This document shows positions 1 to 64,000 of a stretch of DNA of 64,000 bases, one piece after another. Under the pieces are notes generated by a model that did no database searches, had not been told where the DNA came from, and saw only the letters and a list, made by a program, of their open reading frames with translations. Each line of letters opens with the position of its first letter. The stretch's first letter is position 1. A program made the translations under genes and the position numbers. Source of the DNA: Sphingobacterium litopenaei (GTDB lineage Bacteria > Bacteroidota > Bacteroidia > Sphingobacteriales > Sphingobacteriaceae); assembly GCF_014692495.1 (NCBI RefSeq), contig NZ_JACOIJ010000001.1, positions 186,001-250,000 of the forward strand, given 5' to 3'.

Positions 1-1
1 T

Positions 2-79
2 AATGTGGCTTTGTCAGACGATGAAAAATATATGTATTTAACGAATACAGGACGTGTCATTCGAATTGCTTTAAAATAA
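2..79 (+). CDS. SMP-30/gluconolactonase-like protein, C-terminal end only
   Basis: The window opens inside a reading frame that stops at 77-79. The visible tail contains ALSDDEKYMYLTNTGRVIRI, which resembles the last beta-propeller blade of SMP-30/gluconolactonase/LRE proteins (a pattern of the type 'vALSdDeky.YlT'). These enzymes hydrolyse sugar lactones. The neighbouring sugar-type alcohol dehydrogenase 24 bp downstream would fit a sugar or uronate oxidation operon. Only about 25 residues are visible, so the family call is tentative. Confidence 0.5.
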   Translation, partial: NVALSDDEKYMYLTNTGRVIRIALK

Positions 80-103
80 TTGTTTATTACTCCCTAAATC
101 TTT

Positions 104-1114
104 ATGAAACTGCTTAGTTGCGAAAACCCGCATAACTTCCAATTCCACGAAACATCAATTCCTTCTTTAGAGGATGGACATTCACTACTTCAAATAAAGA
201 GAATAGGGGTGTGCGGAACGGATATTCATGCTTTTGAAGGCACACAGCCTTACTTTAATTATCCGCGTGTCTTAGGGCATGAACTAGCTGCTGAAATTGT
301 TGAAACTACTTCTGATAATTTAAAAGTAGGCGAATACGTAACGGTTATGCCGTATAAGTCTTGTGGCAAATGTGTAGCATGCAAAAGGGGTAAAAATAAT
401 TGTTGTGTTTCGATGCAAGTATTAGGGGTTCATATTGATGGCGGAATGGCGGAGTACATTACTGTGCCTAATGATTTGATTATAAAGGGGCAAGGATTAG
501 AATTGGATGAATTAGCTTTGGTAGAGCCTTTTGCAATTAGTGCGCATGCTATTGCCCGGGCAGATTTGCAAAAAGATGATTTTATTTTGGTAGTAGGAGC
601 TGGACCAATAGGGCTAGGTTTAGTTGAGTTTGGTCGAATTACAGGTGCTATAGTTATTGTAATGGATGTGAACAAAGAAAGGTTGGCTTTTTGTAAGGGT
701 AAATTAGAAGTGAAGCACACTATTCATATTGGAACGGATGATCCTTATGAGCGATTAAAAGAAATTACAAACGGTGATATGCCCACAGCAATCTTTGATG
801 CAACTGGTAATCTAAATGCTATTGAACAATCTCTGGAATATTTAGCTCACAGTGGTACTTATGTGCTTGTAGGGATACAGAAAGAACGTTTTAGCCTCAG
901 CCATCCAGAATTTCACAAAAGAGAATCTACGCTTATGAGCAGCCGCAATGCAACCAAATTGGATTTTGATTTCGTGATGGAGAGTATAAAAAATAAAAAA
1001 ATAAATCCGTTATTATTTATAACCCATCGTATTCCTTTCGAGGAGGTAATAGAAAGGTTTAGTATTTTTAATACTCCTTCAGAAAATGTAATTAAAGCGG
1101 TTATAGAACTATAA
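104..1114 (+). CDS. Zinc-dependent alcohol dehydrogenase (sorbitol/threonine dehydrogenase type)
   Basis: A 336-residue medium-chain dehydrogenase. The catalytic-zinc ligands are visible as C37 in GVCGTD and H59-E60 in LGHE. The structural-zinc lobe has C87, C90, C93 and C101. The Rossmann motif GAGPIG is at 165-170, and E141 lies in the usual EP motif. Members oxidise a secondary alcohol of a sugar, polyol or sugar acid with NAD(P). The exact substrate cannot be read from sequence. It follows an SMP-30-like lactonase gene by 24 bp in the same direction, which suggests co-transcription and a role in sugar or sugar-acid catabolism (inference). Length is normal for the family. Confidence 0.88.
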   Translation: MKLLSCENPHNFQFHETSIPSLEDGHSLLQIKRIGVCGTDIHAFEGTQPYFNYPRVLGHELAAEIVETTSDNLKVGEYVTVMPYKSCGKCVACKRGKNNCCVSMQVLGVHIDGGMAEYITVPNDLIIKGQGLELDELALVEPFAISAHAIARADLQKDDFILVVGAGPIGLGLVEFGRITGAIVIVMDVNKERLAFCKGKLEVKHTIHIGTDDPYERLKEITNGDMPTAIFDATGNLNAIEQSLEYLAHSGTYVLVGIQKERFSLSHPEFHKRESTLMSSRNATKLDFDFVMESIKNKKINPLLFITHRIPFEEVIERFSIFNTPSENVIKAVIEL

Positions 1115-1120
1115 ATAGAC

Positions 1121-1870
1121 TTACTTTAGTTTTTTAGCTGATTTGGTAAGTAAGATAATTCCTAGCCAATAAGAAGGAATAAAGGTCATCGCTATATTTA
1201 TAAAAATCGAATTAAATGTGTTCATGCCTAAGATTATATTGGGCAAGCAAAATAGTACACCAATTAGGGATAATAAAGTTACGGCATAAAATTTCCAAGA
1301 CTTGATTTTTCCTTTATAAACATAGGCTAATCCGATTAGTACAGGAATAAAATAGATTAAAGATATGGTCAATGTTTCCAATCTACTACCATTCGTTTCG
1401 GAAAAGGATTTAGCATGAATTAAGGTCATCAGATTATTTCCAATATGATAAGCTAATAAAAGACTGCCTACTGTTAGTATTGATCTTACAATAAATGTTT
1501 TGAAGGGGAGAAGTGTTTTAACAAATACGAATAGGAGTGATATAAGTGCTATAATAATATATCCTTGTCTCAGATAAGATACTAATACTAAGTTATAATC
1601 TTTGGGATTGTGTGTAGAAATTTCCAAATAAAGAGGCAGCATCATGCATAATCCACATATAAAAAGCAACCATCCTTTTTTATTAGAATTGTAGGAACGA
1701 TGTGACATGATTAATAATGTAGAACAGATAATTTTAATACTAGAAATTATCAGAATTAAACAAAAAATATCATCTAATACATAACCTTTGGGTACAATTA
1801 TATCTGCGATAGGTATAAAAGGAAGAATTATAAGTAATACGATTATTAAATAATTTAAGCGTCTCTTCAT
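1121..1870 (-). CDS. Hypothetical polytopic membrane protein
   Basis: A 249-residue protein made of about seven or eight hydrophobic segments separated by short polar loops, beginning with a basic MKRR followed by a long hydrophobic stretch. I do not recognise a family. It is convergent with the alcohol dehydrogenase, with only 6 bp between the stops, and it is preceded on its own strand by about 320 bp of AT-rich non-coding DNA. The coding frame is convincing because it spans the whole hydrophobic pattern without interruption, but no function is assigned. Confidence 0.7.
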   Translation of the reverse strand: MKRRLNYLIIVLLIILPFIPIADIIVPKGYVLDDIFCLILIISSIKIICSTLLIMSHRSYNSNKKGWLLFICGLCMMLPLYLEISTHNPKDYNLVLVSYLRQGYIIIALISLLFVFVKTLLPFKTFIVRSILTVGSLLLAYHIGNNLMTLIHAKSFSETNGSRLETLTISLIYFIPVLIGLAYVYKGKIKSWKFYAVTLLSLIGVLFCLPNIILGMNTFNSIFINIAMTFIPSYWLGIILLTKSAKKLK

Positions 1871-2193
1871 ATGATTGAATTAATTCTGAATACTATTAAG
1901 TACCCAAATATGATCCCTAATGGAATTTATGTTTGTTTTATTAGTTTTTAAAGTATTAGTTATCGAGGTTCTAATGTAAATGATTATTAATACAGTAGAA
2001 TATTTTTAGCGGGTTAAATATAAGGATAGAAAATATCTTTTAATTAAATTAAAAGGGCGAAAGCTAAGGTTTTAATAATTTTGTAGAATATTATCCATAC
2101 TCCTAGTAGAGGAATATTATTTTTACTTGGATAATTTTTATCTTAAAACAGCTTAGTTGTAATAAAGGGTGAGAAAATTATTTTTTTATTAAA
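1871..2193. other. AT-rich intergenic stretch
   Basis: This 323-bp interval lies upstream of the membrane-protein gene and downstream of the YdeI-like gene, both on the minus strand. It is very AT-rich with no open frame of useful length and no clear hairpin or repeat that I can support. It probably holds the promoter of the 1121-1870 gene. Confidence 0.5.
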
Positions 2194-2751
2194 CTATTTA
2201 ATTCGTTGTTGATTTTTACTAAAAAGGATTGTTTTATCTAATCGAGATAGTCTGGTCTTATCCTGTTTTGCGCTCATAATCCAATGCGTAATAACCTTCC
2301 GATAGGATGGTGGTTGGTTATTGAAGAAGTTCCAAGCCGAGTGGTCTTGTTTGAATAAATTCTCATATTCTTCTGTTAATACGGATAGCTCTTTTTCATG
2401 AGAATATATTCGGGAGTTTTCTTCCTTCCTTATCTCAAAAATTTTTAAACCAGCTGGTTGGAGTAAACCTGCTTTCTTTAGTTTTTCGATTTTTGCTATA
2501 TTGATATTGCTCCAGATGCTATTAGGCTTTCTAGGGGTAAATCTGATGCTATAACTTTCTTGATCTATGGATTTTCGAATACCATCGATCCATCCATAAC
2601 ACAGGGCTTGATCAACAGATTCAGACCATGTCATACTTGGTTTTCCACTTTTCACCTTATAGAATCCGACTAATAATTCTGTTTGCTTTTGGTGGTTTTT
2701 ATCCAGCCACGCTCTGAATTGTTCTTGATTTTCGAAGAAAATGGGCGTCAT
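2194..2751 (-). CDS. YdeI/OmpD-associated family protein
   Basis: The supported product is 185 residues starting at MTPIFFENQEQFRAWL. The frame is open further upstream, but that extension lies inside the neighbouring PhnB-like gene in another frame, so the ATG at 2749-2751 is chosen. Family hallmarks are visible: the N-terminal F-x-x-W-L segment, the central SVDQALCYGWIDG motif, the FTPRKPNSIWS motif and the Lys-rich C-terminal helix. The biochemical role of this family is unclear; some members are annotated as bacteriocin-protection proteins. It follows the PhnB-like gene on the same strand after about 50 bp, so the two may be co-transcribed. Confidence 0.85.
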   Translation of the reverse strand: MTPIFFENQEQFRAWLDKNHQKQTELLVGFYKVKSGKPSMTWSESVDQALCYGWIDGIRKSIDQESYSIRFTPRKPNSIWSNINIAKIEKLKKAGLLQPAGLKIFEIRKEENSRIYSHEKELSVLTEEYENLFKQDHSAWNFFNNQPPSYRKVITHWIMSAKQDKTRLSRLDKTILFSKNQQRIK

Positions 2752-2803
2752 AAGTAAGGAGTGCTGAAAAATTTCTTTTAATGTTGAGTTGCAAATAAGG
2801 ATA

Positions 2804-3241
2804 TTATACTTTCCCTTTATATCTAGGGTCATAATCCAGCATCCACTCAATGCCATATTTATCTCTAAACATTGCAAAATAAGAGCCCCAAGGACTTTCA
2901 TCCAAAGGCATTTCTATTTCTCCTCCTTCGGATAGACCCTCATAAATTTTCTCCGCTTCTTCTTTGCTTTCTGCGCTTACCACTATTTTACTTCTATTTT
3001 CCCTTTCATTGGTTCTTCCCAATATTTCGGGTACATCGTTAGCCATTAAAACGCTCTCACCAATAGGTAGCGCAATATGCATTATTTTGTTTTCCTCATG
3101 TGGAGCTATGGGAAATGTTTCACTAGCCATATCCTTAAAGCGGGTGATATTTGCAAATTCGCCTCCAAAGACAGATTGGTAAAATAGAAAAGCTTCTTCA
3201 GCATTTCCATTAAAATTAATGTGAGGATTGATGTTTGCCAT
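2804..3241 (-). CDS. VOC superfamily protein, PhnB-like
   Basis: A 145-residue single-module vicinal-oxygen-chelate protein. It begins with the typical INPHINFNGNAEEAFLFYQS segment and ends with the GIEWMLDYD segment of PhnB-like (3-demethylubiquinone methyltransferase-like glyoxalase fold) proteins. These small cytosolic proteins are metal-binding or glyoxalase-like, and most have no proven substrate. It is the last ordinary chromosomal gene before the mobile-element junction on the left. Confidence 0.85.
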   Translation of the reverse strand: MANINPHINFNGNAEEAFLFYQSVFGGEFANITRFKDMASETFPIAPHEENKIMHIALPIGESVLMANDVPEILGRTNERENRSKIVVSAESKEEAEKIYEGLSEGGEIEMPLDESPWGSYFAMFRDKYGIEWMLDYDPRYKGKV

Positions 3242-3360
3242 AGTTAAAGCTTTTAAGTCGGAATTAGTACGATAAATTTAAGGAAAAATAGGGATCAAGC
3301 AGAATTCTTGGGGGGAGTGTTAAAAATTTCTTAGTTTAGCATCCTTAATACAGATATCCC

Positions 3361-3711
3361 TTGCAAGAAGCCGAACGTAAATTACTATCTTTATTGCTGC
3401 CCGAAGGGCTTTTGGAATACTTTCAGATTTTAGAAGTCGATCAAGTTGACAATCAACTCCATATTTATTTAGATGAGCTTAATATTGCTCCGACAGGCTA
3501 TGAGAACAGCAAGTTGGAATCAAAGGGGTTTATGCCTTCCACTGAAATTTCAGACTTTCCCATTCGAGGTCAGAAAGTTGCGCTACATATCCGCCGTCGT
3601 CGCTGGACGGTACTGGATACCGGAGAGATCACACGAGATTGGAACCTGGTGCGTGAGGGTGCTCGAATGACGACGGAATTCGGGATTTTTTTAAAGAAGA
3701 TATTTGGATAA
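3361..3711 (+). CDS. ISAon1-family transposase N-terminal region protein
   Basis: A 116-residue first reading frame of an ISAon1-like element. It shows LLPEGLLEYFQIL near the N-terminus and the internal segment with HIRRRRWTVLDTGE, features I associate with the N-terminal helper frame of these elements. The start is a TTG, because no ATG lies upstream before the supported homology. In intact elements this frame is followed by the catalytic frame, as seen here at 3704, although that frame is cut off after about 66 residues. The product is probably non-functional without its partner. Confidence 0.8.
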   Translation: MQEAERKLLSLLLPEGLLEYFQILEVDQVDNQLHIYLDELNIAPTGYENSKLESKGFMPSTEISDFPIRGQKVALHIRRRRWTVLDTGEITRDWNLVREGARMTTEFGIFLKKIFG

Positions 3712-3900
3712 TCATCCTGTAAGCGCCCAATTGGTCGGTCTTTTCTTCCAGATGGACGGCAAGCAACTACAGGATCAATACAAGAATCACCTCAGTGATT
3801 TCCATGATTGGGACCAAAAGTCTCATGCCGAGAACTGGACATTGTTCCCTGAAAACATCTCGGAACACCTGAGCATCGATGAGACCAGTTTCAGCAACGG
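3704..3900 (+). pseudogene. ISAon1-family transposase, 5' fragment
   Basis: This frame, shifted relative to the preceding one and overlapping it by a few bases, encodes the start of the ISAon1 catalytic transposase. It has the motif DGKQLQDQYKNHLSDFHDWD and then HLSIDETSFSNG, which contains the first catalytic Asp region. At about 3900 the homology stops dead. The following bases in another frame are topB, so the apparent continuation to 3970 is read out of frame. The DDE core is therefore missing and the transposase is dead. Confidence 0.82.
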
Positions 3901-5505
3901 CTATACCGTGCCGGACAAGGGCGGAGCAAAGCCGACTGGCTTGTGGGCATCAATGCCTCGCAGGCATTGAGTATTTCGGCAGGGCGTGGCGTTTACTCGC
4001 TTGGTAGAGTACAAACGCCAACGCTTGCCCTCATCTGCAAGCGGTATTTGGAAAACAAAGACTTTGCCGTCAAGAAATACTTTCAAATCCAGTTGGAACA
4101 CCGCAAGGAATTTACAGACTTTAAGAGCCTTTCAAAGACCAAATGGGATGACAGGAAACTCGCTGACGATACGCTGAAATCTATTCAGCGTAACGGAACA
4201 GCAACCGTTACGGCAGTGGAAACCAAAACAGCTACGGAGCAACCGCCTTTGCTGTTCGACCTTACGGGATTACAGAAAGAAGCCAATAAAAGAGCATCCT
4301 ACACTGCCGAGGAAACATTGAACATTGCCCAAAGCCTATATGAAAAGAAATTTATCACCTACCCCTGTACAGGGAGCAAGTACATCCCCGAAGATATGTG
4401 GTCGGAAATCCCTGCACTGGTAAGGAATTTGGAAGCACGGGCTTCCTGCAAAAAAGCGGTCGGAAAAGTGAAATGGGGGCGTTTCAACAAACGCATCGTG
4501 AATGATGTAAAGGTCACAGACCACCACGGTCTGCTGATTACCGAAAAAATCCCGTCCGAATTAACGGCACACGAAAACGTTATCTATGATATGATTGCGT
4601 ACCGCCTGTTGGAAGCCCTTTCGCCTGCCTGTACCAAAGAAATAACCGACATCGAATTGCAGGCTCTGCACTATGACTTCACATTGAAAGGGTGTAAAAT
4701 CCTCGAAGCCGGTTGGCGTGGCATCAAAGAAAAATTTACCGATGAGGACAGCGAGCCTTTGCAGGAACTGCCGGAATTAAAGGTCGGCGATGAGCTGAAA
4801 ATCAAAGAGGCATCCGTACTGGAAAAGAAGACCAAACCGCCCGTGCTTTACACCGAGGCAGGTCTGTTGTCCGCAATGGAAAATGCCGGAAAGGAAATTG
4901 ACAACGAGGACGAACGGAAAGCCCTAAAAGACATCGGTATCGGTACACCTGCCACAAGAGCCTCTATTATAGAAACGCTTTTTAAGAGGGATTACATTCA
5001 GCGTGAAAAGAAATCCCTTATCCCTACCCATAAGGGATTGCAGGTTTACGGGGCTGTAAAGGACAAAAAGATTGCCGATGTAGCCATGACCGCCGAATGG
5101 GAAATGGCATTGCAGAAAATTGAAAACAACGAGGCGGATGCTGGTGCTTTTCAGCGTGAAATGGAAGCCTATGCCACTTCCATTACACGGGAGCTTTTGG
5201 ACACGGGCATTGTCAATGAAAAGCAACCCGAACTGACCTGCCCCAAATGCAAGAGCCGTCAGCTATTGGTTTGGAACAAGGTTGTAAAATGCCCCGATGA
5301 GGCTTGCAACTGGCTTCAATTCCGTACCGTGTGCGGAGTGCCGTTGAGCGTTGCCGATATAGAAAACCTCGTGACCAAAGGAAAGACCAACCTTATCAAA
5401 GGCATGAAAAGCAATTCGGGCAATAAGTTCAATGCCTATATCGTCATGAACGATAAAGCCGAAACTTCCTTTGAGTTTGAAAACAGGAAACCAAACAGGA
5501 AATAA
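3901..5505 (+). pseudogene. topB: Type IA DNA topoisomerase (TopB-like), N-terminally truncated
   Basis: The frame is open from the insertion-sequence junction (LYRAGQGRSKADWLVGINAS) to a stop at 5503-5505, about 535 residues. It lacks the Toprim domain and the first roughly 170 residues of the family. Recognisable parts are ADWLVGINASQAL, GRVQTPTLALI, the active-site region FITYPCTGSKYIPEDM, GIGTPATRA and a C-terminal zinc-ribbon-like segment (CPKC...CPDEAC). The catalytic Tyr codon is at 4360-4362. The following conserved Arg (YPRT) is Cys here (TGT at 4366-4368), a further sign of decay. The only start codon inside is the GTG at 3943. Such topB genes are carried by Bacteroidota conjugative transposons next to rteC, as here. 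Confidence 0.85.
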
Positions 5506-5560
5506 AATAAATGCTTTGTTTTCTGAACGGCATACAGCGTGAGGGATAGAAGCGACATCC

Positions 5561-5587
5561 TTTTGCGGTCCTGCAAGATCCGCAAAA
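5561..5587. repeat. Short hairpin downstream of topB
   Basis: TTTTGCGG at 5561-5568 pairs perfectly with CCGCAAAA at 5580-5587, leaving an 11-nt loop. It lies just beyond the topB stop and before the larger hairpin at 5608-5656. It may be part of a termination or processing structure between the convergent topB and rteC genes. Confidence 0.5.
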
Positions 5588-5607
5588 GATATAGCGGATA
5601 GCCCGAC

Positions 5608-5656
5608 CCGTCTGCATTTTTTCGTTAGCCTGGGCATGAGGCTAAAATGCAGACGG
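5608..5656. repeat. Long two-tier inverted repeat between topB and rteC
   Basis: A perfect 13-bp outer stem (CCGTCTGCATTTT at 5608-5620 with its complement at 5644-5656) encloses an inner stem in which TTAGCCT at 5625-5631 can pair with AGGCTAA at 5639-5645 around a 7-nt loop. The outer and inner arms share two bases, so the inner stem would be 5-7 bp. There is no strong T-run on either side, so a simple intrinsic terminator is not the obvious reading. It lies 15 bp past the rteC stop. Confidence 0.65.
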
Positions 5657-5671
5657 TGGCACGCCCAAATC

Positions 5672-6499
5672 CTACTTTTCGTCCTGCTCGTCCATTCTAC
5701 GCATAAGTTCTTCCCGAAGCGCATCAAGGAATTTTGTACGGTTCATCTTCCGGTTTCTCAACTCCAAATAAGCCTGATAAAAATTGCCCAAATCAACATC
5801 AAATGTGCTTTCAAAATATAGGGCTACTTCCCTTATATCGTTGTTCCCGTTGTCAAATACATTTTGATAGTGCAGGGCATAAATCAGTTCTATCAATGCC
5901 ACTTTACTTCCTGTCCATTTCAGCTTCTTTTGGATTTTCGATTTATCTTTTTGGAATTTGTTATACAACTGGTCTTCGATGTAAACCTGTATCAAATCAT
6001 TGGCTATTATCTTGGCGACCTTATAATCATGTGAAGTGGAAAAGGACTGGTCAGATTGAAAATAATAAGTGTCCAACCACAGCTTTATATCATGCTTCCC
6101 CCTTAAAAACATTCTATCGTCAAGTAACGAATTGTTGCTACGGTAATACTTATAGAAATCGAGGTTGTTGTTAAAGAACCTCTTAAGTTTTTTCAGTTCT
6201 TTGTTGAGGTATTTCCTTATGGGCTTTGCTCCATAGGGCTTTTTTGTTTCGATTTTGTAGATGGCATTGTAGTAAATGAGTTTTGCTACAAAGGCAGGTT
6301 TCTGATACTTGAAAAAACGGATTTCCTCATCCGTGTTCCTAAACCCTCTTTTCAGAACATACTCTTTCAGTTTGGACAGGCATTCAAGGATAAGGTGTAT
6401 AACGGCTTCTATCCGTTGTATGGAACAATCGGTTTCAATCTCCAATTCGTTGATGGCTGTTTCCAGTTTATGTAGGGTTTCATTATAGAATTTATTCAT
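5672..6499 (-). CDS. rteC: RteC family conjugative-transposon regulator
   Basis: A 275-residue protein with the RteC-domain layout: a helical N-terminal half, a central FFNNNLDFYKYYRSN region, and the C-terminal segment TSHDYKVAKIIANDLI that is typical of the family. In CTnDOT-type elements RteC activates excision genes in response to tetracycline. Here none of the usual targets (xis, exc, int) is present in the window, so the regulator is orphaned (inference). It converges on the truncated topB with structured DNA between them. Length is close to that usually seen, and the frame is intact. Confidence 0.85.
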   Translation of the reverse strand: MNKFYNETLHKLETAINELEIETDCSIQRIEAVIHLILECLSKLKEYVLKRGFRNTDEEIRFFKYQKPAFVAKLIYYNAIYKIETKKPYGAKPIRKYLNKELKKLKRFFNNNLDFYKYYRSNNSLLDDRMFLRGKHDIKLWLDTYYFQSDQSFSTSHDYKVAKIIANDLIQVYIEDQLYNKFQKDKSKIQKKLKWTGSKVALIELIYALHYQNVFDNGNNDIREVALYFESTFDVDLGNFYQAYLELRNRKMNRTKFLDALREELMRRMDEQDEK

Positions 6500-6758
6500 C
6501 TGTTTATTTTGAAATAGATGTTATTGGTTAATACAGAAAAGCTAACACTGTTCGTATTAGCTTATGATGCAATTACTGCTTAAAAAAATTTAACCTCTAC
6601 CGTATTGATGATGGAACGATAGATAGATTTTTGTTGCATACTTTAAAGGGTTGTAGTATGATGCAGGTTAGTCTTTGCGAATTACACCTGCATCACCTCC
6701 TTTTTTTTACCGATATTTTTTTACGGTTATGCAGTTTACAACCCTTAGTTATTTAATT
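6500..6758. other. rteC upstream region with several inverted repeats
   Basis: This interval between the starts of rteC and the end of the multicopper oxidase gene holds three symmetric elements. The first is an imperfect hairpin at 6541-6561 (GCTAA...TTAGC). The second is a perfect 10-bp pair, TGATGCAGGT at 6659-6668 with ACCTGCATCA at 6686-6695. The third is AAGGGTTGTA at 6646-6655 with TACAACCCTT at 6737-6746. The central pair is followed by a run of eight T on the plus strand and so looks like an intrinsic terminator for plus-strand transcription, although no plus-strand gene precedes it. Confidence 0.5.
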
Positions 6759-9032
6759 TTAATAAGTCAATGCCAGCCCCACACCAAAGCCCATATCGCT
6801 ATCATAGTGGGTACGTATACCTATATTCTTATTAATGATATACCTAAGTTCTCCCATATACTCTAAGTCGGTATTCACCATAAAACCACCTCTTAGTCTT
6901 TTTGAAATTGGTATATCTTCACGCATTAACTGCAATCTCACAATTCCATCATGATATACTTCTGCCTGAAAATTGACGAGCATAGGTAACGTATACATAA
7001 ACCCTAAACTGAACGCCCTGCGGGTATCTTTCTTGTTGGTTTGTCCAAATATGTTCTTTTCGTGTTCATCTTCTCCCATTTTACGGTAGCGGTAATCAAA
7101 ACCTACAAAGGGCATGAACCATTGCATCTTTCCAATGTATCTACCTAAATGGGTTTCTACTTCATAACCGTGCATACTATTATAGCCTAAACGCCATTCT
7201 GTTCCTAATTGGTAGCGTGCATTCATTAGCATAGCTTCTCCATCATTACCATTGGTTGCAAAATCGTTTTGTGCCATAAAATGAGGCATATTACTTTCTC
7301 TTTGCAATTCTTTATAGGCTTTTGCCTTGTCGGGTAGATAGGGGTTATTGTAGTCTCCAACTTCAAAGACCCTGTTCATTCCCGCCATCATGTGATATAA
7401 TATATGGCAATGAAAGAACCAATCACCTTCCTCATTTGCTAAAAACTCAATGGTATCTGTTTCCATAGGCATGATATCCAACACATTTTTAAGCGGCGAT
7501 TTTTCGCCTTTTCCGTTTATCACCCTGAAATCAAATCCGTGAAGATGCATTGGATGCCGCATCATTGAATTATTATAAATGGTAATCCGTAGAATTTCTC
7601 CTTTTTTTACAGGTATTTTGTCAGTTTCCGAAAGTATTTTATTATCCATGCTCCATACATAGCGGTTCATGTTGCCAGTAAGTGTGAATTTCAACTCTTT
7701 TACAGGCGCATCATTTGGAAGAGAGGTGTTATAAGGTGATTGCAACATAGCATAATTTAATGTTTTGATGTCTCCCAAGGCATTAGCGTTGTAACGGTTA
7801 GCGTCGTTATCCATATCCATACCCTCATGCTTACTGTGGTCTGCTTTTTTTGTTGCATCTCCGGTAATTTCGGGATACATCACTACATTCATGTCCATTT
7901 GGTTAAGGCTCATCTTCATGCCCATATCGTCCAAATCGCCATTCATTTTCATCATATCGTTCATCATCTTCATCCCCTCGAAATACTTCAATCGTGGGAG
8001 TGGAGAAATAAGCTGTTTGACCCCATCACCTATAAAGTAACTCGCAGATTGTGTCCTGTCTTCGGTTGTTGCTAAGAACTCGTAAGCCAAACCATCTTGA
8101 GGGATAGTCACTACAATATCGTAAGTTTCAGAAACGGCAATGATTAACCTGTCCACCTCTACAGGCTCAACATCATTCCCATCATTCGCTACTACTGTAA
8201 TTTTTCCTCCAGCATACCGTAGCCAGAAATAGGAAGACGCCCCTCCATTGGAAACACGCAATCTGACTTTGTCGCCTGCTTTTAGCTTTTTACCATCAAT
8301 TGTTTTCAAATCGGTGCTATGGCTACCATTTATTAGGATTTTATCATAGTAAACGTCACTGACATCCATCGCCAGCATCCGCTTCCACTCGTTTTTTACC
8401 TTTACCCCTAATTTTCCCTCCTTAATAGCTTCAACATATGATTGTGTTGCGCCTTTCTTAATGGCCGCCCAATCATTTGCATTGTGTAGCATACGGTTGA
8501 TATTATCGGGGTTAAGATTTGTCCACTCACTTAATATAATTGGAACGGTCGGCAAATCGTCAATTCCTTTTCTGAATGTCTTATCATCGCTTCTTTTCTT
8601 CATGATAAAACTTCCGTACATGCCAATCTGCTCCTGCAATCCTGAGTGGGAATGGTACCAGTGCGTACCATGCTGGATAATCGGAAAACGGTAGGTGTAG
8701 GTTGTGCCCGGTGCGATGGGTTTTTGTGTAAGCCAGGGCACACCGTCTTCTTTATTGGGCAGGAACACGCCATGCCAGTGAAGTGATGTGCTTTCTTTCA
8801 ATTGGTTGTGCACCACTATTTCGGCAGTGTCGCCCTCGGTAAAGGTAAGGGTGGGCATGGGGATTTGCCCGTTTACGGCAATTGCCCTTTTTTGCTTACC
8901 TGCATAGTTGACAAGCGTATCTTTTACATACAGCTCGTAATGCACCACTCTCTGTGCAAACAGCGTTTGCGTGCAAAGCAGTATCAGCACTGTTTGCAAA
9001 ATTCTTATAGGTATTTTATTATATCTGTTCAT
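6759..9032 (-). CDS. Multicopper oxidase (CopA-like) with C-terminal extension
   Basis: A 757-residue exported enzyme with a signal peptide ending near LFAQ (residue 27). All four copper-binding blocks are visible: HWHG at 85-88, HSH at 127-129, HPMHLHG at 493-499 and HCHILYHMMAGM at 541-552. It should oxidise Cu(I) to the less toxic Cu(II) in the periplasm. A Met/Asp-rich insert at about 354-410 (MNDMMKMNGDLDDMGMKM) is typical of copper-resistance oxidases. About 200 extra residues follow the last copper site. The final part alternates aromatic and polar residues and resembles the beta-barrel of CopB-type outer-membrane proteins, suggesting a CopA-CopB-like fusion (inference). It is the last gene of the leftward copper array. 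Confidence 0.9.
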   Translation of the reverse strand: MNRYNKIPIRILQTVLILLCTQTLFAQRVVHYELYVKDTLVNYAGKQKRAIAVNGQIPMPTLTFTEGDTAEIVVHNQLKESTSLHWHGVFLPNKEDGVPWLTQKPIAPGTTYTYRFPIIQHGTHWYHSHSGLQEQIGMYGSFIMKKRSDDKTFRKGIDDLPTVPIILSEWTNLNPDNINRMLHNANDWAAIKKGATQSYVEAIKEGKLGVKVKNEWKRMLAMDVSDVYYDKILINGSHSTDLKTIDGKKLKAGDKVRLRVSNGGASSYFWLRYAGGKITVVANDGNDVEPVEVDRLIIAVSETYDIVVTIPQDGLAYEFLATTEDRTQSASYFIGDGVKQLISPLPRLKYFEGMKMMNDMMKMNGDLDDMGMKMSLNQMDMNVVMYPEITGDATKKADHSKHEGMDMDNDANRYNANALGDIKTLNYAMLQSPYNTSLPNDAPVKELKFTLTGNMNRYVWSMDNKILSETDKIPVKKGEILRITIYNNSMMRHPMHLHGFDFRVINGKGEKSPLKNVLDIMPMETDTIEFLANEEGDWFFHCHILYHMMAGMNRVFEVGDYNNPYLPDKAKAYKELQRESNMPHFMAQNDFATNGNDGEAMLMNARYQLGTEWRLGYNSMHGYEVETHLGRYIGKMQWFMPFVGFDYRYRKMGEDEHEKNIFGQTNKKDTRRAFSLGFMYTLPMLVNFQAEVYHDGIVRLQLMREDIPISKRLRGGFMVNTDLEYMGELRYIINKNIGIRTHYDSDMGFGVGLALTY

Positions 9033-9045
9033 GATTTGAAAAATT

Positions 9046-9501
9046 TTATTTAATGCTGTCTTCCATTGTGCTAAACCACGCTATCAAAACCTGCTTATCC
9101 TCCGGTGACAATACTGCATTGCGATGAATTAGTGTGTATGATGACAACGGCATTTCCCCGTCCTTAACCTGCCCGGCCATAGCCCTGAACTTGTTTCGCT
9201 GCCTGCGGACAGAATAGTCGCCAAATTCGCTAAAGTTGAGTTCCTCTTTCCCCTTTTTTATATGCTCTGCCATGTACCATGCGCCGGGCTGGATACGGCT
9301 GTACCACGGATAATGGGTATTGTTGCTATGGCAGTCATAACAGGACTGAACAAGGATAGTCTTTACATTTTGGGGTACGGCGTACACCCTTTCGATATGG
9401 GTGGCTGGCACTTCAACCGCCTGGTTCCGTAAGGGCTGAAAGAACTGTATGGCAATCAGGACGACAGCCAGCCCCAATATGATTTTCTTCTTTATGGTCA
9501 T
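9046..9501 (-). CDS. Haem-binding domain protein (c-type, one CxxCH)
   Basis: A 151-residue protein with an N-terminal hydrophobic segment (about residues 5-22) acting as a membrane anchor or signal, followed by a periplasmic domain with one c-type haem site, SCYDCHSNNTHYPWYSRIQP. This arrangement matches the haem-binding domain family found in Bacteroidota. The gene lies between the copper lipoprotein and the multicopper oxidase with short gaps, so it is probably co-transcribed and may pass electrons in periplasmic copper oxidation. That role is inferred only from context. Confidence 0.82.
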   Translation of the reverse strand: MTIKKKIILGLAVVLIAIQFFQPLRNQAVEVPATHIERVYAVPQNVKTILVQSCYDCHSNNTHYPWYSRIQPGAWYMAEHIKKGKEELNFSEFGDYSVRRQRNKFRAMAGQVKDGEMPLSSYTLIHRNAVLSPEDKQVLIAWFSTMEDSIK

Positions 9502-9533
9502 AATTATTTTATTGTGGCTTCATCTTTTTGTGT

Positions 9534-9959
9534 CTACTGTTTTTTCACATACTTGGCATAATTCTCCTTGTTTTCAAAATAAGAAACTTCACCGTTATTT
9601 CCTGTCACAGCAATCACCGCATTAGCTTTGTCTACCTGCTTATGGGAATAGGGGTCTATCGCCATCCGCACGGTCACATCTTTTGGAATACGTTCCTTAC
9701 ACATTTCGCAACATCCGTAATAGGTTTTACCATCAAATTTTACTTCAAACTGCTTTTTGCCGATATAGGCATCGTTGACCATGCAGACTTCATCCGATGG
9801 AACCAATTCACCTGTTTGGGTAGTATGTCCGTTGCTTTCCGGAGTTGCCTGCGAATGCTGCTGTTCCGCTTCATCCTTATTTGACCCCGCCTGACCGCAA
9901 GCGGTGAATAGCAGGGTTAATAAGGAAATAAAGCCAATTATTATTTTGTTCATGTCCAA
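9534..9959 (-). CDS. Copper-associated lipoprotein with TRASH/YHS-like metal site
   Basis: A 141-residue lipoprotein with the lipobox LFTAC (Cys 21). A low-complexity linker is followed by a compact Cys domain, VCMVNDAYIGKKQFEV and then YYGCCEMCKERIP, the spacing of TRASH/YHS metal-binding modules. It is likely tethered in the periplasm and binds Cu or another soft metal. A second Met two codons in is an equally good start. It sits in the leftward copper array between the DUF305 and haem-binding genes. Confidence 0.8.
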   Translation of the reverse strand: MDMNKIIIGFISLLTLLFTACGQAGSNKDEAEQQHSQATPESNGHTTQTGELVPSDEVCMVNDAYIGKKQFEVKFDGKTYYGCCEMCKERIPKDVTVRMAIDPYSHKQVDKANAVIAVTGNNGEVSYFENKENYAKYVKKQ

Positions 9960-9979
9960 ACTTGTTTTTTTAAATTTTA

Positions 9980-10504
9980 TTATTTACTTTCTTCAAACTC
10001 TTTTAGCTTGCGCTTCATTAGTTCAATTTCTTCCGCTTGGGTTTTAAGTATATTTTTTTGCAGCTCTATCAGTTCCGGGTCGGTCAGGTGTGCCTTTTCG
10101 GACATCAATATGGCTGCTGCGTGATGGGGTATCATACCCTTTGCAAACTGCTTGTCCCCGACATTGATTTGTTCCCTGATACCAAACCATGAAAAGATGC
10201 CAACAGCAACCGAGATGATGGCAATCGCCCAATTCATCTTCCTGTTGGGGTACATTACTTTCATTATCGCTAATTCGATAAGCAGCATTGCCGAGGTCAT
10301 CAGCAGGGTCATGTACAAATTGTTGATATTGGGTATCAGGTTCTGCCACCCGTCAATCATGGCGTACATGATAAAATACATCACTGCGAACATTGCGACA
10401 GCCATCACCGCAAAGCGTTTGTACATGGCCGAAGCATGTTTTGTATTGTGCGTGCCATGCTCCGAGGAATGACCCGCATGGTGACTGTTTTGCATATTTT
10501 CCAT
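9980..10504 (-). CDS. DUF305 membrane protein
   Basis: A 174-residue protein with a His-rich N-terminus (several HH and H-x-H groups in residues 7-25), three hydrophobic segments at about 30-50, 58-80 and 90-110, and a C-terminal DUF305 segment with the hallmark KGMIPHHAAAILMSEKA. DUF305 proteins are common in copper and silver resistance loci, and the conserved HH pair is thought to bind metal. Within the array it follows a DUF3347 gene by about 10 bp, consistent with one transcript. Confidence 0.87.
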   Translation of the reverse strand: MENMQNSHHAGHSSEHGTHNTKHASAMYKRFAVMAVAMFAVMYFIMYAMIDGWQNLIPNINNLYMTLLMTSAMLLIELAIMKVMYPNRKMNWAIAIISVAVGIFSWFGIREQINVGDKQFAKGMIPHHAAAILMSEKAHLTDPELIELQKNILKTQAEEIELMKRKLKEFEESK

Positions 10505-10514
10505 AACCCGAAAT

Positions 10515-11180
10515 TTATTTGCTGTTAATTGTTTTTTCCACCTTACCGCAGGTCAGCATTTTAGAACCGTAGTAAGGGTTTTTGATTTCCTTGTTTTCGC
10601 TGAACCAAACAGCACCCTTACCGTCATTGAACATCGGGCAATGGTCCTGATACAATGTTTGCGATGTACCGAACAAATCAATCAGGTCTTTCAAATCTTC
10701 GCCAAGCGAGGCCAAATGTTCCCGCTGGTGGTGAATGTTGCCGACATTTTCCCCGATATGTTCTGCGTGTTCTTTAGCATCGTCCGCTATGTCCATGTAC
10801 TTTTTGTGCTTATCAGCAGGAACGGCTTTCATGTCCACTTTATTCAGGGTAGCTAACAGCTTTTTCCCTGAACTGGCGGCAGCTTTGTCATCGTCCGAAA
10901 CAAGGGCGTTCTTTAATGACAGATAATCGGTAACTATGGGCGCAATAGAAAAGTTTTTTGCTTCTTCTTTTCCTGTTGCTTTTGCTTCCTGACCGCTCGG
11001 AGTTTCACTCACAACGTGCGCAGCTACCGTATCATCCTCTTTTGGTTGGGAAGCTGACTGTTCTTGTGATACAACAGCAGTATCACTTGAAGACTGCTCG
11101 TTTTTGTTGGATGCCTGATTGCATGATACTGTTACAAATGCCATGATAACAGCAATGATTGATAATGTTAGATTTTTCAT
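10515..11180 (-). CDS. DUF3347 periplasmic protein (lipoprotein)
   Basis: A 221-residue secreted protein with the lipoprotein-type signal FVTVSC. A Ser/Glu/Ala-rich linker of about 60 residues precedes the DUF3347 helical domain. Its end carries the metal-site-like block QDHCPMFNDGKGAVWFSE followed by NPYYGSKMLTCG. It is a clear paralogue of the protein at 13646-14527, but it lacks that protein's HMA domain. DUF3347 domains often accompany CusB/CusF-type copper exporters and are presumed periplasmic metal carriers. The gene is directly downstream of the CopB-type ATPase (6-bp gap). Confidence 0.85.
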   Translation of the reverse strand: MKNLTLSIIAVIMAFVTVSCNQASNKNEQSSSDTAVVSQEQSASQPKEDDTVAAHVVSETPSGQEAKATGKEEAKNFSIAPIVTDYLSLKNALVSDDDKAAASSGKKLLATLNKVDMKAVPADKHKKYMDIADDAKEHAEHIGENVGNIHHQREHLASLGEDLKDLIDLFGTSQTLYQDHCPMFNDGKGAVWFSENKEIKNPYYGSKMLTCGKVEKTINSK

Positions 11181-11186
11181 TTTTAT

Positions 11187-13307
11187 TTATTTTTTGATTT
11201 TTAAAAAACTTGCGTTAATAGCCACTACAATGGTGCTTACACTCATCAGCACAGCACCCATAGCGGGACTTAAAACAAAATTCGGATAGAGTACGCCTGC
11301 CGCAAGCGGTATTGCCACCACGTTGTAGCCAACCGCCCATATCAGGTTCTGTACCATCTTTTTGTAGGTAAGTTTGCCGAAGTCAATCAGTTTGACCACA
11401 TCCCTCGGGTCGCTGTCTACCAATATGATATCCGCTGTTTCGGCAGCCACGTCCGTACCGGAACCCACGGCAATTCCAACATCTGCCTGTGTCAGTGCAG
11501 GTGCATCATTTACACCATCACCAGTCATTGCTACGATTTCGCCTTTTGCCTGAAACTCCTTTACTTTCTCCTGCTTGTTATGCGGAAGCACATTGGCCAA
11601 ATACCCGTCCATACCCAATTTTCCGGCTACGGCAGCAGCAATCCTGTCGTTATCCCCCGTGAGCAGAAAGGACTTGATGCCCATTTTTTTGAGTTCCTCA
11701 ATCGCCTGTGCCGACCCCTCACGGATGCTGTCTGCCAAAGTAATGAGTCCGATTACCCGGTCATCAATGAGAACAAAGTTTACTGTTTCGGCTACCTGAT
11801 TAATTTCGGCTGGAATTTCCGGCAAAGAAAGGTGGTTTTCGGTGAAGTAATTCGGGCCACCAGCTACAACACTCTTTCCGTTTACAACACCTTTTACACC
11901 TATACCCTGCATATAGCTAAAGTTTTCAGACTTCCATAACGCAAGCCTCTTTTCTTTCAATGTAGCCATAATGCCTTTCGCGATATGGTGTTCCGAATTT
12001 TGCTGTACTGCGGCAGCATACTGGATAACTGCATCGGCATTGTATTCGTCCGTAAAGGGAATAACCTTTTCCACGGCATGGGAACCTTTGGTGAGCGTTC
12101 CGGTTTTGTCAAAAATGATGGTAGATAGCTTACGGGTGGTTTCAAATGCTGTGCGGTTGCGGATGAGCAGACCATTGGTCGCCGATAGCGTTGTGGAAAT
12201 GGCGACCACCAACGGGATAGCCACGCCCAATGCGTGCGGGCAGGCCGTTACCATTACCGTCACCATTCTTTCAAGCGCAAAGGCAATATCTCCACTGCTT
12301 GCATACCAATAGGCAAATGTGCCTATGCCCACGGCAATGGCAATAAAGGTGAGCCATTTGGCAACTTTGTCCGCAAGGTTTTGCGTATTGGACTTAGTAG
12401 CTTGTGCCTCCTGCACAAGATTGATAACCCTGTTCAGGTAGCTGTCTTTTCCAACGGCTGTTACCTTAACTTTCAGCGCACCATCGCCATTGATAGAGCC
12501 TGCGATGACCTTTCCGTCCTTTTCCTTTTTTACGGGAACACTTTCTCCGGTAAGCATACTCTCGTTGATATATGAAAGCCCATCCAGAACCAATCCGTCG
12601 GCTGGAATTTTTTCACCCGGTTTTATGATAGCCGTTTCACCGCTTTGCAGGTCTTCGAGCTTTATCTTTACAGCTTCTCCGCCTCGTTCCACGGTAACAT
12701 CGTTGGGCAGTAACGCTACCAATGACTGTAATGCCCGTGAAGCAGCCATTTGGGAACGCATTTCCAGCCAATGCCCTAACAGCATGATGTCAATTAGGGT
12801 TGCCAGTTCCCAAAAGAAATCCATACCCTGCAAGCCAAATACAACGGCTACGGAATAGACATAGGCTACGGATATGGCGATAGCAACAAGTGTCATCATC
12901 CCTATGGCTTTGGCTTTCACCTCGCCAATCATTCCCTTTAGGAATGGTAAGCCTCCATAGCAATAAATCACCGTACCCAATGCCAGCAACACATATTTAT
13001 CGCCATTGAAAGCAAGCGAGAAACCTAACCATTGCTGTATCATGTGCGACAGGAGCAGTATAGGGATTGTAATGACAAGGCTTATCCAAAAACGAGTGAG
13101 GAAATCACCTGTATGATGTCCCTCATGTTTATTAAAGTTTTCGTCAGCATGGCCATGTTGAGAATGCCCGGAATGCCCATGTTCTGATGTGTGTTCATGA
13201 GAAACTGACGCACCGCCAACGGGAACCAATGCCATGCCACAGAGCGGGCATTTGCCCGGTTCGTCTTTTAGCACCTGTGGGTGCATAGGACAGGTATATT
13301 TTTTCAT
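11187..13307 (-). CDS. copB: CopB-type copper-exporting P1B ATPase
   Basis: A 706-residue heavy-metal ATPase. The N-terminus has a small Cys motif, YTCPMHPQVL...CPLCGM, then a His-rich stretch (residues 36-65). Membrane helices flank TGES (253-256), the metal motif CPH at 356-358 and the phosphorylation motif DKTGT with D400. CPH, rather than CPC, places it in the CopB-like P1B-3 group, which exports Cu(II) or Ag. The nucleotide-domain motif usually written SEHP reads SEHH here (438-441). A GDGVNDAP hinge follows. It is the central pump of the copper array, co-oriented with the DUF3347 genes on both sides. Confidence 0.92.
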   Translation of the reverse strand: MKKYTCPMHPQVLKDEPGKCPLCGMALVPVGGASVSHEHTSEHGHSGHSQHGHADENFNKHEGHHTGDFLTRFWISLVITIPILLLSHMIQQWLGFSLAFNGDKYVLLALGTVIYCYGGLPFLKGMIGEVKAKAIGMMTLVAIAISVAYVYSVAVVFGLQGMDFFWELATLIDIMLLGHWLEMRSQMAASRALQSLVALLPNDVTVERGGEAVKIKLEDLQSGETAIIKPGEKIPADGLVLDGLSYINESMLTGESVPVKKEKDGKVIAGSINGDGALKVKVTAVGKDSYLNRVINLVQEAQATKSNTQNLADKVAKWLTFIAIAVGIGTFAYWYASSGDIAFALERMVTVMVTACPHALGVAIPLVVAISTTLSATNGLLIRNRTAFETTRKLSTIIFDKTGTLTKGSHAVEKVIPFTDEYNADAVIQYAAAVQQNSEHHIAKGIMATLKEKRLALWKSENFSYMQGIGVKGVVNGKSVVAGGPNYFTENHLSLPEIPAEINQVAETVNFVLIDDRVIGLITLADSIREGSAQAIEELKKMGIKSFLLTGDNDRIAAAVAGKLGMDGYLANVLPHNKQEKVKEFQAKGEIVAMTGDGVNDAPALTQADVGIAVGSGTDVAAETADIILVDSDPRDVVKLIDFGKLTYKKMVQNLIWAVGYNVVAIPLAAGVLYPNFVLSPAMGAVLMSVSTIVVAINASFLKIKK

Positions 13308-13325
13308 AACAAGGGGTTTTAAAAG

Positions 13326-13631
13326 TTATGTTGCACTTAATTTTTTTGCCATCTCATGGGTCATTTCTTCGGCATAAGTACCATAGGCATCAACAAGTAC
13401 GCCTTTATTCTTACTATCATTAGACGATATGGCATAAATTACGGCATTGTTATCAGGACTGCTGTCGAGGCTTTCAAACCTATGAGTTTCCGTAACCGTA
13501 AAATCCTCCGGTTTTAGTTTCAGGCTCCTTGACGCACAGTAAAGGCAGTCCGGCAACAGACTAAAGTCCATACTGTACCCACGCTGTCTTAGGTCTTTAA
13601 GTGCCTGCACCATGTCATTGTACTGTACCAT
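13326..13631 (-). CDS. Small conserved protein of Bacteroidota metal-resistance loci
   Basis: A 101-residue protein with no signal peptide or membrane segment. It carries a CLYC pair at about 29-32 that could bind metal or form a disulphide. Relatives are often labelled phosphoribosylpyrophosphate synthetase, but I see no PRPP-binding or nucleotide-binding motif, so that name is not used. It lies between the CopB-type ATPase and the HMA-DUF3347 protein with gaps of about 15-20 bp, pointing to co-transcription. Function unknown. Confidence 0.75.
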   Translation of the reverse strand: MVQYNDMVQALKDLRQRGYSMDFSLLPDCLYCASRSLKLKPEDFTVTETHRFESLDSSPDNNAVIYAISSNDSKNKGVLVDAYGTYAEEMTHEMAKKLSAT

Positions 13632-13645
13632 AGCTTTCAGACCTG

Positions 13646-14527
13646 TTATTTAATGGTTTCGACCGTACTTCCGCAGGTGAGCATCTGTGAGCCGTAATAT
13701 GGATTTTTAACCGCATTCTCTTTACTTAGCCAATTGGCTCCCTTACCTCCATTGTACATAGGACAGTGCTGGTAATAAACGGGGGTGTCCTGTTTAGACA
13801 CTTTAGCCAGTGTGTAGATGCTTCCCGAAAGTGCCGCAAAAGCACTTCTTTGTTTTGCAACGTCTTTTGATTTTGAAATGCTTTCCGCATTGGCCGTTAA
13901 GTCCTGCATTACTTTCATCCAAGCCGTATGTTCCTCTGCCGATAGCTTATTCATATCGACTGCTTTAAGGGATGCGGCCAATTCAGCGGCATTGGCAGAT
14001 GCGGTCGCCGCATCGGTTTTTATCAAAGCGTCTTTCACTGAAAAGTAGTTGTCAAATACAGCTTTTAGCTGTGATCGGTTTTGGGCTGCATCTTTGTTAG
14101 CGGATGCTGCCATTTGGCCATGGTCGTGATTGCCATGTCCGGCATTCATGTCCATTCCCGCCTCTTTGTTTTTGGCAACCGTCTTCACGGGTCTATCATA
14201 CTGGCAGCAACCAGCCAGTTTAGCATATACGTCATCCGGCGCACGGAACTTCTCACTGTCATAACCAGCCAAAGCAATACGTTTCAGAATTTCATCCTGA
14301 TTTGTTTTGTCGCCGTCATAGGTGAGCGTAGCCATCTTGGTATCTTTGTTCCAGTCCACGCTGGCTACCTTTTTTACGTTACCTGCTTTTTCGATGGTGG
14401 TTTTGCACATACCACAATTGCCGTAAATCTTTACGGTTTCTGTTTTCGCATTCTTGATTTGTGCGAAGCCGTTTATTGATGATAGTAACACGGCGATTAC
14501 CATCACTATTTTTGATAATGATTTCAT
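13646..14527 (-). CDS. HMA-DUF3347 periplasmic copper-binding protein
   Basis: A 293-residue secreted protein with a signal peptide ending at GFAQ (residue 22). Residues 28-95 form a heavy-metal-associated domain with YGNCGMCKTTIE (the MxCxxC-like site). A CCQYD pair and a His-rich linker (HGNHDHG) follow, and then a DUF3347 domain ending in YYQHCPMYNGGKGANW and NPYYGSQMLTCG. It probably shuttles Cu in the periplasm to the oxidase or efflux parts. The C-terminal block is nearly the same as in the paralogue at 10515, so the two arose by duplication, with gain or loss of the HMA module. Confidence 0.87.
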   Translation of the reverse strand: MKSLSKIVMVIAVLLSSINGFAQIKNAKTETVKIYGNCGMCKTTIEKAGNVKKVASVDWNKDTKMATLTYDGDKTNQDEILKRIALAGYDSEKFRAPDDVYAKLAGCCQYDRPVKTVAKNKEAGMDMNAGHGNHDHGQMAASANKDAAQNRSQLKAVFDNYFSVKDALIKTDAATASANAAELAASLKAVDMNKLSAEEHTAWMKVMQDLTANAESISKSKDVAKQRSAFAALSGSIYTLAKVSKQDTPVYYQHCPMYNGGKGANWLSKENAVKNPYYGSQMLTCGSTVETIK

Positions 14528-14664
14528 AATAATTGCATTTTGAGAAACGGGGGATTGATAAACCCGTTTCTGTTTTAAATTTTAAGTAAATGATACAAAT
14601 AGGGGATTTGCAAAAGCCGGAACAGCTTCTGACAGGACACACCTATGGCTATCAGGCCATAGTT

Positions 14665-15051
14665 TTAGCTTATTTTAGGCGGTAGCCAAATGGAGAAAAA
14701 GCCCGAAGAATAGTAGGCTTCTTTGAAACCGAATTTTTGCTTTTTAACTGCTGCTAAGTGATTTTTTGCCTTTAATTCGATTATGGTTGGGACATTTAGG
14801 GAAGTGGTTGAAGCACCGCACCTGCAAGAGCTGTGTGAACAGCCGCCCCCGCATTTGTCACTTTTGCATTTTTTACAGGATTTGCCCTTGCAACCTTTTT
14901 TATGTTCTGATTTTTTGGATTTCTCCTTTGAGCAGGAAGACTGCTCGGTCTTTGTTGAATTTTTGGAACAGGCATAGCTCTGACTTGGCATCATAAAGAA
15001 AACCAAACAGAACAATGTCAAAATGCCTATATGTATTCTATAATTTTTCAA
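14665..15051 (-). CDS. Secreted Cys/Lys-rich small protein with C-terminal SIWxPPxI motif
   Basis: A 128-residue protein with a signal peptide (residues about 8-27, ending SYAC). A Lys/Ser/Cys-rich stretch with nine Cys within about 53 residues (for example KGKSCKKCKSDKCGGGC) looks metallothionein-like. The C-terminus is FFSIWLPPKIS. The start is a TTG. A -7 box TAACTTTG (15057-15064, minus strand) lies only 5 nt upstream, so the transcript may be nearly leaderless. The C-terminal motif recurs in the small protein at 18296, hinting at a shared sorting or partner signal. Metal binding is inference. Confidence 0.75.
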   Translation of the reverse strand: MKNYRIHIGILTLFCLVFFMMPSQSYACSKNSTKTEQSSCSKEKSKKSEHKKGCKGKSCKKCKSDKCGGGCSHSSCRCGASTTSLNVPTIIELKAKNHLAAVKKQKFGFKEAYYSSGFFSIWLPPKIS

Positions 15052-15056
15052 CGCAA

Positions 15057-15064
15057 CAAAGTTA
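15057..15064 (-). promoter_or_regulatory. -7 box for the Cys-rich small protein
   Basis: TAACTTTG on the minus strand matches the Bacteroidota -7 consensus TAnnTTTG and ends 5 nt before the TTG start at 15049-15051. No clear TTG element lies 19 nt upstream, so strength is uncertain. Confidence 0.5.
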
Positions 15065-15240
15065 CAAATTAGATTGGTTTTTTATGTGATTTTTAAGATT
15101 TTTTTGCTTATCTGAGCAAAACCACCTATCCACTTTTCCAGGATTTACAAAATACCCTTTTTTCGCCAACCACAATAAAAAATTGGCCGGAAAAAGGGCA
15201 TTTCTAAAACAGCTTGCTTATCACTTGAAAATATAACGAC

Positions 15241-16035
15241 TTATTCTACTAACTTCAATATCCTATATGCCCCTCTTGCCACAATTACAAATACAATTGC
15301 TCCGATAATCAAATCGGGGTAGCTTGAATTAAGCCAATGAACCAAGAGACCTGCAACGATAACGCCCGAATTGATAATGACATCGTTCGATGTGAAAATC
15401 ATACTTGCCTGCATGTGGGCTTCCTTACTTTTGTTCTTTTGTAACAGGTAAAGACAAAGCACATTTGCCATTAGTGCCAAAACTGAAACGATAATCATCG
15501 TTTGAAAATCGGGCATCTTTTCAAAACCTAAAAAACGTCTTATTACTTCCACAAAACCGATAACAGCCAACAAGATTTGGAAGTACCCTGCAAATTTGGC
15601 TATGTTGTTTTTTCTTGCGACCGTACCCCCTACAGCAAACAGAGCCAAAGCGTAGACGATACTATCGGCAAGCATATCCAAGCTATCCGCTACCAATCCC
15701 ATTGAGTTGGAAAAAATACCGAACAACATTTCCACTCCAAAGAAAACGAAGTTGATAACCAGTACCGTCCAAAGTAGCCTCCGTTGTCTATTGCTTGTAT
15801 CCGTTTCAATAACTCCGTCAGTTTCTTCGGTTGAAATCAACGTTGTATTTAGGTTCAAAGTTTCCAAAGCCGATAAAATCGGCTCGGGGTTTCCACTATG
15901 ATAAACATTCAATTCCCTATTGGGAATATCAAATTCCAATGACTTTACCGTATCAAAATCCTGCAATTTCATACGGATTAATTGCTCCTCACTGGGGCAA
16001 TCCATTTTGGTAATATTGAATATGGTTTTGTTCAT
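15241..16035 (-). CDS. Cation diffusion facilitator with N-terminal HMA-like domain
   Basis: A 264-residue protein. Residues 1-70 form a ferredoxin-like metal-sensing fold, with MDCPSEE in place of the usual MxCxxC. About six membrane helices of a CDF transporter follow. The transport-site segments are ADSLDMLADS and SNDVIINSGV, a variant of the HxxxD pairs of zinc exporters. No large C-terminal cytoplasmic domain is present. It likely exports a divalent metal; which one is not clear. It starts 4 bp after the stop of the TonB-receptor gene, so the pair is almost certainly co-transcribed. Confidence 0.85.
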   Translation of the reverse strand: MNKTIFNITKMDCPSEEQLIRMKLQDFDTVKSLEFDIPNRELNVYHSGNPEPILSALETLNLNTTLISTEETDGVIETDTSNRQRRLLWTVLVINFVFFGVEMLFGIFSNSMGLVADSLDMLADSIVYALALFAVGGTVARKNNIAKFAGYFQILLAVIGFVEVIRRFLGFEKMPDFQTMIIVSVLALMANVLCLYLLQKNKSKEAHMQASMIFTSNDVIINSGVIVAGLLVHWLNSSYPDLIIGAIVFVIVARGAYRILKLVE

Positions 16036-16038
16036 ATT

Positions 16039-18210
16039 TTAAAGTTTAAATTTTATTCCACCATTAATTACAAATCCGTCCAACGGTGCATAGATGTCTC
16101 TAAAAACAGGGTTGGTTATTGTGCCTGTATAGATGTTGTCAAAACGTGTCTGCCTTGTATCAAGGAAGTTTTCAAAGTTGATATACAAAGAGAAACGTTC
16201 CCAAATCTTTTCAGCCATAAAGCCACACATCCAATAGTCCTTTCCAGTTGTACCGTCATTCAACTTTTGAGGGCTGAAATAATAGGCTTCCAAACCAATC
16301 TTCCATTTACCCTCTATTTCGTACATCAGTACGGAATTAACACGGTGTTTTGGGGTCAATGGATTTTCGGTACTTGTTCCGTTTTCCAGCAATCGGGTAT
16401 CGGTAAATGTGTAGCCCAAAAATAGTTTCAAATCATCATAGCCGATTTTCACATTGGTTTCTGTTCCCTTGGTATGGATGTAACCCGATGAATTGATAAA
16501 CTGATAAGTATTTGTTGCCATATTTTGAAGCAACAATGGATTGTCTAAATAGGTGTAAAAGAATAAATGGTTGATGCTGAACGTCCAGTCATCGCCCATA
16601 TTCGTGCGGTAATTGATGTCTGCATTTGCACCGTAGCTCTTTTCTAATTTATTGGTATTATCATCAATAGGCATAACGTTTTGATATTGTATGCGTTCGC
16701 TTTCTTCGGTAAAAATGGTTGGTGTTTTATACCCAAATCCACCCCCGATGCGTGAAGTCAATCCGTTTGCAATATGGAACAATGCCGATACTCTTGGTAG
16801 AAAAACAGCCCCGTAATCCACCACGTAATCCGTTCTTAAACCTGTTTCCAATTGAAACCAGTCCGTAGCCCTAAAAGAATTTTGAACGAAAGCCCCGAAT
16901 GTCGTTTGATTGTAATCCCTTAACGGAAATGAGGTAATTTGTTTTTCTTTGAAGTTATCCGTCCAAATATTAACACCTGTTATCCATTCAGACTTTTCTT
17001 TGCTGTGGGTATAGCTCGCTTCCGTAAAAGTGGCTGTTTGCGTTCCCTCAAACTCGTAATTGGGAATAGCTGTATTACGGTTAAAATAACTTACGCTGTT
17101 TTTGACTTGGACAAAACTGTTTTCATTTACTGTATGGTCAAAAACAAATTGTGTGGAATAACGCTGTGTTTTGTTTTCCTCGAAAAACTGGTGTGTGTTG
17201 TCCGCTTTGCCCTTTATATAAAGCATGTCGCCACCCAAACGGTTTTCAATGGTGGCGTTGATGCCAAAGTTCATTTTAGTTTTATCATTGAAGTAAACAA
17301 ATAACTTGGGGTTCAATACATACCTTTCAAATTGGGGAATGGCAGAAAGTCCGATTTGTGCAGGGTCGTAAGCTACGTTTCGGTTGTGCGAAGCGAATAT
17401 TGTTGTTCCGATTTTATTAAACTTTTGTCCGTAAAAACCGTTGATGTCCAATCCTCTGCCCGATGTTCCGTTTAAATGAAAACGCAAATCCCTTTCTTCC
17501 GTTGGTGTCTTGGAAATTAAGTTTACCAAGCCTGCTATTGCTCCACCACCGTACAGCGTAGATGTTGAACCCTTAATAACTTCAACCTGCTTTAAGTCAA
17601 GCGGTGGAATTTGCAACAAACCTAACCCACTTGAAGCACCGGAATAAATCGGGAAACCGTCTTTTAAAATTTGCGTATATCGCCCGTCAAGTCCTTGAAT
17701 ACGAATACTTGCATTGGCACTTGTGGGTGAGGTAGTTTGGACATGAATACCTGTACTCTCGCTCAAAAGCATACGAATATCCCCTGCTTTCATATTTCCT
17801 TTTTCGTCCAATTCTTCACCTCCGATAAATTCAATACGGGTAGGAATATTTTGTATGCTTCTCGTGCTTCTGGTAGAGGATATGACAATTTCGTCTAACT
17901 CCTCTGAACTTTCTTTGAGTAGGATTTCAATAACACTGGTGTCCTTTAATGGAAATTCTAATGTATCAATACGTTCATTGAAGCCTATATAACTAAAATG
18001 TATTTCCTGTAATCCATTAGGAATATTGAATAATGTAATTTGCCCGTTCTCGTTAGATGTTGCTCCAATTGAAGTGCCTTTTATAGATGCCGTTACGCCA
18101 ATTAAAGGTTCTTTCGTTCCACTGCTTTTTACGACAGCGGTTAATGTATTTTGTGCATATACACAAAGGTTTAGTGCCATGAAAAATGACACAATGAGTA
18201 TTTTTTTCAT
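16039..18210 (-). CDS. TonB-dependent receptor with carboxypeptidase-regulatory-like domain
   Basis: A 723-residue outer-membrane receptor. The ATG at 18208-18210 is chosen because it begins a good signal peptide (MKKILIVSFFMALNLCVYAQ). The frame extends further upstream only with unsupported hydrophobic residues. After the signal come a CarbopepD-reg-like beta domain (about 22-95), a plug domain (IRIQGLDGRYTQILKDGFPI) and a long beta-barrel ending in aromatic INGGIKFKL. It is linked to a metal transporter and a Cys-rich secreted protein, so it probably handles a metal or metal complex. The direction of transport is not evident. Confidence 0.88.
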   Translation of the reverse strand: MKKILIVSFFMALNLCVYAQNTLTAVVKSSGTKEPLIGVTASIKGTSIGATSNENGQITLFNIPNGLQEIHFSYIGFNERIDTLEFPLKDTSVIEILLKESSEELDEIVISSTRSTRSIQNIPTRIEFIGGEELDEKGNMKAGDIRMLLSESTGIHVQTTSPTSANASIRIQGLDGRYTQILKDGFPIYSGASSGLGLLQIPPLDLKQVEVIKGSTSTLYGGGAIAGLVNLISKTPTEERDLRFHLNGTSGRGLDINGFYGQKFNKIGTTIFASHNRNVAYDPAQIGLSAIPQFERYVLNPKLFVYFNDKTKMNFGINATIENRLGGDMLYIKGKADNTHQFFEENKTQRYSTQFVFDHTVNENSFVQVKNSVSYFNRNTAIPNYEFEGTQTATFTEASYTHSKEKSEWITGVNIWTDNFKEKQITSFPLRDYNQTTFGAFVQNSFRATDWFQLETGLRTDYVVDYGAVFLPRVSALFHIANGLTSRIGGGFGYKTPTIFTEESERIQYQNVMPIDDNTNKLEKSYGANADINYRTNMGDDWTFSINHLFFYTYLDNPLLLQNMATNTYQFINSSGYIHTKGTETNVKIGYDDLKLFLGYTFTDTRLLENGTSTENPLTPKHRVNSVLMYEIEGKWKIGLEAYYFSPQKLNDGTTGKDYWMCGFMAEKIWERFSLYINFENFLDTRQTRFDNIYTGTITNPVFRDIYAPLDGFVINGGIKFKL

Positions 18211-18295
18211 TGTAAAAATGATGCTTAATGTGAAGAAATAAACAATTACGATGCAAAGCATCGTTACTAACTAACTTGTGCCGAAGCACTATACA

Positions 18296-18607
18296 TTAAG
18301 CGATTTGTGGTGGATGCCAAATAGAATAGGGGAAGTCAGAAATAGGTGACGTAGTTATTACTCCTAATTTCTTTTCAGGTAATTGGAAAGAGTTAGCAAT
18401 TGAAAAATAAAATGACGTTATTACAAACCCCGTACAGGTATTACATTTAGAAAAAGGGGAGCAACAATCCATCCCGCAATCATCGTTGTCTTGTTCTTGA
18501 CTATCTGATGTTTGGTATGCGAGGTCAAGGCATTTATCTACCATAAAGCAAGGTGCTGTTGATAACACCAACACCATTAAAGCTAATATGAATGATAAAT
18601 ATTTCAT
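18296..18607 (-). CDS. Small secreted Cys-rich protein (DUF6660-like) with SIWHPPQI end
   Basis: A 103-residue protein starting at MKYLSFILALM, which gives a clean signal peptide; a longer frame with an earlier Met adds only ten residues. The mature part has a Cys cluster (DDCGMDCCSPFSKCNTCTG), and the C-terminus is SIWHPPQIA. It lies directly upstream of the TonB receptor gene (gap about 85 bp). A -7 box ends 4 nt before the ATG. It shares the C-terminal SIWxPPxI motif with the protein at 14665. Confidence 0.75.
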   Translation of the reverse strand: MKYLSFILALMVLVLSTAPCFMVDKCLDLAYQTSDSQEQDNDDCGMDCCSPFSKCNTCTGFVITSFYFSIANSFQLPEKKLGVITTSPISDFPYSIWHPPQIA

Positions 18608-18611
18608 TATG

Positions 18612-18619
18612 CAAAGGTA
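18612..18619 (-). promoter_or_regulatory. -7 box of the small-protein/TonB-receptor operon
   Basis: TACCTTTG on the minus strand matches TAnnTTTG and ends 4 nt before the ATG at 18607. A TTG lies 15 nt further upstream, which is short of the usual spacing. It suggests a separate transcript for the 18.6-15.2 kb genes with an almost absent 5' leader. Confidence 0.6.
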
Positions 18620-18675
18620 AAAAAAATTAGTTTTCAAATCTCTACTCTTATTTCATCCCTTAAAAAAAACCTTTT

Positions 18676-19707
18676 CTATGTGTAATACTTTCCCTTTAAC
18701 CACAAACTTGCTCGTACCAATAGTATCAGTACCGGAACTTCCACCAGTGGGCCGATTACGCCCACAAAAGCCTGTGGTGAATGAATGCCAAAAACAGCTA
18801 TTGCTACGGCTATTGCCAATTCAAAATTATTTCCTGTGGCTGTAAATGCGATGGATGCGTTTTTGTCGTAAGGAACATTTAAGAATTTGCTGATAAAGAA
18901 GCTCACGAAAAACATCAGTACAAAATAGATGATAAGCGGTATAGCTACTTTTACTACATCCATTGGCAACTCCAATATTTTATCACCTTTCAGACTGAAC
19001 ATCAATACTATGGTGAACAATAAAGCATATAATGTAATGGGTGATATTTTGGGAACGAATTTGCGGTTATACCATTCTATACCTTTTGACTTTACAAGTG
19101 CGTAACGACTTATAAAACCTGCTAAGAAAGGAATACCTAAGTATATCAATACGCTTTCGGTTACATCTTTCATTGATACGCTTACATTGAAATTGGCTAA
19201 GCCTAATTTATTGGGTAATACGTTAATAAATAGCCAAACAAAGAAGCTGTAACTTATTATCTGAAAGATACTGTTCAATGCGACTAATAATGCCGTATAT
19301 TCTCTATTCCCTTTCGCCAAGTCGCTCCATACTATGACCATAGCGATACATCTTGCCAAACCGATTAATATTAAACCCGTCATATAATCGGGTTCGTTTC
19401 GTAAAAACAAAACGGCTAAACCAAACATCAATACTGTACCGATTACCCAATTCAGTAATAAAGATATGCCGATTACTTGCGTGTCTTTAAATGCTTTGGG
19501 CAACAATGAATAATCCACCTTAGCCAAAGGTGGGTACATCATCAATATAAGCCCTATCGCCAAAGGAATATTGGTAGTGCCTACGGATAAGGCATTTGTA
19601 ACATTGGAAATGCTCGGAAAGAAATACCCTAATACTATTCCTGTCGCCATTGCAAGGAATATCCATAACGTTAGGTAACGGTCAAGAAATTTTAGTTTTG
19701 GTTGCAT
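18676..19707 (-). CDS. acr3: ACR3-family arsenite efflux transporter
   Basis: A 343-residue protein with about ten membrane helices. Family signatures include [18 protein letters not shown], which holds the Cys essential for arsenite export, and the later [15 protein letters not shown] segment. It moves As(III) out across the inner membrane using the proton gradient. The gene begins 4 bp after the arsenate-reductase stop, forming an ars operon with that gene and DUF6428. Confidence 0.93.
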
Positions 19708-19710
19708 CGG

Positions 19711-20325
19711 CTAACTTTTAATCATTGAAAAAACATAGAACATTTCCTGCGCTATCTGCAAACTCCTTTCAGCATATACCTGTGCCTGTTCGGGTGAGCC
19801 GACCGAAATCTTGGGGTCTTCAAATGTGATGGGTATTCTCTTTTCCGCTCCGGCAATGAATGGGCATCCACCGTCCGCCTGCGAACAGGTCATAATGGCG
19901 ACAAATGCCGATGCAGGGTTGAAAGGACTATCGTATTTTTTTGAAAACCCAATGACTGGCAAAGCATTATCGCTGTATTTTATCGCATATACAGGATTAT
20001 CGGTTTCCGCAATCTTGAAAATATGAAAACCTTGATTGGTCAATGTTTCCGCCACTTTCGGGAATAGTGCTGTTTCTTCTGTACCGCCCGAATAACAATG
20101 TACGTTCGGGATATTGAAGTATGCACTTGCCAACTGCGCCCATACCTGTGCTAAATGGCTTCTTCGTGAATTATGGGTACAGATAAAATTGAGGTTTATA
20201 TCCTCACCGCTGTTTGCTTTTTGCCGTACAAAATCTATCAGCGGTTGCAGTGTGGTTTTACGTTCCTCTTTTACGGTTTGGACGTCAATAATCCCGTTTA
20301 TGGTTTCAGCTAAATTTTTATACAT
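19711..20325 (-). CDS. Arsenate reductase-like low-molecular-weight phosphatase
   Basis: A 204-residue protein of the low-molecular-weight protein-tyrosine-phosphatase fold. The P-loop CTHNSRRSHLAQ and a later TCSQADGGCPF segment, with two further Cys, supply the redox relay of thioredoxin-coupled arsenate reductases. It reduces arsenate to arsenite for export by ACR3, which is encoded immediately downstream. Upstream lies the DUF6428 gene. The N-terminus is about 60 residues longer than in minimal ArsC proteins, as usual for the Bacteroidota form. Confidence 0.88.
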   Translation of the reverse strand: MYKNLAETINGIIDVQTVKEERKTTLQPLIDFVRQKANSGEDINLNFICTHNSRRSHLAQVWAQLASAYFNIPNVHCYSGGTEETALFPKVAETLTNQGFHIFKIAETDNPVYAIKYSDNALPVIGFSKKYDSPFNPASAFVAIMTCSQADGGCPFIAGAEKRIPITFEDPKISVGSPEQAQVYAERSLQIAQEMFYVFSMIKS

Positions 20326-20344
20326 TACGATTTGTTTTTAGTGT

Positions 20345-20809
20345 TTAGCAACATCCCGAATTAGGTGTACAACAAGTGCTGTTCAGTTCTGATAAGTTTA
20401 TTTTTTGCTTCTCGGCAGGAATGCCACAGGCATCGCTTGCCAAACAAGCCGTCTGTTTGTTCTTTAGGATGAAATGTTGACCGTCAAAGTCTAAGTCAAA
20501 TTTGCCAATCGTTTCGCTTTGATATTCTACTTCGATTTCGGCATCTTCCATTCCCAGTTTTTCTTCTGATAGCTTGATAATGTTCAATAGTTTGGCGGGC
20601 TTTAACCTGTGTTCATAGTCGTTGGCATCCCACAGTTGAAAGTTTACCGCTTTCTCTATACGGACTACACCACCGCAATCAATAAAATGTTTAGTGATTT
20701 GCCCTATTTCCGTAACGTGGAAATGTACGGGAACAAATGTTCCGTTCTCTAATTGAAATTCAACATTGTCCAATGTTGGCAAGATTTCTTTGATTTTTGA
20801 TAGTTTCAT
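20345..20809 (-). CDS. DUF6428 protein of ars operons
   Basis: A 154-residue protein with the DUF6428 look (N-terminal FVPVHFHVTEIGQITKHFID, a middle HRLKPAKLL). The C-terminus is Cys-rich (TCCTPNSGCC), probably able to bind As(III) or another thiophilic species (inference). In Bacteroidota it normally sits between arsR and the arsenate reductase. Here the arsR side is missing and the gene is the first of the operon. Confidence 0.85.
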   Translation of the reverse strand: MKLSKIKEILPTLDNVEFQLENGTFVPVHFHVTEIGQITKHFIDCGGVVRIEKAVNFQLWDANDYEHRLKPAKLLNIIKLSEEKLGMEDAEIEVEYQSETIGKFDLDFDGQHFILKNKQTACLASDACGIPAEKQKINLSELNSTCCTPNSGCC

Positions 20810-20844
20810 AATAACTGAATTTAAAAAATGAAATAGTAAACTTA

Positions 20845-20856
20845 ATATTGCAATAT
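20845..20856. promoter_or_regulatory. Perfect palindrome at the ars promoter position
   Basis: ATATTGCAATAT is a perfect 12-bp palindrome 36 bp upstream of the DUF6428 start. ArsR-family repressors bind such AT-rich dyads, so this is a plausible operator for the ars operon, although no arsR gene is in the window. Confidence 0.5.
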
Positions 20857-20971
20857 AACGATGTTAAATGCTAAAAAAAACACTACGTACAGCACTTGGT
20901 AACTTGTACATTTTGATTAAAAAAAGTGTTCAATTCGGCTTGAATTTCTTTCCATATATTTTCATCAATGC

Positions 20972-21979
20972 AATACCGAACAGATTTGGAAGATGGTACG
21001 GGAAAAAGCCAATGGCAAAGGTCGGTTCAACAAAAACAGTTTTTGGATAGCTGTACGAAACCCGTTGTACTGTGGTAAAATAGTCATTCCTCCCTACAAA
21101 GAGGAAAAGGGATATTTAGTGCAAGGGCAACACGAGCCGTTAATCAGTGAAAAGCTGTTTGACGATATACAGGAAATTCTCGATGGTAGAAAAAGGGAAA
21201 TAAAGCCTAAAATAGTGGCTATGGAAAACCTACCGCTTAGAGGGTTTATTAAATGTCCTAACCCTAATTGTAATAGGATGCTTACAGGGAGTGCATCAAA
21301 GGGCAAGATGGGGGTCTACTACAATTACTATCATTGCACTTCCGCCTGCGGAGTACGGTTCAAAGCCGAAACCGCCAATGAGGCTTTCCTAAAGCAATTA
21401 CGGTATATGTCGCCAAAAGAGGGCATGGTCGAGGTTTTTATCGAAGCCTTTATAAAAGACTTCAATAATAAAACCAAAGCCCAAAACACGGAACGGGCAA
21501 ATATCATAGGTGAGATTGATGCGTTGAACAAACGCTATCAAAATGCACTTTTAAAGAATGCGGATGGAGAAATGGCAGACGATGATTTCCAAGAAGTAAA
21601 GAAATTGACCAAAGGAAAGATTGAAGTTTTGGAAAAGAGATTGAACAACTTGGCAGTAGTCGGAACGGAGATTAAAGACTTGGTAGCATCTGCCTTAAAA
21701 AAGGTCGCAAACATTGATAGACGCTATGAAAACGGCGATATTGAGGAAAAAAGACTTATAGTGAGTTCGATGTTCCCCGATTTTTTGGAATTTGACGGAA
21801 CACAACATCGAACTCCGAGGCTAAATTCTGTGATTGCTCTTATCTATCAGAATAACAATAAGTTACAGAGCAAAAAAAATGGGACAAGTCTTTCTTTTTT
21901 AGACTTGTCCCAAGAGGTGATCCCGCTGGGACTCGAACCCAGGACCCATACATTAAAAGTGTATTGCTCTACCAGCTGA
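20972..21979 (+). pseudogene. Serine recombinase, C-terminal fragment reading into tRNA-Lys
   Basis: Homology begins near NTEQIWKMVREKANGKG (20972) and includes the recombinase-domain segment RNPLYCGKIVIPPYKEEKG. It also includes the zinc-ribbon CPNPNC...YHCTSACGVRF and a long coiled-coil-like helix. The N-terminal resolvase domain with the catalytic Ser is absent, and the upstream frame carries no homology, so the enzyme is dead. The last ~30 codons come from the terminator of the adjacent tRNA and from the tRNA antisense itself (peptide GLEPRTHTLKVYC). The gene therefore marks the right end of the island. Confidence 0.82.
21872..21912 (-). terminator. Intrinsic terminator of the first tRNA-Lys gene
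   Basis: A perfect 12-bp stem (TGGGACAAGTCT at 21880-21891 with its complement at 21901-21912) is followed on the minus strand by eight T. It starts 5 bp past the tRNA 3' end. The recombinase fragment on the other strand is translated through it. Confidence 0.85.
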
Positions 21980-21990
21980 GCTACGGAATC
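21918..21990 (-). tRNA. tRNA-Lys (anticodon TTT), copy 1
   Basis: A 73-nt cloverleaf on the minus strand. The acceptor GATTCCG pairs with CGGGATC, with one G-U pair. The D-arm is TAGCTCAGCTGGTAGAGC. The anticodon stem ATACA/TGTAT closes the loop CTTTTAA with anticodon TTT. The T-arm contains GGTTCGAGTCC. CCA is not encoded. It is identical to the copy at 34008 and is flanked on its 3' side by the recombinase remnant. Confidence 0.95.
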
Positions 21991-22032
21991 CTAATTCTTA
22001 TTTTGAATTATCCTTCGTTGTTTGAAGTGATG

Positions 22033-22062
22033 CAAAGGTAGGGTTTTTAGTTGTAAATGCAA
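22033..22062 (-). promoter_or_regulatory. Promoter of tRNA-Lys copy 1
   Basis: On the minus strand TTG (22060-22062) and TACCTTTG (22033-22040) are separated by exactly 19 nt, an ideal Bacteroidota -33/-7 promoter. The -7 box ends 42 nt before the mature tRNA. The same box, spacing and leader length recur at copy 2. Confidence 0.85.
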
Positions 22063-22180
22063 ATTATGGGTAAATAAATTTTTACTTTATATCGTAAAAC
22101 ACTCTATCTGTGTGAATTATTTTTTTGTTCTTTTCGTACTTAGTATGAACTGAAAAGCTCATATGCTGATTTGAATAAAC

Positions 22181-22213
22181 AAAAAAGCAGATACCAAATG
22201 GAATCTGCTTTTT
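22181..22213 (-). terminator. Intrinsic terminator of the DUF3472 gene
   Basis: A-rich arm AAAAAAGCAGAT (22181-22192) pairs with ATCTGCTTTTT (22203-22213) around a 10-nt loop, leaving a T-run on the minus strand about 20 bp past the stop. Confidence 0.75.
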
Positions 22214-22234
22214 CTTAACGCATATTTTTGTTTC

Positions 22235-23512
22235 TTAAGGTAGAGAATCGAAATCAATTTGAGGAGCACTCTGTGTATTATCAAACTTGAAGATTGTGTC
22301 TGGTTTTTCGATTTCATCAAAGAATCCACCCATTTTCAAGAAATACCCATTTGCCGTAGTACCACCTGTAGCATCTACGCGATTACCTTGTCTATATGTA
22401 GCATCGACTGTTAATCGAGCTTGAGTAACTTTATTCCACTGTCCGTTGTATGTCCATTGATTTTTGAATTGTACGTGGCGCGTCAAATAGCCTTGGTTTG
22501 GATTGAAATTCTCTAAGAAGCTATGAAAGCCTTTTAGGTACGTATTTGTTTGCGGACGTTTGAAACTTGCTATCAGAGCCCAATTGTTATTTTCAGGAGC
22601 AAAGAACCAAGCCGTGAAATCTGTATTTCCTTTGCCATCAGGTTGCCCTTTTAATAAGAATTTGTAGGTCACTCCAGCTTTCCAATTGTAGCGCAAAAAG
22701 CTTTGACCACCAGATCCTTCATTTCCAAATTCTCCAATGTATACATCCTTACCTTTTTTTAGTAATTTGATTTTTTGATCTTCTGGAATGGCATTTGGAT
22801 CATCCGTGTGGAAAGGACTCCATACGGAAAACAAAATACGACGCTCAGTAGGAGAGTTTACCTGAATACCAAAATAACCTTGACCAAATCCATTTGCCAT
22901 AAAGTAGGAACCTTCTACATCTTGACCTTCTGGAACTAATACTTCGTTGTAGTAATATGTTGTATTTTCACCTTGTGGACCATATCCCAAGTGACAAGAT
23001 GGTCCGCGGCGTGTCCAATAAAAATTGTCTTTATCACGACAGTAAATCACTCCATCTGCTGTTGCAGAACCTTCCAAAATAATAGTTTCAATTGCTATAT
23101 CTTTTGTTGAGGATAAAAAATCAACACTTTTATAGCCTTCATTTGAAATGCTGAATTTCCCTAAGTCAACAGTTTGGAATTCGTTACCCGAAATTTTTAC
23201 TCTTTTAGTGCTGTTTCCTACAGCAATTTGAAGGGAAGCTACATTAGAAGAAAGAACTTTTGCTACCGCTTTTACTGTAAGATCACCTTTGCTGTTTACC
23301 TTAAAAAAGGTACTTACCTTCTTCGAATCTCCTTTGCTAATGGTTACATATTCTTTACCAACTGCGTTCTTACCTTTGGTGTAACCAATTTCGAATGAAT
23401 TTCCAATAACAGGAACCGCATAACCAGATTTTTCTTTTTGAGGGGCGTGCTGTGCTGTACAACTGAAATTAACCAACAAAAGACAGCATACTATATTTAA
23501 TAATCTAATCAT
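22235..23512 (-). CDS. DUF3472 domain lipoprotein
   Basis: A 425-residue exported protein with the probable lipobox VNFSC. Residues about 30-160 form a DUF5077-like beta domain. Residues 165-400 form the DUF3472 core, with GPSCHLGYGP, YYYNEVLVPEGQD and the motif YFMANGFGQGYFGIQVNS. Such proteins are predicted carbohydrate-binding or glycan-associated surface proteins of Bacteroidota, without proven activity. It stands alone with its own terminator. Confidence 0.85.
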   Translation of the reverse strand: MIRLLNIVCCLLLVNFSCTAQHAPQKEKSGYAVPVIGNSFEIGYTKGKNAVGKEYVTISKGDSKKVSTFFKVNSKGDLTVKAVAKVLSSNVASLQIAVGNSTKRVKISGNEFQTVDLGKFSISNEGYKSVDFLSSTKDIAIETIILEGSATADGVIYCRDKDNFYWTRRGPSCHLGYGPQGENTTYYYNEVLVPEGQDVEGSYFMANGFGQGYFGIQVNSPTERRILFSVWSPFHTDDPNAIPEDQKIKLLKKGKDVYIGEFGNEGSGGQSFLRYNWKAGVTYKFLLKGQPDGKGNTDFTAWFFAPENNNWALIASFKRPQTNTYLKGFHSFLENFNPNQGYLTRHVQFKNQWTYNGQWNKVTQARLTVDATYRQGNRVDATGGTTANGYFLKMGGFFDEIEKPDTIFKFDNTQSAPQIDFDSLP

Positions 23513-23914
23513 AATTTGTATTTAGCTTACGGTGAAATTATTAAATTTTATTGAGCGAAAATGCTGTTTTAAATATCTAGAACTGTCCTAAACGATGTAA
23601 TAAGGACTAAATACAGGTTTCAATCGGTTGTTTAAAATTGTAATATTTTAATAGATAATTCGAGGAGTATATCTTCAAAGTTTTCAATTGTGCTTTTTTG
23701 ATGTATGGACGACCAATTTAATAAGAAGAAAGATTGAATGGAAATTTAACCTATACATATACGAAAGCATTGGTTTTTGATTTAAAATTACTCTACAAGT
23801 TACTCCTTGAAGTTTATTTTAAATGGCATCCCTGCATATGAAAAAAATTTAAATGAACCAGAATTCATGAGGTTATAGATGTTCAAAACAATAAAATGTA
23901 GCCTTATTATTTGA
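23513..23914. other. Intergenic region without recognised features
   Basis: This 402-bp AT-rich stretch lies between two leftward genes. No frame, RNA gene or repeat can be supported. It probably contains the DUF3472 promoter next to 23513. Confidence 0.45.
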
Positions 23915-24484
23915 TTAATAAATCGGTTTGAGATTCTCAAGTTGATATTCACACAATATATTTTCAATCTGTTTTAAATGTCTCATAATATGGTTGATAT
24001 AAAATTTAAATGTATCACCTAGATTTATTCGAATTAATGAAGAAAGTGAAGTTTTGATTTTTGTTATGTTAAGATTAACATAACGTGCTTGCATCAGAAG
24101 ATTGATCAAATCATTTTGCTGATTTAAGAACTTATCAAGGACTTCTATGGATAAATTTTGGTGGATAGGATTTTTTGATTTAAAGGTTTTCATTTTGTTA
24201 GGTTTGTCTTTTGGCAGCATACTCTGCGCAAAATAATTCCCTAGCCAACTGCTTTTAAAATCGGAATTAGGTGTAGAATTAGAATTTTGAATAGCTTCAC
24301 GAATTTCTGGAAGGTAATAATCTGCATATCTGTTAAGATGTTCTATGCATTCTAATATATTCCAGGAAGATTCATTAGGACGCCATGTCAAAGTCTCCAA
24401 ATCAAATGAATTAAGTTTCTGTCCTTGGTCTAATATCTTAAATGTCTGATCTATTAGTTGTTGAATTAAAAGGTCAGTTTTCAT
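23915..24484 (-). CDS. DinB-like family protein
   Basis: A 189-residue four-helix-bundle protein. The likely metal ligands of the DinB/YfiT fold are visible as H49 in CIEHLNRY and H165/H169 in INHIMRHLKQIE. The WNILECIEHL motif is typical. These proteins are thiol-dependent transferases or of unknown role, and this one is probably cytosolic. It stands alone, about 80 bp from the neighbouring dihydrofolate-reductase-like gene. Confidence 0.83.
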   Translation of the reverse strand: MKTDLLIQQLIDQTFKILDQGQKLNSFDLETLTWRPNESSWNILECIEHLNRYADYYLPEIREAIQNSNSTPNSDFKSSWLGNYFAQSMLPKDKPNKMKTFKSKNPIHQNLSIEVLDKFLNQQNDLINLLMQARYVNLNITKIKTSLSSLIRINLGDTFKFYINHIMRHLKQIENILCEYQLENLKPIY

Positions 24485-24564
24485 GGTAAATGGTGTAATG
24501 TGTTTATTACTAGGTGTATAAAGCTAAGTTGGATTGTTGAATATTAAAATAGCATTCACATATT

Positions 24565-25098
24565 TTAATGTTTTCTCTTATAATGCACTTGTACCAATCC
24601 TGTTTCAAAAGCTTTACTTTCTACTAATTCTAACAACTGTTCGGGCCTATGATCTTGAAACAAACGTGTACCCGCACCAAGTAGGATAGGGACTATAGAA
24701 ATAATCATCTCATCAATGAGATCTTCCTTCAATAAAGAATTGACGACGTCAGCGCCACCATCACAATAAATATGTTTTCCTTCCCTCGCTTTCAGTTGAT
24801 TGACTAATAACTTTAAGTCACCATTATAGAATATAGTTCGCCCTTCATTAGGATGTGAACTTCGTGTAATGATGTACACATCACGTTCTCCATTATCATA
24901 ATGTGCTGTTCCAATATTATTTTTTACCCAATCGTAGGTCTTTCGGCCGAGAATGAAGGTGTCAATAGTTTCGGTAAATTTCGCGTAGCCGTAATCTTCG
25001 CCTTCTTTTTCAACTAATTGGAGGAAACTCAGATCGTCATTTGGTTTTGCAATATATCCGTCCAGACTACAAGCAATGAATAAGCAGACTTTTCGCAT
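24565..25098 (-). CDS. Dihydrofolate reductase family protein (RibD C-terminal type)
   Basis: A 177-residue protein with the RibD-C/DHFR-like fold. The start is CLFIACSLDGYIAKPND, the middle has FILGRKTYDWV, and a CDGGADVVNSLLKEDLIDE motif precedes the end. Unlike folA products this type is usually an uncharacterised NADPH-dependent reductase. Length is normal. No operon partner is evident. Confidence 0.87.
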   Translation of the reverse strand: MRKVCLFIACSLDGYIAKPNDDLSFLQLVEKEGEDYGYAKFTETIDTFILGRKTYDWVKNNIGTAHYDNGERDVYIITRSSHPNEGRTIFYNGDLKLLVNQLKAREGKHIYCDGGADVVNSLLKEDLIDEMIISIVPILLGAGTRLFQDHRPEQLLELVESKAFETGLVQVHYKRKH

Positions 25099-25353
25099 AG
25101 GTTAGTTTTTGATATCTATTTATAACGATAAATAATAATTAAATGTTACAGTACCATAGAAATTATGAAAGAATAATTTCTCTCAAATTCTCCATTTCAA
25201 AATGTGACTATAATTTTTACTCCTGAATATATTCGGAAAGTAAGCTGTAGTTTTCACTTTCATACTATTATTAGTCTCTATTATAACGAATAATTAAAAT
25301 TGGTATTTTTTCAACAAGAAAAAGTTGGCATAAGACAAGACTTCATTACATGA
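25099..25353. other. Intergenic region without recognised features
   Basis: AT-rich stretch between the reductase gene and the signalling cluster. Apart from the terminator that follows at 25354 I see no gene, repeat or promoter that I can support. Confidence 0.4.
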
Positions 25354-25381
25354 AAAAGCTCAATCCGAAGATTGAGCTTTT
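25354..25381 (-). terminator. Terminator of the signalling cluster, UUCG tetraloop
   Basis: A 12-bp stem AAAAGCTCAATC/GATTGAGCTTTT closes a loop read as TTCG on the minus strand, ending in a T-run. It lies about 50 bp past the stop of the last gene in the cluster. The same stem with a GAAA loop terminates tRNA-Lys copy 2. Confidence 0.8.
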
Positions 25382-25427
25382 ATTGAAACCGATGGCTTTG
25401 AAAGCCTATATTGAATTATGATGAACG

Positions 25428-25808
25428 CTATTTTAGGGCTGAAGAAGCTTCTATTGTACTTTCTACTTTTTTCTCCAATTCGTCCAAGTCAAAAGGCTTG
25501 GATAAGAATGTTTCTGCTCCAGCGCGTTGAGCCAAAGATTCTACATCATTATTGGCTGAACAATATATAACAGGAATATGTTTAAAGTCAGGATGACTTT
25601 TTAACAATTTCGTTGCTTCTACGCCTCCAATCTCTGGAATCCAATTGTCCATTATTACCAAATCTGGTTCAATGGCGGTCACTTTTTCGATGATATCATG
25701 AGAGGTAGAAGATATTTCTACATCATATCCTGCGCTTTCCAGGACTATTGAAAATATTTCTAAAATAGCTCTGTCATCATCAAAAACTAATATTTTCTTA
25801 TTTTTCAT
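25428..25808 (-). CDS. Single-domain response regulator
   Basis: A 126-residue receiver domain. The acidic pocket is D10-D12, the phospho-acceptor is D54 in LVIMDNW, and the switch Lys lies in FLSKPFD. There is no output domain, so it acts by protein contact or phosphate transfer. It is the last gene of the six-gene signalling cluster, 17 bp after cheB, and is likely a target of one of the two kinases upstream. Confidence 0.9.
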   Translation of the reverse strand: MKNKKILVFDDDRAILEIFSIVLESAGYDVEISSTSHDIIEKVTAIEPDLVIMDNWIPEIGGVEATKLLKSHPDFKHIPVIYCSANNDVESLAQRAGAETFLSKPFDLDELEKKVESTIEASSALK

Positions 25809-25825
25809 AGGTTATGGTAAATGTC

Positions 25826-26392
25826 TTATTTCAAATTATTAATAAATTGGGCCATTTGAGGAGGCTGCAGTTGGATAATATCGGGGAGTTGCTCAAGTGC
25901 ATGCCTTGGCATATAATCGACCTCCGCCGAATTAGGATCTTGTATTGCTACCTTTCCTCCATGCTGTTTTATATTTTTTAAGCCTTCCACACCATCTTGG
26001 CTGGCTCCAGAAAGTAAAATTGCTGTAACGCTATTATTAAAAGTTCGCGCTGCTGATTCGAAAGTTACATCAATGGAAGGACGAGAATAGTTTACTTTTT
26101 CTGATGCATCCAAAGATATGGTGTTTTCATTTTCGAACAGCAAGTGATAATCCGCGGGAACAAGATAAATATTCCCTTCAGCAATTTCAGTCTTATCCTC
26201 AACTTCAATTACGTTGAGCGAAGTCATTGTCTCAAATAATTGACTCAATGAACTCTTAGGATAAGATTTACGATGCAAAATAATAATGATAGGAAAATGA
26301 ATGTCTGTGTTTATCTCAGGCAACATTTGAAACAGCACGGAAATGCTTCCAGCTGAACCTCCAATCAATAAAACCTTTGTTTCACTATTCAT
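25826..26392 (-). CDS. cheB: CheB-type methylesterase domain protein
   Basis: A 188-residue stand-alone CheB catalytic domain without a receiver. The catalytic Ser is in IGGSAGS (S13), the His is in LHRKSYP, and the Asp is in LLSGASQDGVEGL. In chemotaxis CheB removes methyl groups from receptor glutamates. No receptor gene is present, so its substrate here is unknown, possibly the coiled-coil of the large kinase (inference). It starts 4 bp after the cheR stop. Confidence 0.88.
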   Translation of the reverse strand: MNSETKVLLIGGSAGSISVLFQMLPEINTDIHFPIIIILHRKSYPKSSLSQLFETMTSLNVIEVEDKTEIAEGNIYLVPADYHLLFENENTISLDASEKVNYSRPSIDVTFESAARTFNNSVTAILLSGASQDGVEGLKNIKQHGGKVAIQDPNSAEVDYMPRHALEQLPDIIQLQPPQMAQFINNLK

Positions 26393-26396
26393 TTTC

Positions 26397-27218
26397 TTAA
26401 CTCATCTTTTGATAGATTTTGTGTCCTTTGCACTGTTTGAAACGTTTTTCCAATGATGAAAAACGAATGGTCTCCTTGTCTCCTAAAGCCAAATAGCCTA
26501 AGGTCTGCAAACTACTATCAAATAAATTGAACACCTTATTTTGTAATTCCTTATCAAAATATATTAATACATTACGGCATAATATCAATTGAAATTCATT
26601 AAACGAACTGTCCGACACTAAATTGTGTGTAGAAAATAATATTCTACTGTTCAATTCCTCTTGAAATTTCACAACATCATACATAGCCGTATAATAGCTT
26701 GAAAAATCTTTTGTTCCTCCAGCATGAATGTAATTTTCCGAATATTGTTTCATTACACTCAATGGGAAAATACCCTTTGAAGCTTTTTCTATTACCGTAG
26801 GATTAATATCAGTAGCATAAATCAATGCTTTGTGATATAAGTTTATCTCTTTCAGGAGAATAGCAATAGAGTAAGCTTCCTCACCTGTAGAACAGCCAGC
26901 TACCCATATACGTATAAACGGATAAGTACCCAATTTAGGCAAAATATCATTCCTTAACTTTTTATAAAACAACGGATCTCGAAACATTTCTGTCACATTC
27001 ACCGTAATCTCTTCAACAAAACGCTGCAGATAAGTCTTATCGCTTATCACTCTATATCTCAATTCTGCAAAACTCGCAAACCTATCAACAAGACAAATTC
27101 TATTTAATCTTCTCTTGAGCGAAGCTTTACTATATTGTGAAAAATCGTAACCGTATATTGCTGATACATCTTCCAAAAGCATTTCCATTTCTTGGTCTTT
27201 GATAATATCTAGCTCCAT
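26397..27218 (-). CDS. cheR: CheR-type protein-glutamate methyltransferase
   Basis: A 273-residue protein with the small N-terminal helical CheR domain (YGYDFSQYSKASLKRRL) and the SAM-binding domain (IRIWVAGCSTGEEAYSIAI, then ATDINPTVIEKA and LILCRNVLIYFD). It transfers methyl groups from S-adenosylmethionine to glutamates. It forms a tight unit with cheB (4-bp gap) and a receiver gene (3-bp gap), typical of Bacteroidota signalling clusters that lack receptors. Confidence 0.92.
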   Translation of the reverse strand: MELDIIKDQEMEMLLEDVSAIYGYDFSQYSKASLKRRLNRICLVDRFASFAELRYRVISDKTYLQRFVEEITVNVTEMFRDPLFYKKLRNDILPKLGTYPFIRIWVAGCSTGEEAYSIAILLKEINLYHKALIYATDINPTVIEKASKGIFPLSVMKQYSENYIHAGGTKDFSSYYTAMYDVVKFQEELNSRILFSTHNLVSDSSFNEFQLILCRNVLIYFDKELQNKVFNLFDSSLQTLGYLALGDKETIRFSSLEKRFKQCKGHKIYQKMS

Positions 27219-27221
27219 TTT

Positions 27222-27599
27222 TTACATATAAATTCTAAGTATCTTCATTAAAATATCTACATCAATTGGTTTAGCTATATAATCTGTTGCTCCCGCAGCA
27301 ATACATCTTTCACGATCTCCACTCATGGCCTGCGCGGTGACAGCTATTATGGGCAGTTCAGGATAATGCGTGGTTACTCTCATTACCTTTAGCGCTTGAT
27401 ATCCGTCCATCTCGGGCATCATCATATCCATCAATACTATGCCGATATTTTGCTGTGTTGCTAATATTTCTAGTCCTTCCTTAGCACTGGAACAAGATAT
27501 AAATTTGTAGCCTTTAGCCTTTAATGTTAACTGCAAGGCGAAAGTATTGCGGTTATCATCATCCATGATCAATACCACATCTTTTTTCTCGGTCGTCAT
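27222..27599 (-). CDS. Single-domain response regulator
   Basis: A 125-residue receiver with acidic residues D13-D15, phospho-acceptor D58 in VLMDMMMPEMDG, and the switch Lys in YIAKPID. It is very like the third receiver of the hybrid kinase encoded just upstream (shared MDMMMPEMDGY and CI.AGA.DYI.KP.D), so it probably arose by duplication of that domain. Confidence 0.92.
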   Translation of the reverse strand: MTTEKKDVVLIMDDDNRNTFALQLTLKAKGYKFISCSSAKEGLEILATQQNIGIVLMDMMMPEMDGYQALKVMRVTTHYPELPIIAVTAQAMSGDRERCIAAGATDYIAKPIDVDILMKILRIYM

Positions 27600-27610
27600 C
27601 TTTCTAATAT

Positions 27611-30600
27611 TTATATCTCATATAACCAAACACGCAATAGGGATAAAAGTTGATCTTTATCCACAGGTTTTGATATGTAATCTGATGCTCCAGCCTGAAT
27701 ACATTTCTCTCTATCTCCAGTCATTGCTTTAGCAGTTACCGAAATTATAGGAAGATATTTGTACGCTTGCATATTACGTATCTTTTGGATCGTTTCGTAA
27801 CCATCCATCTCCGGCATCATCATATCCATTAATACCATTGAAATATTTGGGTTGTTTTCTAGCTGATCCAAAGCTTCCTTACCATTCATGGCAGATATTA
27901 CATTTACTTTATATTTTTCTAAAATTTTAGTCAATGAAAAGATGTTTCTTACATCATCATCTGCGATAAGAATTGTTTTTCCATTCAATACATCACCAAG
28001 TGCACCTAATCTGTTGGTTTTATTTTTAGGTTCACCATTTTGTTCTTCGACTAAATGTAAGAATAGTCCCACCTCATCCAAGATGCGTTGGAATGAATGT
28101 GCGGTCTTAATTACCACAGAATCTGCATAATTTTTAATCTTCAATTCCTCGGCATGGGAGAGGTTCTTGCCCGTGAAAATAATAATAGGTAAGTTTTCTA
28201 ATCCTTCATGTTTTTTGATTGCTTCTAGTGTTTCATAGCCTGTTCTATCTGGCAATCCCATATCCAGAATAACACAATTTACTTTTGAATTGAGTAGTGT
28301 TTTTACGCTATCTTCGACGTTGGATTTTATTTCAGAACTTATATCATAGTTATTTAGAAAATATGACAACGCCGCCGCATGTTTAGGATTTTCTTCTACA
28401 ATAAGGACTTTTTGAGCATGGCGATTCAGCGCTTCTTCGATTTTTTTAAAAATCTGTCCCATATGTTCCAGTGCTATTGGTTTATTGATAAAATCAATAG
28501 CGCCCTTCATCAAGCTTTCTTTTTTCATTTGTAAAGAAGACATGATGTGTACTGGAATATGTCTTGTCTTGCTATTGCTTTTCAATTCGTCCATGACTTC
28601 CCATCCATTTTTCACTGGTAATTGAATGTCAAGTAAAATTGCTAAAGGCTTATATTTCTCTGCAACTTCCAATACTTGATCACCACGCACTAAAACAATG
28701 CCTTTGTAGTTTTGCTGATGCGTATATTTTAATAACGCTTTAGCAAAATTGGTGTCATCTTCTACGATCAGAATGAGTTTATCACCAGGTTGCATATTGT
28801 TGCGGTCGTCTTCTATCTCTTCAGGAATATGCGAAATAGTGTAAGCTGGAACCACTTTTTCTACGACTTGGACTTCAGCTGTTTTTGAAGGTTCTTCTAC
28901 AGATAATTCTGTAAAATTCTCTTCTTTTACTTCTGTAATTTTATGTGAAGGAATAGAAACCGTAAACGTACTTCCTTCTCCAATGCGGCTTTCTACACTG
29001 ATTTTTCCACCTAAAAGACGTACAATCTCTCGGCTAATAGAAAGACCTAAACCTGTACCACCAAATTTACGGCGTGTAGATCCATCCGCTTGTTGGAAAG
29101 CTTCAAAAATAATTTTTTGTTTATCCTCACTAATACCAATTCCCGTATCAGAGACGGCAAATAAAATATTATTTTGACGTTGTGGATCTGCAGATATTTT
29201 TAATTTAATTTCTCCTTGTTGTGTAAATTTAATTGCGTTAGAAATAAGATTACGAAGAACTTGTTCCAAACGTAGTTTATCTGTTTCTATTGCCTCGGAC
29301 AGCTCGCTGTCAATTTCGGTGATAAATGCAAGCCCTCTGTCTTCTGCCACAGGTTTAAACATTTTATGCAAATCTTGACAAGTAGAAGCTAAGGAAACAG
29401 ATTCATATTCAAGTTTCATCTTTCCAGCTTCGATCTTGGACAAATCAAGAATTTCATCGATAAGGCTCAATAAACTTGTACCAGAACTTTGAATAACTTT
29501 TGCTGATTCTATTTGATCTTCGTTCAGATTTTCATCTGCATTTTCGACCATCAATCTTGATAGCAAGAGAATAGAATTCAAAGGTGTACGTAATTCATGC
29601 GACATGTTCGCTAAGAACTCAGACTTATACTTGGTGCTCAAAGCAAGCTCTTCCGCTTTTTTCTGAATCTCAGCATTGCGAATGGCAATCAAGTGGTTCT
29701 TTTCTTCCAATAATTTGGTGCGTTCTTCGAGCTCTTGGTTCGATTGCAAAAGCTCTTCCTGCTGTACTTTTAGTTCTTCTTCGGAAGCTTGCAAACGTTG
29801 GGTATAGGCTTCTAACTCATTATTTAAGCCTTCCAATTCGCTATGCTGCATTTGCAACTCTTCGGATTGTGCCTGTGTTTCTTCTAGCAACATTTGTATG
29901 CGTTGTCTGCTTTTCGCCGCTAAAATTTCTAACGTAATCAATTTACAAGCTTCTTCGAAAAATCCTAAATCTTCCTCTTCAAATTTTTTATCGGAAGCCA
30001 ATTCAACTACACCAAAACATTCGCCTTTGGCTGTCAATGGCAACCAAACTAGATGCGGAAGTTTTAATTGCCCTGCGGCGAAACTTACCACATAGTCCTC
30101 AGTATTGATGTTTTCCAACACTCTAGGTTTTTTATCCAAGAACACTTGTCCCACCATTCCTTCGCCAGGTTGGTAATTTTTTGCCATTTTAGATTCTAAC
30201 CCGTGCGCGCTCTTCATAATGAGCATTTTGTTCTCCAAGGTATAGAATGCACCATTCATACATTCTCCGTAATGTATCAAATGAGCTAACGCATCTTTTG
30301 CAATTTCATCTTCTGGTTTATTACCCGTTAATATCTCATTGATTTTTACTAATCCTGTTTGTTTCCACTCATTAGCACTTATTTCATTGAATGATTTTTG
30401 CAAAGCTGCTGTCATTTCGTTCAATGCAGCTGCAATTCCACCCAAATGATCTTTTTCGTCTTCGTTCGCACGGACAGAATAATCGCCTTCGGCAATTTTG
30501 CTGGCAATACGCTGGACAGTAGCCAATCTTTTGGCTAATTGTTCATCTTTATCCTGCAGTTGACGTTGTAATTGTTCACGTGCCGCAAATTCATTGCGAA

Positions 30601-31201
30601 TTTGCTGATAAAAGAAGAATGTAATAACTAGGGAAATACCACAGGCCAACAAGATAAAAATGGACGTGTAATTAGAAGTTTTATTCATCGCCGCGCTATG
30701 CATTTGTAATGCCGCATTTTCAGTAGCTATGAGATTTTCTATTAATGATCGGCAGCTATCCATATAGATTCTACCTTCATTGAGAAGATCAAGATTTATC
30801 TGTTCCTGATTTTTTTTGGCGATTACCAGATTCTCCAATATAGATAATCGCGTATTTATCAATCGAGTAATTGAATCAACCCGAGCCGATTGTTCGGGTG
30901 AAGAATCAAGTTGCTTATTAATTTCATCTAATGACTTTGGCAAGGATTTTAAACCTCGATAAAACGGCTTTAAAAACTCTTCATTATTCGTTAATAAATA
31001 GCCACGTTGGCCCGTTTCGGCATTTAGTAAATCCACTAATGCCCGATCAGCTTGCAAAAGGGTGTTCTGCGTATTAAGTACTTTGGTGCGCAGATTGATT
31101 TGATTGCGTACACTTATAAATGACGCTATGGATGTAATTAATAAGATAATAAATGATAATCCAAAGCCAATTTGTAGCTTCTTAATCAAATGTTTAGGCA
31201 T
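27611..31201 (-). CDS. CHASE3-HAMP-GAF hybrid histidine kinase with three receivers
   Basis: A 1196-residue sensor kinase. Two membrane helices (about 10-32 and 180-200) flank a periplasmic CHASE3 domain. HAMP lies at about 205-275 and GAF at about 285-435. A Gln/Glu-rich coiled coil follows at about 438-525. HisKA has H535 in SHELRTPLN, and the ATPase domain lies at about 650-770. Receivers start near 820, 945 and 1075. The second receiver keeps its Asp (ILDMGLPDRTG) but reads VEEN in place of the usual DD pair. The start overlaps the end of the upstream kinase gene by 8 bp, so the two are translationally linked. The signal is unknown. Confidence 0.93.
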   Translation of the reverse strand: MPKHLIKKLQIGFGLSFIILLITSIASFISVRNQINLRTKVLNTQNTLLQADRALVDLLNAETGQRGYLLTNNEEFLKPFYRGLKSLPKSLDEINKQLDSSPEQSARVDSITRLINTRLSILENLVIAKKNQEQINLDLLNEGRIYMDSCRSLIENLIATENAALQMHSAAMNKTSNYTSIFILLACGISLVITFFFYQQIRNEFAAREQLQRQLQDKDEQLAKRLATVQRIASKIAEGDYSVRANEDEKDHLGGIAAALNEMTAALQKSFNEISANEWKQTGLVKINEILTGNKPEDEIAKDALAHLIHYGECMNGAFYTLENKMLIMKSAHGLESKMAKNYQPGEGMVGQVFLDKKPRVLENINTEDYVVSFAAGQLKLPHLVWLPLTAKGECFGVVELASDKKFEEEDLGFFEEACKLITLEILAAKSRQRIQMLLEETQAQSEELQMQHSELEGLNNELEAYTQRLQASEEELKVQQEELLQSNQELEERTKLLEEKNHLIAIRNAEIQKKAEELALSTKYKSEFLANMSHELRTPLNSILLLSRLMVENADENLNEDQIESAKVIQSSGTSLLSLIDEILDLSKIEAGKMKLEYESVSLASTCQDLHKMFKPVAEDRGLAFITEIDSELSEAIETDKLRLEQVLRNLISNAIKFTQQGEIKLKISADPQRQNNILFAVSDTGIGISEDKQKIIFEAFQQADGSTRRKFGGTGLGLSISREIVRLLGGKISVESRIGEGSTFTVSIPSHKITEVKEENFTELSVEEPSKTAEVQVVEKVVPAYTISHIPEEIEDDRNNMQPGDKLILIVEDDTNFAKALLKYTHQQNYKGIVLVRGDQVLEVAEKYKPLAILLDIQLPVKNGWEVMDELKSNSKTRHIPVHIMSSLQMKKESLMKGAIDFINKPIALEHMGQIFKKIEEALNRHAQKVLIVEENPKHAAALSYFLNNYDISSEIKSNVEDSVKTLLNSKVNCVILDMGLPDRTGYETLEAIKKHEGLENLPIIIFTGKNLSHAEELKIKNYADSVVIKTAHSFQRILDEVGLFLHLVEEQNGEPKNKTNRLGALGDVLNGKTILIADDDVRNIFSLTKILEKYKVNVISAMNGKEALDQLENNPNISMVLMDMMMPEMDGYETIQKIRNMQAYKYLPIISVTAKAMTGDREKCIQAGASDYISKPVDKDQLLSLLRVWLYEI

Positions 31202-32678
31202 AATTTTGTTGGTTATATGGTAATGTGAAATATATGGTGCTTCCTTCGCCCACTTTACTTTCTACTCCGTAATTTCCTTGATGTTGTTTTATAATTTCTG
31301 CACAGATGTAAAGCCCTATTCCTAAGCCTTGGAATTTTAAAGAAGATTCCTCTACACGATAAAATTTCGAGAAGATATATTTCTGCTTTTCTATAGGTAT
31401 TCCAATACCGAAATCTTGTACGGCTATACAAAGCTCCTTGTCCTTGACAGAAGTTTTGACTAAGACTTTTTCAGATTCTGGGGCATATTTAATAGCATTT
31501 GTCAGAAAATTCACCAAAACTTGTTCTATTCGCAATGCATCTGCCACCACAGGCTTGTCGAAAACTTCTCCTTGACGTTCAATTGTGATATTTGGACAAC
31601 AAGTTTCGCGTATAGTTTCGATTGCATTGGTAATGGTTTTTTCTAAGTCAATTTCTTGCTTATTGATTTTCATCTGCCCATTTTCGATCTTAGAAATATC
31701 TAATAAGTCCGAAATGAGGCTTTCTAATTTGAGCACCTCATCCTTTGCACGCTCGATATAGGTTTTCGAAATATTAATGTCTTGTTTGCCAATTACACGC
31801 TCCAATAATTGAACATACGCCTTAATCCCCGTAAGAGGAGTCTTTAACTCGTGGCTGGCAATACTCAAAAATTCATCTTTCTTGCTTTCTATCAATTTTT
31901 GATCATTGATGTCTGTCAAGGTACCTATCCAATTACATATTTTATTGTCCTCGCGAATTGGGATAATGCGTAACAGGTGATATCGGTATTGACCAGATTC
32001 TAGTTCTTTGATTCGAATTTCTCGCTCTATAGGGCCATTAAGCTCATTGCAGTGCGTTAAAAAATAAGCCAGTTGATCTGTTTCATCGGGATGAGCAATC
32101 GGAAGCGTTTCTCCATCTGGTGCATAATTAAGCCAATTGTGATTCACATAACTTATCTTACCAGAATCATCTACAGAAAATGCAATTTGAGGCAAGCTTT
32201 CCATGATAGAACGCAAATGTTCTACTTGGATTTTTAGTTCTTCCTGTGCTTTCTTTCTACTTTCGATTTCAGATTGTAATCGCAGTTGAGCTTCATTGAG
32301 CGATTGTGTCTGCTCATAAAGTCGCGAAAAGGTTCTTACTTTGAGTAACAATATTTCAGGATCTACGGGCTTAGTGATGTAATCAATTCCTCCTGAATCA
32401 TAACCTTTGGTGATGAATTGTTTGTCGGTATTATTTGCTGATAGAAATATAACAGGAATGTCTTTTGTTCGACTGTATCCAGCTAAAGATTCAGCGACTT
32501 CAAAACCATCCATTCCTGGCATTTGCACATCCAATATAATTAATGCATAATTTCTCTTCAGCACTTTGCGCAAAGCCTCTTCACCTGATAATGCAGTGTC
32601 GACCTCAAAGTTTTTAGACTCTAAAAGTGTTTTTAAGGAGTATATATTTTCTTTTTTATCATCGACAATCAAGATCAT
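31194..32678 (-). CDS. REC-PAS histidine kinase
   Basis: A 494-residue soluble kinase. An N-terminal receiver spans 1-120 with the phospho-acceptor in ALIILDVQMPGMDG. A short coiled coil is followed by a PAS domain (about 150-260), HisKA (SIASHELKTPLTG) and the ATPase domain (FLTNAIKYAPES, FGIGIPIEKQ, GLGIGLYI). It is the first gene of the leftward signalling cluster and overlaps the CHASE3 kinase by 8 bp. The N-terminal receiver suggests it accepts phosphate from another kinase before acting. Confidence 0.92.
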   Translation of the reverse strand: MILIVDDKKENIYSLKTLLESKNFEVDTALSGEEALRKVLKRNYALIILDVQMPGMDGFEVAESLAGYSRTKDIPVIFLSANNTDKQFITKGYDSGGIDYITKPVDPEILLLKVRTFSRLYEQTQSLNEAQLRLQSEIESRKKAQEELKIQVEHLRSIMESLPQIAFSVDDSGKISYVNHNWLNYAPDGETLPIAHPDETDQLAYFLTHCNELNGPIEREIRIKELESGQYRYHLLRIIPIREDNKICNWIGTLTDINDQKLIESKKDEFLSIASHELKTPLTGIKAYVQLLERVIGKQDINISKTYIERAKDEVLKLESLISDLLDISKIENGQMKINKQEIDLEKTITNAIETIRETCCPNITIERQGEVFDKPVVADALRIEQVLVNFLTNAIKYAPESEKVLVKTSVKDKELCIAVQDFGIGIPIEKQKYIFSKFYRVEESSLKFQGLGIGLYICAEIIKQHQGNYGVESKVGEGSTIYFTLPYNQQNYA

Positions 32679-32777
32679 AGTAGATTTTTAAAAATATTTT
32701 TTTGCAGTAGACGGTTAATCTAGGTTTTCCAGATCTGCATTTTAATAGCAAAAATCACTCCACAATATTGAATATCG

Positions 32778-33307
32778 CTAAATAACGAGTAGTTTGCGAA
32801 CAAATACGATATTTGTACATATAAAATACCTAATTGTAACAGGTATTAATACGGTGTGCTTTATATTTATTTGGTAGATTGTTGATTCTTCTCGCCAAGG
32901 TTGATAACCTTGACCTATATACGAGAATCCAAATTTTTCATAATAACCTATATGGTCGCTGCAGAGATGCAATTGCTTAAACCCATTTTTCAAAGGATCA
33001 TCTATGGCTTTGTTTATTATCAATTCGGCATAATTATTTCCACGGTGTTGTTTTTCTATGAATAAGGCACAGAGCCAAGGATACAAATCCATTCTACTTA
33101 TAAAATCATTCGTAATCAATCCTGCACAGCCAATGATCTCATCCTCCTTGAGAAGTAAGTACATTGCGGAAGAGGACTAGAGCTTTCTATGGAATGTTGA
33201 ATGCAATCTTCATAAATAATACCCCAAACAGATGGCCAACTCTGTTGGAAATATGAAATTGCCTTTTCGGTATATTCTGGTTGTTCGCGGATAGAAATTA
33301 TATGCAT
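32778..33307 (-). pseudogene. GNAT N-acetyltransferase broken by a one-base frameshift
   Basis: Two adjacent frames make one GNAT protein. The first part (MHIISIREQPEYTEKAISYF ... SPLPQ) starts at 33307. The second part ([16 protein letters not shown] ... FEKFGF-like end) continues after about 33163. Reading across needs one extra G between CAATG and TAC, which would restore the PQWYLLL of the family. The catalytic fold segment [19 protein letters not shown] is intact. After YQINIK the tail shows no homology. This is either a real mutation or a sequencing error. Confidence 0.75.
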
Positions 33308-33589
33308 GCACTAAAATATCAATAATTCTAATCTTAATCTGATGGAATAATAATTTTATAACAAATTGAAAATATAGGTTTTCTAAACATCCATTTTTTA
33401 TATCTCTCAGTTCGCTAAAATTACAAGAAATAGGAGGGATTTGGTGAGTAATAGTTACTATTGTTTTTGAACAACTAGAAATGATTTTGATTATTTAAAC
33501 GAGTAGCTTGTTTCTTGTGATACAGCGCGTTAGTATTTGGATGGAATAATAATTAGCTGTAATTTTAAGAGAACCAATTATTTTATGTT
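33308..33589. other. Intergenic region before the small secreted protein
   Basis: This 282-bp AT-rich region lies between divergent genes (the GNAT pseudogene to the left, the small secreted protein to the right). It should hold both promoters, but I could not fix a convincing -33/-7 pair. Confidence 0.4.
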
Positions 33590-33958
33590 ATGAAAACTAA
33601 GAACCAAATTTTCATCATTTTATTTTTATTTTGGGCTATTTGTGTGGTTGCGCAAACTAATTCGACCCCACTCAAATACGGGAAATATAATTGTACTGCT
33701 AGTAAATATGTCAATGGATCTTATGAGTTTGTGCCTCGGGGATCTTTTACAATTTATAAGAACGGAACATACGCATATCAAGGGTTTGAAAAGCCTAGTA
33801 AGGGAAAATTTAGGGTTGACAAAGACGGAAATTTATTATTTGTCGGAGGATATTTTGATAAAGGAAAAGCCGAAAAAATAGATAGTCCAAATAAGTTTTT
33901 TGTTGTATTTCCAACAATTCCAGATAATCGTTGGACTTGCTCTTGTGCGGAAAAATAG
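33590..33958 (+). CDS. Small secreted protein of unknown function
   Basis: A 122-residue protein with a clear signal peptide (MKTKNQIFIILFLFWAICVV, cleaved after AQ). The mature part contains repeated GK-x-(K/R/F)-type turns and aromatic residues suggesting a small beta structure, and ends WTCSCAEK. Two Cys in the tail plus one earlier could form disulphides. I do not recognise a family. It converges with tRNA-Lys copy 2. Confidence 0.65.
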   Translation: MKTKNQIFIILFLFWAICVVAQTNSTPLKYGKYNCTASKYVNGSYEFVPRGSFTIYKNGTYAYQGFEKPSKGKFRVDKDGNLLFVGGYFDKGKAEKIDSPNKFFVVFPTIPDNRWTCSCAEK

Positions 33959-33971
33959 AAATATAAAAACG

Positions 33972-34001
33972 AAAAAAGCTCAATCTTTCGATTGAGCTTT
34001 T
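33972..34001 (-). terminator. Terminator of tRNA-Lys copy 2, GAAA tetraloop
   Basis: The stem AAAAGCTCAATC (33974-33985) with GATTGAGCTTTT (33990-34001) closes a loop read as GAAA on the minus strand, followed by T residues. The stem equals the one ending the signalling cluster at 25354. It may also end the small secreted-protein gene on the plus strand. Confidence 0.82.
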
Positions 34002-34007
34002 CTTTTG

Positions 34008-34080
34008 TGATCCCGCTGGGACTCGAACCCAGGACCCATACATTAAAAGTGTATTGCTCTACCAGCTGAGCTACGGAATC
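34008..34080 (-). tRNA. tRNA-Lys (anticodon TTT), copy 2
   Basis: A 73-nt cloverleaf identical to the copy at 21918, with anticodon TTT and no encoded CCA. It has its own promoter and a different terminator from copy 1. It is not flanked by mobile-element sequence. Confidence 0.95.
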
Positions 34081-34122
34081 CTATTTTTTTTTTTGAATTA
34101 TCCTTCGTTGTTTGAAGTGATG

Positions 34123-34152
34123 CAAAGGTAGGTTTTTTCTGTTAAAGTGCAA
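34123..34152 (-). promoter_or_regulatory. Promoter of tRNA-Lys copy 2
   Basis: TTG (34150-34152) and TACCTTTG (34123-34130) on the minus strand with a 19-nt spacer, ending 42 nt before the tRNA. The leader is nearly the same as that of copy 1. Confidence 0.85.
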
Positions 34153-34335
34153 ATATTTGAAGCAGAAAAATCCTTGTTTTTTTGTAAAACTCTCACGCAA
34201 AGAGAATTATTTTTAATTATATTTTTTAGATAAAAGTCAGAATGCAATGCATGGAGGCTCTTTTTGCTAATTCCAATGATTATTTTTCAAAACTCTCTGC
34301 CAGGAAAGGAGAAAAATAAGACTCATAATTGAATA

Positions 34336-35196
34336 TTATAATCGTCTCGCTCGAATCATTCGATCGACACCGTTGATATCTTTAAAAATTTCTAGATCTG
34401 CAAAACCTTTTTTGCGTATCAAATCTGCCGTTTCTAGACTCAAGTATTGATTAATTTCAAAATATAAACTTCCGTCCTGTTTTAAATGATATAAAGCAAA
34501 ATCAGTAATGTAATCGTAGAAAAGTAAAGGAGCTGATTCTTCAACGAATAAAGCTGTATGTGGTTCGTGGTTCAATACATTGGCATGCATTTCCTGCATT
34601 TCTTTTGGTGTAATGTAAGGCGGGTTGCTCACTACAATATCAAAACCTTGAGGTTCTGAAAACATAAATTCCCACTCCAATATATCGGCAAGAATAAATT
34701 GCACAGGCTGATTTAGTTTAGCAGCATTGCGTTTTGCTACTTCAATCGCTTCAGGTGAAATATCTACTGCCCACACATTACTTTCTTTTAAATGCTTCTG
34801 AAGCGTAACGGGGATACATCCTGTTCCCGTACCGATATCGATTACTTTTACAGCAGATTTGTTTTTATAATCTTGTAAAATCAGATGAACAAGTTCTTCT
34901 GTTTCGGGTCTCGGGATTAATGTGTGACTATTTACTTCAAATACTTCGCCGTAGAAATCAGCTTTTCCAAGAATATGCTGCACAGGTTTTCCGGAATATA
35001 ATTCTTCCAGTATGACATTTAGTTTTTCTTCATAAATCTCTGCTGATTTCGTTTTTTCGAGAATATATTTTGAAGATTTTATTCCTGCTATTTCTTCTAC
35101 AATTAATAAGAAAATTGCTTTAATTTCACCTGCAGGATATAGCGTTGCAAGATGTTGCTGGTAGCGAAGTTCTATGTCTTTCCACGTTGTAGCCAT
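34336..35196 (-). CDS. prmC: Peptide chain release factor N5-glutamine methyltransferase
   Basis: A 286-residue SAM-dependent methyltransferase. The signatures are IPRPETE (94-100), the SAM loop DIGTGTGCI (120-128) and the catalytic NPPY (191-194). It methylates the GGQ glutamine of release factors RF1 and RF2. It is divergent from ribD, with only 65 bp between the starts. A -7 box TAAGTTTG ends 4 nt before the ATG. Confidence 0.95.
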   Translation of the reverse strand: MATTWKDIELRYQQHLATLYPAGEIKAIFLLIVEEIAGIKSSKYILEKTKSAEIYEEKLNVILEELYSGKPVQHILGKADFYGEVFEVNSHTLIPRPETEELVHLILQDYKNKSAVKVIDIGTGTGCIPVTLQKHLKESNVWAVDISPEAIEVAKRNAAKLNQPVQFILADILEWEFMFSEPQGFDIVVSNPPYITPKEMQEMHANVLNHEPHTALFVEESAPLLFYDYITDFALYHLKQDGSLYFEINQYLSLETADLIRKKGFADLEIFKDINGVDRMIRARRL

Positions 35197-35200
35197 AGTG

Positions 35201-35208
35201 CAAACTTA
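35201..35208 (-). promoter_or_regulatory. -7 box of prmC
   Basis: TAAGTTTG on the minus strand, 4 nt before the prmC ATG, predicts a leaderless or nearly leaderless transcript. It mirrors the ribD box 42 bp away on the other strand. Confidence 0.6.
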
Positions 35209-35249
35209 CAATATTATGCGAGGCTTTTCTTTTAAATATGACAAAATGC

Positions 35250-35257
35250 TAAGTTTG
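35250..35257 (+). promoter_or_regulatory. -7 box of ribD
   Basis: TAAGTTTG on the plus strand, ending 4 nt before the ribD ATG. It is the same octamer as the prmC box, so the divergent pair carries back-to-back boxes in a 65-bp gap. Confidence 0.6.
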
Positions 35258-35261
35258 TACT

Positions 35262-36317
35262 ATGCAAAAAGAGGAACAATATATCAAACGTTGTTTGGAA
35301 TTGGCGGAGATGGGAGCTGGGGCCGTAAGTCCTAATCCGATGGTAGGCGCAGTGATTGTACATGATGATAAAATTATAGGTGAAGGATATACTTCTCCTT
35401 ATGGAGGTCCTCATGCGGAAGTTAATGCCGTCCAAAATGCAATTGCCTTATTAGGAGAGGAAAACGCAAAGTGTCTTTTCCAACAGTCGACAATTTATGT
35501 TTCTCTGGAACCCTGTGCGCATTTTGGCAAAACACCTCCATGTGCTGATATGTTGGTGTCGCTTCAGTTTCAGAAAGTCGTAGTAGGCTGCTTGGATCCT
35601 TTTGCGAAAGTAAATGGGTTAGGAATTCAAAAATTACGTGAAGCTGGCATCGAAGTGGTAGTCGGGGTATTAGAAAAAGAATGTCAATTTTTGAATAGAC
35701 GTTTTTTTACTCGTATCAGCGAGTTTCGACCATACGTAATTTTGAAGTGGGCGGAAACTAAAAATGGCTTCTTTGCACCTACGGAGGCAGAACAAAAGTG
35801 GATTTCGAATACACCCAACAAACAACTGGTGCATAAATGGCGGTCGGAAGAGGATGCAATTCTCGTGGGCAAACGTACTGCTTTAGTTGATAATCCGACC
35901 TTAACAAATAGATTGTGGAAGGGTAAATCGCCGAAACGTGTATTAATAGATAAAAATCTAGAGGTTCGTGATGATGCTAATCTATTTTTAGCTCAAGATT
36001 CTGATTTGATTATTTTCAATGCTAAGAAAACAGATTGGAATGGACATTTAAAATACATCGAATTAGAAAATTTTGATTTATATCTTCCGCAAAACATATT
36101 ATATCAATTGTATTTGATGGATGTGCAATCGATAATCATCGAAGGTGGGGTTAAGACTATTAAACTTTTTATGGAGGCTGGGCTTTGGGATGAAGCTCGA
36201 GTTATTGTAGGAGACACGATTTGGGAAAATGGTATTCCAGCTCCACAAATAAATGAGTCCGCGCGTGAGAAACTACTAGTTGGAAATAATGAATTAAAAA
36301 TTTATTTCAAAAATTAA
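35262..36317 (+). CDS. ribD: Bifunctional riboflavin deaminase/reductase
   Basis: A 351-residue two-domain enzyme. The N-terminal deaminase has the zinc site H51-A-E53 with C85 and C94 (PCAHFGKTPPC). The C-terminal half is the DHFR-like reductase. It catalyses the second and third steps of riboflavin synthesis from the GTP-derived pyrimidine. Length is normal. The DUF2851 gene follows after 23 bp in the same direction. Confidence 0.95.
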   Translation: MQKEEQYIKRCLELAEMGAGAVSPNPMVGAVIVHDDKIIGEGYTSPYGGPHAEVNAVQNAIALLGEENAKCLFQQSTIYVSLEPCAHFGKTPPCADMLVSLQFQKVVVGCLDPFAKVNGLGIQKLREAGIEVVVGVLEKECQFLNRRFFTRISEFRPYVILKWAETKNGFFAPTEAEQKWISNTPNKQLVHKWRSEEDAILVGKRTALVDNPTLTNRLWKGKSPKRVLIDKNLEVRDDANLFLAQDSDLIIFNAKKTDWNGHLKYIELENFDLYLPQNILYQLYLMDVQSIIIEGGVKTIKLFMEAGLWDEARVIVGDTIWENGIPAPQINESAREKLLVGNNELKIYFKN

Positions 36318-36340
36318 AATTATTTCTTTAATTTTTCGGT

Positions 36341-37627
36341 ATGAAGTTGCCGGAAAAATTGCTTCATTTCATATGGCGCTATAAATTAATCAATCAGACT
36401 AACTTACTTACTACGCACGGTGAATCGCTGCGGATATTAGATTTTGGTCAGCTCAATACCAATGCTGGCGCAGATCTCGAATTGGCTAAAATTCAAATTC
36501 AAAATAGAATTTGGATTGGAAATATTGAATTACATGTCAGCTCTTTGGATTGGAAATACCATCATCATCATTTAGATCCGCGTTATAATTCTACGATACT
36601 ACATGTCGTGTGGGAAAATCCTGAAAACATAAAAATCAAACGTTTGGATGGAACCTAAATTCCTACGTTGATCTTGAAAGATTATATAGATCAATCTCTG
36701 CTCGAAAAATACCATCATCTCATGATGAATGAGCAGTGGATTGCTTGCGAAAATCAATTACATAAAGTAACGGAGTTCACCATCTCTAATTGGCTTGATC
36801 GATTAATCATTGAACGCTTGGAATCAAAAATGGTAATGGTTAATTCGTGGGCAAAAGTCACGAGCTATGAATGGCAAAAAGTTCAATTGATTGCATTAGC
36901 AAGAGCTTTTGGGATGAAAGTCAATAATGAAGCTTTCGAGAAGTTAATGACGCAAATGAATATCAACCTGTTTTATAAATACGCGGATGATCCATTAAAA
37001 TTAGAAGCTTTATTATTTGGTTGTGCAGGATTTTTAACGGGGAAAAATTACCAAGAGGATTATTTTACCGAGTTAAAAGAGGAGTATGAATATTTGAATC
37101 ATTTACATGGCTTTCGAGGCTTGTCGTCTATCGAATGGAAGTTTTTGCGAATGCGCCCTTATAATTTTCCAACTTTTCGTTTGGCGCAGTTTAGTGGTTT
37201 GCTTCATAAACGAGTACAGTGGTTTGAATTTTTGCAGGTAGAGAGTTTGGAAGTTTTAAAAGAAGATTTAAACGGTATCCAAACTTCTTCATATTGGAAG
37301 AATCATTTTCACTTCCACAAATTATCCAAAGATCATAATACTACCCTCACTCGGGATTTTATAGATCATATAATTTTAAATGCTTTTGTGCCAGTATTAT
37401 TCTCATATGGCAGATATGTTGGGAACCAAGGCTTACAGCAAAAAGCTTTAGACTGGTTACAAGTTTTGCCTGTAGAAAAGAACACTATAGTAAAATCATA
37501 TCAAACACAAGGTATTTGTGCTAAGACCGCTGGAGAATCTCAGGCTTTGATTCATCTGTACAAACAATATTGTACAACTAAAAGATGTTTAGATTGTGCT
37601 ATTGGTTACGCTTTATTGAGCCGTTAA
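36341..37627 (+). pseudogene. DUF2851 family protein interrupted by one in-frame TAA
   Basis: The frame is continuous for 428 codons except for a TAA at 36656-36658. Before it the protein reads LPEKLLHFIWRYKLINQ ... RLDGT. After it, in the same frame, it continues IPTLILKDYIDQSLLEKYHHL to the end. A Glu (GAA) fits the position, so a single G-to-T change explains the stop. No good start follows; the TTG at 36668 is the first candidate. DUF2851 proteins are about this size and of unknown function. It ends flush against the convergent ankyrin gene, with no base between the stops. Confidence 0.8.
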
Positions 37628-38281
37628 TTAGTTTAATTGTAGAATTTCTGCAATTTCTCTGAATCCTTTTTTATCGGCTAGATCGGAAGCAGATTCGCCT
37701 GTATCTGTGAGAATGGAAATATCGGCACCTTCTTCTAATAGGATTATTATTAAATCAATGTTTCCATGTTGGGCCGCGAAATGTAAGGGTGTAAACCCTC
37801 CATGTTGTCTTATATTTACTTCAGCTCCTGCTTCAATTAACATTTTACTGATGTTACTATTATTATTGCTTAGTGCTGCATGTAATGGATAAACTTGATA
37901 ACCATTTTGAGAAGGAATATTAGGATCCGCTTTGTGAGCTAATAATAAGCGAACAATATCCTCTTTATTGAAATGACTAGCTATACCCAATGGAGTGAAT
38001 CCATGGGTAGAGAATTCTTCAATTATATCATTTTTGTGTTCTAGCATCATTTGCACATGTTGCAATAACCCAGCCGCGCAAGCTTCATGGATGGTGATAC
38101 TGTTGGTGTATTTGAGAATAACTTGAATAATCTGAGGTTTATTATAGTAACAAGCTAGGAGTAAAGGTGAAATATCATGACTTGTTTTTTGCTTGAGCAA
38201 AGAGGCATCACTTCTTAATAAATGCTCTAAGTCCAAATGATTTCCAGTCTCAATGTATTGTTCTAGATTCGTAATCCCCAT
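37628..38281 (-). CDS. Ankyrin-repeat protein
   Basis: A 217-residue protein of about five ankyrin repeats. The best are GFTPLGIASHFNKEDIVRLL, YPLHAALSNNNSNISKMLIE and GFTPLHFAAQHGNIDLIIIL. There is no signal peptide, so it is likely a cytosolic binding scaffold with an unknown partner. It converges exactly with the DUF2851 gene. Confidence 0.88.
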   Translation of the reverse strand: MGITNLEQYIETGNHLDLEHLLRSDASLLKQKTSHDISPLLLACYYNKPQIIQVILKYTNSITIHEACAAGLLQHVQMMLEHKNDIIEEFSTHGFTPLGIASHFNKEDIVRLLLAHKADPNIPSQNGYQVYPLHAALSNNNSNISKMLIEAGAEVNIRQHGGFTPLHFAAQHGNIDLIIILLEEGADISILTDTGESASDLADKKGFREIAEILQLN

Positions 38282-38531
38282 AATTTCTAGTGTTTATCCT
38301 TCGAAGTAAACAAAAATATTCAAATTAATGGAACACTTAGGGTAAAAAAAATCGACTTCGTTAATAAAAGATTTACTATTTAAATTTTGAAGAAATAAAA
38401 TAAATAATAAGTATTGAAAAGTTATGCAATCGGTTGCGTAAAGTGATGTTTTTTTGTAGTATTATAACTAAAAATACATATGTAATTTGTATTAATTAAT
38501 ACTTTTCCCTTATAGTTAACAGAACCTTTGT
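38282..38531. other. Intergenic region upstream of the candidate small RNA
   Basis: AT-rich DNA between the ankyrin-gene start and the -7 box at 38532. It contains a possible -7 box for the ankyrin gene (TATTTTTG on the minus strand, about 30 bp from its ATG). Nothing else is supported. Confidence 0.35.
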
Positions 38532-38539
38532 TACTTTTG
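38532..38539 (+). promoter_or_regulatory. -7 box of the candidate small RNA
   Basis: TACTTTTG matches TAnnTTTG and lies a few bases before the first hairpin of the candidate RNA. The position 19 nt upstream reads TTA rather than TTG. Confidence 0.5.
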
Positions 38540-38541
38540 TA

Positions 38542-38612
38542 ATGCCCTCCCCAAGGGCATGTTTTTCATAGGTAGATGTAGGGGTCGAATATTTCTTATT
38601 CGACCCTTTTTT
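38542..38612 (+). ncRNA. Candidate small RNA ending in an intrinsic terminator
   Basis: Behind a -7 box lies a short hairpin (ATGCCC at 38542-38547 with GGGCAT at 38555-38560). About 20 unpaired bases follow. A strong terminator comes next: GGGTCGAATA at 38582-38591 with TATTCGACCC at 38597-38606, followed by six T. There is no reading frame of note inside. ubiX has its own -7 box right after the terminator, so this is either an independent small RNA of about 65-70 nt or an attenuator-like leader. I do not recognise a known RNA family. Confidence 0.5.
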
Positions 38613-38615
38613 ATT

Positions 38616-38623
38616 TAGCTTTG
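38616..38623 (+). promoter_or_regulatory. -7 box of ubiX
   Basis: TAGCTTTG, 7 nt before the ubiX ATG and 3 nt after the terminator T-run, suggests that ubiX is transcribed separately with almost no leader. Confidence 0.5.
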
Positions 38624-38630
38624 TTTTTAT

Positions 38631-39200
38631 ATGAATAAAAGGAAGATAATTGTAGCTATAACGGGCGCTTCAGGCTCTATTTATGCCAAAGTACTTTTGG
38701 ATAAATTGACAACAATAGGAAGCGAGCAGATAGCTGACGTAGGTGTGGTAATGTCCGATAATGCTAAAGATGTATGGAAATATGAGTTGGGCAATGAGTC
38801 TTATAAAGATTATGCTTTTCCATTTTATTCAAAAAATGATTTTATGGCTCCCTTTGCTTCTGGATCGGCACAATATGATAGCATGATTGTATGTCCTTGT
38901 TCTATGGGTACATTAGCACGTATTGCGACAGGCACTTCTTCTGATTTGACTACACGAGCTGCAGATGTTGTTTTGAAAGAGCGACGCAAGCTGATTTTGG
39001 TTACGCGCGAAACGCCTTTAAATTTAATTCACATCAATAACATGGCTACTGTTACACAGGCCGGAGGGATTATTTGTCCTGCCTCACCCTCATTTTATAG
39101 TTTGCCTCAATCCATGGAGGATATAGCTTCAACTGTAGTAGACCGTGTGTTATCATTATTGGATTTGAAAATAGATATGTATCGTTGGGGAGAGAAATAA
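38631..39200 (+). CDS. ubiX: Flavin prenyltransferase UbiX
   Basis: A 189-residue flavoprotein with the N-terminal AITGASGSIYAKVLLD and the CPCSMGTLARIATGTSSDLTTRAADV block, plus LVTRETPLNLIHINNM. It joins dimethylallyl phosphate to FMN, making the cofactor of UbiD-type decarboxylases. No ubiD lies in the window. Length is normal. Confidence 0.94.
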   Translation: MNKRKIIVAITGASGSIYAKVLLDKLTTIGSEQIADVGVVMSDNAKDVWKYELGNESYKDYAFPFYSKNDFMAPFASGSAQYDSMIVCPCSMGTLARIATGTSSDLTTRAADVVLKERRKLILVTRETPLNLIHINNMATVTQAGGIICPASPSFYSLPQSMEDIASTVVDRVLSLLDLKIDMYRWGEK

Positions 39201-39392
39201 CGATTAGCGATTAAAATCCTTTCTCTTGTAAAAGCATTTTGTGTACATTTGTCTTTTGATGAAAAAACACAAAAATATTGTCTATTTATGGAGCAACCTA
39301 TGTGCGCATTTTATGGACTTTGTATATTATAGCTTGTGTTTTCCCCAACAAATAAAATTTCAAACCCCAATTTTTTTCAAGATTTAATATCC

Positions 39393-40658
39393 ATGAGTAC
39401 ATTCTTAATTACTTCTGCTAAATTGATTTCACCAGGTCATGCTTTAAATGGTCAACAAGTCGATATTTTAATAAAAGATGGAGTAATTGCAGACATAGCG
39501 GATCAATTAAAGGTTTCAGATAATATTCAAACTATAAATGCTGTTGGTTCAGTTGTAAGTGCAGGATTCTTCGATTTAAATGTAAATATCGGTGAGCCTG
39601 GTTACGAAACTAAAGAAGATATTAGTACAGGTACTGCGGCTGCAGCGGCAGGTGGTTTTACGGGAATAGCTGTACATCCAAATACAAACCCTTCTATTCA
39701 AAGCAGAGCGGAAGTTTCTTTGGTAGTGAATGCCGCAAAGGGAAATTTAGTAGATGTTCATCCAATTGGCGCGATTTCCAAAAAGCGTGAAGGCAATGAG
39801 TTGGCTGAATTGTACGACATGAAAATAAATGGTGCTATTGCTTTTTGTGATGGTACGCGCAGTGTACAACAAGCGGGATTGATGGGCAGAGCATTGTTAT
39901 ATTCAAAAGGCTTTAATGGTTTGATTATTTCTTTCGCTCAGGATGAATCTGTGGCAGGAGGAAATCAAATGAATGAAGGTGTGATGAGCACTTATTTGGG
40001 TATGAAAGGTATTCCAAATCTAGCGGAAGCTTTAATGGTTTCTCGTGATTTATACTTAGCAGAATACAACGAAGCTCCTATTCACTTCACGACTATTTCT
40101 ACAGCTGAATCCGTAGAATTAATCAAGAAAGCTAAAGCAAAAGGCTTAAAAGTGACTTGTGATGTGGCTGCACATAATCTTGTTTTTACAGATGATGATG
40201 TAATAGGATTTGATTCCAATTACAAAGTAAGTCCTCCTTTACGCACCAAAAATGACGTAAAAGCGTTGTTAAAGGGATTGAAAGAAGGAGTTATCGATGC
40301 GGTAGTCTCTCAACATACTCCTCAGGAAATAGAATTTAAAGCTGTAGAATTCCATATTGCAAAAAATGGCATCACGGGCTTGCAAACGGTAATACCTTTG
40401 TTGGTAAAAGCTGGTTTGTCAGATGAACAAATTGTTGATAAATTAGTAATTGGTTCACGCAATGTGGTAGGTTTGGAATTACCAACTATCGAAAAAGGTG
40501 CTAAAGCGAATTTGGTAGTATTTGATAGTAAAGAGAAATGGACTTTTGATGAAAAGTCAAATAAATCAAAAGGCAAAAATAATCCATTATTCGGATCTGA
40601 ATTAGTGGGTAAAGTTAAATTGGTTGCGAATAACAATCAATTAATTATAAATAATTAA
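39393..40658 (+). CDS. Dihydroorotase homologue lacking metal ligands (probably non-catalytic)
   Basis: A 421-residue amidohydrolase-fold protein of the PyrC type. The ATG at 39393 (MSTFLITSAKLI) is preferred over an upstream TTG that adds unrelated residues. The family's metal-binding HxH after 'GF.D' reads DLNVN here (N63, N65). The usual TDH near the end reads SQH (306-308). The NPNTNPxI-type loop and SPPLRTKND are kept. Loss of both the His pair and the Asp predicts no dihydroorotase activity. Such copies in other bacteria serve as structural partners of ATCase. It heads an operon with an acidic protein, DUF4199 and glycosyltransferases. Confidence 0.85.
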   Translation: MSTFLITSAKLISPGHALNGQQVDILIKDGVIADIADQLKVSDNIQTINAVGSVVSAGFFDLNVNIGEPGYETKEDISTGTAAAAAGGFTGIAVHPNTNPSIQSRAEVSLVVNAAKGNLVDVHPIGAISKKREGNELAELYDMKINGAIAFCDGTRSVQQAGLMGRALLYSKGFNGLIISFAQDESVAGGNQMNEGVMSTYLGMKGIPNLAEALMVSRDLYLAEYNEAPIHFTTISTAESVELIKKAKAKGLKVTCDVAAHNLVFTDDDVIGFDSNYKVSPPLRTKNDVKALLKGLKEGVIDAVVSQHTPQEIEFKAVEFHIAKNGITGLQTVIPLLVKAGLSDEQIVDKLVIGSRNVVGLELPTIEKGAKANLVVFDSKEKWTFDEKSNKSKGKNNPLFGSELVGKVKLVANNNQLIINN

Positions 40659-40662
40659 TACT

Positions 40663-41331
40663 ATGGACAAAAAAGTACAAAATGCGTTAGAAGCAGGTAT
40701 TGCTTCTTATGCATCTATCGAAAATATTGAAAGTGGTGAATTTCTTTCGGCATCAAAAAATGCGTTTCAATTAAGTGCTCCTTTTATGGAGAAAGTGGAT
40801 GCTTTAGATGCGGTTTTTGATGATTTTCAGACCTTTGAAGAGTTAAGAGAGCTAGCTTTTGATTTGTTGATGATTAATTTCTTCGCAGAAGACGTTCAAA
40901 AATTGGAAGAAGATTATTTGGATTCGGAAGAATGGGAGCAAATCGAAGAAGATACTTTGGATCGTGGAACAGAATTGTTGAATATCTTTTTGTATTTGAA
41001 AGAATGTGCTGACGATGAAATTGAAGCAGATTTGGATGATTATCTAAAAGAATTCTTATTGGTAGAAGAAGATGAGTTTCAAGATGAGCACCGTATCTAT
41101 GAAAAAGTGATTGCTAATCAAATTTTGGTAGAATCCGATTATTCTGAAATCGCGAAAGTAGCAAAAACTGTAGGTCCTATGGAAGAATTGTACGAATTGT
41201 TTAATCCTATCGTTTCTTTCTTCTACGAGCCAAATCCTACCTCAAAACAACTAGATGAGTTCTCTGCGCATGCAGCTAATAAAGCGTATGAAACAGCTAT
41301 TTATCAAGTTATCGTTAATTTTAACAAATAA
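40663..41331 (+). CDS. Acidic all-helical protein of unknown function
   Basis: A 222-residue soluble protein, strongly acidic in the middle (EEDYLDSEEWEQIEEDTLDRG, DDEIEADLDDYLKEF). It appears helical and has no signal or membrane segment. It starts 5 bp after the dihydroorotase-like stop and ends 4 bp before DUF4199, so it is part of that operon. I do not recognise a family. Confidence 0.72.
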   Translation: MDKKVQNALEAGIASYASIENIESGEFLSASKNAFQLSAPFMEKVDALDAVFDDFQTFEELRELAFDLLMINFFAEDVQKLEEDYLDSEEWEQIEEDTLDRGTELLNIFLYLKECADDEIEADLDDYLKEFLLVEEDEFQDEHRIYEKVIANQILVESDYSEIAKVAKTVGPMEELYELFNPIVSFFYEPNPTSKQLDEFSAHAANKAYETAIYQVIVNFNK

Positions 41332-41334
41332 ATT

Positions 41335-41940
41335 ATGGCTGAAGAAAAGTTCGCTGAAGCAGGTTTTGATGCTACTTATAACAAAAAAGAAAGTATCAAA
41401 TATGGCTTAATCCTTGGCTTAATATCCTTAGTGTTAGGAATTGTAGTTTTGAATATTAGCAAAAGTATTCAAACTTTTTGGCTATTAACAGGCTTGTCAT
41501 ATGCTATTAATACCATTTTATATATGGTCATTGCGCTGGTGTTTGCTTACATCTTACGTAAAAAGAATGGAGGTTTTTGGAACTTTTCGATTGCACTGAA
41601 ATCAACTTTTTTGATGTTGTTGATTTCTACTGTGCTTGCGACAGTATTCACTATGATTTATGTGCATACTATCAATCCTGGTTTACAAGAAGAGGTATTG
41701 CGCAATACGATTAATGTTACTATCGAGCAATTGGAAAGTAGTGGTGCTCCTGACGATGTAATCGATTCGAGAGTGGCTACCTTAGAAGAACAAATGAACT
41801 CTTTAGGGCAGCTTACATTAAAAGATACTTTCAGAAGTCTGATGATTTCTATCCTAATGCAATTTATCTTTTCTTTAATCTTAGCTGCTATTACGCGCAA
41901 TGAGAAACTTTCTCAATCTAAGCCCACAAACTTTAATTAA
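41335..41940 (+). CDS. DUF4199 membrane protein
   Basis: A 201-residue protein with four hydrophobic segments and the typical N-terminus SIKYGLILGLISLVLGIV. The loop between the last helices is polar (about 110-165). DUF4199 proteins are common next to glycosyltransferases in Bacteroidota; their function is unknown. It lies 25 bp before the first glycosyltransferase. Confidence 0.88.
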   Translation: MAEEKFAEAGFDATYNKKESIKYGLILGLISLVLGIVVLNISKSIQTFWLLTGLSYAINTILYMVIALVFAYILRKKNGGFWNFSIALKSTFLMLLISTVLATVFTMIYVHTINPGLQEEVLRNTINVTIEQLESSGAPDDVIDSRVATLEEQMNSLGQLTLKDTFRSLMISILMQFIFSLILAAITRNEKLSQSKPTNFN

Positions 41941-41964
41941 TCATACGAAATAAGTACGATAAAA

Positions 41965-42915
41965 ATGGATATATCTGTTGTAGTGCCTTTGTATAACGAA
42001 GAAGAATCTTTACCCGAATTAACGGATTGGATTCGTCGCGTAATGCTTGCAAACAATTTTTCTTACGAAATTATTTTGGTGGATGATGGGAGTAAGGATA
42101 ATTCGTGGAAAGTTATCTTGGATTTGAAGAAATCGCATGAGCAGATTTCTGGTATCAAGTTCAGAAGAAATTATGGTAAGTCTGCAGCATTGAATGTAGG
42201 TTTCGCGGCCACTCAAGGTGATGTAGTTATCACCATGGATGCGGATTTACAAGATAGTCCGGATGAAATTCCAGAGTTGTACGATAGAATCATGAATCAA
42301 GGAGCAGATTTAGTTTCCGGGTGGAAGCAAAAACGCTATGACCCATTGACCAAAACTATTCCGACCAAATTATTCAATTCGGTAACACGAAGTGTTTCAG
42401 GTATTCATAATTTGCACGATTTCAACTGCGGGTTGAAAGCTTACAAAAAAGATGTCGTAAAAAGTATTGAGGTATACGGCGAAATGCACCGATATATTCC
42501 TGTGATAGCGAAATGGGCTGGTTTTACGCATATTCAAGAGCAAGTAGTACAACATTATCCACGAAAATATGGTACGACAAAATTTGGTCCTGGGCGTTTC
42601 GTAAAAGGATTTTTAGACTTAATGTCTATATTCTTTGTCGGAAAGTTTGGGAAACGTCCTATGCACTTTTTCGGTCCTGTAGGTGTAGTAAGTTTCCTTA
42701 TCGGTTTCTTTATTACTTTCTATTTGATTTGTGAGAAATTGATGAGTATCGCCAATGGTACGCCGTATCGCAATGTCACAGATCAACCTTTATTCTATTT
42801 GTCTTTGTTAGCTATTATGATTGGTACGCAATTGTTCTTGACAGGATTTATTGCGGAGTTATTATCTCGTAATAGTTCAGAAAGAAACAAATACCATATT
42901 GAACGTGTCGTCTAA
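41965..42915 (+). CDS. Family 2 glycosyltransferase (DPM1-like)
   Basis: A 316-residue enzyme. The GT2 domain begins SVVVPLYNEEESLPEL, carries the DxD motif in TMDADLQDSPDE, and is followed by two C-terminal membrane helices. This layout matches polyprenyl-phosphate sugar transferases (DPM1/GtrB type), which load a sugar on a lipid carrier at the inner membrane. The sugar is unknown. The next glycosyltransferase starts 5 bp after it. Confidence 0.88.
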   Translation: MDISVVVPLYNEEESLPELTDWIRRVMLANNFSYEIILVDDGSKDNSWKVILDLKKSHEQISGIKFRRNYGKSAALNVGFAATQGDVVITMDADLQDSPDEIPELYDRIMNQGADLVSGWKQKRYDPLTKTIPTKLFNSVTRSVSGIHNLHDFNCGLKAYKKDVVKSIEVYGEMHRYIPVIAKWAGFTHIQEQVVQHYPRKYGTTKFGPGRFVKGFLDLMSIFFVGKFGKRPMHFFGPVGVVSFLIGFFITFYLICEKLMSIANGTPYRNVTDQPLFYLSLLAIMIGTQLFLTGFIAELLSRNSSERNKYHIERVV

Positions 42916-42919
42916 TCCT

Positions 42920-43927
42920 ATGTTTTTCTCGATAATCATTCCATTGTACAATAGACCTGACGAAATCAAGGAGTTGCTAACTACATTGTTGGCACAGACG
43001 TATACTTCGTTTGAGGTCATCGTGGTGGAGGATGGCTCGAGTAAACCTGCAGAATATATTGTTCAATCTTTTGCCAAAAAGTTGGATATTCATTATTACC
43101 AAAAAGTAAACGAAGGACAGGGTTTTGCGCGAAATTATGGTTTTGCTCATGCCAAAGGCGATTACTTTATTGTGTTTGATTCGGATATTCTGGTGCCAAA
43201 AGACTATTTGCAAATAGTAAAAAATGCAATAGAACAAGAAAGTTGGGATGCTTTTGGAGGACCAGATGCTGCGCATGAATCTTTTACTACTATTCAGAAA
43301 GCTATTAGTTATTCGATGACTAGTCCCTTTACTACAGGAGGTATTCGCGGTAATAAAACACATGTCGGTCAATTTCATCCACGTAGTTTCAACATGGGTA
43401 TTTCCCGAAAGATTTTTGAAACGATAGGAGGCTATAAATTATCGCGTCGGTCGGAAGATATTGAATTTAGTATTCGAATGATAAATTCGGGATATAAGGT
43501 CGGTTTAATACCTGAAGCGCACGTTTATCACAAGCGTAGAACGAGTTTTCCGCAATTCTATAAACAGACGAATGCTTTTGGAAAGGGGAGAATCGATATT
43601 TCTATCTTGTATCCTTCGGAATTAAAATTAGTGCACGCTTTACCGGCAATATTTACATTCGGAGTTATTACCTTAATAGTATTGAATATCATTAATTTTT
43701 CGATTTTTACGGATTTTAGACCGCTCGAGATTTTGGTGTATCTTGGTAATACATTTTTAGTGGTTTATACTGCATTATTATTTTTACATGCATTGATTAC
43801 GACGCGAAGTATTTCTGTTGCAGTCAATGGAATAATAGCTGCATATACGCAGTTATTTGCATACGGAACGGGGTTTATGACAAATTATATAGATCGTATT
43901 TGGTTGCACAAAAATACATCCATGTAA
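42920..43927 (+). CDS. Family 2 glycosyltransferase, membrane-attached
   Basis: A 335-residue enzyme starting at MFFSIIIPLYNRPDEIKELL. An earlier in-frame start lies inside the previous gene and is rejected. Motifs are VEDGSS, FDSDILVP (DxD-like) and the acceptor loop SRRSEDIEFS. Two or three hydrophobic segments follow near the C-terminus (about 245-320). It is translationally close to the previous gene and probably acts on the same glycan or lipid. Confidence 0.87.
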   Translation: MFFSIIIPLYNRPDEIKELLTTLLAQTYTSFEVIVVEDGSSKPAEYIVQSFAKKLDIHYYQKVNEGQGFARNYGFAHAKGDYFIVFDSDILVPKDYLQIVKNAIEQESWDAFGGPDAAHESFTTIQKAISYSMTSPFTTGGIRGNKTHVGQFHPRSFNMGISRKIFETIGGYKLSRRSEDIEFSIRMINSGYKVGLIPEAHVYHKRRTSFPQFYKQTNAFGKGRIDISILYPSELKLVHALPAIFTFGVITLIVLNIINFSIFTDFRPLEILVYLGNTFLVVYTALLFLHALITTRSISVAVNGIIAAYTQLFAYGTGFMTNYIDRIWLHKNTSM

Positions 43928-43947
43928 TAGCACTAATAAAATGTATC

Positions 43948-44217
43948 GTGATTTCAATTACTCAATATAATTTAGATAAAATAGAGAATCTATTATTAGA
44001 TTTGGGATACAAGGTTCGTTATGAAAAAGGAAATTTCAAAACGGGTGCTTGTGTGATTCAGAATACAAAAATGATTATTGTGAACAAATTCTCCAATTTG
44101 GAGATCAAAATCAATTCATTGATTTCTTTGTTGAGAGAATTTGAGGTTTCTAAAGAAGATTTGGATGAAAAGCAATGGACATTTTATAAAACATTAATCA
44201 AAAAACAAGAGGCATAG
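43948..44217 (+). CDS. Small protein of unknown function, probable GTG start
   Basis: About 89 residues. The frame is open from inside the preceding gene, but homology-like sequence begins at VISITQYNLDKIENLLLDLG. The GTG at 43948 is the best available start. The ATG at 43941 is out of frame. It seems soluble and mixed alpha/beta, with no motif. It ends 1 bp before the MBL hydrolase start and belongs to the operon. Confidence 0.55.
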   Translation: MISITQYNLDKIENLLLDLGYKVRYEKGNFKTGACVIQNTKMIIVNKFSNLEIKINSLISLLREFEVSKEDLDEKQWTFYKTLIKKQEA

Positions 44218-44218
44218 T

Positions 44219-44989
44219 TTGAAGATTCGATTTTTAGGTACCGGAACTTCACAAGGTGTACCTGTTATAGCTTGTGATTGCGAGGTTTGTACTTCGAAAG
44301 ATGTACATGACAATCGCTTACGTTCGTCTATTTTAATTGAATTGGACAATGGCCGAAATATCGTTATTGACACTGGTCCAGACTTTCGTTATCAAATGTT
44401 GCGTGATGGCGTAAAACATCTGGATGCAATATTGATGACACATTCGCACAAAGATCATATAGCAGGGTTGGATGATGTACGTGCATTTAATTACCAGCAA
44501 CAGGAAGCTATTACTATTTATTCTAATACGGCAACTTTAGAAGCTTTGCAACGTGAGTTTTATTATGCTTTCTCTGCAATAAAATATCCTGGTGTACCCC
44601 AACTGGAACTAAAGGAAATTCAGCCATTAGATAGTTTTACTATTTTAGAAACAGAAATTCTTCCTTTCGAAGTATTGCATTACAAAATGCCTGTATTAGG
44701 GTTTAGAATAGGGAATTTCGCTTACATCACAGATGCTAAGACTGTTTCTGAAGAATCAAGATCTGCTTTGGAAGGAGTAGAAGTCTTAGTCGTGAATGCG
44801 TTGCAAGAATCCGCACACATTTCACATTTCACCTTAGGCGAAGCTTTGCAATTCATTGCAGATATTAATCCGAAAAAAGCCTACCTTACTCATATTAGTC
44901 ACCGCTTTGGGACACATGAGTATATTCAATCCATTCTACCTGAAAATGTATTCCCTGCATACGACCAACTTTGTGTAGAGATAAAATAA
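44219..44989 (+). CDS. MBL-fold metallo-hydrolase (PhnP-like)
   Basis: A 256-residue metallo-beta-lactamase fold enzyme with a TTG start. The dinuclear metal site is THSHKDH (H75, H77, D79, H80), with DTGPDFR before it and THISHRFG near the end. The N-terminal Cys pair (CDCEVC) is typical of PhnP-like phosphodiesterases. The substrate is unknown. It is the last gene of the operon that began at 39393. Confidence 0.88.
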   Translation: MKIRFLGTGTSQGVPVIACDCEVCTSKDVHDNRLRSSILIELDNGRNIVIDTGPDFRYQMLRDGVKHLDAILMTHSHKDHIAGLDDVRAFNYQQQEAITIYSNTATLEALQREFYYAFSAIKYPGVPQLELKEIQPLDSFTILETEILPFEVLHYKMPVLGFRIGNFAYITDAKTVSEESRSALEGVEVLVVNALQESAHISHFTLGEALQFIADINPKKAYLTHISHRFGTHEYIQSILPENVFPAYDQLCVEIK

Positions 44990-45081
44990 GTTTATCGTTT
45001 TTCAAACCTTTTTTTTTCCTGATTGTTATACTCTAAAATAACATAATTTACACACTAAGTTCAATTATAAATTTTAGAAAT

Positions 45082-45234
45082 ATGGGAAATCTACTTTATT
45101 TAATCGCAGTAATATTAGTAATTATATGGGCGATTAGCTTTTTAGGAGGCTATGCAACAGGCGGAATTATTCATATCCTGTTGGTAATTGCAATCATTGT
45201 AGTTTTATTACGTGTAATACGAGGGAATGCTTAA
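45082..45234 (+). CDS. Small membrane protein of the Lmo0937 family
   Basis: A 50-residue protein (MGNLLYLIAVILVIIWAISF ... RVIRGNA) that is almost entirely two hydrophobic helices joined by GGYATGG. It is the size and pattern of the Lmo0937 family. It has good spacing from the upstream gene and a stop at 45232-45234. Function unknown, possibly stress-related. Confidence 0.75.
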   Translation: MGNLLYLIAVILVIIWAISFLGGYATGGIIHILLVIAIIVVLLRVIRGNA

Positions 45235-45246
45235 GTAAGTTAAGCA

Positions 45247-45939
45247 CTACTTTGTATTCAAATACAGTTTGGCTATTTCAAAATCTTCAGGAAAAGTTAG
45301 TTTTAAGTTTTTATGACTGCTTTCAATGAGATGGATGGAATAGCCAATTTTTTCTACTACCGAAGCGTCATCCGTAAATGTTGGCAGTTCCAACTGCTGA
45401 TAAGCTTCTAATAATACTTGAGCGGGAAAGGTTTGTGGTGTTTGTATTTGCCAAACCGTATCTCTATCCACGGCATCATTTTCATTTATACTGCCAATAC
45501 GAATTGAATTAGTGCTTTTGTTAGCTAATACATTTGATTTTCCCTCGAAAGCCAATGCAAAAGATTTTTCTATTAAATCAGAATCTACTAAAGGTCTTGC
45601 CGCATCGTGAATGGCTATCGTGCTATCTTCATTAAAAAAGAAATCTGGAAAGCGGGTTTCCAAATAATTGATAGCATTTCGAATACTTTGGAATCGAGTC
45701 TTACCCCCGAGAACCAGTTCGTGAGGAATGTTAAATTGATTTTCTTGGCATAATTCATTCCAATAATCCACCATATCGGCATGAATAGCAACTACTATTT
45801 TATCTACATGATTTTCGAATGCCTGAATCGTATGCATTAGTACGGGCTTGCTATTTAGCAACATATATTGTTTAGGAAGATTAGCATTTAATCTTGATCC
45901 TGTTCCTCCGGCAGCTATAATAACGACTCGACTTAACAT
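45247..45939 (-). CDS. ispD: 2-C-methyl-D-erythritol 4-phosphate cytidylyltransferase
   Basis: A 230-residue nucleotidyltransferase starting at MLSRVVIIAAGGTGSRL. The longer frame adds 14 residues that overlap the queA terminator and is rejected. It has the CTP loop AGGTGSRLNANLPKQY, AIHDAARPL and DDASVVE. It makes CDP-methylerythritol in the non-mevalonate isoprenoid pathway. Confidence 0.94.
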   Translation of the reverse strand: MLSRVVIIAAGGTGSRLNANLPKQYMLLNSKPVLMHTIQAFENHVDKIVVAIHADMVDYWNELCQENQFNIPHELVLGGKTRFQSIRNAINYLETRFPDFFFNEDSTIAIHDAARPLVDSDLIEKSFALAFEGKSNVLANKSTNSIRIGSINENDAVDRDTVWQIQTPQTFPAQVLLEAYQQLELPTFTDDASVVEKIGYSIHLIESSHKNLKLTFPEDFEIAKLYLNTK

Positions 45940-45959
45940 ATTATTCAATGTAGATAAAT

Positions 45960-45990
45960 AAAAAGCGTGACTGAAAATCAATCACGCTCA
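45960..45990 (-). terminator. Intrinsic terminator of queA
   Basis: AGCGTGA (45964-45970) pairs with TCACGCT (45982-45988), with T residues following on the minus strand. It lies just past the queA stop and before the ispD start. Confidence 0.75.
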
Positions 45991-46015
45991 AAAATATTGA
46001 AATATTCTTAAAATC

Positions 46016-47065
46016 TTAAATAATCAACATCGCATCTCCATAGCTGTAGAATTTATATTTTTCTTTTACAGCTTCTTCGTATGCATTCATTACATTTTCA
46101 TATCCCGCAAACGCAGCAATCATTACCAAAAGTGTTGATTCTGGAGTGTGGAAGTTTGTAATCATCGAATTTGCAATAGAGAAATCGTATGGAGGATAAA
46201 TAAATTTACTTGTCCAATCTGCAGCAGGTTTCAAACGACGATCAGCAGATACTGAAGATTCAATAGCGCGCATGGAAGTCGTACCTACAGCACATACGCG
46301 TCTTTTGTTATCTAAAGCTTTATTTACTACGCGAGCCGCTTCATCTGTAATAATGAATTGCTCTGAGTCCATTTTATGTTTTGTTAAATCTTCAACTTCT
46401 ACGGTACGGAATGTTCCTAAACCTACGTGAAGTGTAATTTCAGCAAAGTCAATACCTTTTAATTCCAAACGTTTCATCAACTCGCGAGAGAAGTGAAGAC
46501 CCGCAGTAGGAGCCGCTACAGCACCTTCATTTTTAGCATAAATTGTTTGGTAACGGAATTTATCTTCTGGAGTAGCTTTACGTTTGATATATTTTGGAAG
46601 TGGAGTCTCACCTAAAATTTCAATGTTACGACGAAATTCTTCGTCAGTACCATCAAATAAGAAACGAATAGTACGTCCTCTAGAAGTTGTATTATCTACT
46701 ACTTCAGCCACTAACAAATCATCATCACCGAAATATAATTTATTACCAACACGGATTTTACGAGCTGGATCAACCAATACATCCCATAAACGTAATTCCT
46801 TGTTTAATTCACGCAACAAGAAAACTTCGATCGTAGCACCAGTTTTCTCTTTGTTTCCATACATACGAGCAGGGAATACCTTCGTGTTATTCAAAATCAT
46901 TACGTCCTTATCATCAAAGTAATCTAGGACATCTTTGAAAATTTTATGTTCAATTTTACCAGTGTCCTTGTGAAGTACCATTAAACGTGCTTCATCGCGT
47001 TGTTCAGAAGGTTCGTTAGCTAATAGAGATTCAGGTAAGTTGAATTTAAATTGTGATAATTTCAT
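46016..47065 (-). CDS. queA: S-adenosylmethionine:tRNA ribosyltransferase-isomerase
   Basis: A 349-residue enzyme with the starting [17 protein letters not shown], the [14 protein letters not shown] motif and TLHVGLGTF. It transfers and rearranges the ribose of SAM onto preQ1 in tRNA, giving epoxyqueuosine. A -7 box TACCTTTG lies about 54 bp upstream at 47119-47126 on the minus strand. Confidence 0.95.
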
Positions 47066-47118
47066 GTGTATCAGTTTTATGTTTTATTCACCTACTTACA
47101 GGGCAGGCTAAAAGCATA

Positions 47119-47126
47119 CAAAGGTA
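47119..47126 (-). promoter_or_regulatory. -7 box of queA
   Basis: TACCTTTG on the minus strand, ending 53 nt before the ATG. Unlike several other genes here this leaves a leader of ordinary length. Confidence 0.5.
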
Positions 47127-47315
47127 TGAATTTTAATATAAAATATTCTATCCATTCCAAATATATGATGATAAAATGAGATTTGAACGTTTTGAGAATA
47201 TGAAGTGTTTTTAGGTGTAGAAATAAAAAAATGAAAATTAATTAAAAGATTATGAAAAATAATTGTAATTTAAAATGCATTAAACAATCAGACTAAACTA
47301 ATTACTATTTAAATC

Positions 47316-49766
47316 ATGAGTGATACAAAGAAAGAAGGGATAGCTTCTGACCTTATTACTGAGGAGACCTTAGAAAATATTCAACACGTAAACAATCCTG
47401 TGTTGGATTTGCCAACAATCGAAAAAACGTATTTGCAAGATGTTAAAAGCTTTGCTAAAGAGGGGAATAACTTTATTTTTTCCGATGGTAAAGCAAGAGT
47501 AGAAATCAAAATTGTGTCGGATGATATTATCCGAGTAAGATTAGCACCAATAGGTGTTTTCTTGGATGACTTTTCATATGCTGTGATTGAACAAGAACAT
47601 GAACCACATGCTTTTGAAGTTTCTGAAGACGATAAAAATTATCATGTAAACACAAATAATGTTACATGTACTATAAGTAAGAAAGATTTTTTGGTGTCTT
47701 TTTCAGATGCTAAAGGAAAACTAATGAATTCGGATTATTCTCCAATGCACTGGGAGGAAAATCAAGACTTTGGTGGATATTATGTTTACGCTACGAAGAA
47801 AGCTTTTGATGATGAAGTGTTCTTTGGTTGTGGAGATAAAGCATCGCATCTAAATCTAAGAGGTAGACGTATTATTAATTGGAACTCGGATACGTACTCT
47901 TATGCATTCAATCAAGAACCTTTATATAAAACAATTCCATTTTATTTGGGTGTGACAGGTGGAGACGCTTATGGCATCTTCTTTGACAATACTTTTAAAA
48001 CCTATTTTGATTTCGCAGCAGAACATAATGATCAAACTAGTTTTTGGTCCGAAGGTGGGGAGTTACAATATTACTACATCCATGGACCTCAACTGATTGA
48101 TGTTGTAAAGCGTTATCACGAATTAACAGGTACGCATTTTTTACCTCCTCTCTGGGCAATAGGATACCATCAATGTAGATGGAGTTATTATCCAGAAGCT
48201 AATGTTCGACATGTGGCCGAACAATTCCGTAAAAGAGAAATTCCTTGTGATGCTATCTATTTAGATATTGACTACATGGATGGCTACCGCTGTTTCACTT
48301 GGAATAAAAAATACTTTCCAGATCCTAAGCAGATGATTTCGGATTTGGCAGCCAATGGCTTTAAAACAGTGGTAATGATTGACCCAGGTATTAAGGTCGA
48401 TGAAAATTATTGGGTATTTAAAGAAGGCCAGGAGAACAAATACTTCTGTCGTCGTGGAGATGACTACTTTATGGAGGGATTTGTATGGCCTGGACGTTGT
48501 CAATTCCCAGATTATACCAATCCAAAAGTAAGAGAATGGTGGGGTGGATTATATAAAGGACTTGTTGAGGATGGTGTAGCTGGCTTTTGGAACGATATGA
48601 ATGAGCCTGCAATTTTTGGTAAAGGCACTTTCCCTGACGATGTACGCCATTATTATGAAGGATATCGTGGTTCACACCGCAAAGCACACAATATCTATGG
48701 TATGCAAATGGTGCGTGCTACATACGATGGATTGAAGAAATTGTATAAAAATAAACGTCCTTTTACTATTACGCGTGCTGCATATTCAGGTACGCAACGC
48801 TATTCTTCCGTATGGACAGGTGATAATATTGCAACTTGGGAACACTTACGAATAGGCACTTTACAATTACAACGTCTTTCCATGTCGGGTTTGTCTTTCT
48901 GTGGAACCGATATTGGCGGATTCACGGGTAATCCTGATGGAGAATTATACACCCGTTGGATGCAATTCGGAGTTTTTTCTCCATTTATGCGTGTTCACTC
49001 TGCCGGAGATACAGTGGATAGAGAACCTTGGAGTTTTGGTCCAGAATGGGAAGCAATTTGTAAGAAATTTATTGAATTACGTTATAAATTGTTACCTTAT
49101 ATTTATTCTATTTTTTGGCAACAACACAAGTATGGTTTGCCGATTTTGCGACCAGTGGCGATGTTAGAACAAGATGTGTATAAAAATCTATTACGCGAAG
49201 AAGAATTTGCATTTGGAGATAAAATTTTGATATCACCAGTATTAAATCCAGGACAAAAAACGAAAGTTGTATACTTGCCGCAGGGCAATTGGTATTACTA
49301 TTTTAGTAATACGTTATATAATGGGGCCAATGAAATTGAAATAGCAACTCCTCTGGACGAAATGCCAATTTTTGTTAAAGCTGGAACTGTGATGGCCGAA
49401 TATCCTGTCATGCAATATACAGGAGAAAAGAAAATTGAATCCTTGAAATTATTAATGTATTTCGACGAAGGTGAACATCATAGCTACGGTTACACCGATC
49501 ACGGCGATACTTTTGCTTACGAACAAAATATTTATTTAGAGAAACATTTTATTCAAAATAGTACCAAGAATAGTGTCAAGCTATTGCAACAACGCGAAGG
49601 ACTATTTACAGAGAGATATGATGATTATAAAATTTATCCTATAGGATTACCTTTTGTTCCCAAAAAAGTGGTAGTAGACGGAATTACATTAGACTTCCAA
49701 ACAGATGAGAATGGAGATAAATACATTCTTGTGGACAATGATTTCAAAAAATTAACAATTGAATAA
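47316..49766 (+). CDS. Glycoside hydrolase family 31 alpha-glucosidase
   Basis: An 816-residue enzyme with an N-terminal beta domain, a catalytic barrel and C-terminal beta domains. The nucleophile is D427 in GFWNDMNEP and the acid/base is D503 in WTGDN. There is no signal peptide, so it is cytosolic, as for enzymes that trim glycogen or maltodextrin. Its stop overlaps the usable starts of glgB (an in-frame TTG at 49759 and the ATG at 49774 just after), tying it to the glycogen operon. Confidence 0.93.
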   Translation: MSDTKKEGIASDLITEETLENIQHVNNPVLDLPTIEKTYLQDVKSFAKEGNNFIFSDGKARVEIKIVSDDIIRVRLAPIGVFLDDFSYAVIEQEHEPHAFEVSEDDKNYHVNTNNVTCTISKKDFLVSFSDAKGKLMNSDYSPMHWEENQDFGGYYVYATKKAFDDEVFFGCGDKASHLNLRGRRIINWNSDTYSYAFNQEPLYKTIPFYLGVTGGDAYGIFFDNTFKTYFDFAAEHNDQTSFWSEGGELQYYYIHGPQLIDVVKRYHELTGTHFLPPLWAIGYHQCRWSYYPEANVRHVAEQFRKREIPCDAIYLDIDYMDGYRCFTWNKKYFPDPKQMISDLAANGFKTVVMIDPGIKVDENYWVFKEGQENKYFCRRGDDYFMEGFVWPGRCQFPDYTNPKVREWWGGLYKGLVEDGVAGFWNDMNEPAIFGKGTFPDDVRHYYEGYRGSHRKAHNIYGMQMVRATYDGLKKLYKNKRPFTITRAAYSGTQRYSSVWTGDNIATWEHLRIGTLQLQRLSMSGLSFCGTDIGGFTGNPDGELYTRWMQFGVFSPFMRVHSAGDTVDREPWSFGPEWEAICKKFIELRYKLLPYIYSIFWQQHKYGLPILRPVAMLEQDVYKNLLREEEFAFGDKILISPVLNPGQKTKVVYLPQGNWYYYFSNTLYNGANEIEIATPLDEMPIFVKAGTVMAEYPVMQYTGEKKIESLKLLMYFDEGEHHSYGYTDHGDTFAYEQNIYLEKHFIQNSTKNSVKLLQQREGLFTERYDDYKIYPIGLPFVPKKVVVDGITLDFQTDENGDKYILVDNDFKKLTIE

Positions 49767-49773
49767 TACAATT

Positions 49774-51684
49774 ATGAGTAAAGCTGTTGAAGTATTTTCT
49801 TTATTCACTGATTTTGATATCAGTTTATTTAGAAGTGGAAAGCATTTTCGTCTGTATGAAAAATTTGGTTCCCAAACTGTATTTTTAGATGGACGTCAGG
49901 GGGTATACTTCGCTGTATGGGCTCCCAATGCGAAAAAAATATCAGTGATAGGTAACTTCAATGGTTGGAATCCTTATAGCCATGAACTGTATGTCCGTTG
50001 GGATGAAAGTGGTATTTGGGAAGGCGTTATCTTCAATATCGGTATTGGTGAAGTATACAAATATCGTATTGAAACGTATTCCGGGGAAATATTGGAAAAA
50101 GCTGATCCGTTTTCCCTAACTATGGAGATTCCACCAAAAACCGCTTCTGTAGTTTCTACAACATGGCATCAGTGGCAGGATGATAAATGGATGAGAGATC
50201 GACACGAACGAAATCGTTTAGATCGTCCTATGTCCGTGTATGAATTACATATTGGGTCTTGGATACGAGACCCATATAACCCTGATCGATTATTATCTTA
50301 TCGTGAGATAGCTGAAAAATTGGTTCCGTATGTAAAATCATTAGGGTTTACGCATGTCGAATTTATGCCTATTATGGAGCATCCTTATTATCCATCTTGG
50401 GGATATCAAATAACGGGGTATTTTGCAGCTTCTTCTCGCTATGGTACACCACAAGAGTTGATGTATTTAATCGAGCAGTTGCATAAGAATGAAATTGGTG
50501 TAATCTTAGATTGGGTGCCTTCTCATTTTCCAGGTGATGCACACGGTCTTTATCGATTTGATGGATCGGCTTTATATGAGCATGAAGATATTCGAAAAGG
50601 ATTTCACCCCGATTGGAAATCGTACATTTTTAATTATGGACGAAATGAAGTGCGTTCTTTCTTAATCAGTAATGCGCTATTTTGGTTGGATCGTTATCAT
50701 ATCGATGGTTTACGTGTAGATGCTGTAGCTTCCATGTTGTATTTAGATTATTCTAGAAATGAGGGAGAATGGATTCCAAATGAATTTGGAGGTCGAGAAA
50801 ATTTAGAAGCGGTATATTTCTTGAAAGAATTCAATGAAGCAGTTTATTCAAATTATCCCGATGTACAGACTATTGCCGAAGAGTCTACATCCTGGCCAGG
50901 CGTTAGTAAGCCGACTTACGATGGTGGATTAGGCTTTGGAATGAAATGGATGATGGGCTGGATGCATGATACATTAAATTATTTCAAAGAAGATCCTATT
51001 CATCGTAAATATCATCATAGTCAATTGACATTTTCATCTGTGTATGCTTATCATGAACATTTTATGTTGCCCTTGTCACATGATGAAGTAGTGTATGGTA
51101 AGCAGTCCTTAGTGAATAAAATGTCTGGTGATGAATGGCAAAAATTTGCTAACCTGCGTGCTTTGTATTTATTCATGTATACTTTTTCGGGCACAAAATT
51201 GATATTCATGGGAGGAGAGTTCGGTCAAACCTCAGAATGGAATGTTAACCAATCATTAGATTGGCACTTAATGGCGTTTCCACCACATAAAGGTTTATTC
51301 GAATTTTTGAAAAAACTAAATGCTACTTATAAAGAGCAGCCTGCATTATACGAAAAAGCTTTTAGCCCAGAAGGTTTCGAGTGGTTAGAGTTAAACGATG
51401 CTGATAATAGTGTTTTGGCCTATGTCCGTAAAGGTCATGATAGACACAATGACCTGGTCGTTGTATTAAATCTAACCCCTGTAGTGCGCGAAGGATACCG
51501 TATTGGCGTGCCTTCCAAAGGCAATTGGGAGGTTATTTTTAATTCTGACGAGCTTGAATATTTTGGCTCTGGGGTGAATATCGGTAATATAAAATCAGAT
51601 GCAATTCATTGGATGAATCAAGATAATTCAGTGAGTTTGAAATTGCCTCCTTTAGGAGGGGTGATATTAAAATTAACAACCTAA
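49774..51684 (+). CDS. glgB: 1,4-alpha-glucan branching enzyme
   Basis: A 636-residue enzyme with a CBM48 domain (VYFAVWAPNAKKISVIGNFN) and a GH13 barrel. The nucleophile D316 is in GLRVDAVASML, the acid/base is within AEEST (369-373), and LSHDEV is present. It makes alpha-1,6 branches in glycogen. The ATG at 49774 is preferred to the TTG at 49759. glgA follows after 29 bp. Confidence 0.94.
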   Translation: MSKAVEVFSLFTDFDISLFRSGKHFRLYEKFGSQTVFLDGRQGVYFAVWAPNAKKISVIGNFNGWNPYSHELYVRWDESGIWEGVIFNIGIGEVYKYRIETYSGEILEKADPFSLTMEIPPKTASVVSTTWHQWQDDKWMRDRHERNRLDRPMSVYELHIGSWIRDPYNPDRLLSYREIAEKLVPYVKSLGFTHVEFMPIMEHPYYPSWGYQITGYFAASSRYGTPQELMYLIEQLHKNEIGVILDWVPSHFPGDAHGLYRFDGSALYEHEDIRKGFHPDWKSYIFNYGRNEVRSFLISNALFWLDRYHIDGLRVDAVASMLYLDYSRNEGEWIPNEFGGRENLEAVYFLKEFNEAVYSNYPDVQTIAEESTSWPGVSKPTYDGGLGFGMKWMMGWMHDTLNYFKEDPIHRKYHHSQLTFSSVYAYHEHFMLPLSHDEVVYGKQSLVNKMSGDEWQKFANLRALYLFMYTFSGTKLIFMGGEFGQTSEWNVNQSLDWHLMAFPPHKGLFEFLKKLNATYKEQPALYEKAFSPEGFEWLELNDADNSVLAYVRKGHDRHNDLVVVLNLTPVVREGYRIGVPSKGNWEVIFNSDELEYFGSGVNIGNIKSDAIHWMNQDNSVSLKLPPLGGVILKLTT

Positions 51685-51713
51685 TAAATTACAACCTAAA
51701 CAAAAAATACTGT

Positions 51714-53132
51714 ATGAATGTCATTCATTTAAGTGTGGAGTGTTATCCAGTGGCTAAAGTTGGAGGATTAGCAGATGTGGTTGGCGCTTTACCAAAATAT
51801 CAACGTAAGCTTGGGATTGACGCGAGTGTAGTCATGCCATGGTATAATAAACCGTATATACAATCGCACGATTTTGAAGTGGTTGCTGAAGGAGGATTTT
51901 ATCAAGGGTCACAATATTTAAATTATATCGTCTATCATCACGAAGAAACGAATTTGGGTTTCTCCTTATATTTAATTAAGATACCTGGTTATTTAGATCG
52001 TTCTGAAGTGTATGGTTATGAGGATGATAGTGAGCAGTGGTTAGCATTCCAGCATGCTTTTTTACATTGGATTTTGACAAATAATATACGTCCTGATGTT
52101 ATAAATTGTCATGATCATCATGTTGGATTAATTCCTTTTTTGCTCAAAAATGGAAATGACTTTAGGGAGTTATCATCTATTAAAACATTATTCACTATTC
52201 ACAATGGCCAATACCAAGGCTGGATGAATTGGAGCAAAGGTATATTATTACCTGGTTTCGATACATGGAAGTGGGGTTTATTAGATTGGAGCGGCTCTAT
52301 AAATCCTTTATCTTCTGCTGTTCGTTGTTGCGATGCTTATTCCACCGTTTCAGAAGGATATTTAGGGGAACTTGTTCACGAAGCGAAAGGTTTGGAAAGT
52401 TTATTTGTCGAGCAAGCTTATAAATCTCATGGAATCGTAAATGGTATTGACCCCGAAATTTGGAATCCTTCGAAAGATCCGTTAATTAACAGTAAATACA
52501 ACGCACGAACGGTCAAGAGTGGTAAACGAAAAAATAAAGAAGCTTTTTGTGAAAATAATGGCATATCGAGTGATGGTCTTTTATTAACCTACATAGGAAG
52601 GTTTGCGCACGAAAAAGGAGCTGATATTTTAGCGTCGGTGTTGGATAATTTCTATTCGAATAATGAAAATAAATTAACTATATTTATATTAGGTTCAGGG
52701 GATTCAAGTATACAGCAAGATATTGAGAATGTATTTACAAAATACGCGCCCAAAATCGCTGTATATTTTGGATACAATGAAGCTTTAGCACATGAAGCTT
52801 ACGCGGCATCAGATGTAATCCTAATGCCATCCCGTGTAGAACCTTGCGGCCTTAACCAGCTTTACGCACTTAAATATGGAACTATTCCTGTTGTACGAGG
52901 CGTCGGAGGATTAAAAGATACAGTCCTTGACGTGAGTCAAGAGAATGGTTATGGATTTGTTTTTAACGACTTCACTATTGAAAGTATAGTCGATGCTATT
53001 CAAAGAGCATTAGCTTATTATTCAAAAGAAAAAGATTGGTCGGTTATTACAAGGAAAGCAATGTCGTTGGATTTTTCGTGGGAAAAATCAGCGCAAAAAT
53101 ATATAGATTTATATAACCAGTTACTCAAATAA
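51714..53132 (+). CDS. glgA: Glycogen synthase
   Basis: A 472-residue GT5 enzyme. The ADP-glucose-binding motif KVGGLADVVGALPK (K15) and the C-terminal site PSRVEPCGLNQLYALKYGTI are intact. It elongates alpha-1,4-glucan from ADP-glucose made by the glgC product. glgC starts 2 bp after its stop. Confidence 0.95.
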   Translation: MNVIHLSVECYPVAKVGGLADVVGALPKYQRKLGIDASVVMPWYNKPYIQSHDFEVVAEGGFYQGSQYLNYIVYHHEETNLGFSLYLIKIPGYLDRSEVYGYEDDSEQWLAFQHAFLHWILTNNIRPDVINCHDHHVGLIPFLLKNGNDFRELSSIKTLFTIHNGQYQGWMNWSKGILLPGFDTWKWGLLDWSGSINPLSSAVRCCDAYSTVSEGYLGELVHEAKGLESLFVEQAYKSHGIVNGIDPEIWNPSKDPLINSKYNARTVKSGKRKNKEAFCENNGISSDGLLLTYIGRFAHEKGADILASVLDNFYSNNENKLTIFILGSGDSSIQQDIENVFTKYAPKIAVYFGYNEALAHEAYAASDVILMPSRVEPCGLNQLYALKYGTIPVVRGVGGLKDTVLDVSQENGYGFVFNDFTIESIVDAIQRALAYYSKEKDWSVITRKAMSLDFSWEKSAQKYIDLYNQLLK

Positions 53133-53134
53133 TT

Positions 53135-54406
53135 ATGTCATACAAAGTTGTATCCATTGTACTAGGAGGAGGTCGAGGAACTCGGCTTTATCCGTTGACC
53201 GACCAGCGATCCAAACCAGCAGTCCCAATAGCAGGAAAATATAGATTGGTCGATATTCCTATTTCAAATTGTCTTAATTCAGGTTATAACAAGATTTTTG
53301 TTCTAACGCAGTATAATTCAGCGTCACTGAATAAGCATATCAAGAATACATACAATTTTAGTGTGTTCAGTAAAGGTTTTGTTGATATTTTGGCTGCTGA
53401 ACAGACGAACGAGGGGGATAGATGGTTTGAAGGAACGGCTGATGCGGTACGACGTACTCAAAAGAATTTAATCAATGTTGATTATGATTATGTACTGATT
53501 CTATCCGGAGACCAATTGTATCAAATGGATTATGCAGCCATGGTAGATTTTCACGTAAAGAATGGTGGGGAAATCACTATTGGTACAATACCTGTTACTG
53601 GCAAAGAGGCTACAGGATTTGGTATCCTAAAATCTAGTGAGAATGGGGATGTAACAGCATTTATTGAAAAACCCTCTTCAGATTTATTACCAGATTGGAC
53701 CTCCGAAGTTCCTGAAAATTTAGCGCATCAAGGTCGCAATTATCTTGCTTCTATGGGGATTTATGTGTTTTCGAAAGGGGTGTTGACGAGATTATTGGCT
53801 GAAAATCCCGGAATGGATTTTGGTAAGGAAATTATTCCAGAAGCGATAGGCAAAAGTAAGGTTTTAAGTTTTCCATTTGACAGCTATTGGACAGATATTG
53901 GTACTATAGCCTCATTCTTTGAAGCGAATATAAGTTTGACTGATAATATTCCTTTATTTAATCTATTTGGCGAACCAGTTTTTACACGCCCACGGATGTT
54001 GCCACCATCGAAGGTGTCTGGATCGACTCTTAATAATGCTATACTTGCTGATGGATGTATTATCATGAGTGATAAAGTGGAGCAATCGGTAATAGGTGTG
54101 CGTTCTCGTATAGGTAGAGGAACGGTAATAAAACGTACTTATATGATGGGATCTGATTATTATGAAGATTTAAGCGAAGTTGTAAATATGACTTATTCTC
54201 AACAACCACCTCCAATTGGAGTAGGCGAGCGTTGTTATATTGAAAACGCTATTCTTGATAAAAATTGTAGGATAGGTAATGATGTGCGAATCGTAGGAGG
54301 TACGCATCTAGCGGATGAAGATTCTGAACATTACACTATCTGTGATGGAATCGTGGTAGTCAAAAAGAACGCTATAATTCCAAACGGAACCGTTATTGGA
54401 CATTAA
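53135..54406 (+). CDS. glgC: Glucose-1-phosphate adenylyltransferase
   Basis: A 423-residue enzyme with the nucleotide loop GGGRGTRLYPLTDQRSKPAV, then VDIPISNCLNSG, and a C-terminal beta-helix (repeats such as GRGTVIKRTYMMG). It makes ADP-glucose, the committed step of glycogen synthesis, and closes the operon. A shared terminator follows 2 bp after the stop. Confidence 0.95.
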   Translation: MSYKVVSIVLGGGRGTRLYPLTDQRSKPAVPIAGKYRLVDIPISNCLNSGYNKIFVLTQYNSASLNKHIKNTYNFSVFSKGFVDILAAEQTNEGDRWFEGTADAVRRTQKNLINVDYDYVLILSGDQLYQMDYAAMVDFHVKNGGEITIGTIPVTGKEATGFGILKSSENGDVTAFIEKPSSDLLPDWTSEVPENLAHQGRNYLASMGIYVFSKGVLTRLLAENPGMDFGKEIIPEAIGKSKVLSFPFDSYWTDIGTIASFFEANISLTDNIPLFNLFGEPVFTRPRMLPPSKVSGSTLNNAILADGCIIMSDKVEQSVIGVRSRIGRGTVIKRTYMMGSDYYEDLSEVVNMTYSQQPPPIGVGERCYIENAILDKNCRIGNDVRIVGGTHLADEDSEHYTICDGIVVVKKNAIIPNGTVIGH

Positions 54407-54408
54407 AA

Positions 54409-54440
54409 AGAAAGGCTTCAAAAATTATTGAAGCCTTTCT
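54409..54440. terminator. Bidirectional terminator between glgC and the aminotransferase
   Basis: AGAAAGGCTTCAA (54409-54421) pairs perfectly with TTGAAGCCTTTCT (54428-54440) around a 6-nt loop, with A and T runs on the outer sides. It can serve both convergent genes. Confidence 0.85.
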
Positions 54441-54459
54441 TAGTATTATAGGATTTTTA

Positions 54460-55665
54460 TTATGCTAATTTAGCTAATGCATCTTTCATTCTTCTTAGAG
54501 CTTCTATCAAATTCTCATCTGAAGCAGCATAAGATAAACGAATGTAATTATTGTTACCAAAAGAATCACCACCTACAGTTGCGATGTGACCATAGTTTAA
54601 TAGATACAACGCTAAGTCTGATGAATCTTTGATCACATTTCCTTCAGGATCTTTTTTGCCAAAGAAAGAGCTAATTTCTGGGAAGAAATAGAAAGCACCT
54701 TCTGGCAAGTTAGTTTTCACGCCAGGAATTTCATTTAATAATCCATAGACTAACTGACGACGACGCGCGAAAGCTTCTTTCATTTCATTTACAGAGTCCA
54801 AACCTTGCTCATAGGCTACGATACCTGCACGTTGTGCAATAGAACATGTACCAGAAGTAGTTTGACCTTGCAATTTATCATTAGCTGCTGCAATCTCTTT
54901 ATTTGCGGCGATATAACCTAATCTCCAGCCAGTCATTGCAAAAGCTTTAGAGAATCCGTTAATAATGATTACACGGTCTTTTACGCTTTCGAATTGAGCG
55001 ATTGATTCATGTTTGTCAATGAAATTAATGTGCTCGTAAATCTCATCAGAAATGATGAAAATATTTGGATGTTTTTCAAAAACTTCCACTAAAGCAGCTA
55101 ACTCTTCTTTGCTGTATACTGAACCTGTAGGGTTACAAGGTGAAGAGAACATGAATACTTTAGACTTAGGTGTGATAGCAGCTTCTAGTTGCGCTGGTGT
55201 AATTTTGAAGTTGCTTTCGATATCGGTGTCAATGAATACCGATTTACCTTCTGCTAAGTTTACCATTTCTGAGTAAGATACCCAGTAAGGTGTTGGGATG
55301 ATTACCTCATCACCTGGATTTACTAATGTAAGAATTACGTTAGATAAAGATTGTTTAGCTCCTGTAGATACAACTATTTGAGAAATATCATAATCAAGAC
55401 CGTTTTCATTTTTTAATTTGTTAACGATTGCTTGACGCAAATCTGGGTATCCAGGAACTGGAGAATATCTTGTGAAATTATCATCTAATGCTTTCTTTGC
55501 AGCTTCCTTGACGTGTGTAGGTGTGTTGAAATCTGGTTCCCCTACGCTAAGGCTGATTACGTTAATACCTTTTGCTGCTAACTCGCGACCCAATTTGGTC
55601 ATTTTCAATGTAGCCGATTCTGAAAGGCTATTGATTCTATCTGATAAATATGATGCTGTACTCAT
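54460..55665 (-). CDS. PLP-dependent class I aminotransferase (aspartate type)
   Basis: A 401-residue enzyme starting at MSTASYLSDRINSLSESATL. An upstream Met adds ten residues that overlap the -7 box and is rejected. The PLP Lys lies in NGFSKAFAMTGWRLGY, with SSPCNPTGSVY and the C-terminal YIRLSYA. It probably transfers the amino group of aspartate or a related amino acid. A -7 box TATATTTG ends 7 nt before the ATG. Confidence 0.92.
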   Translation of the reverse strand: MSTASYLSDRINSLSESATLKMTKLGRELAAKGINVISLSVGEPDFNTPTHVKEAAKKALDDNFTRYSPVPGYPDLRQAIVNKLKNENGLDYDISQIVVSTGAKQSLSNVILTLVNPGDEVIIPTPYWVSYSEMVNLAEGKSVFIDTDIESNFKITPAQLEAAITPKSKVFMFSSPCNPTGSVYSKEELAALVEVFEKHPNIFIISDEIYEHINFIDKHESIAQFESVKDRVIIINGFSKAFAMTGWRLGYIAANKEIAAANDKLQGQTTSGTCSIAQRAGIVAYEQGLDSVNEMKEAFARRRQLVYGLLNEIPGVKTNLPEGAFYFFPEISSFFGKKDPEGNVIKDSSDLALYLLNYGHIATVGGDSFGNNNYIRLSYAASDENLIEALRRMKDALAKLA

Positions 55666-55672
55666 AGTGGTA

Positions 55673-55680
55673 CAAATATA
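55673..55680 (-). promoter_or_regulatory. -7 box of the aminotransferase gene
   Basis: TATATTTG on the minus strand, 7 nt before the ATG. It suggests a very short leader. Confidence 0.5.
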
Positions 55681-55965
55681 ATTATATAAAAACATTTTGC
55701 TGTTAGTTTTAAGATTATTTTAACAAAATGCGTAGTGCGATACAAAATTGATATTTTGAGCTTTAAAATATGGTTCTGGAGAGAATATATAGTGTCTACT
55801 GTGTTTTGTGTAACTCGAAAAAATATTTTGTTCTAATAAATTATTTTCTGAAACAAAAAATGTATATTTATTCATATGATTAGCTAGTTATAATTTACTA
55901 CACTTCAAAAGCTTTCATAAATTAACCTTATTCCGTCTTGTCGGATTGTATTAAACTTTAAGATT
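55681..55965. other. Divergent intergenic region
   Basis: 285 bp of AT-rich DNA between the divergent aminotransferase and CBS genes. Apart from the aminotransferase -7 box I see no repeat, RNA or frame. Confidence 0.4.
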
Positions 55966-56394
55966 ATGAAAACAGTAAAACATATTCTTCAATCAAAATC
56001 ACCCGTAATTTATTCTGTTACTAGAAATACTTCTGTCCTTGATGCCCTCCAAATTATGATGGAGAAAAATATCAGTGCTCTTTTGGTGATAGAAGATGAG
56101 AAACTGGTTGGGATTTTTACAGAAAGAGACTATGCCAGAAAAGTTGTTTTACATGGGAAATCATCTAAAAATACGGCTATAAGTGAAATCATGACAGCTG
56201 ATCCCCATACTATTAGTATATCGGATTCTATTGAAAGTTGTATGGTTTTAATGACGGACAATCATTTTAGACACTTGCCCGTAGTGGAGTCTAATCAAGT
56301 AATTGCTATGCTATCTATAGGGGATTTGGTCAAATTCATCATTGAAGATCAAAAGCAAACTATAGATCATCTGCAAAGTTATATCCACAGTTAG
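55966..56394 (+). CDS. CBS-pair protein
   Basis: A 142-residue protein of two CBS motifs (SALLVIEDEKLVGIFTERDY and the second with RHLPVVESNQVIAMLSIGDL). CBS pairs bind adenosyl ligands and sense energy state. It stands alone, without an attached output domain. It is upstream of, but has a separate promoter from, the transporter gene. Confidence 0.92.
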   Translation: MKTVKHILQSKSPVIYSVTRNTSVLDALQIMMEKNISALLVIEDEKLVGIFTERDYARKVVLHGKSSKNTAISEIMTADPHTISISDSIESCMVLMTDNHFRHLPVVESNQVIAMLSIGDLVKFIIEDQKQTIDHLQSYIHS

Positions 56395-56415
56395 AATTGG
56401 ATTGACTCTGTCACT

Positions 56416-56444
56416 TTGTTTTCTTGTGCTAATACGTATATTTG
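56416..56444 (+). promoter_or_regulatory. Promoter of the SBF-type transporter
   Basis: TTG (56416-56418) and TATATTTG (56437-56444) with an 18-nt spacer. The box ends 6 nt before the ATG at 56451, giving a nearly leaderless transcript. Confidence 0.65.
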
Positions 56445-56450
56445 GTTTAT

Positions 56451-57410
56451 ATGAAAATAGACCTCTTTATCGTATATCTGTTGCTAAGTATTTTTGTTGC
56501 GTATTTTTTTCCTCAGTTGGCAATTTATGAAGGTGGTGCACTTTTAGATGCTATAACTTCCATTGGTGTATCGCTCATTTTCTTTTTCTATGGTCTTAAG
56601 CTAAGTTTTGACCAGATAAAATCAGGTCTGAAGAATTGGAAACTTCATGTTGTTGTGCAGCTAGCAACATTTGTCATCTTTCCTTTGGTGGTGTTACTGT
56701 TTCGACCTTTTGTAGGTACACTCATTTCCGAAAATACTTGGATAGGTTTCTTCTTTTTGGCAGCTCTTCCTTCTACAGTTTCATCTTCGGTGGTGATGGT
56801 ATCACTCGCGAAAGGGAATATTCCTGCTGCAATTTTCAATTCAAGTATTTCGGGGTTAATAGGTGTTCTGATTACGCCATTGTGGATGAGTTTATTTTTA
56901 GATTTTACTACTGAAAATGTTTTGGTCGATGTTTATGGTGGACTTATTCTTGAAATTATTCTCCCTGTGATTCTGGGACTACTACTTCAAAAATATTGGG
57001 GACATTGGGCTTCAAAACATAGTAAAAAGTTATCCAATTTTGATAAATCTATTATTCTTCTTATTGTCTACAGTAGCTTTGCCCATTCTTTTGAAAATGG
57101 TATTTTTTCTACTTTAGGTGCTATCTTTTTGGTTGAATTATTTGTTGCGGTTATTCTTCTTTTTGTTTTAGTTTATAGTATTTTATATTTCTTGAGTAAA
57201 TATATACTTCAATTTTCTCTTGAAGATCAAATTACCGCCTTATTTTGTGGTTCCAAAAAATCTTTAACACATGGAAGTGTGTTTGGCAAGTTTATTTTTA
57301 TGAACAATCCGTATGCTGGATTTTTCTTCTTGCCATTAATGATTTACCACGCTTTTCAAATTTTCATCATTACTTTTATTGCGCAACGTTATCATAATCA
57401 TTCTAAATAA
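56451..57410 (+). CDS. Bile acid:sodium symporter family transporter (SBF-like)
   Basis: About 319 residues with nine or ten membrane helices. The start is the ATG at 56451, and the family segments LPSTVSSSVVMVSLAKGN and ITALFCGSKKSLTHGSV are present. It resembles the SBF_like subgroup, whose substrates are unknown organic anions. It stands just upstream of the palindrome array. Confidence 0.87.
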   Translation: MKIDLFIVYLLLSIFVAYFFPQLAIYEGGALLDAITSIGVSLIFFFYGLKLSFDQIKSGLKNWKLHVVVQLATFVIFPLVVLLFRPFVGTLISENTWIGFFFLAALPSTVSSSVVMVSLAKGNIPAAIFNSSISGLIGVLITPLWMSLFLDFTTENVLVDVYGGLILEIILPVILGLLLQKYWGHWASKHSKKLSNFDKSIILLIVYSSFAHSFENGIFSTLGAIFLVELFVAVILLFVLVYSILYFLSKYILQFSLEDQITALFCGSKKSLTHGSVFGKFIFMNNPYAGFFFLPLMIYHAFQIFIITFIAQRYHNHSK

Positions 57411-57411
57411 T

Positions 57412-57487
57412 TATCACTTTATTTAATGATATTTTAAATTATCATTGTTTTTAATGATATTTGTTAATATCACTTTTTATAGTGATA
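57412..57487. promoter_or_regulatory. Three tandem TATCA-N10-TGATA palindromes, 28-bp period
   Basis: Sites at 57412-57431, 57440-57459 and 57468-57487 each have TATCA and TGATA half-sites 10 nt apart. Starts are exactly 28 bp apart, and the last site ends 26 bp before the satD-like ATG. Half-site conservation with variable spacer bases is what a multi-site repressor or activator operator looks like. No regulator gene is adjacent. Confidence 0.75.
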
Positions 57488-57513
57488 TTTAAATGTATTG
57501 TAAATAAAAGATT

Positions 57514-58119
57514 ATGGGAGAAATATATGCTATACTAACAGGAGATATCGTAGGGTCAAGGAAAGCAGACATACAGAGATGGTTACCTGTTTTAGAAGAA
57601 AGTCTAAAGCATTATTCAAATAATTTTGATATTTTTAGAGGAGACAGCTTTCAAGTGTCGGTTCCAATAGATCGGTGTATAGAAGCTATTTTTCTGATTA
57701 AATCGAATATCCGTACGGTAGAACCTTTGGATGTGCGAATAGGACTAGGAATAGGAGAAATCAGCTATTGGGATGAGCACATCAAAAATTCGTCAGGAGA
57801 AGCCTTGATAAATTCGGGAGAGGCATTTGATACACTCGATAAAAATCTAATTTATGTCCTATCACCTTGGGCTGACTGGGATGAGCCAACCAATATCATG
57901 TTACAATTGGCGACAGAATTGGCAAAAAGATGGACTGTAAATATGGCTCAAACGGTTTCGGCTCAAATTAAGAATCCACAAGCCAATCAAAATGAGTTAG
58001 CACGATTGTTGAATAGAAAATATCAAAGTCAAGTCAGTACCGAGTTGGGGAATGCGAATTGGCAGAAGATAAAAATGACGATAGATTATTGCACAAAAGA
58101 ATTATTTAAAAGATGTTAG
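57514..58119 (+). CDS. SatD-like family protein
   Basis: A 201-residue protein with the N-terminal YAILTGDIVGSRKADIQRWL and DIFRGDSFQVSV, as in SatD-family proteins. The fold resembles a nucleotide-cyclase-like domain, but I cannot confirm catalytic residues. The C-terminal half is helical and HTH-like (QNELARLLNRKYQSQVS). Its stop overlaps the DUF3307 start by 7 bp, so the two form a unit. The preceding palindrome array probably controls them. Confidence 0.8.
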   Translation: MGEIYAILTGDIVGSRKADIQRWLPVLEESLKHYSNNFDIFRGDSFQVSVPIDRCIEAIFLIKSNIRTVEPLDVRIGLGIGEISYWDEHIKNSSGEALINSGEAFDTLDKNLIYVLSPWADWDEPTNIMLQLATELAKRWTVNMAQTVSAQIKNPQANQNELARLLNRKYQSQVSTELGNANWQKIKMTIDYCTKELFKRC

Positions 58120-58841
58120 TCGTATTCTTAAAATTGCTATTGGCACATATTCTTGGAGACTTTGTTTTGCAGACGAAAACATTAGTACAACGACGAAAAG
58201 AGAAAGTAGGCTATTTGTTTTTACATGTATTAATTCATGCTATCTTACTAGTTTTATTCTTCTATCCTGAGCTTCAATTATACTGGATTTCTATTGCCTT
58301 TATTACATTTTCACATCTAGCTATAGACAGTTTAAAAATTTGGTTAGAGGGAAAATATCCCGCAAAGCCCTTGTTTTTCTTCTGCATTGATCAAATTTTA
58401 CATTTAGCCGTTTTGGGCAGTGTTGCATTCTATAATTTTGGCTTTCCACCGTTGAGTTATGAACTATTATTTTCCATCGATACTTTATTGTACCTAATTG
58501 CTTTTTTGTTAGTAGCAGTAGTGAGCCCTATATTTTTACGTTTATTTTTTTCCAAATGGGACAAAGAATTTGAATTTCAAAATAAACGTAAAGAAAGTCT
58601 AATGCATGCTGGTCTTTTGATAGGGATTATGGAACGTCTGATTATCGTATTATTTATTCAGGTAGGATTTTTGTCTGGAATTGGATTTCTGTTGGCCGCC
58701 AAATCAATTTTCAGATTTGGTGACTTAGCTAATGCAAAAGATACTAAATTTACAGAGTATATCTTAGTGGGGACATTAGCGAGCTTTATCATTGCTATTG
58801 GAATAGGATATGCCTTGCGTTTAGCTTTAAAATATACTTAA
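58113..58841 (+). CDS. DUF3307 membrane protein
   Basis: A 242-residue protein with about six membrane helices. The first segment LLLAHILGDFVLQTKTLV is the DUF3307 signature, followed by LHVLIHAILLVLFFY and HLAIDSLKIWLEGK. It overlaps the satD-like gene by 7 bp and is co-translated. It has no known activity. The conserved His/Asp residues in the first helices could bind metal or protons (inference). Confidence 0.87.
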   Translation: MLVVFLKLLLAHILGDFVLQTKTLVQRRKEKVGYLFLHVLIHAILLVLFFYPELQLYWISIAFITFSHLAIDSLKIWLEGKYPAKPLFFFCIDQILHLAVLGSVAFYNFGFPPLSYELLFSIDTLLYLIAFLLVAVVSPIFLRLFFSKWDKEFEFQNKRKESLMHAGLLIGIMERLIIVLFIQVGFLSGIGFLLAAKSIFRFGDLANAKDTKFTEYILVGTLASFIIAIGIGYALRLALKYT

Positions 58842-58857
58842 CATACTAATCTATAAA

Positions 58858-59988
58858 ATGAAAAACTTACTAATGTCATGCCTAACTGTTGCATGGAGTA
58901 CTTCAATGTTATTTGCTCAAGATTTAAAGAATGAAGTTCAAAAAATAGCGGATCAATATAAAGCGGTCGGGGTAGCATATGTGGTGGTCAAAGATGGACA
59001 AATTATTGAAAAAAATGCTATTGGAAAAAGTTCTTTGGAAAATAATACTCCGTTGGATGTAGATCGTAATATTTTTAGAATAGCTTCTATCTCGAAGTCA
59101 TTTACTTCCACAGCGTTAATGCAATTGGTCGAAAAGAAAAAAATATCTTTGGATGATGATATTGGAGATTTGGTGGGCTTTCTGGTGCGCAACCCGAAAT
59201 ATCCAAAAACCAAAATAACCTTACGTATGGTGCTATCACACACTTCAAGTATAAACGATGCAAATGGCTATTTTGATTTGGATGTGATTAATCCTTCCAA
59301 AAATTCGAATTGGCAAAAAAGTTATAATGATTATGCACCAGGGACGAAATATGAGTATTGTAATCTAAATTTTAATATGGCTGGAGCTGTCTTAGAACGT
59401 CTCACAAACATTCGTTTTGATACTTATATTCGACAACAGATCCTCAATCCATTGGGATTATACGGGGGGTATTGTATCGATTCTTTGGACAATACACGTT
59501 TTACCTCCCTATATGCTTACGATAGTAAAAATGATAAATTCATTCACGAACCTTTAGCATACAATCCTCGAAGCGAAGAAGTGCGAAATCATGTCTTAGG
59601 AGAGACTACTCCAATATTTTCACCAACAGGCGGGATGAAAATTTCTGCTGTCGATTTAGCGAAATATATGATAATGCATATGAATTACGGTAAATCAGGA
59701 AAAGTTAAAATATTAGGTAAAAAGTATTCGAAATTGATGCAAACTAAGATTTCGGAAGATTCAGGCTATGGTTTAGCATTATTGGAAACCACTAAGTTGA
59801 TTCCTGGGCAGCATATGGTAGGGCATACAGGCTCTGCGTACGGTTTGTACAGTTCTATGTTTTTTAATCCTAAAGAGAAGTTTGGAATAGTGGTGATTAC
59901 TAATGGATGTGTGTTAGAATATGAAAATGGGGAAGTAGCCTTGCCTGCTAAAATCACCAATTTATTATATGAAAAGCTAATAAAGTAA
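58858..59988 (+). CDS. Secreted serine hydrolase (beta-lactamase/DD-peptidase fold)
   Basis: A 376-residue protein with a signal peptide ending at LFAQ. The catalytic SISK is at 77-80, Y167-C-N169 matches the YxN motif, and HTG is in MVGHTGSAYG. It is a class C-like serine hydrolase, typically an esterase or D-aminopeptidase. It starts 16 bp after the DUF3307 stop and could share that transcript. Confidence 0.9.
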   Translation: MKNLLMSCLTVAWSTSMLFAQDLKNEVQKIADQYKAVGVAYVVVKDGQIIEKNAIGKSSLENNTPLDVDRNIFRIASISKSFTSTALMQLVEKKKISLDDDIGDLVGFLVRNPKYPKTKITLRMVLSHTSSINDANGYFDLDVINPSKNSNWQKSYNDYAPGTKYEYCNLNFNMAGAVLERLTNIRFDTYIRQQILNPLGLYGGYCIDSLDNTRFTSLYAYDSKNDKFIHEPLAYNPRSEEVRNHVLGETTPIFSPTGGMKISAVDLAKYMIMHMNYGKSGKVKILGKKYSKLMQTKISEDSGYGLALLETTKLIPGQHMVGHTGSAYGLYSSMFFNPKEKFGIVVITNGCVLEYENGEVALPAKITNLLYEKLIK

Positions 59989-60069
59989 CAGCGTATTAGA
60001 AATTAGATTCCTAAAAATTGGCTTGTTTTTTGTATTTTATATCGATATAATTATAAAGGAGAATGAATT

Positions 60070-60573
60070 ATGGGTAAAATTTTGGGAACTTTTGTGCTTA
60101 CGATAATACTGTTTACCACAGTAAATGCTCAGACTTTGAATCTATATGATGTGCGTAAAGATTTTAACAAAGGTGTGAAAGATGAGGATCTTTGTAAAAA
60201 ATATCTCCAAACTTTGCAAGCTAAAGCCAAAACTCCTTTAGAAAAAGGCTACGAAGCAGCATTTCATATGTTTATGGCAAAACATACTTCCAATCCATTT
60301 AAGAAAATGGGATATTTTAAGGATGGTAAGAAAATGTTGGAAAGCCAAATCAAAACCGAACCTAATAATATAGAATTACGATTTATTCGCTTGTGTATTC
60401 AGTACCATATACCAGATTTTTTAGGGTATAAATCTAATATTGAGGAAGATAAAAGTTTCTTGGTATCTAACCTTTATAAACTAGAAGATGATAAGACCAA
60501 AGATATCATTTATAATTACCTCAAAGGGGCTAACATGTATAAACAATCTGAGTTAGCTTTGCTAGCTCGATAA
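60070..60573 (+). CDS. Secreted protein of unknown function
   Basis: A 167-residue protein with a signal peptide (cleavage after VNAQ). The mature part is helical and resembles a short TPR-like solenoid (LEKGYEAAFHMFMAKHTSNP, PNNIELRFIRLCIQYHIP). AAGGAG precedes the ATG, a rare clear Shine-Dalgarno site in this window. Related proteins seem confined to Bacteroidota. Confidence 0.75.
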   Translation: MGKILGTFVLTIILFTTVNAQTLNLYDVRKDFNKGVKDEDLCKKYLQTLQAKAKTPLEKGYEAAFHMFMAKHTSNPFKKMGYFKDGKKMLESQIKTEPNNIELRFIRLCIQYHIPDFLGYKSNIEEDKSFLVSNLYKLEDDKTKDIIYNYLKGANMYKQSELALLAR

Positions 60574-60639
60574 CTTTCAAAACTTTCTTTCATTCCTGTT
60601 GTTTATATACTAGTTATATCCACTAAATTATTTCAACTT

Positions 60640-61251
60640 ATGGCAACAGTAAAAGAGAAAAAAGCTTCGGCATCTACAGCTAAGTCCGCAGCTACAACGA
60701 AAACACGTGATACAGCTTCAAAAGAGAATAAATCAGAATCTGGAAAGATTGCAGCAAAAAAAGATGCAGCGAAAGATTTGCAAGATTTATTCGAAGATGG
60801 TTTAAAAGATATCTATTGGGCTGAAAAAGCATTGAAAAAAGAACTTCCAAAAATGGAGAAAAATGCAACTTCTCCGGATTTAAAAGCTGCTATTGCTAGC
60901 CATTTAATCGAAACGGAAGAACATATTAAGCGATTGGAAGCTGCTTTTAAATCTATTGGTAAAAAAGCAGAAGCTGAAAAATGCGATGCAATGGATGGAT
61001 TATTGGAAGAGGGGAAGGGTATCATAAAGGAAACCGAAATTGGTGCAGTTCGTGATGCTGGAATTATCGCAGCCGCTCAGAAAGTAGAACATTATGAAAT
61101 TGCGACTTATGGGACTTTAGCAGCTTTTGCAAAAGTATTAGGTCATAAAGAAGCTTTGAAATTGTTATTAGCAACTTTGAAGGAAGAGAAACAATGTGAC
61201 AAAACTTTAACAGGCTTGGCAGACACCAATCTAAATTCAAAAGCCGAATAA
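60640..61251 (+). CDS. DUF892 ferritin-like protein with Lys/Ala-rich tail
   Basis: A 203-residue protein. Residues 1-45 are rich in Lys, Ala, Ser and Thr (KEKKASASTAKSAATTKTRD), like a nucleic-acid-binding histone-type tail. The rest is the YciE/YciF (DUF892) four-helix ferritin-like fold, with LQDLFEDGLKDIYWAEKAL and HLIETEEHIKRLE and the second half HYEIATYGTL. It is probably a stress-related, perhaps DNA-associated, protein. Confidence 0.87.
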   Translation: MATVKEKKASASTAKSAATTKTRDTASKENKSESGKIAAKKDAAKDLQDLFEDGLKDIYWAEKALKKELPKMEKNATSPDLKAAIASHLIETEEHIKRLEAAFKSIGKKAEAEKCDAMDGLLEEGKGIIKETEIGAVRDAGIIAAAQKVEHYEIATYGTLAAFAKVLGHKEALKLLLATLKEEKQCDKTLTGLADTNLNSKAE

Positions 61252-61288
61252 AGAAACTGTTCCAATACAATAGATATATTCTTAAATG

Positions 61289-61318
61289 CAAAAAGCGAAG
61301 CCCAGGCTTCGCTTTTTT
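61289..61318. terminator. Bidirectional terminator after the DUF892 gene
   Basis: AAAAAGCGAAGC pairs with GCTTCGCTTTTTT around a short CCAG loop. It lies between the convergent DUF892 and DUF5686 genes and ends both. Confidence 0.85.
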
Positions 61319-61365
61319 ATCGCGGTTTCTCCAAAGACGTTGATAGACACTATTTAAAACACTAA

Positions 61366-63912
61366 TTAAAAATCAACTTTGATTCGCGCCCGAATTCCCC
61401 AATCTGAAACATTTGGTTGATTCAGGTAATTCAAACGCTTCACGTAATCTACGCGTAATACTTTGAATATATTTCCTAGGCCAACACTAGCTTCCATATA
61501 CGGTTTGTCGCCAAATGTAAATGAAGAAATTTCATTATCTATATTTCTTTGCCAAGCAAATAAATCACGGTTATATGTTGGGTTATTTTGATCTCTCAAA
61601 CCACCGTACAAACCTTTGAAACTAAATACTTCACGCAGTTGTAGTTTCTTAATTAAAGGTAGCTTGTTTAAAATAAAGCCATTCATGTAATATTGTACAT
61701 TAATCGAAGCGTGATGATCAGAAATGAATTCCATAAAGTTCATCAAATTGTACGATTGCAATTGATAAGCGTATGTTTGATTTGCTCGGTGCAATGTTAA
61801 TAGCGGATAAGCAATATTATCTCCTAGAATATAGGTTCCATCCAAATTCACATCAGCATATCCAAATTGTGATAAATACACTCGCTTGAATACACCTGCG
61901 GTGAAATTATGGTAATTATATTCTCCGTCAAGCGCGCCTTTAATTCCAGCTGTATAATTGAAAGTGAAAATCGGATATTCATTGTAAATAGGAGTTCGGT
62001 ACAATTTACCTTGATAATATTGTTCTTTTGGAGCCCATCTAAATCCAATATTCGCTTCTGTCGTATTTACTTCGTTAATAATGGTAGGATCTCCCATTTC
62101 TGGAATAATCTGATAGCGAATTACACCCGCAGGAGTTTGTTTCCATTTGGTCAAGCCAGCATTAATGGAAAAGTGATTTCCAAATTCTGCTTTGTATTCT
62201 ATTTTGTATGTATCATTGTACAAATAGCTTTTGTTTTCACCACGTTTGAAAGACAATAACACATTATCTTCTTGAATAAATTCTAAATTTTGTCCGGGGA
62301 TTTTAGTGTCGTGCTGATAGGATGCACGAATGTAGTGTTGCGGAAATTTATAAACTGACTTATTGTTTATCGAGTATGTTCCACTGACGAAATATTTCCA
62401 TTTTTTATCTTCAAAACCATAAGCCGCATATGCTTCCGAGAAGAAACGAGTGCTTAACTGTTCTGTTGTACGACCTCCAATACGCAAACGAAGTCCTTCT
62501 ACCGGATTGTAGCTGTAAAAAGTATTAACTGGACCAATTTCTACTGGACCTGCTTGCTTATATCCCGAAAGAATCAAAGCTGCCACATCCATAAATCTAC
62601 GAAACGATGGCATCGTTTGTAGTGAGTCAATATTTTGATAAATTGCTTTCTCTTGGTTGGTCAAAGGTGCTTGACGTAATCCAGCCCAATATTGTCTTTG
62701 ATTTGTTGCTGGAGCTTTTTCTATAATCTTTTCTACCTCAGCGCCTGCATATAAAGAATCGGGTCTATGCATTCCATTGACATAATCCTTATAATACACG
62801 ACACGATTTCCTTGTACACCTTTACCTTTTCCTGTCAAAGCAAAATCAATTCCCAATGCACTCCGACTTAAAAAATATTTGTTAATATTATCTTTTTCAA
62901 AAGTAAGTTCAATATTTAAATCACGGACAAAATTAAGGTTGATATCCTCGCTAACTTTCATTTTAGTGCCTTGAACAGCATATTGGCCATCCAAAGTAAC
63001 GTAGAGTTTTCCTTGAAATAAGAAATCGCCCTTACTTCGTGGAAAGAAACTTAGCTCTACGAGATAAGATTTTGAGGTTTTAATCGTATCCGTGATGTAA
63101 TACCGGTAGAATGTAGGGGCACTATTAGCAATTGGACTTAAAAATTGGTTGGTCAACAACGTAATGTTATTATCGTAGATGTCCACTTTATCATACAGCT
63201 TGTTGAAATAATTCGCTAAACCTTCGTTGTCCACAAATTTAGGATCAAATTCAGCCTTTTGCTCTGCGATTATATATTGTTTTGTTTTCTTAGGATCGTT
63301 TCTGTAATAAACTTTAGACACTTTTTCTTCCATGTAAGCAGGAAGAACATATGTTGATGTACTGTCTGATTGTTTTTGAAATAAGAATTGATAGTTTTTG
63401 AATGCTTTTTTATTAACGAATTTTTCAGAAAGGTTACTTAATCCCAAAGAGATTTTTTCATATTGTTCGAACTCCACAAAATCTTGCCCCGTTAATCTGT
63501 TTTGGTCGCGATGATCAATTACTTGACGGATTAATTCAACAGCAGGATTATTTTTATTGGAATATTTTAATCTAGGCTTTTTGATTATAACTTCAGCAAT
63601 TTCATTTTCTGCAGCTAAAGCAATAGAAAAATAAGTCTTACCTGAAGATAAATCCAAATCTTGAGATGGATAACCTACGTAACTCACGCGTACCTTTACA
63701 TTCTTATTGGGAAGGGAAAATTCAAAATTACCCAGTTCGTCTGTTTTTGTAGCTTGCGTACTTCCAACAATCGCTATTGTAGCAAATTCTATTGGCTCTT
63801 TTGTTTCCTTATCTATAACATTTCCCTTAATTTTAAAGGATTGCGCCATCGAAACTAAGCTAAAGAATAAGCTGAAAAATAATAAAATACTCCTATTCAA
63901 ATAATATTTCAT
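61366..63912 (-). CDS. DUF5686 outer-membrane protein with carboxypeptidase-regulatory-like domain
   Basis: An 848-residue protein with a signal peptide (cleaved after SMAQ). A CarboxypepD-reg-like beta domain spans about 25-105 (GNVIDKETKEPIEFATIAI). The rest is a beta-barrel-like DUF5686 region, ending with aromatic RARIKVDF, typical of an outer-membrane strand. No TonB box or plug is seen, so it is not an active TonB-dependent transporter. The role is unknown. Confidence 0.9.
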   Translation of the reverse strand: MKYYLNRSILLFFSLFFSLVSMAQSFKIKGNVIDKETKEPIEFATIAIVGSTQATKTDELGNFEFSLPNKNVKVRVSYVGYPSQDLDLSSGKTYFSIALAAENEIAEVIIKKPRLKYSNKNNPAVELIRQVIDHRDQNRLTGQDFVEFEQYEKISLGLSNLSEKFVNKKAFKNYQFLFQKQSDSTSTYVLPAYMEEKVSKVYYRNDPKKTKQYIIAEQKAEFDPKFVDNEGLANYFNKLYDKVDIYDNNITLLTNQFLSPIANSAPTFYRYYITDTIKTSKSYLVELSFFPRSKGDFLFQGKLYVTLDGQYAVQGTKMKVSEDINLNFVRDLNIELTFEKDNINKYFLSRSALGIDFALTGKGKGVQGNRVVYYKDYVNGMHRPDSLYAGAEVEKIIEKAPATNQRQYWAGLRQAPLTNQEKAIYQNIDSLQTMPSFRRFMDVAALILSGYKQAGPVEIGPVNTFYSYNPVEGLRLRIGGRTTEQLSTRFFSEAYAAYGFEDKKWKYFVSGTYSINNKSVYKFPQHYIRASYQHDTKIPGQNLEFIQEDNVLLSFKRGENKSYLYNDTYKIEYKAEFGNHFSINAGLTKWKQTPAGVIRYQIIPEMGDPTIINEVNTTEANIGFRWAPKEQYYQGKLYRTPIYNEYPIFTFNYTAGIKGALDGEYNYHNFTAGVFKRVYLSQFGYADVNLDGTYILGDNIAYPLLTLHRANQTYAYQLQSYNLMNFMEFISDHHASINVQYYMNGFILNKLPLIKKLQLREVFSFKGLYGGLRDQNNPTYNRDLFAWQRNIDNEISSFTFGDKPYMEASVGLGNIFKVLRVDYVKRLNYLNQPNVSDWGIRARIKVDF

Positions 63913-64000
63913 GTTAATTGCAGGTCTAAACTTTTGACTTTTTATATTTTTTGTTCAAAAATTCTAATGCAAATTAACTACTTATTTCTTTTACTTATAT

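Follow-up and report, generated by a model that had tools for sequence, protein, structure and literature searches.

Which protein binds the three evenly spaced palindromes in front of a satD-like gene, and what does it do there? The palindromes lie in the window, a 64,000-nt stretch of the Sphingobacterium litopenaei genome (contig NZ_JACOIJ010000001.1, positions 186,001 to 250,000 of the forward strand). The satD-like gene is followed by a gene for a DUF3307 membrane protein. Both are uncharacterised. The initial annotation placed the regulator elsewhere in the genome, none being adjacent.

Features of the locus

57412..57431, no strand assigned: operator site 1, TATCA-N10-TGATA, exact match.
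57440..57459, no strand assigned: operator site 2, TATCA-N10-TGATA, 28 bp on from site 1, exact match.
57468..57487, no strand assigned: operator site 3, TATCA-N10-TGATA, 28 bp on from site 2, exact match.
57514..58119, + strand: satD-like gene, 201 aa, with a class III cyclase-like domain and a C-terminal helix-turn-helix (HTH), proposed regulator of its own array (open reading frame, weak Pfam SatD match, AlphaFold2, Foldseek).
58113..58841, + strand: DUF3307 membrane protein gene, 242 aa (open reading frame; PF11750 at 76.7 bits, above the cut-off of 23).

Array in the window

The three palindromes are free of mismatches and repeat with a period of exactly 28 bp before the satD-like/DUF3307 pair, as the initial annotation had it. 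An SBF-like transporter gene upstream ends at 57410; the array begins 2 nt past that point and occupies the gap up to the satD-like gene. From the end of site 3 (57487) to the ATG (57514) there are 26 nt, the distance first given. The half-sites are perfect, also as described. The spacers, described as variable, are not wholly free: the N10 is partly constrained, since in most relatives displayed the left half-site is followed by a pyrimidine and the right one preceded by a purine. At 10.5 bp per turn, 28 bp amounts arithmetically to about 2.67 helical turns, so each site is rotated about 240 degrees against its neighbour, and the sites face different sides of the DNA.

The lone motif is not rare: TATCA-N10-TGATA occurs at 22 sites in the 3.85-Mb genome, the array's three counted, and the reversed pattern at 7. 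The 28-bp tandem pairs of the genome are two overlapping ones, all in the satD-like array. No second 28-bp tandem pair was found in this genome with up to 3 mismatches in 20 positions; the reversed control gave 1.

Arrays in relatives

Relatives were found with the window protein as query. A satD-like relative is present in 63/93 same-genus genomes (the window's own counted), 165/301 genomes and 18/25 genera of the family sample, and 103/395 genomes and 50/170 genera of the phylum sample. Others occur in Winogradskyella, Alteromonas, Idiomarina, Saprospiraceae, Balneolaceae, two methanogen contigs and elsewhere.

The upstream set comprised 150 loci, one per genome plus L112-L139, of which 147 had distinct upstream DNA; L064-L111, mostly repeats of the same species, were excluded. 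Upstream of satD, 20-bp palindromes are arrayed every 28 or 29 bp. A strict array test is passed by 116/147 regions (dinucleotide shuffles: mean 0.05, maximum 1, 20 rounds). In a relaxed test over spacings of 21-40 bp, 28 or 29 bp is best in 142/147 distinct regions, including 27 of the 31 that fail the strict test; the corresponding mononucleotide shuffles give 40/441 (9%) for all 147 and 10% for the 31. Among 26 loci added later (30 returned by the phylum search, minus four from genomes already in the set), 28 bp is best in 26/26, with L255 and L256 near-identical in appearance and L252 and L254 low-scoring. Sites are constantly 20 bp long and the gaps between them 8 or 9 bp, which marks the 20-bp palindrome as the unit.

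The TATCA tandem pair, with up to 1 mismatch, is found in 50/93 same-genus genomes (reversed control 0/93) and in 0/30 of those without a satD match. The latter count argues against binding of the array by an unlinked transcription factor with satD merely as its target. Nothing specific speaks for such a factor; the motif does occur singly elsewhere in the genome. The initial annotation had let its reading depend on presence of the motif upstream of orthologous pairs and on its not being scattered at random. The motif is present there, and the array came through the comparison with random scatter (shuffles, 28/29-bp spacing, tandem pairs in genus genomes). A selected multi-site operator suited to a dimeric regulator, before the satD-like/DUF3307 pair, was the right reading.

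A DUF3307-like gene follows satD in 144/147 loci; the exceptions are a contig end, a decayed locus and a methanogen contig. The order satD then DUF3307, used here to define members, is found in the window, where the two genes overlap by 7 nt.

Some loci depart from this layout. In L061 (G018) and L020 (G088) satD is seemingly broken by a stop or frameshift; these are decaying loci or sequencing errors. L061 keeps the array, and no intact DUF3307-like reading frame was found in it. In L122, a Methanogenium contig, the satD-like gene has no 28/29-bp palindrome array and instead an approximately 18-bp direct repeat upstream. A supposed second array in G021 (contig C28), beside what is presumably a polyphosphate-kinase-like gene, was rejected: it lies at a contig end and its repeats resemble the satD array of C20, as in one array split by assembly.

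Domains and fold of the satD-like protein

57514..57873, + strand: codons 1-120, palm / class III cyclase-like domain (conservation, AlphaFold2, Foldseek, VIA-align).
57988..58053, + strand: codons 159-180, HTH, with recognition helix 171-180 (model and covariation).

The protein resembles the Pfam SatD family (PF16264) over residues 32-107 at 19.3 bits (E 9.7e-4), under the curated cut-off of 29 bits, hence the name "SatD-like". PF16264 matches 45/54 relatives at E <= 0.1 (best E 9.2e-12). A PF16264 profile search of the window's genome gave no match, and controls likewise gave none.

The AlphaFold2 model (alignment A2, 54 rows) has a mean pLDDT of 96.5. It consists of a palm domain (residues 1-120) and a helical, HTH-bearing part (142-200) with the recognition helix at 171-180. 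In the model, a DNA-binding domain and a sensor-like domain thus share one chain, the layout of a one-component regulator. Pfam HTH matches among relatives are scattered and mostly weak. The view that the regulator must be encoded elsewhere is unsupported, since the satD-like product itself carries a C-terminal HTH behind a class III nucleotidyl-cyclase-like domain. No S24-type peptidase domain of the LexA kind was matched by Pfam, the model being palm plus HTH.

Invariant in 54 rows are D11, D39, R42-G-D-S-F-Q47, R75, G81, G95 and G102. Class III adenylyl cyclases are the top Foldseek matches (4wp9, E 3.7e-4, probability 1.00; Rv1900c, 1ybt, E 1.7e-3); weaker ones are GGDEF, Cas10, a cUMP synthase (PycC, 7r65, E 1.3e-2) and the mCpol OptS (9mnr, E 2.5e-2). 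VIA-align places GGDEF, GTP cyclohydrolase III, the Y-family polymerase palm and the Ma1120 cyclase level at Z about 11. By model, Foldseek and VIA-align the domain has the palm-type catalytic fold of class III nucleotidyl cyclases. Sequence profiles find the 1ybt cyclase weakly (E 0.89 and 1.4).

The likeness to class III cyclases (Ma1120, Rv1900c) and GGDEF domains lies in the fold of residues 1-120 and possibly in two invariant aspartates. D11 and D44, invariant in 54 rows, lie in the strand and hairpin expected for metal ligands, presumably where cyclases keep them (placement by position). Unlike class III cyclases, the protein has a C-terminal HTH. In the 54 rows, helix 96-107, which by position may be that of the cyclase transition-state Asn/Arg pair, shows neither an invariant Asn nor an invariant Arg. 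The palm domain is likely, from the model, to be a sensor that binds or converts a nucleotide. Joined to a DNA-binding domain in one protein, a class III cyclase-like domain would suggest nucleotide sensing at a promoter.

The family includes satD of Streptococcus mutans, which is associated with secretion and acid tolerance. A table on Streptococcus suis calls satD a "DNA-binding protein" (PMC12005413). The accessible portions of the SatD literature found describe no operator, recognition code or self-regulation. In transposon screens of Streptococcus pyogenes, satD was reported to score as essential where present, yet to be an accessory gene (PMC11323703); this would fit loss of satD freeing a harmful partner, a hint that concerns another SatD than the one described here.

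The partner, the DUF3307 protein, gives an AlphaFold2 model with a pLDDT of 89, which has no match in the PDB at E <= 0.001. Several predicted helices bear His and Asp residues invariant among relatives (H12, D16, H38, H68, D72, D93, H97), possibly an intramembrane metal site. DUF3307 has a PHROG relative described as a membrane "moron" (phrog_2470).

Covariation of half-site and recognition helix

Half-sites differ by lineage: TATCAY, TATGAC, TATCGG, TATCTG, TATTCC, TATAAC, TATAGA, TATCTA, TATCGC, TATTAC, TGTTAC and others. Half-site classes pair with distinct SatD recognition helices (L032 and L061, which are short, omitted). The half-site register was picked from bases 1 and 3; base 2 was not used.

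A first set comprised 113 loci, with six left out for uncertain register, two of the six being restored by hand. With N-domain distance held constant, half-site difference is linked most strongly to the columns of S172, T176 and Q173, and no N-domain column exceeds 0.29 (mean 0.00). The extended set comprised 171 distinct full-length proteins, 164 of them with a clear pair. Partial correlations over all 171 loci, none dropped, are 0.78 for residue 171 with base 2, 0.43 for 172 with base 4, 0.43 for 173 with base 5 and 0.42 for 176 with base 6, each being the top column. Over the 164 loci they are 0.81, 0.48, 0.45 and 0.44 for the same pairs. Removal of seven more loci of uncertain register gives 1.00, 0.55, 0.49 and 0.47 for bases 2, 4, 5 and 6; the value of 1.00 is inflated, because the seven are exactly the Gln171 loci without TAT, and with them it is 0.78-0.81. 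Scores are not confined to the recognition helix: for base 2, Q159 reaches 0.61 and W140 0.53, and for base 5, D39 reaches 0.34.

Gln171 occurs with TAT in 145/152 loci. All 9 loci with Arg171 have G at base 2, two of them Bacteroidota loci of family f4 and seven gammaproteobacterial. Gln-A and Arg-G are classical base contacts. Asn, Lys or Ala at 171 (three loci) goes with ATT. A helix with Q171, S172, S173 and E176 goes with TATCGG (CGG) in 31/31; S172, Q173 and T176 go with CA in 44/50. L270 (TGTTAC; K169, R171) and L274 (TATTAC; N169, Q171) form a near-minimal pair. Q171, S172, Q173 and T176 are predicted, from model and covariation, to contact bases.

Some cases run counter to the code. 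The close pairs L009/L010, L126/L130 and L055/L057 differ in half-site and have the same helix, and R176 is common to L028 (G at base 4) and L030 (T at base 4). The N-domain tree has 17 half-site changes; supported independent pairs are too few for a significant sign test. Part of the association of gene and array is shared ancestry, since satD and array are inherited together. Within genus g4, two half-site classes occur, each with its own SatD helix.

An unlinked factor would be hard to reconcile with this last observation, or with half-site changes that are best tracked by SatD's own recognition-helix residues, and its probability is close to negligible. Sending the regulator elsewhere, as the initial annotation did, finds no support here: satD, the first of the two genes, codes for an HTH protein, and the residues of its recognition helix vary together with the half-site bases. 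Sequence comparison gives strong support to the proposed pairing of SatD with its operator, and to the operator and its architecture. The array is read with high confidence as a putative operator of the satD-like gene's own product. The code would be readable in both directions, an operator being proposable from a SatD sequence and vice versa.

Promoter box and direction of regulation

In 46/117 loci, TANNTTTG, taken to be the Bacteroidota -7 box, occurs within the last site or in the 60 bp that follow it (two control words: 3/117 and 4/117). Its positions form three peaks relative to the end of the last site, at -14, -2 and +14. In the classes at -14 and -2, the box is covered by the last site or directly adjoins it. 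In the window, no exact TANNTTTG lies in or beside the last site of the array.

Repression of the satD-DUF3307 operon is most likely, since in some of the relatives a -7-like box is overlapped or adjoined by the last site. SatD might instead activate from the array, by recruitment of polymerase to it or by a ligand that switches the sign of SatD. Some loci have the array upstream of the box (the +14 peak), a position open to activators; room is also left for activation because the box is found in those 46/117 loci only and the window lacks an exact copy of it. The -14 and -2 classes speak against activation, and autoregulated operators of such a kind usually repress. Activation is unlikely. 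Negative autoregulation by side-by-side SatD dimers appears likely from the sequences compared.

The array might also be no transcriptional operator at all, and serve as a partition-like or origin-like iteron site or as a set of RNA hairpins. The regularity of the repeats fits this, as do the pairs in phage-type loci and in a PRTRC element (below). However, the array stands directly before satD. Much of it should be untranscribed, since some of the loci have -7-like boxes in set positions at its end or beyond, and 5-bp A+T stems are judged poor hairpins in RNA. This reading is highly improbable.

Proposed mode of action

The account preferred as a whole, which is considered very probable, is that SatD binds its own array through the HTH and represses the operon while the palm senses a nucleotide. 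SatD, probably as dimers, would bind the 20-bp palindromes through its C-terminal HTH (residues about 159-180). Residues 171, 172, 173 and 176 would read half-site bases 2, 4, 5 and 6. Dimers 28 or 29 bp apart would spiral round the DNA. Binding would most likely repress the satD-DUF3307 operon, a case of negative autoregulation. At the N-terminus, the class III cyclase/GGDEF-like palm, with both candidate metal Asp residues invariant, would most likely bind or convert a nucleotide and so set the strength of binding. SatD dimers, repression and the direction of repression are what we infer. The pair, whose first gene is found in 103 of the sampled phylum genomes, would thereby gain a concrete job.

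Arrays among mobile genes and in viruses

Besides the satD arrays, and with C28 of G021 set aside, at least seven further TATCA pairs occur in six same-genus genomes among the matches listed. In genus g14 the TATCGG pair (up to 2 mismatches) occurs anywhere in the genome in 34/60, and three extra pairs among the matches listed were followed. The ten followed extra pairs lie among phage-type or mobile genes, a setting judged from one to three neighbour genes each. Neighbours include DUF3164, C5 methylase, DnaA-C, RecT, PAPS reductase, phage transposase, tyrosine integrase and PRTRC genes. The settings are best supported in G018 (transposase), G012:C31 (RecT) and G300 (integrase); that of G003 rests on a methylase resembling the one in G012:C31, and that of G012:C27 on a DnaA-C protein. 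Each of the ten bears the half-site of its own genus. Pairs with the other genus's half-site were absent, TATCGG from all 93 same-genus genomes (0/93) and TATCA from all 60 of g14 (0/60).

The two-copy arrays of 28-bp period in such phage-type or mobile settings, with the half-site of their genus's own satD array and some of them before C5 methylase genes, are those at L240-L246 and L277-L283 (G003, G011, G012, G018, G019, G035, G105, G300, G712).

Exact pairs in IMG/VR number 3 for TATCAY, 15 for TATCGG, 15 for TATTAC and 2 for TATCTG, which makes 35 viral stretches (L284-L318). Controls, covering TATCGG and TATTAC and not TATCAY or TATCTG, gave 0 for letter-reversed TATCGG, 0 for TATCGG with a 10-bp gap and 0 for TATTAC with a 10-bp gap. 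In the 33 examined of the 35, the pair lies outside kept reading frames in 32, and every array has two copies only (33/33). TANNTTTG is near 10/33 viral arrays (control 3). In 18 viral contigs, with one or two proteins scanned each, head, packaging or integration genes were found in 5 and no PHROG match in 4.

SatD probably also acts on phage DNA or is titrated by it, since the extra pairs followed in related species have phage-type or mobile genes as neighbours and bear the host half-site. There are prophages that use host LexA boxes, and LexA offers a parallel in that the operator of a host autorepressor is also found on phages. SatD differs from LexA in being cyclase-like and not a peptidase, in its multi-site 28-bp arrays and in a half-site that diverges across host lineages. 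Phages keeping host-matched operator copies outside the well-known SOS case would present a testable host-phage interaction.

A further reading, compatible with the preferred account, makes SatD-DUF3307 a phage-facing signalling or defence pair and the phage arrays decoys that titrate SatD. It draws on the host-half-site pairs among phage-type genes, on the 35 viral stretches, and on PycC and the mCpol OptS among the weaker fold matches. Like Pycsar (PycC cyclase plus membrane effector) and the Panoptes mCpol, the pair sets a cyclase-like protein beside a membrane protein. Unlike them it has an HTH and a proposed autoregulatory array, and DUF3307 takes the place of the Pycsar effector. Neither the satD-like nor the DUF3307 protein matches a PADLOC defence family at E <= 1, and the pairs may just as well belong to phage promoters that borrow a host stress repressor, as LexA boxes do. 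Such a role for the pair is rather doubtful. A broader form is put forward tentatively, as possible though not favoured: SatD-DUF3307 would be a widespread phage-facing nucleotide-sensing switch, its operon held down via the 28-bp arrays, and Bacteroidota phages would use two-copy, host-matched arrays to titrate SatD or to time their induction by it. As half-sites diverge between hosts and phage arrays follow, the SatD recognition helix could evolve under phage pressure.

The satD-like model has no match in a viral fold library at E <= 0.001, and SatD was found neither in viral_contigs (single peptide pattern) nor in phages. Among plasmids, SatD gives one distant match, in Segatella copri. In the viral stretch L296 a terminase gene starts about 24 bp past the array, and in L294 a DUF6965 gene lies 41 bp past it.
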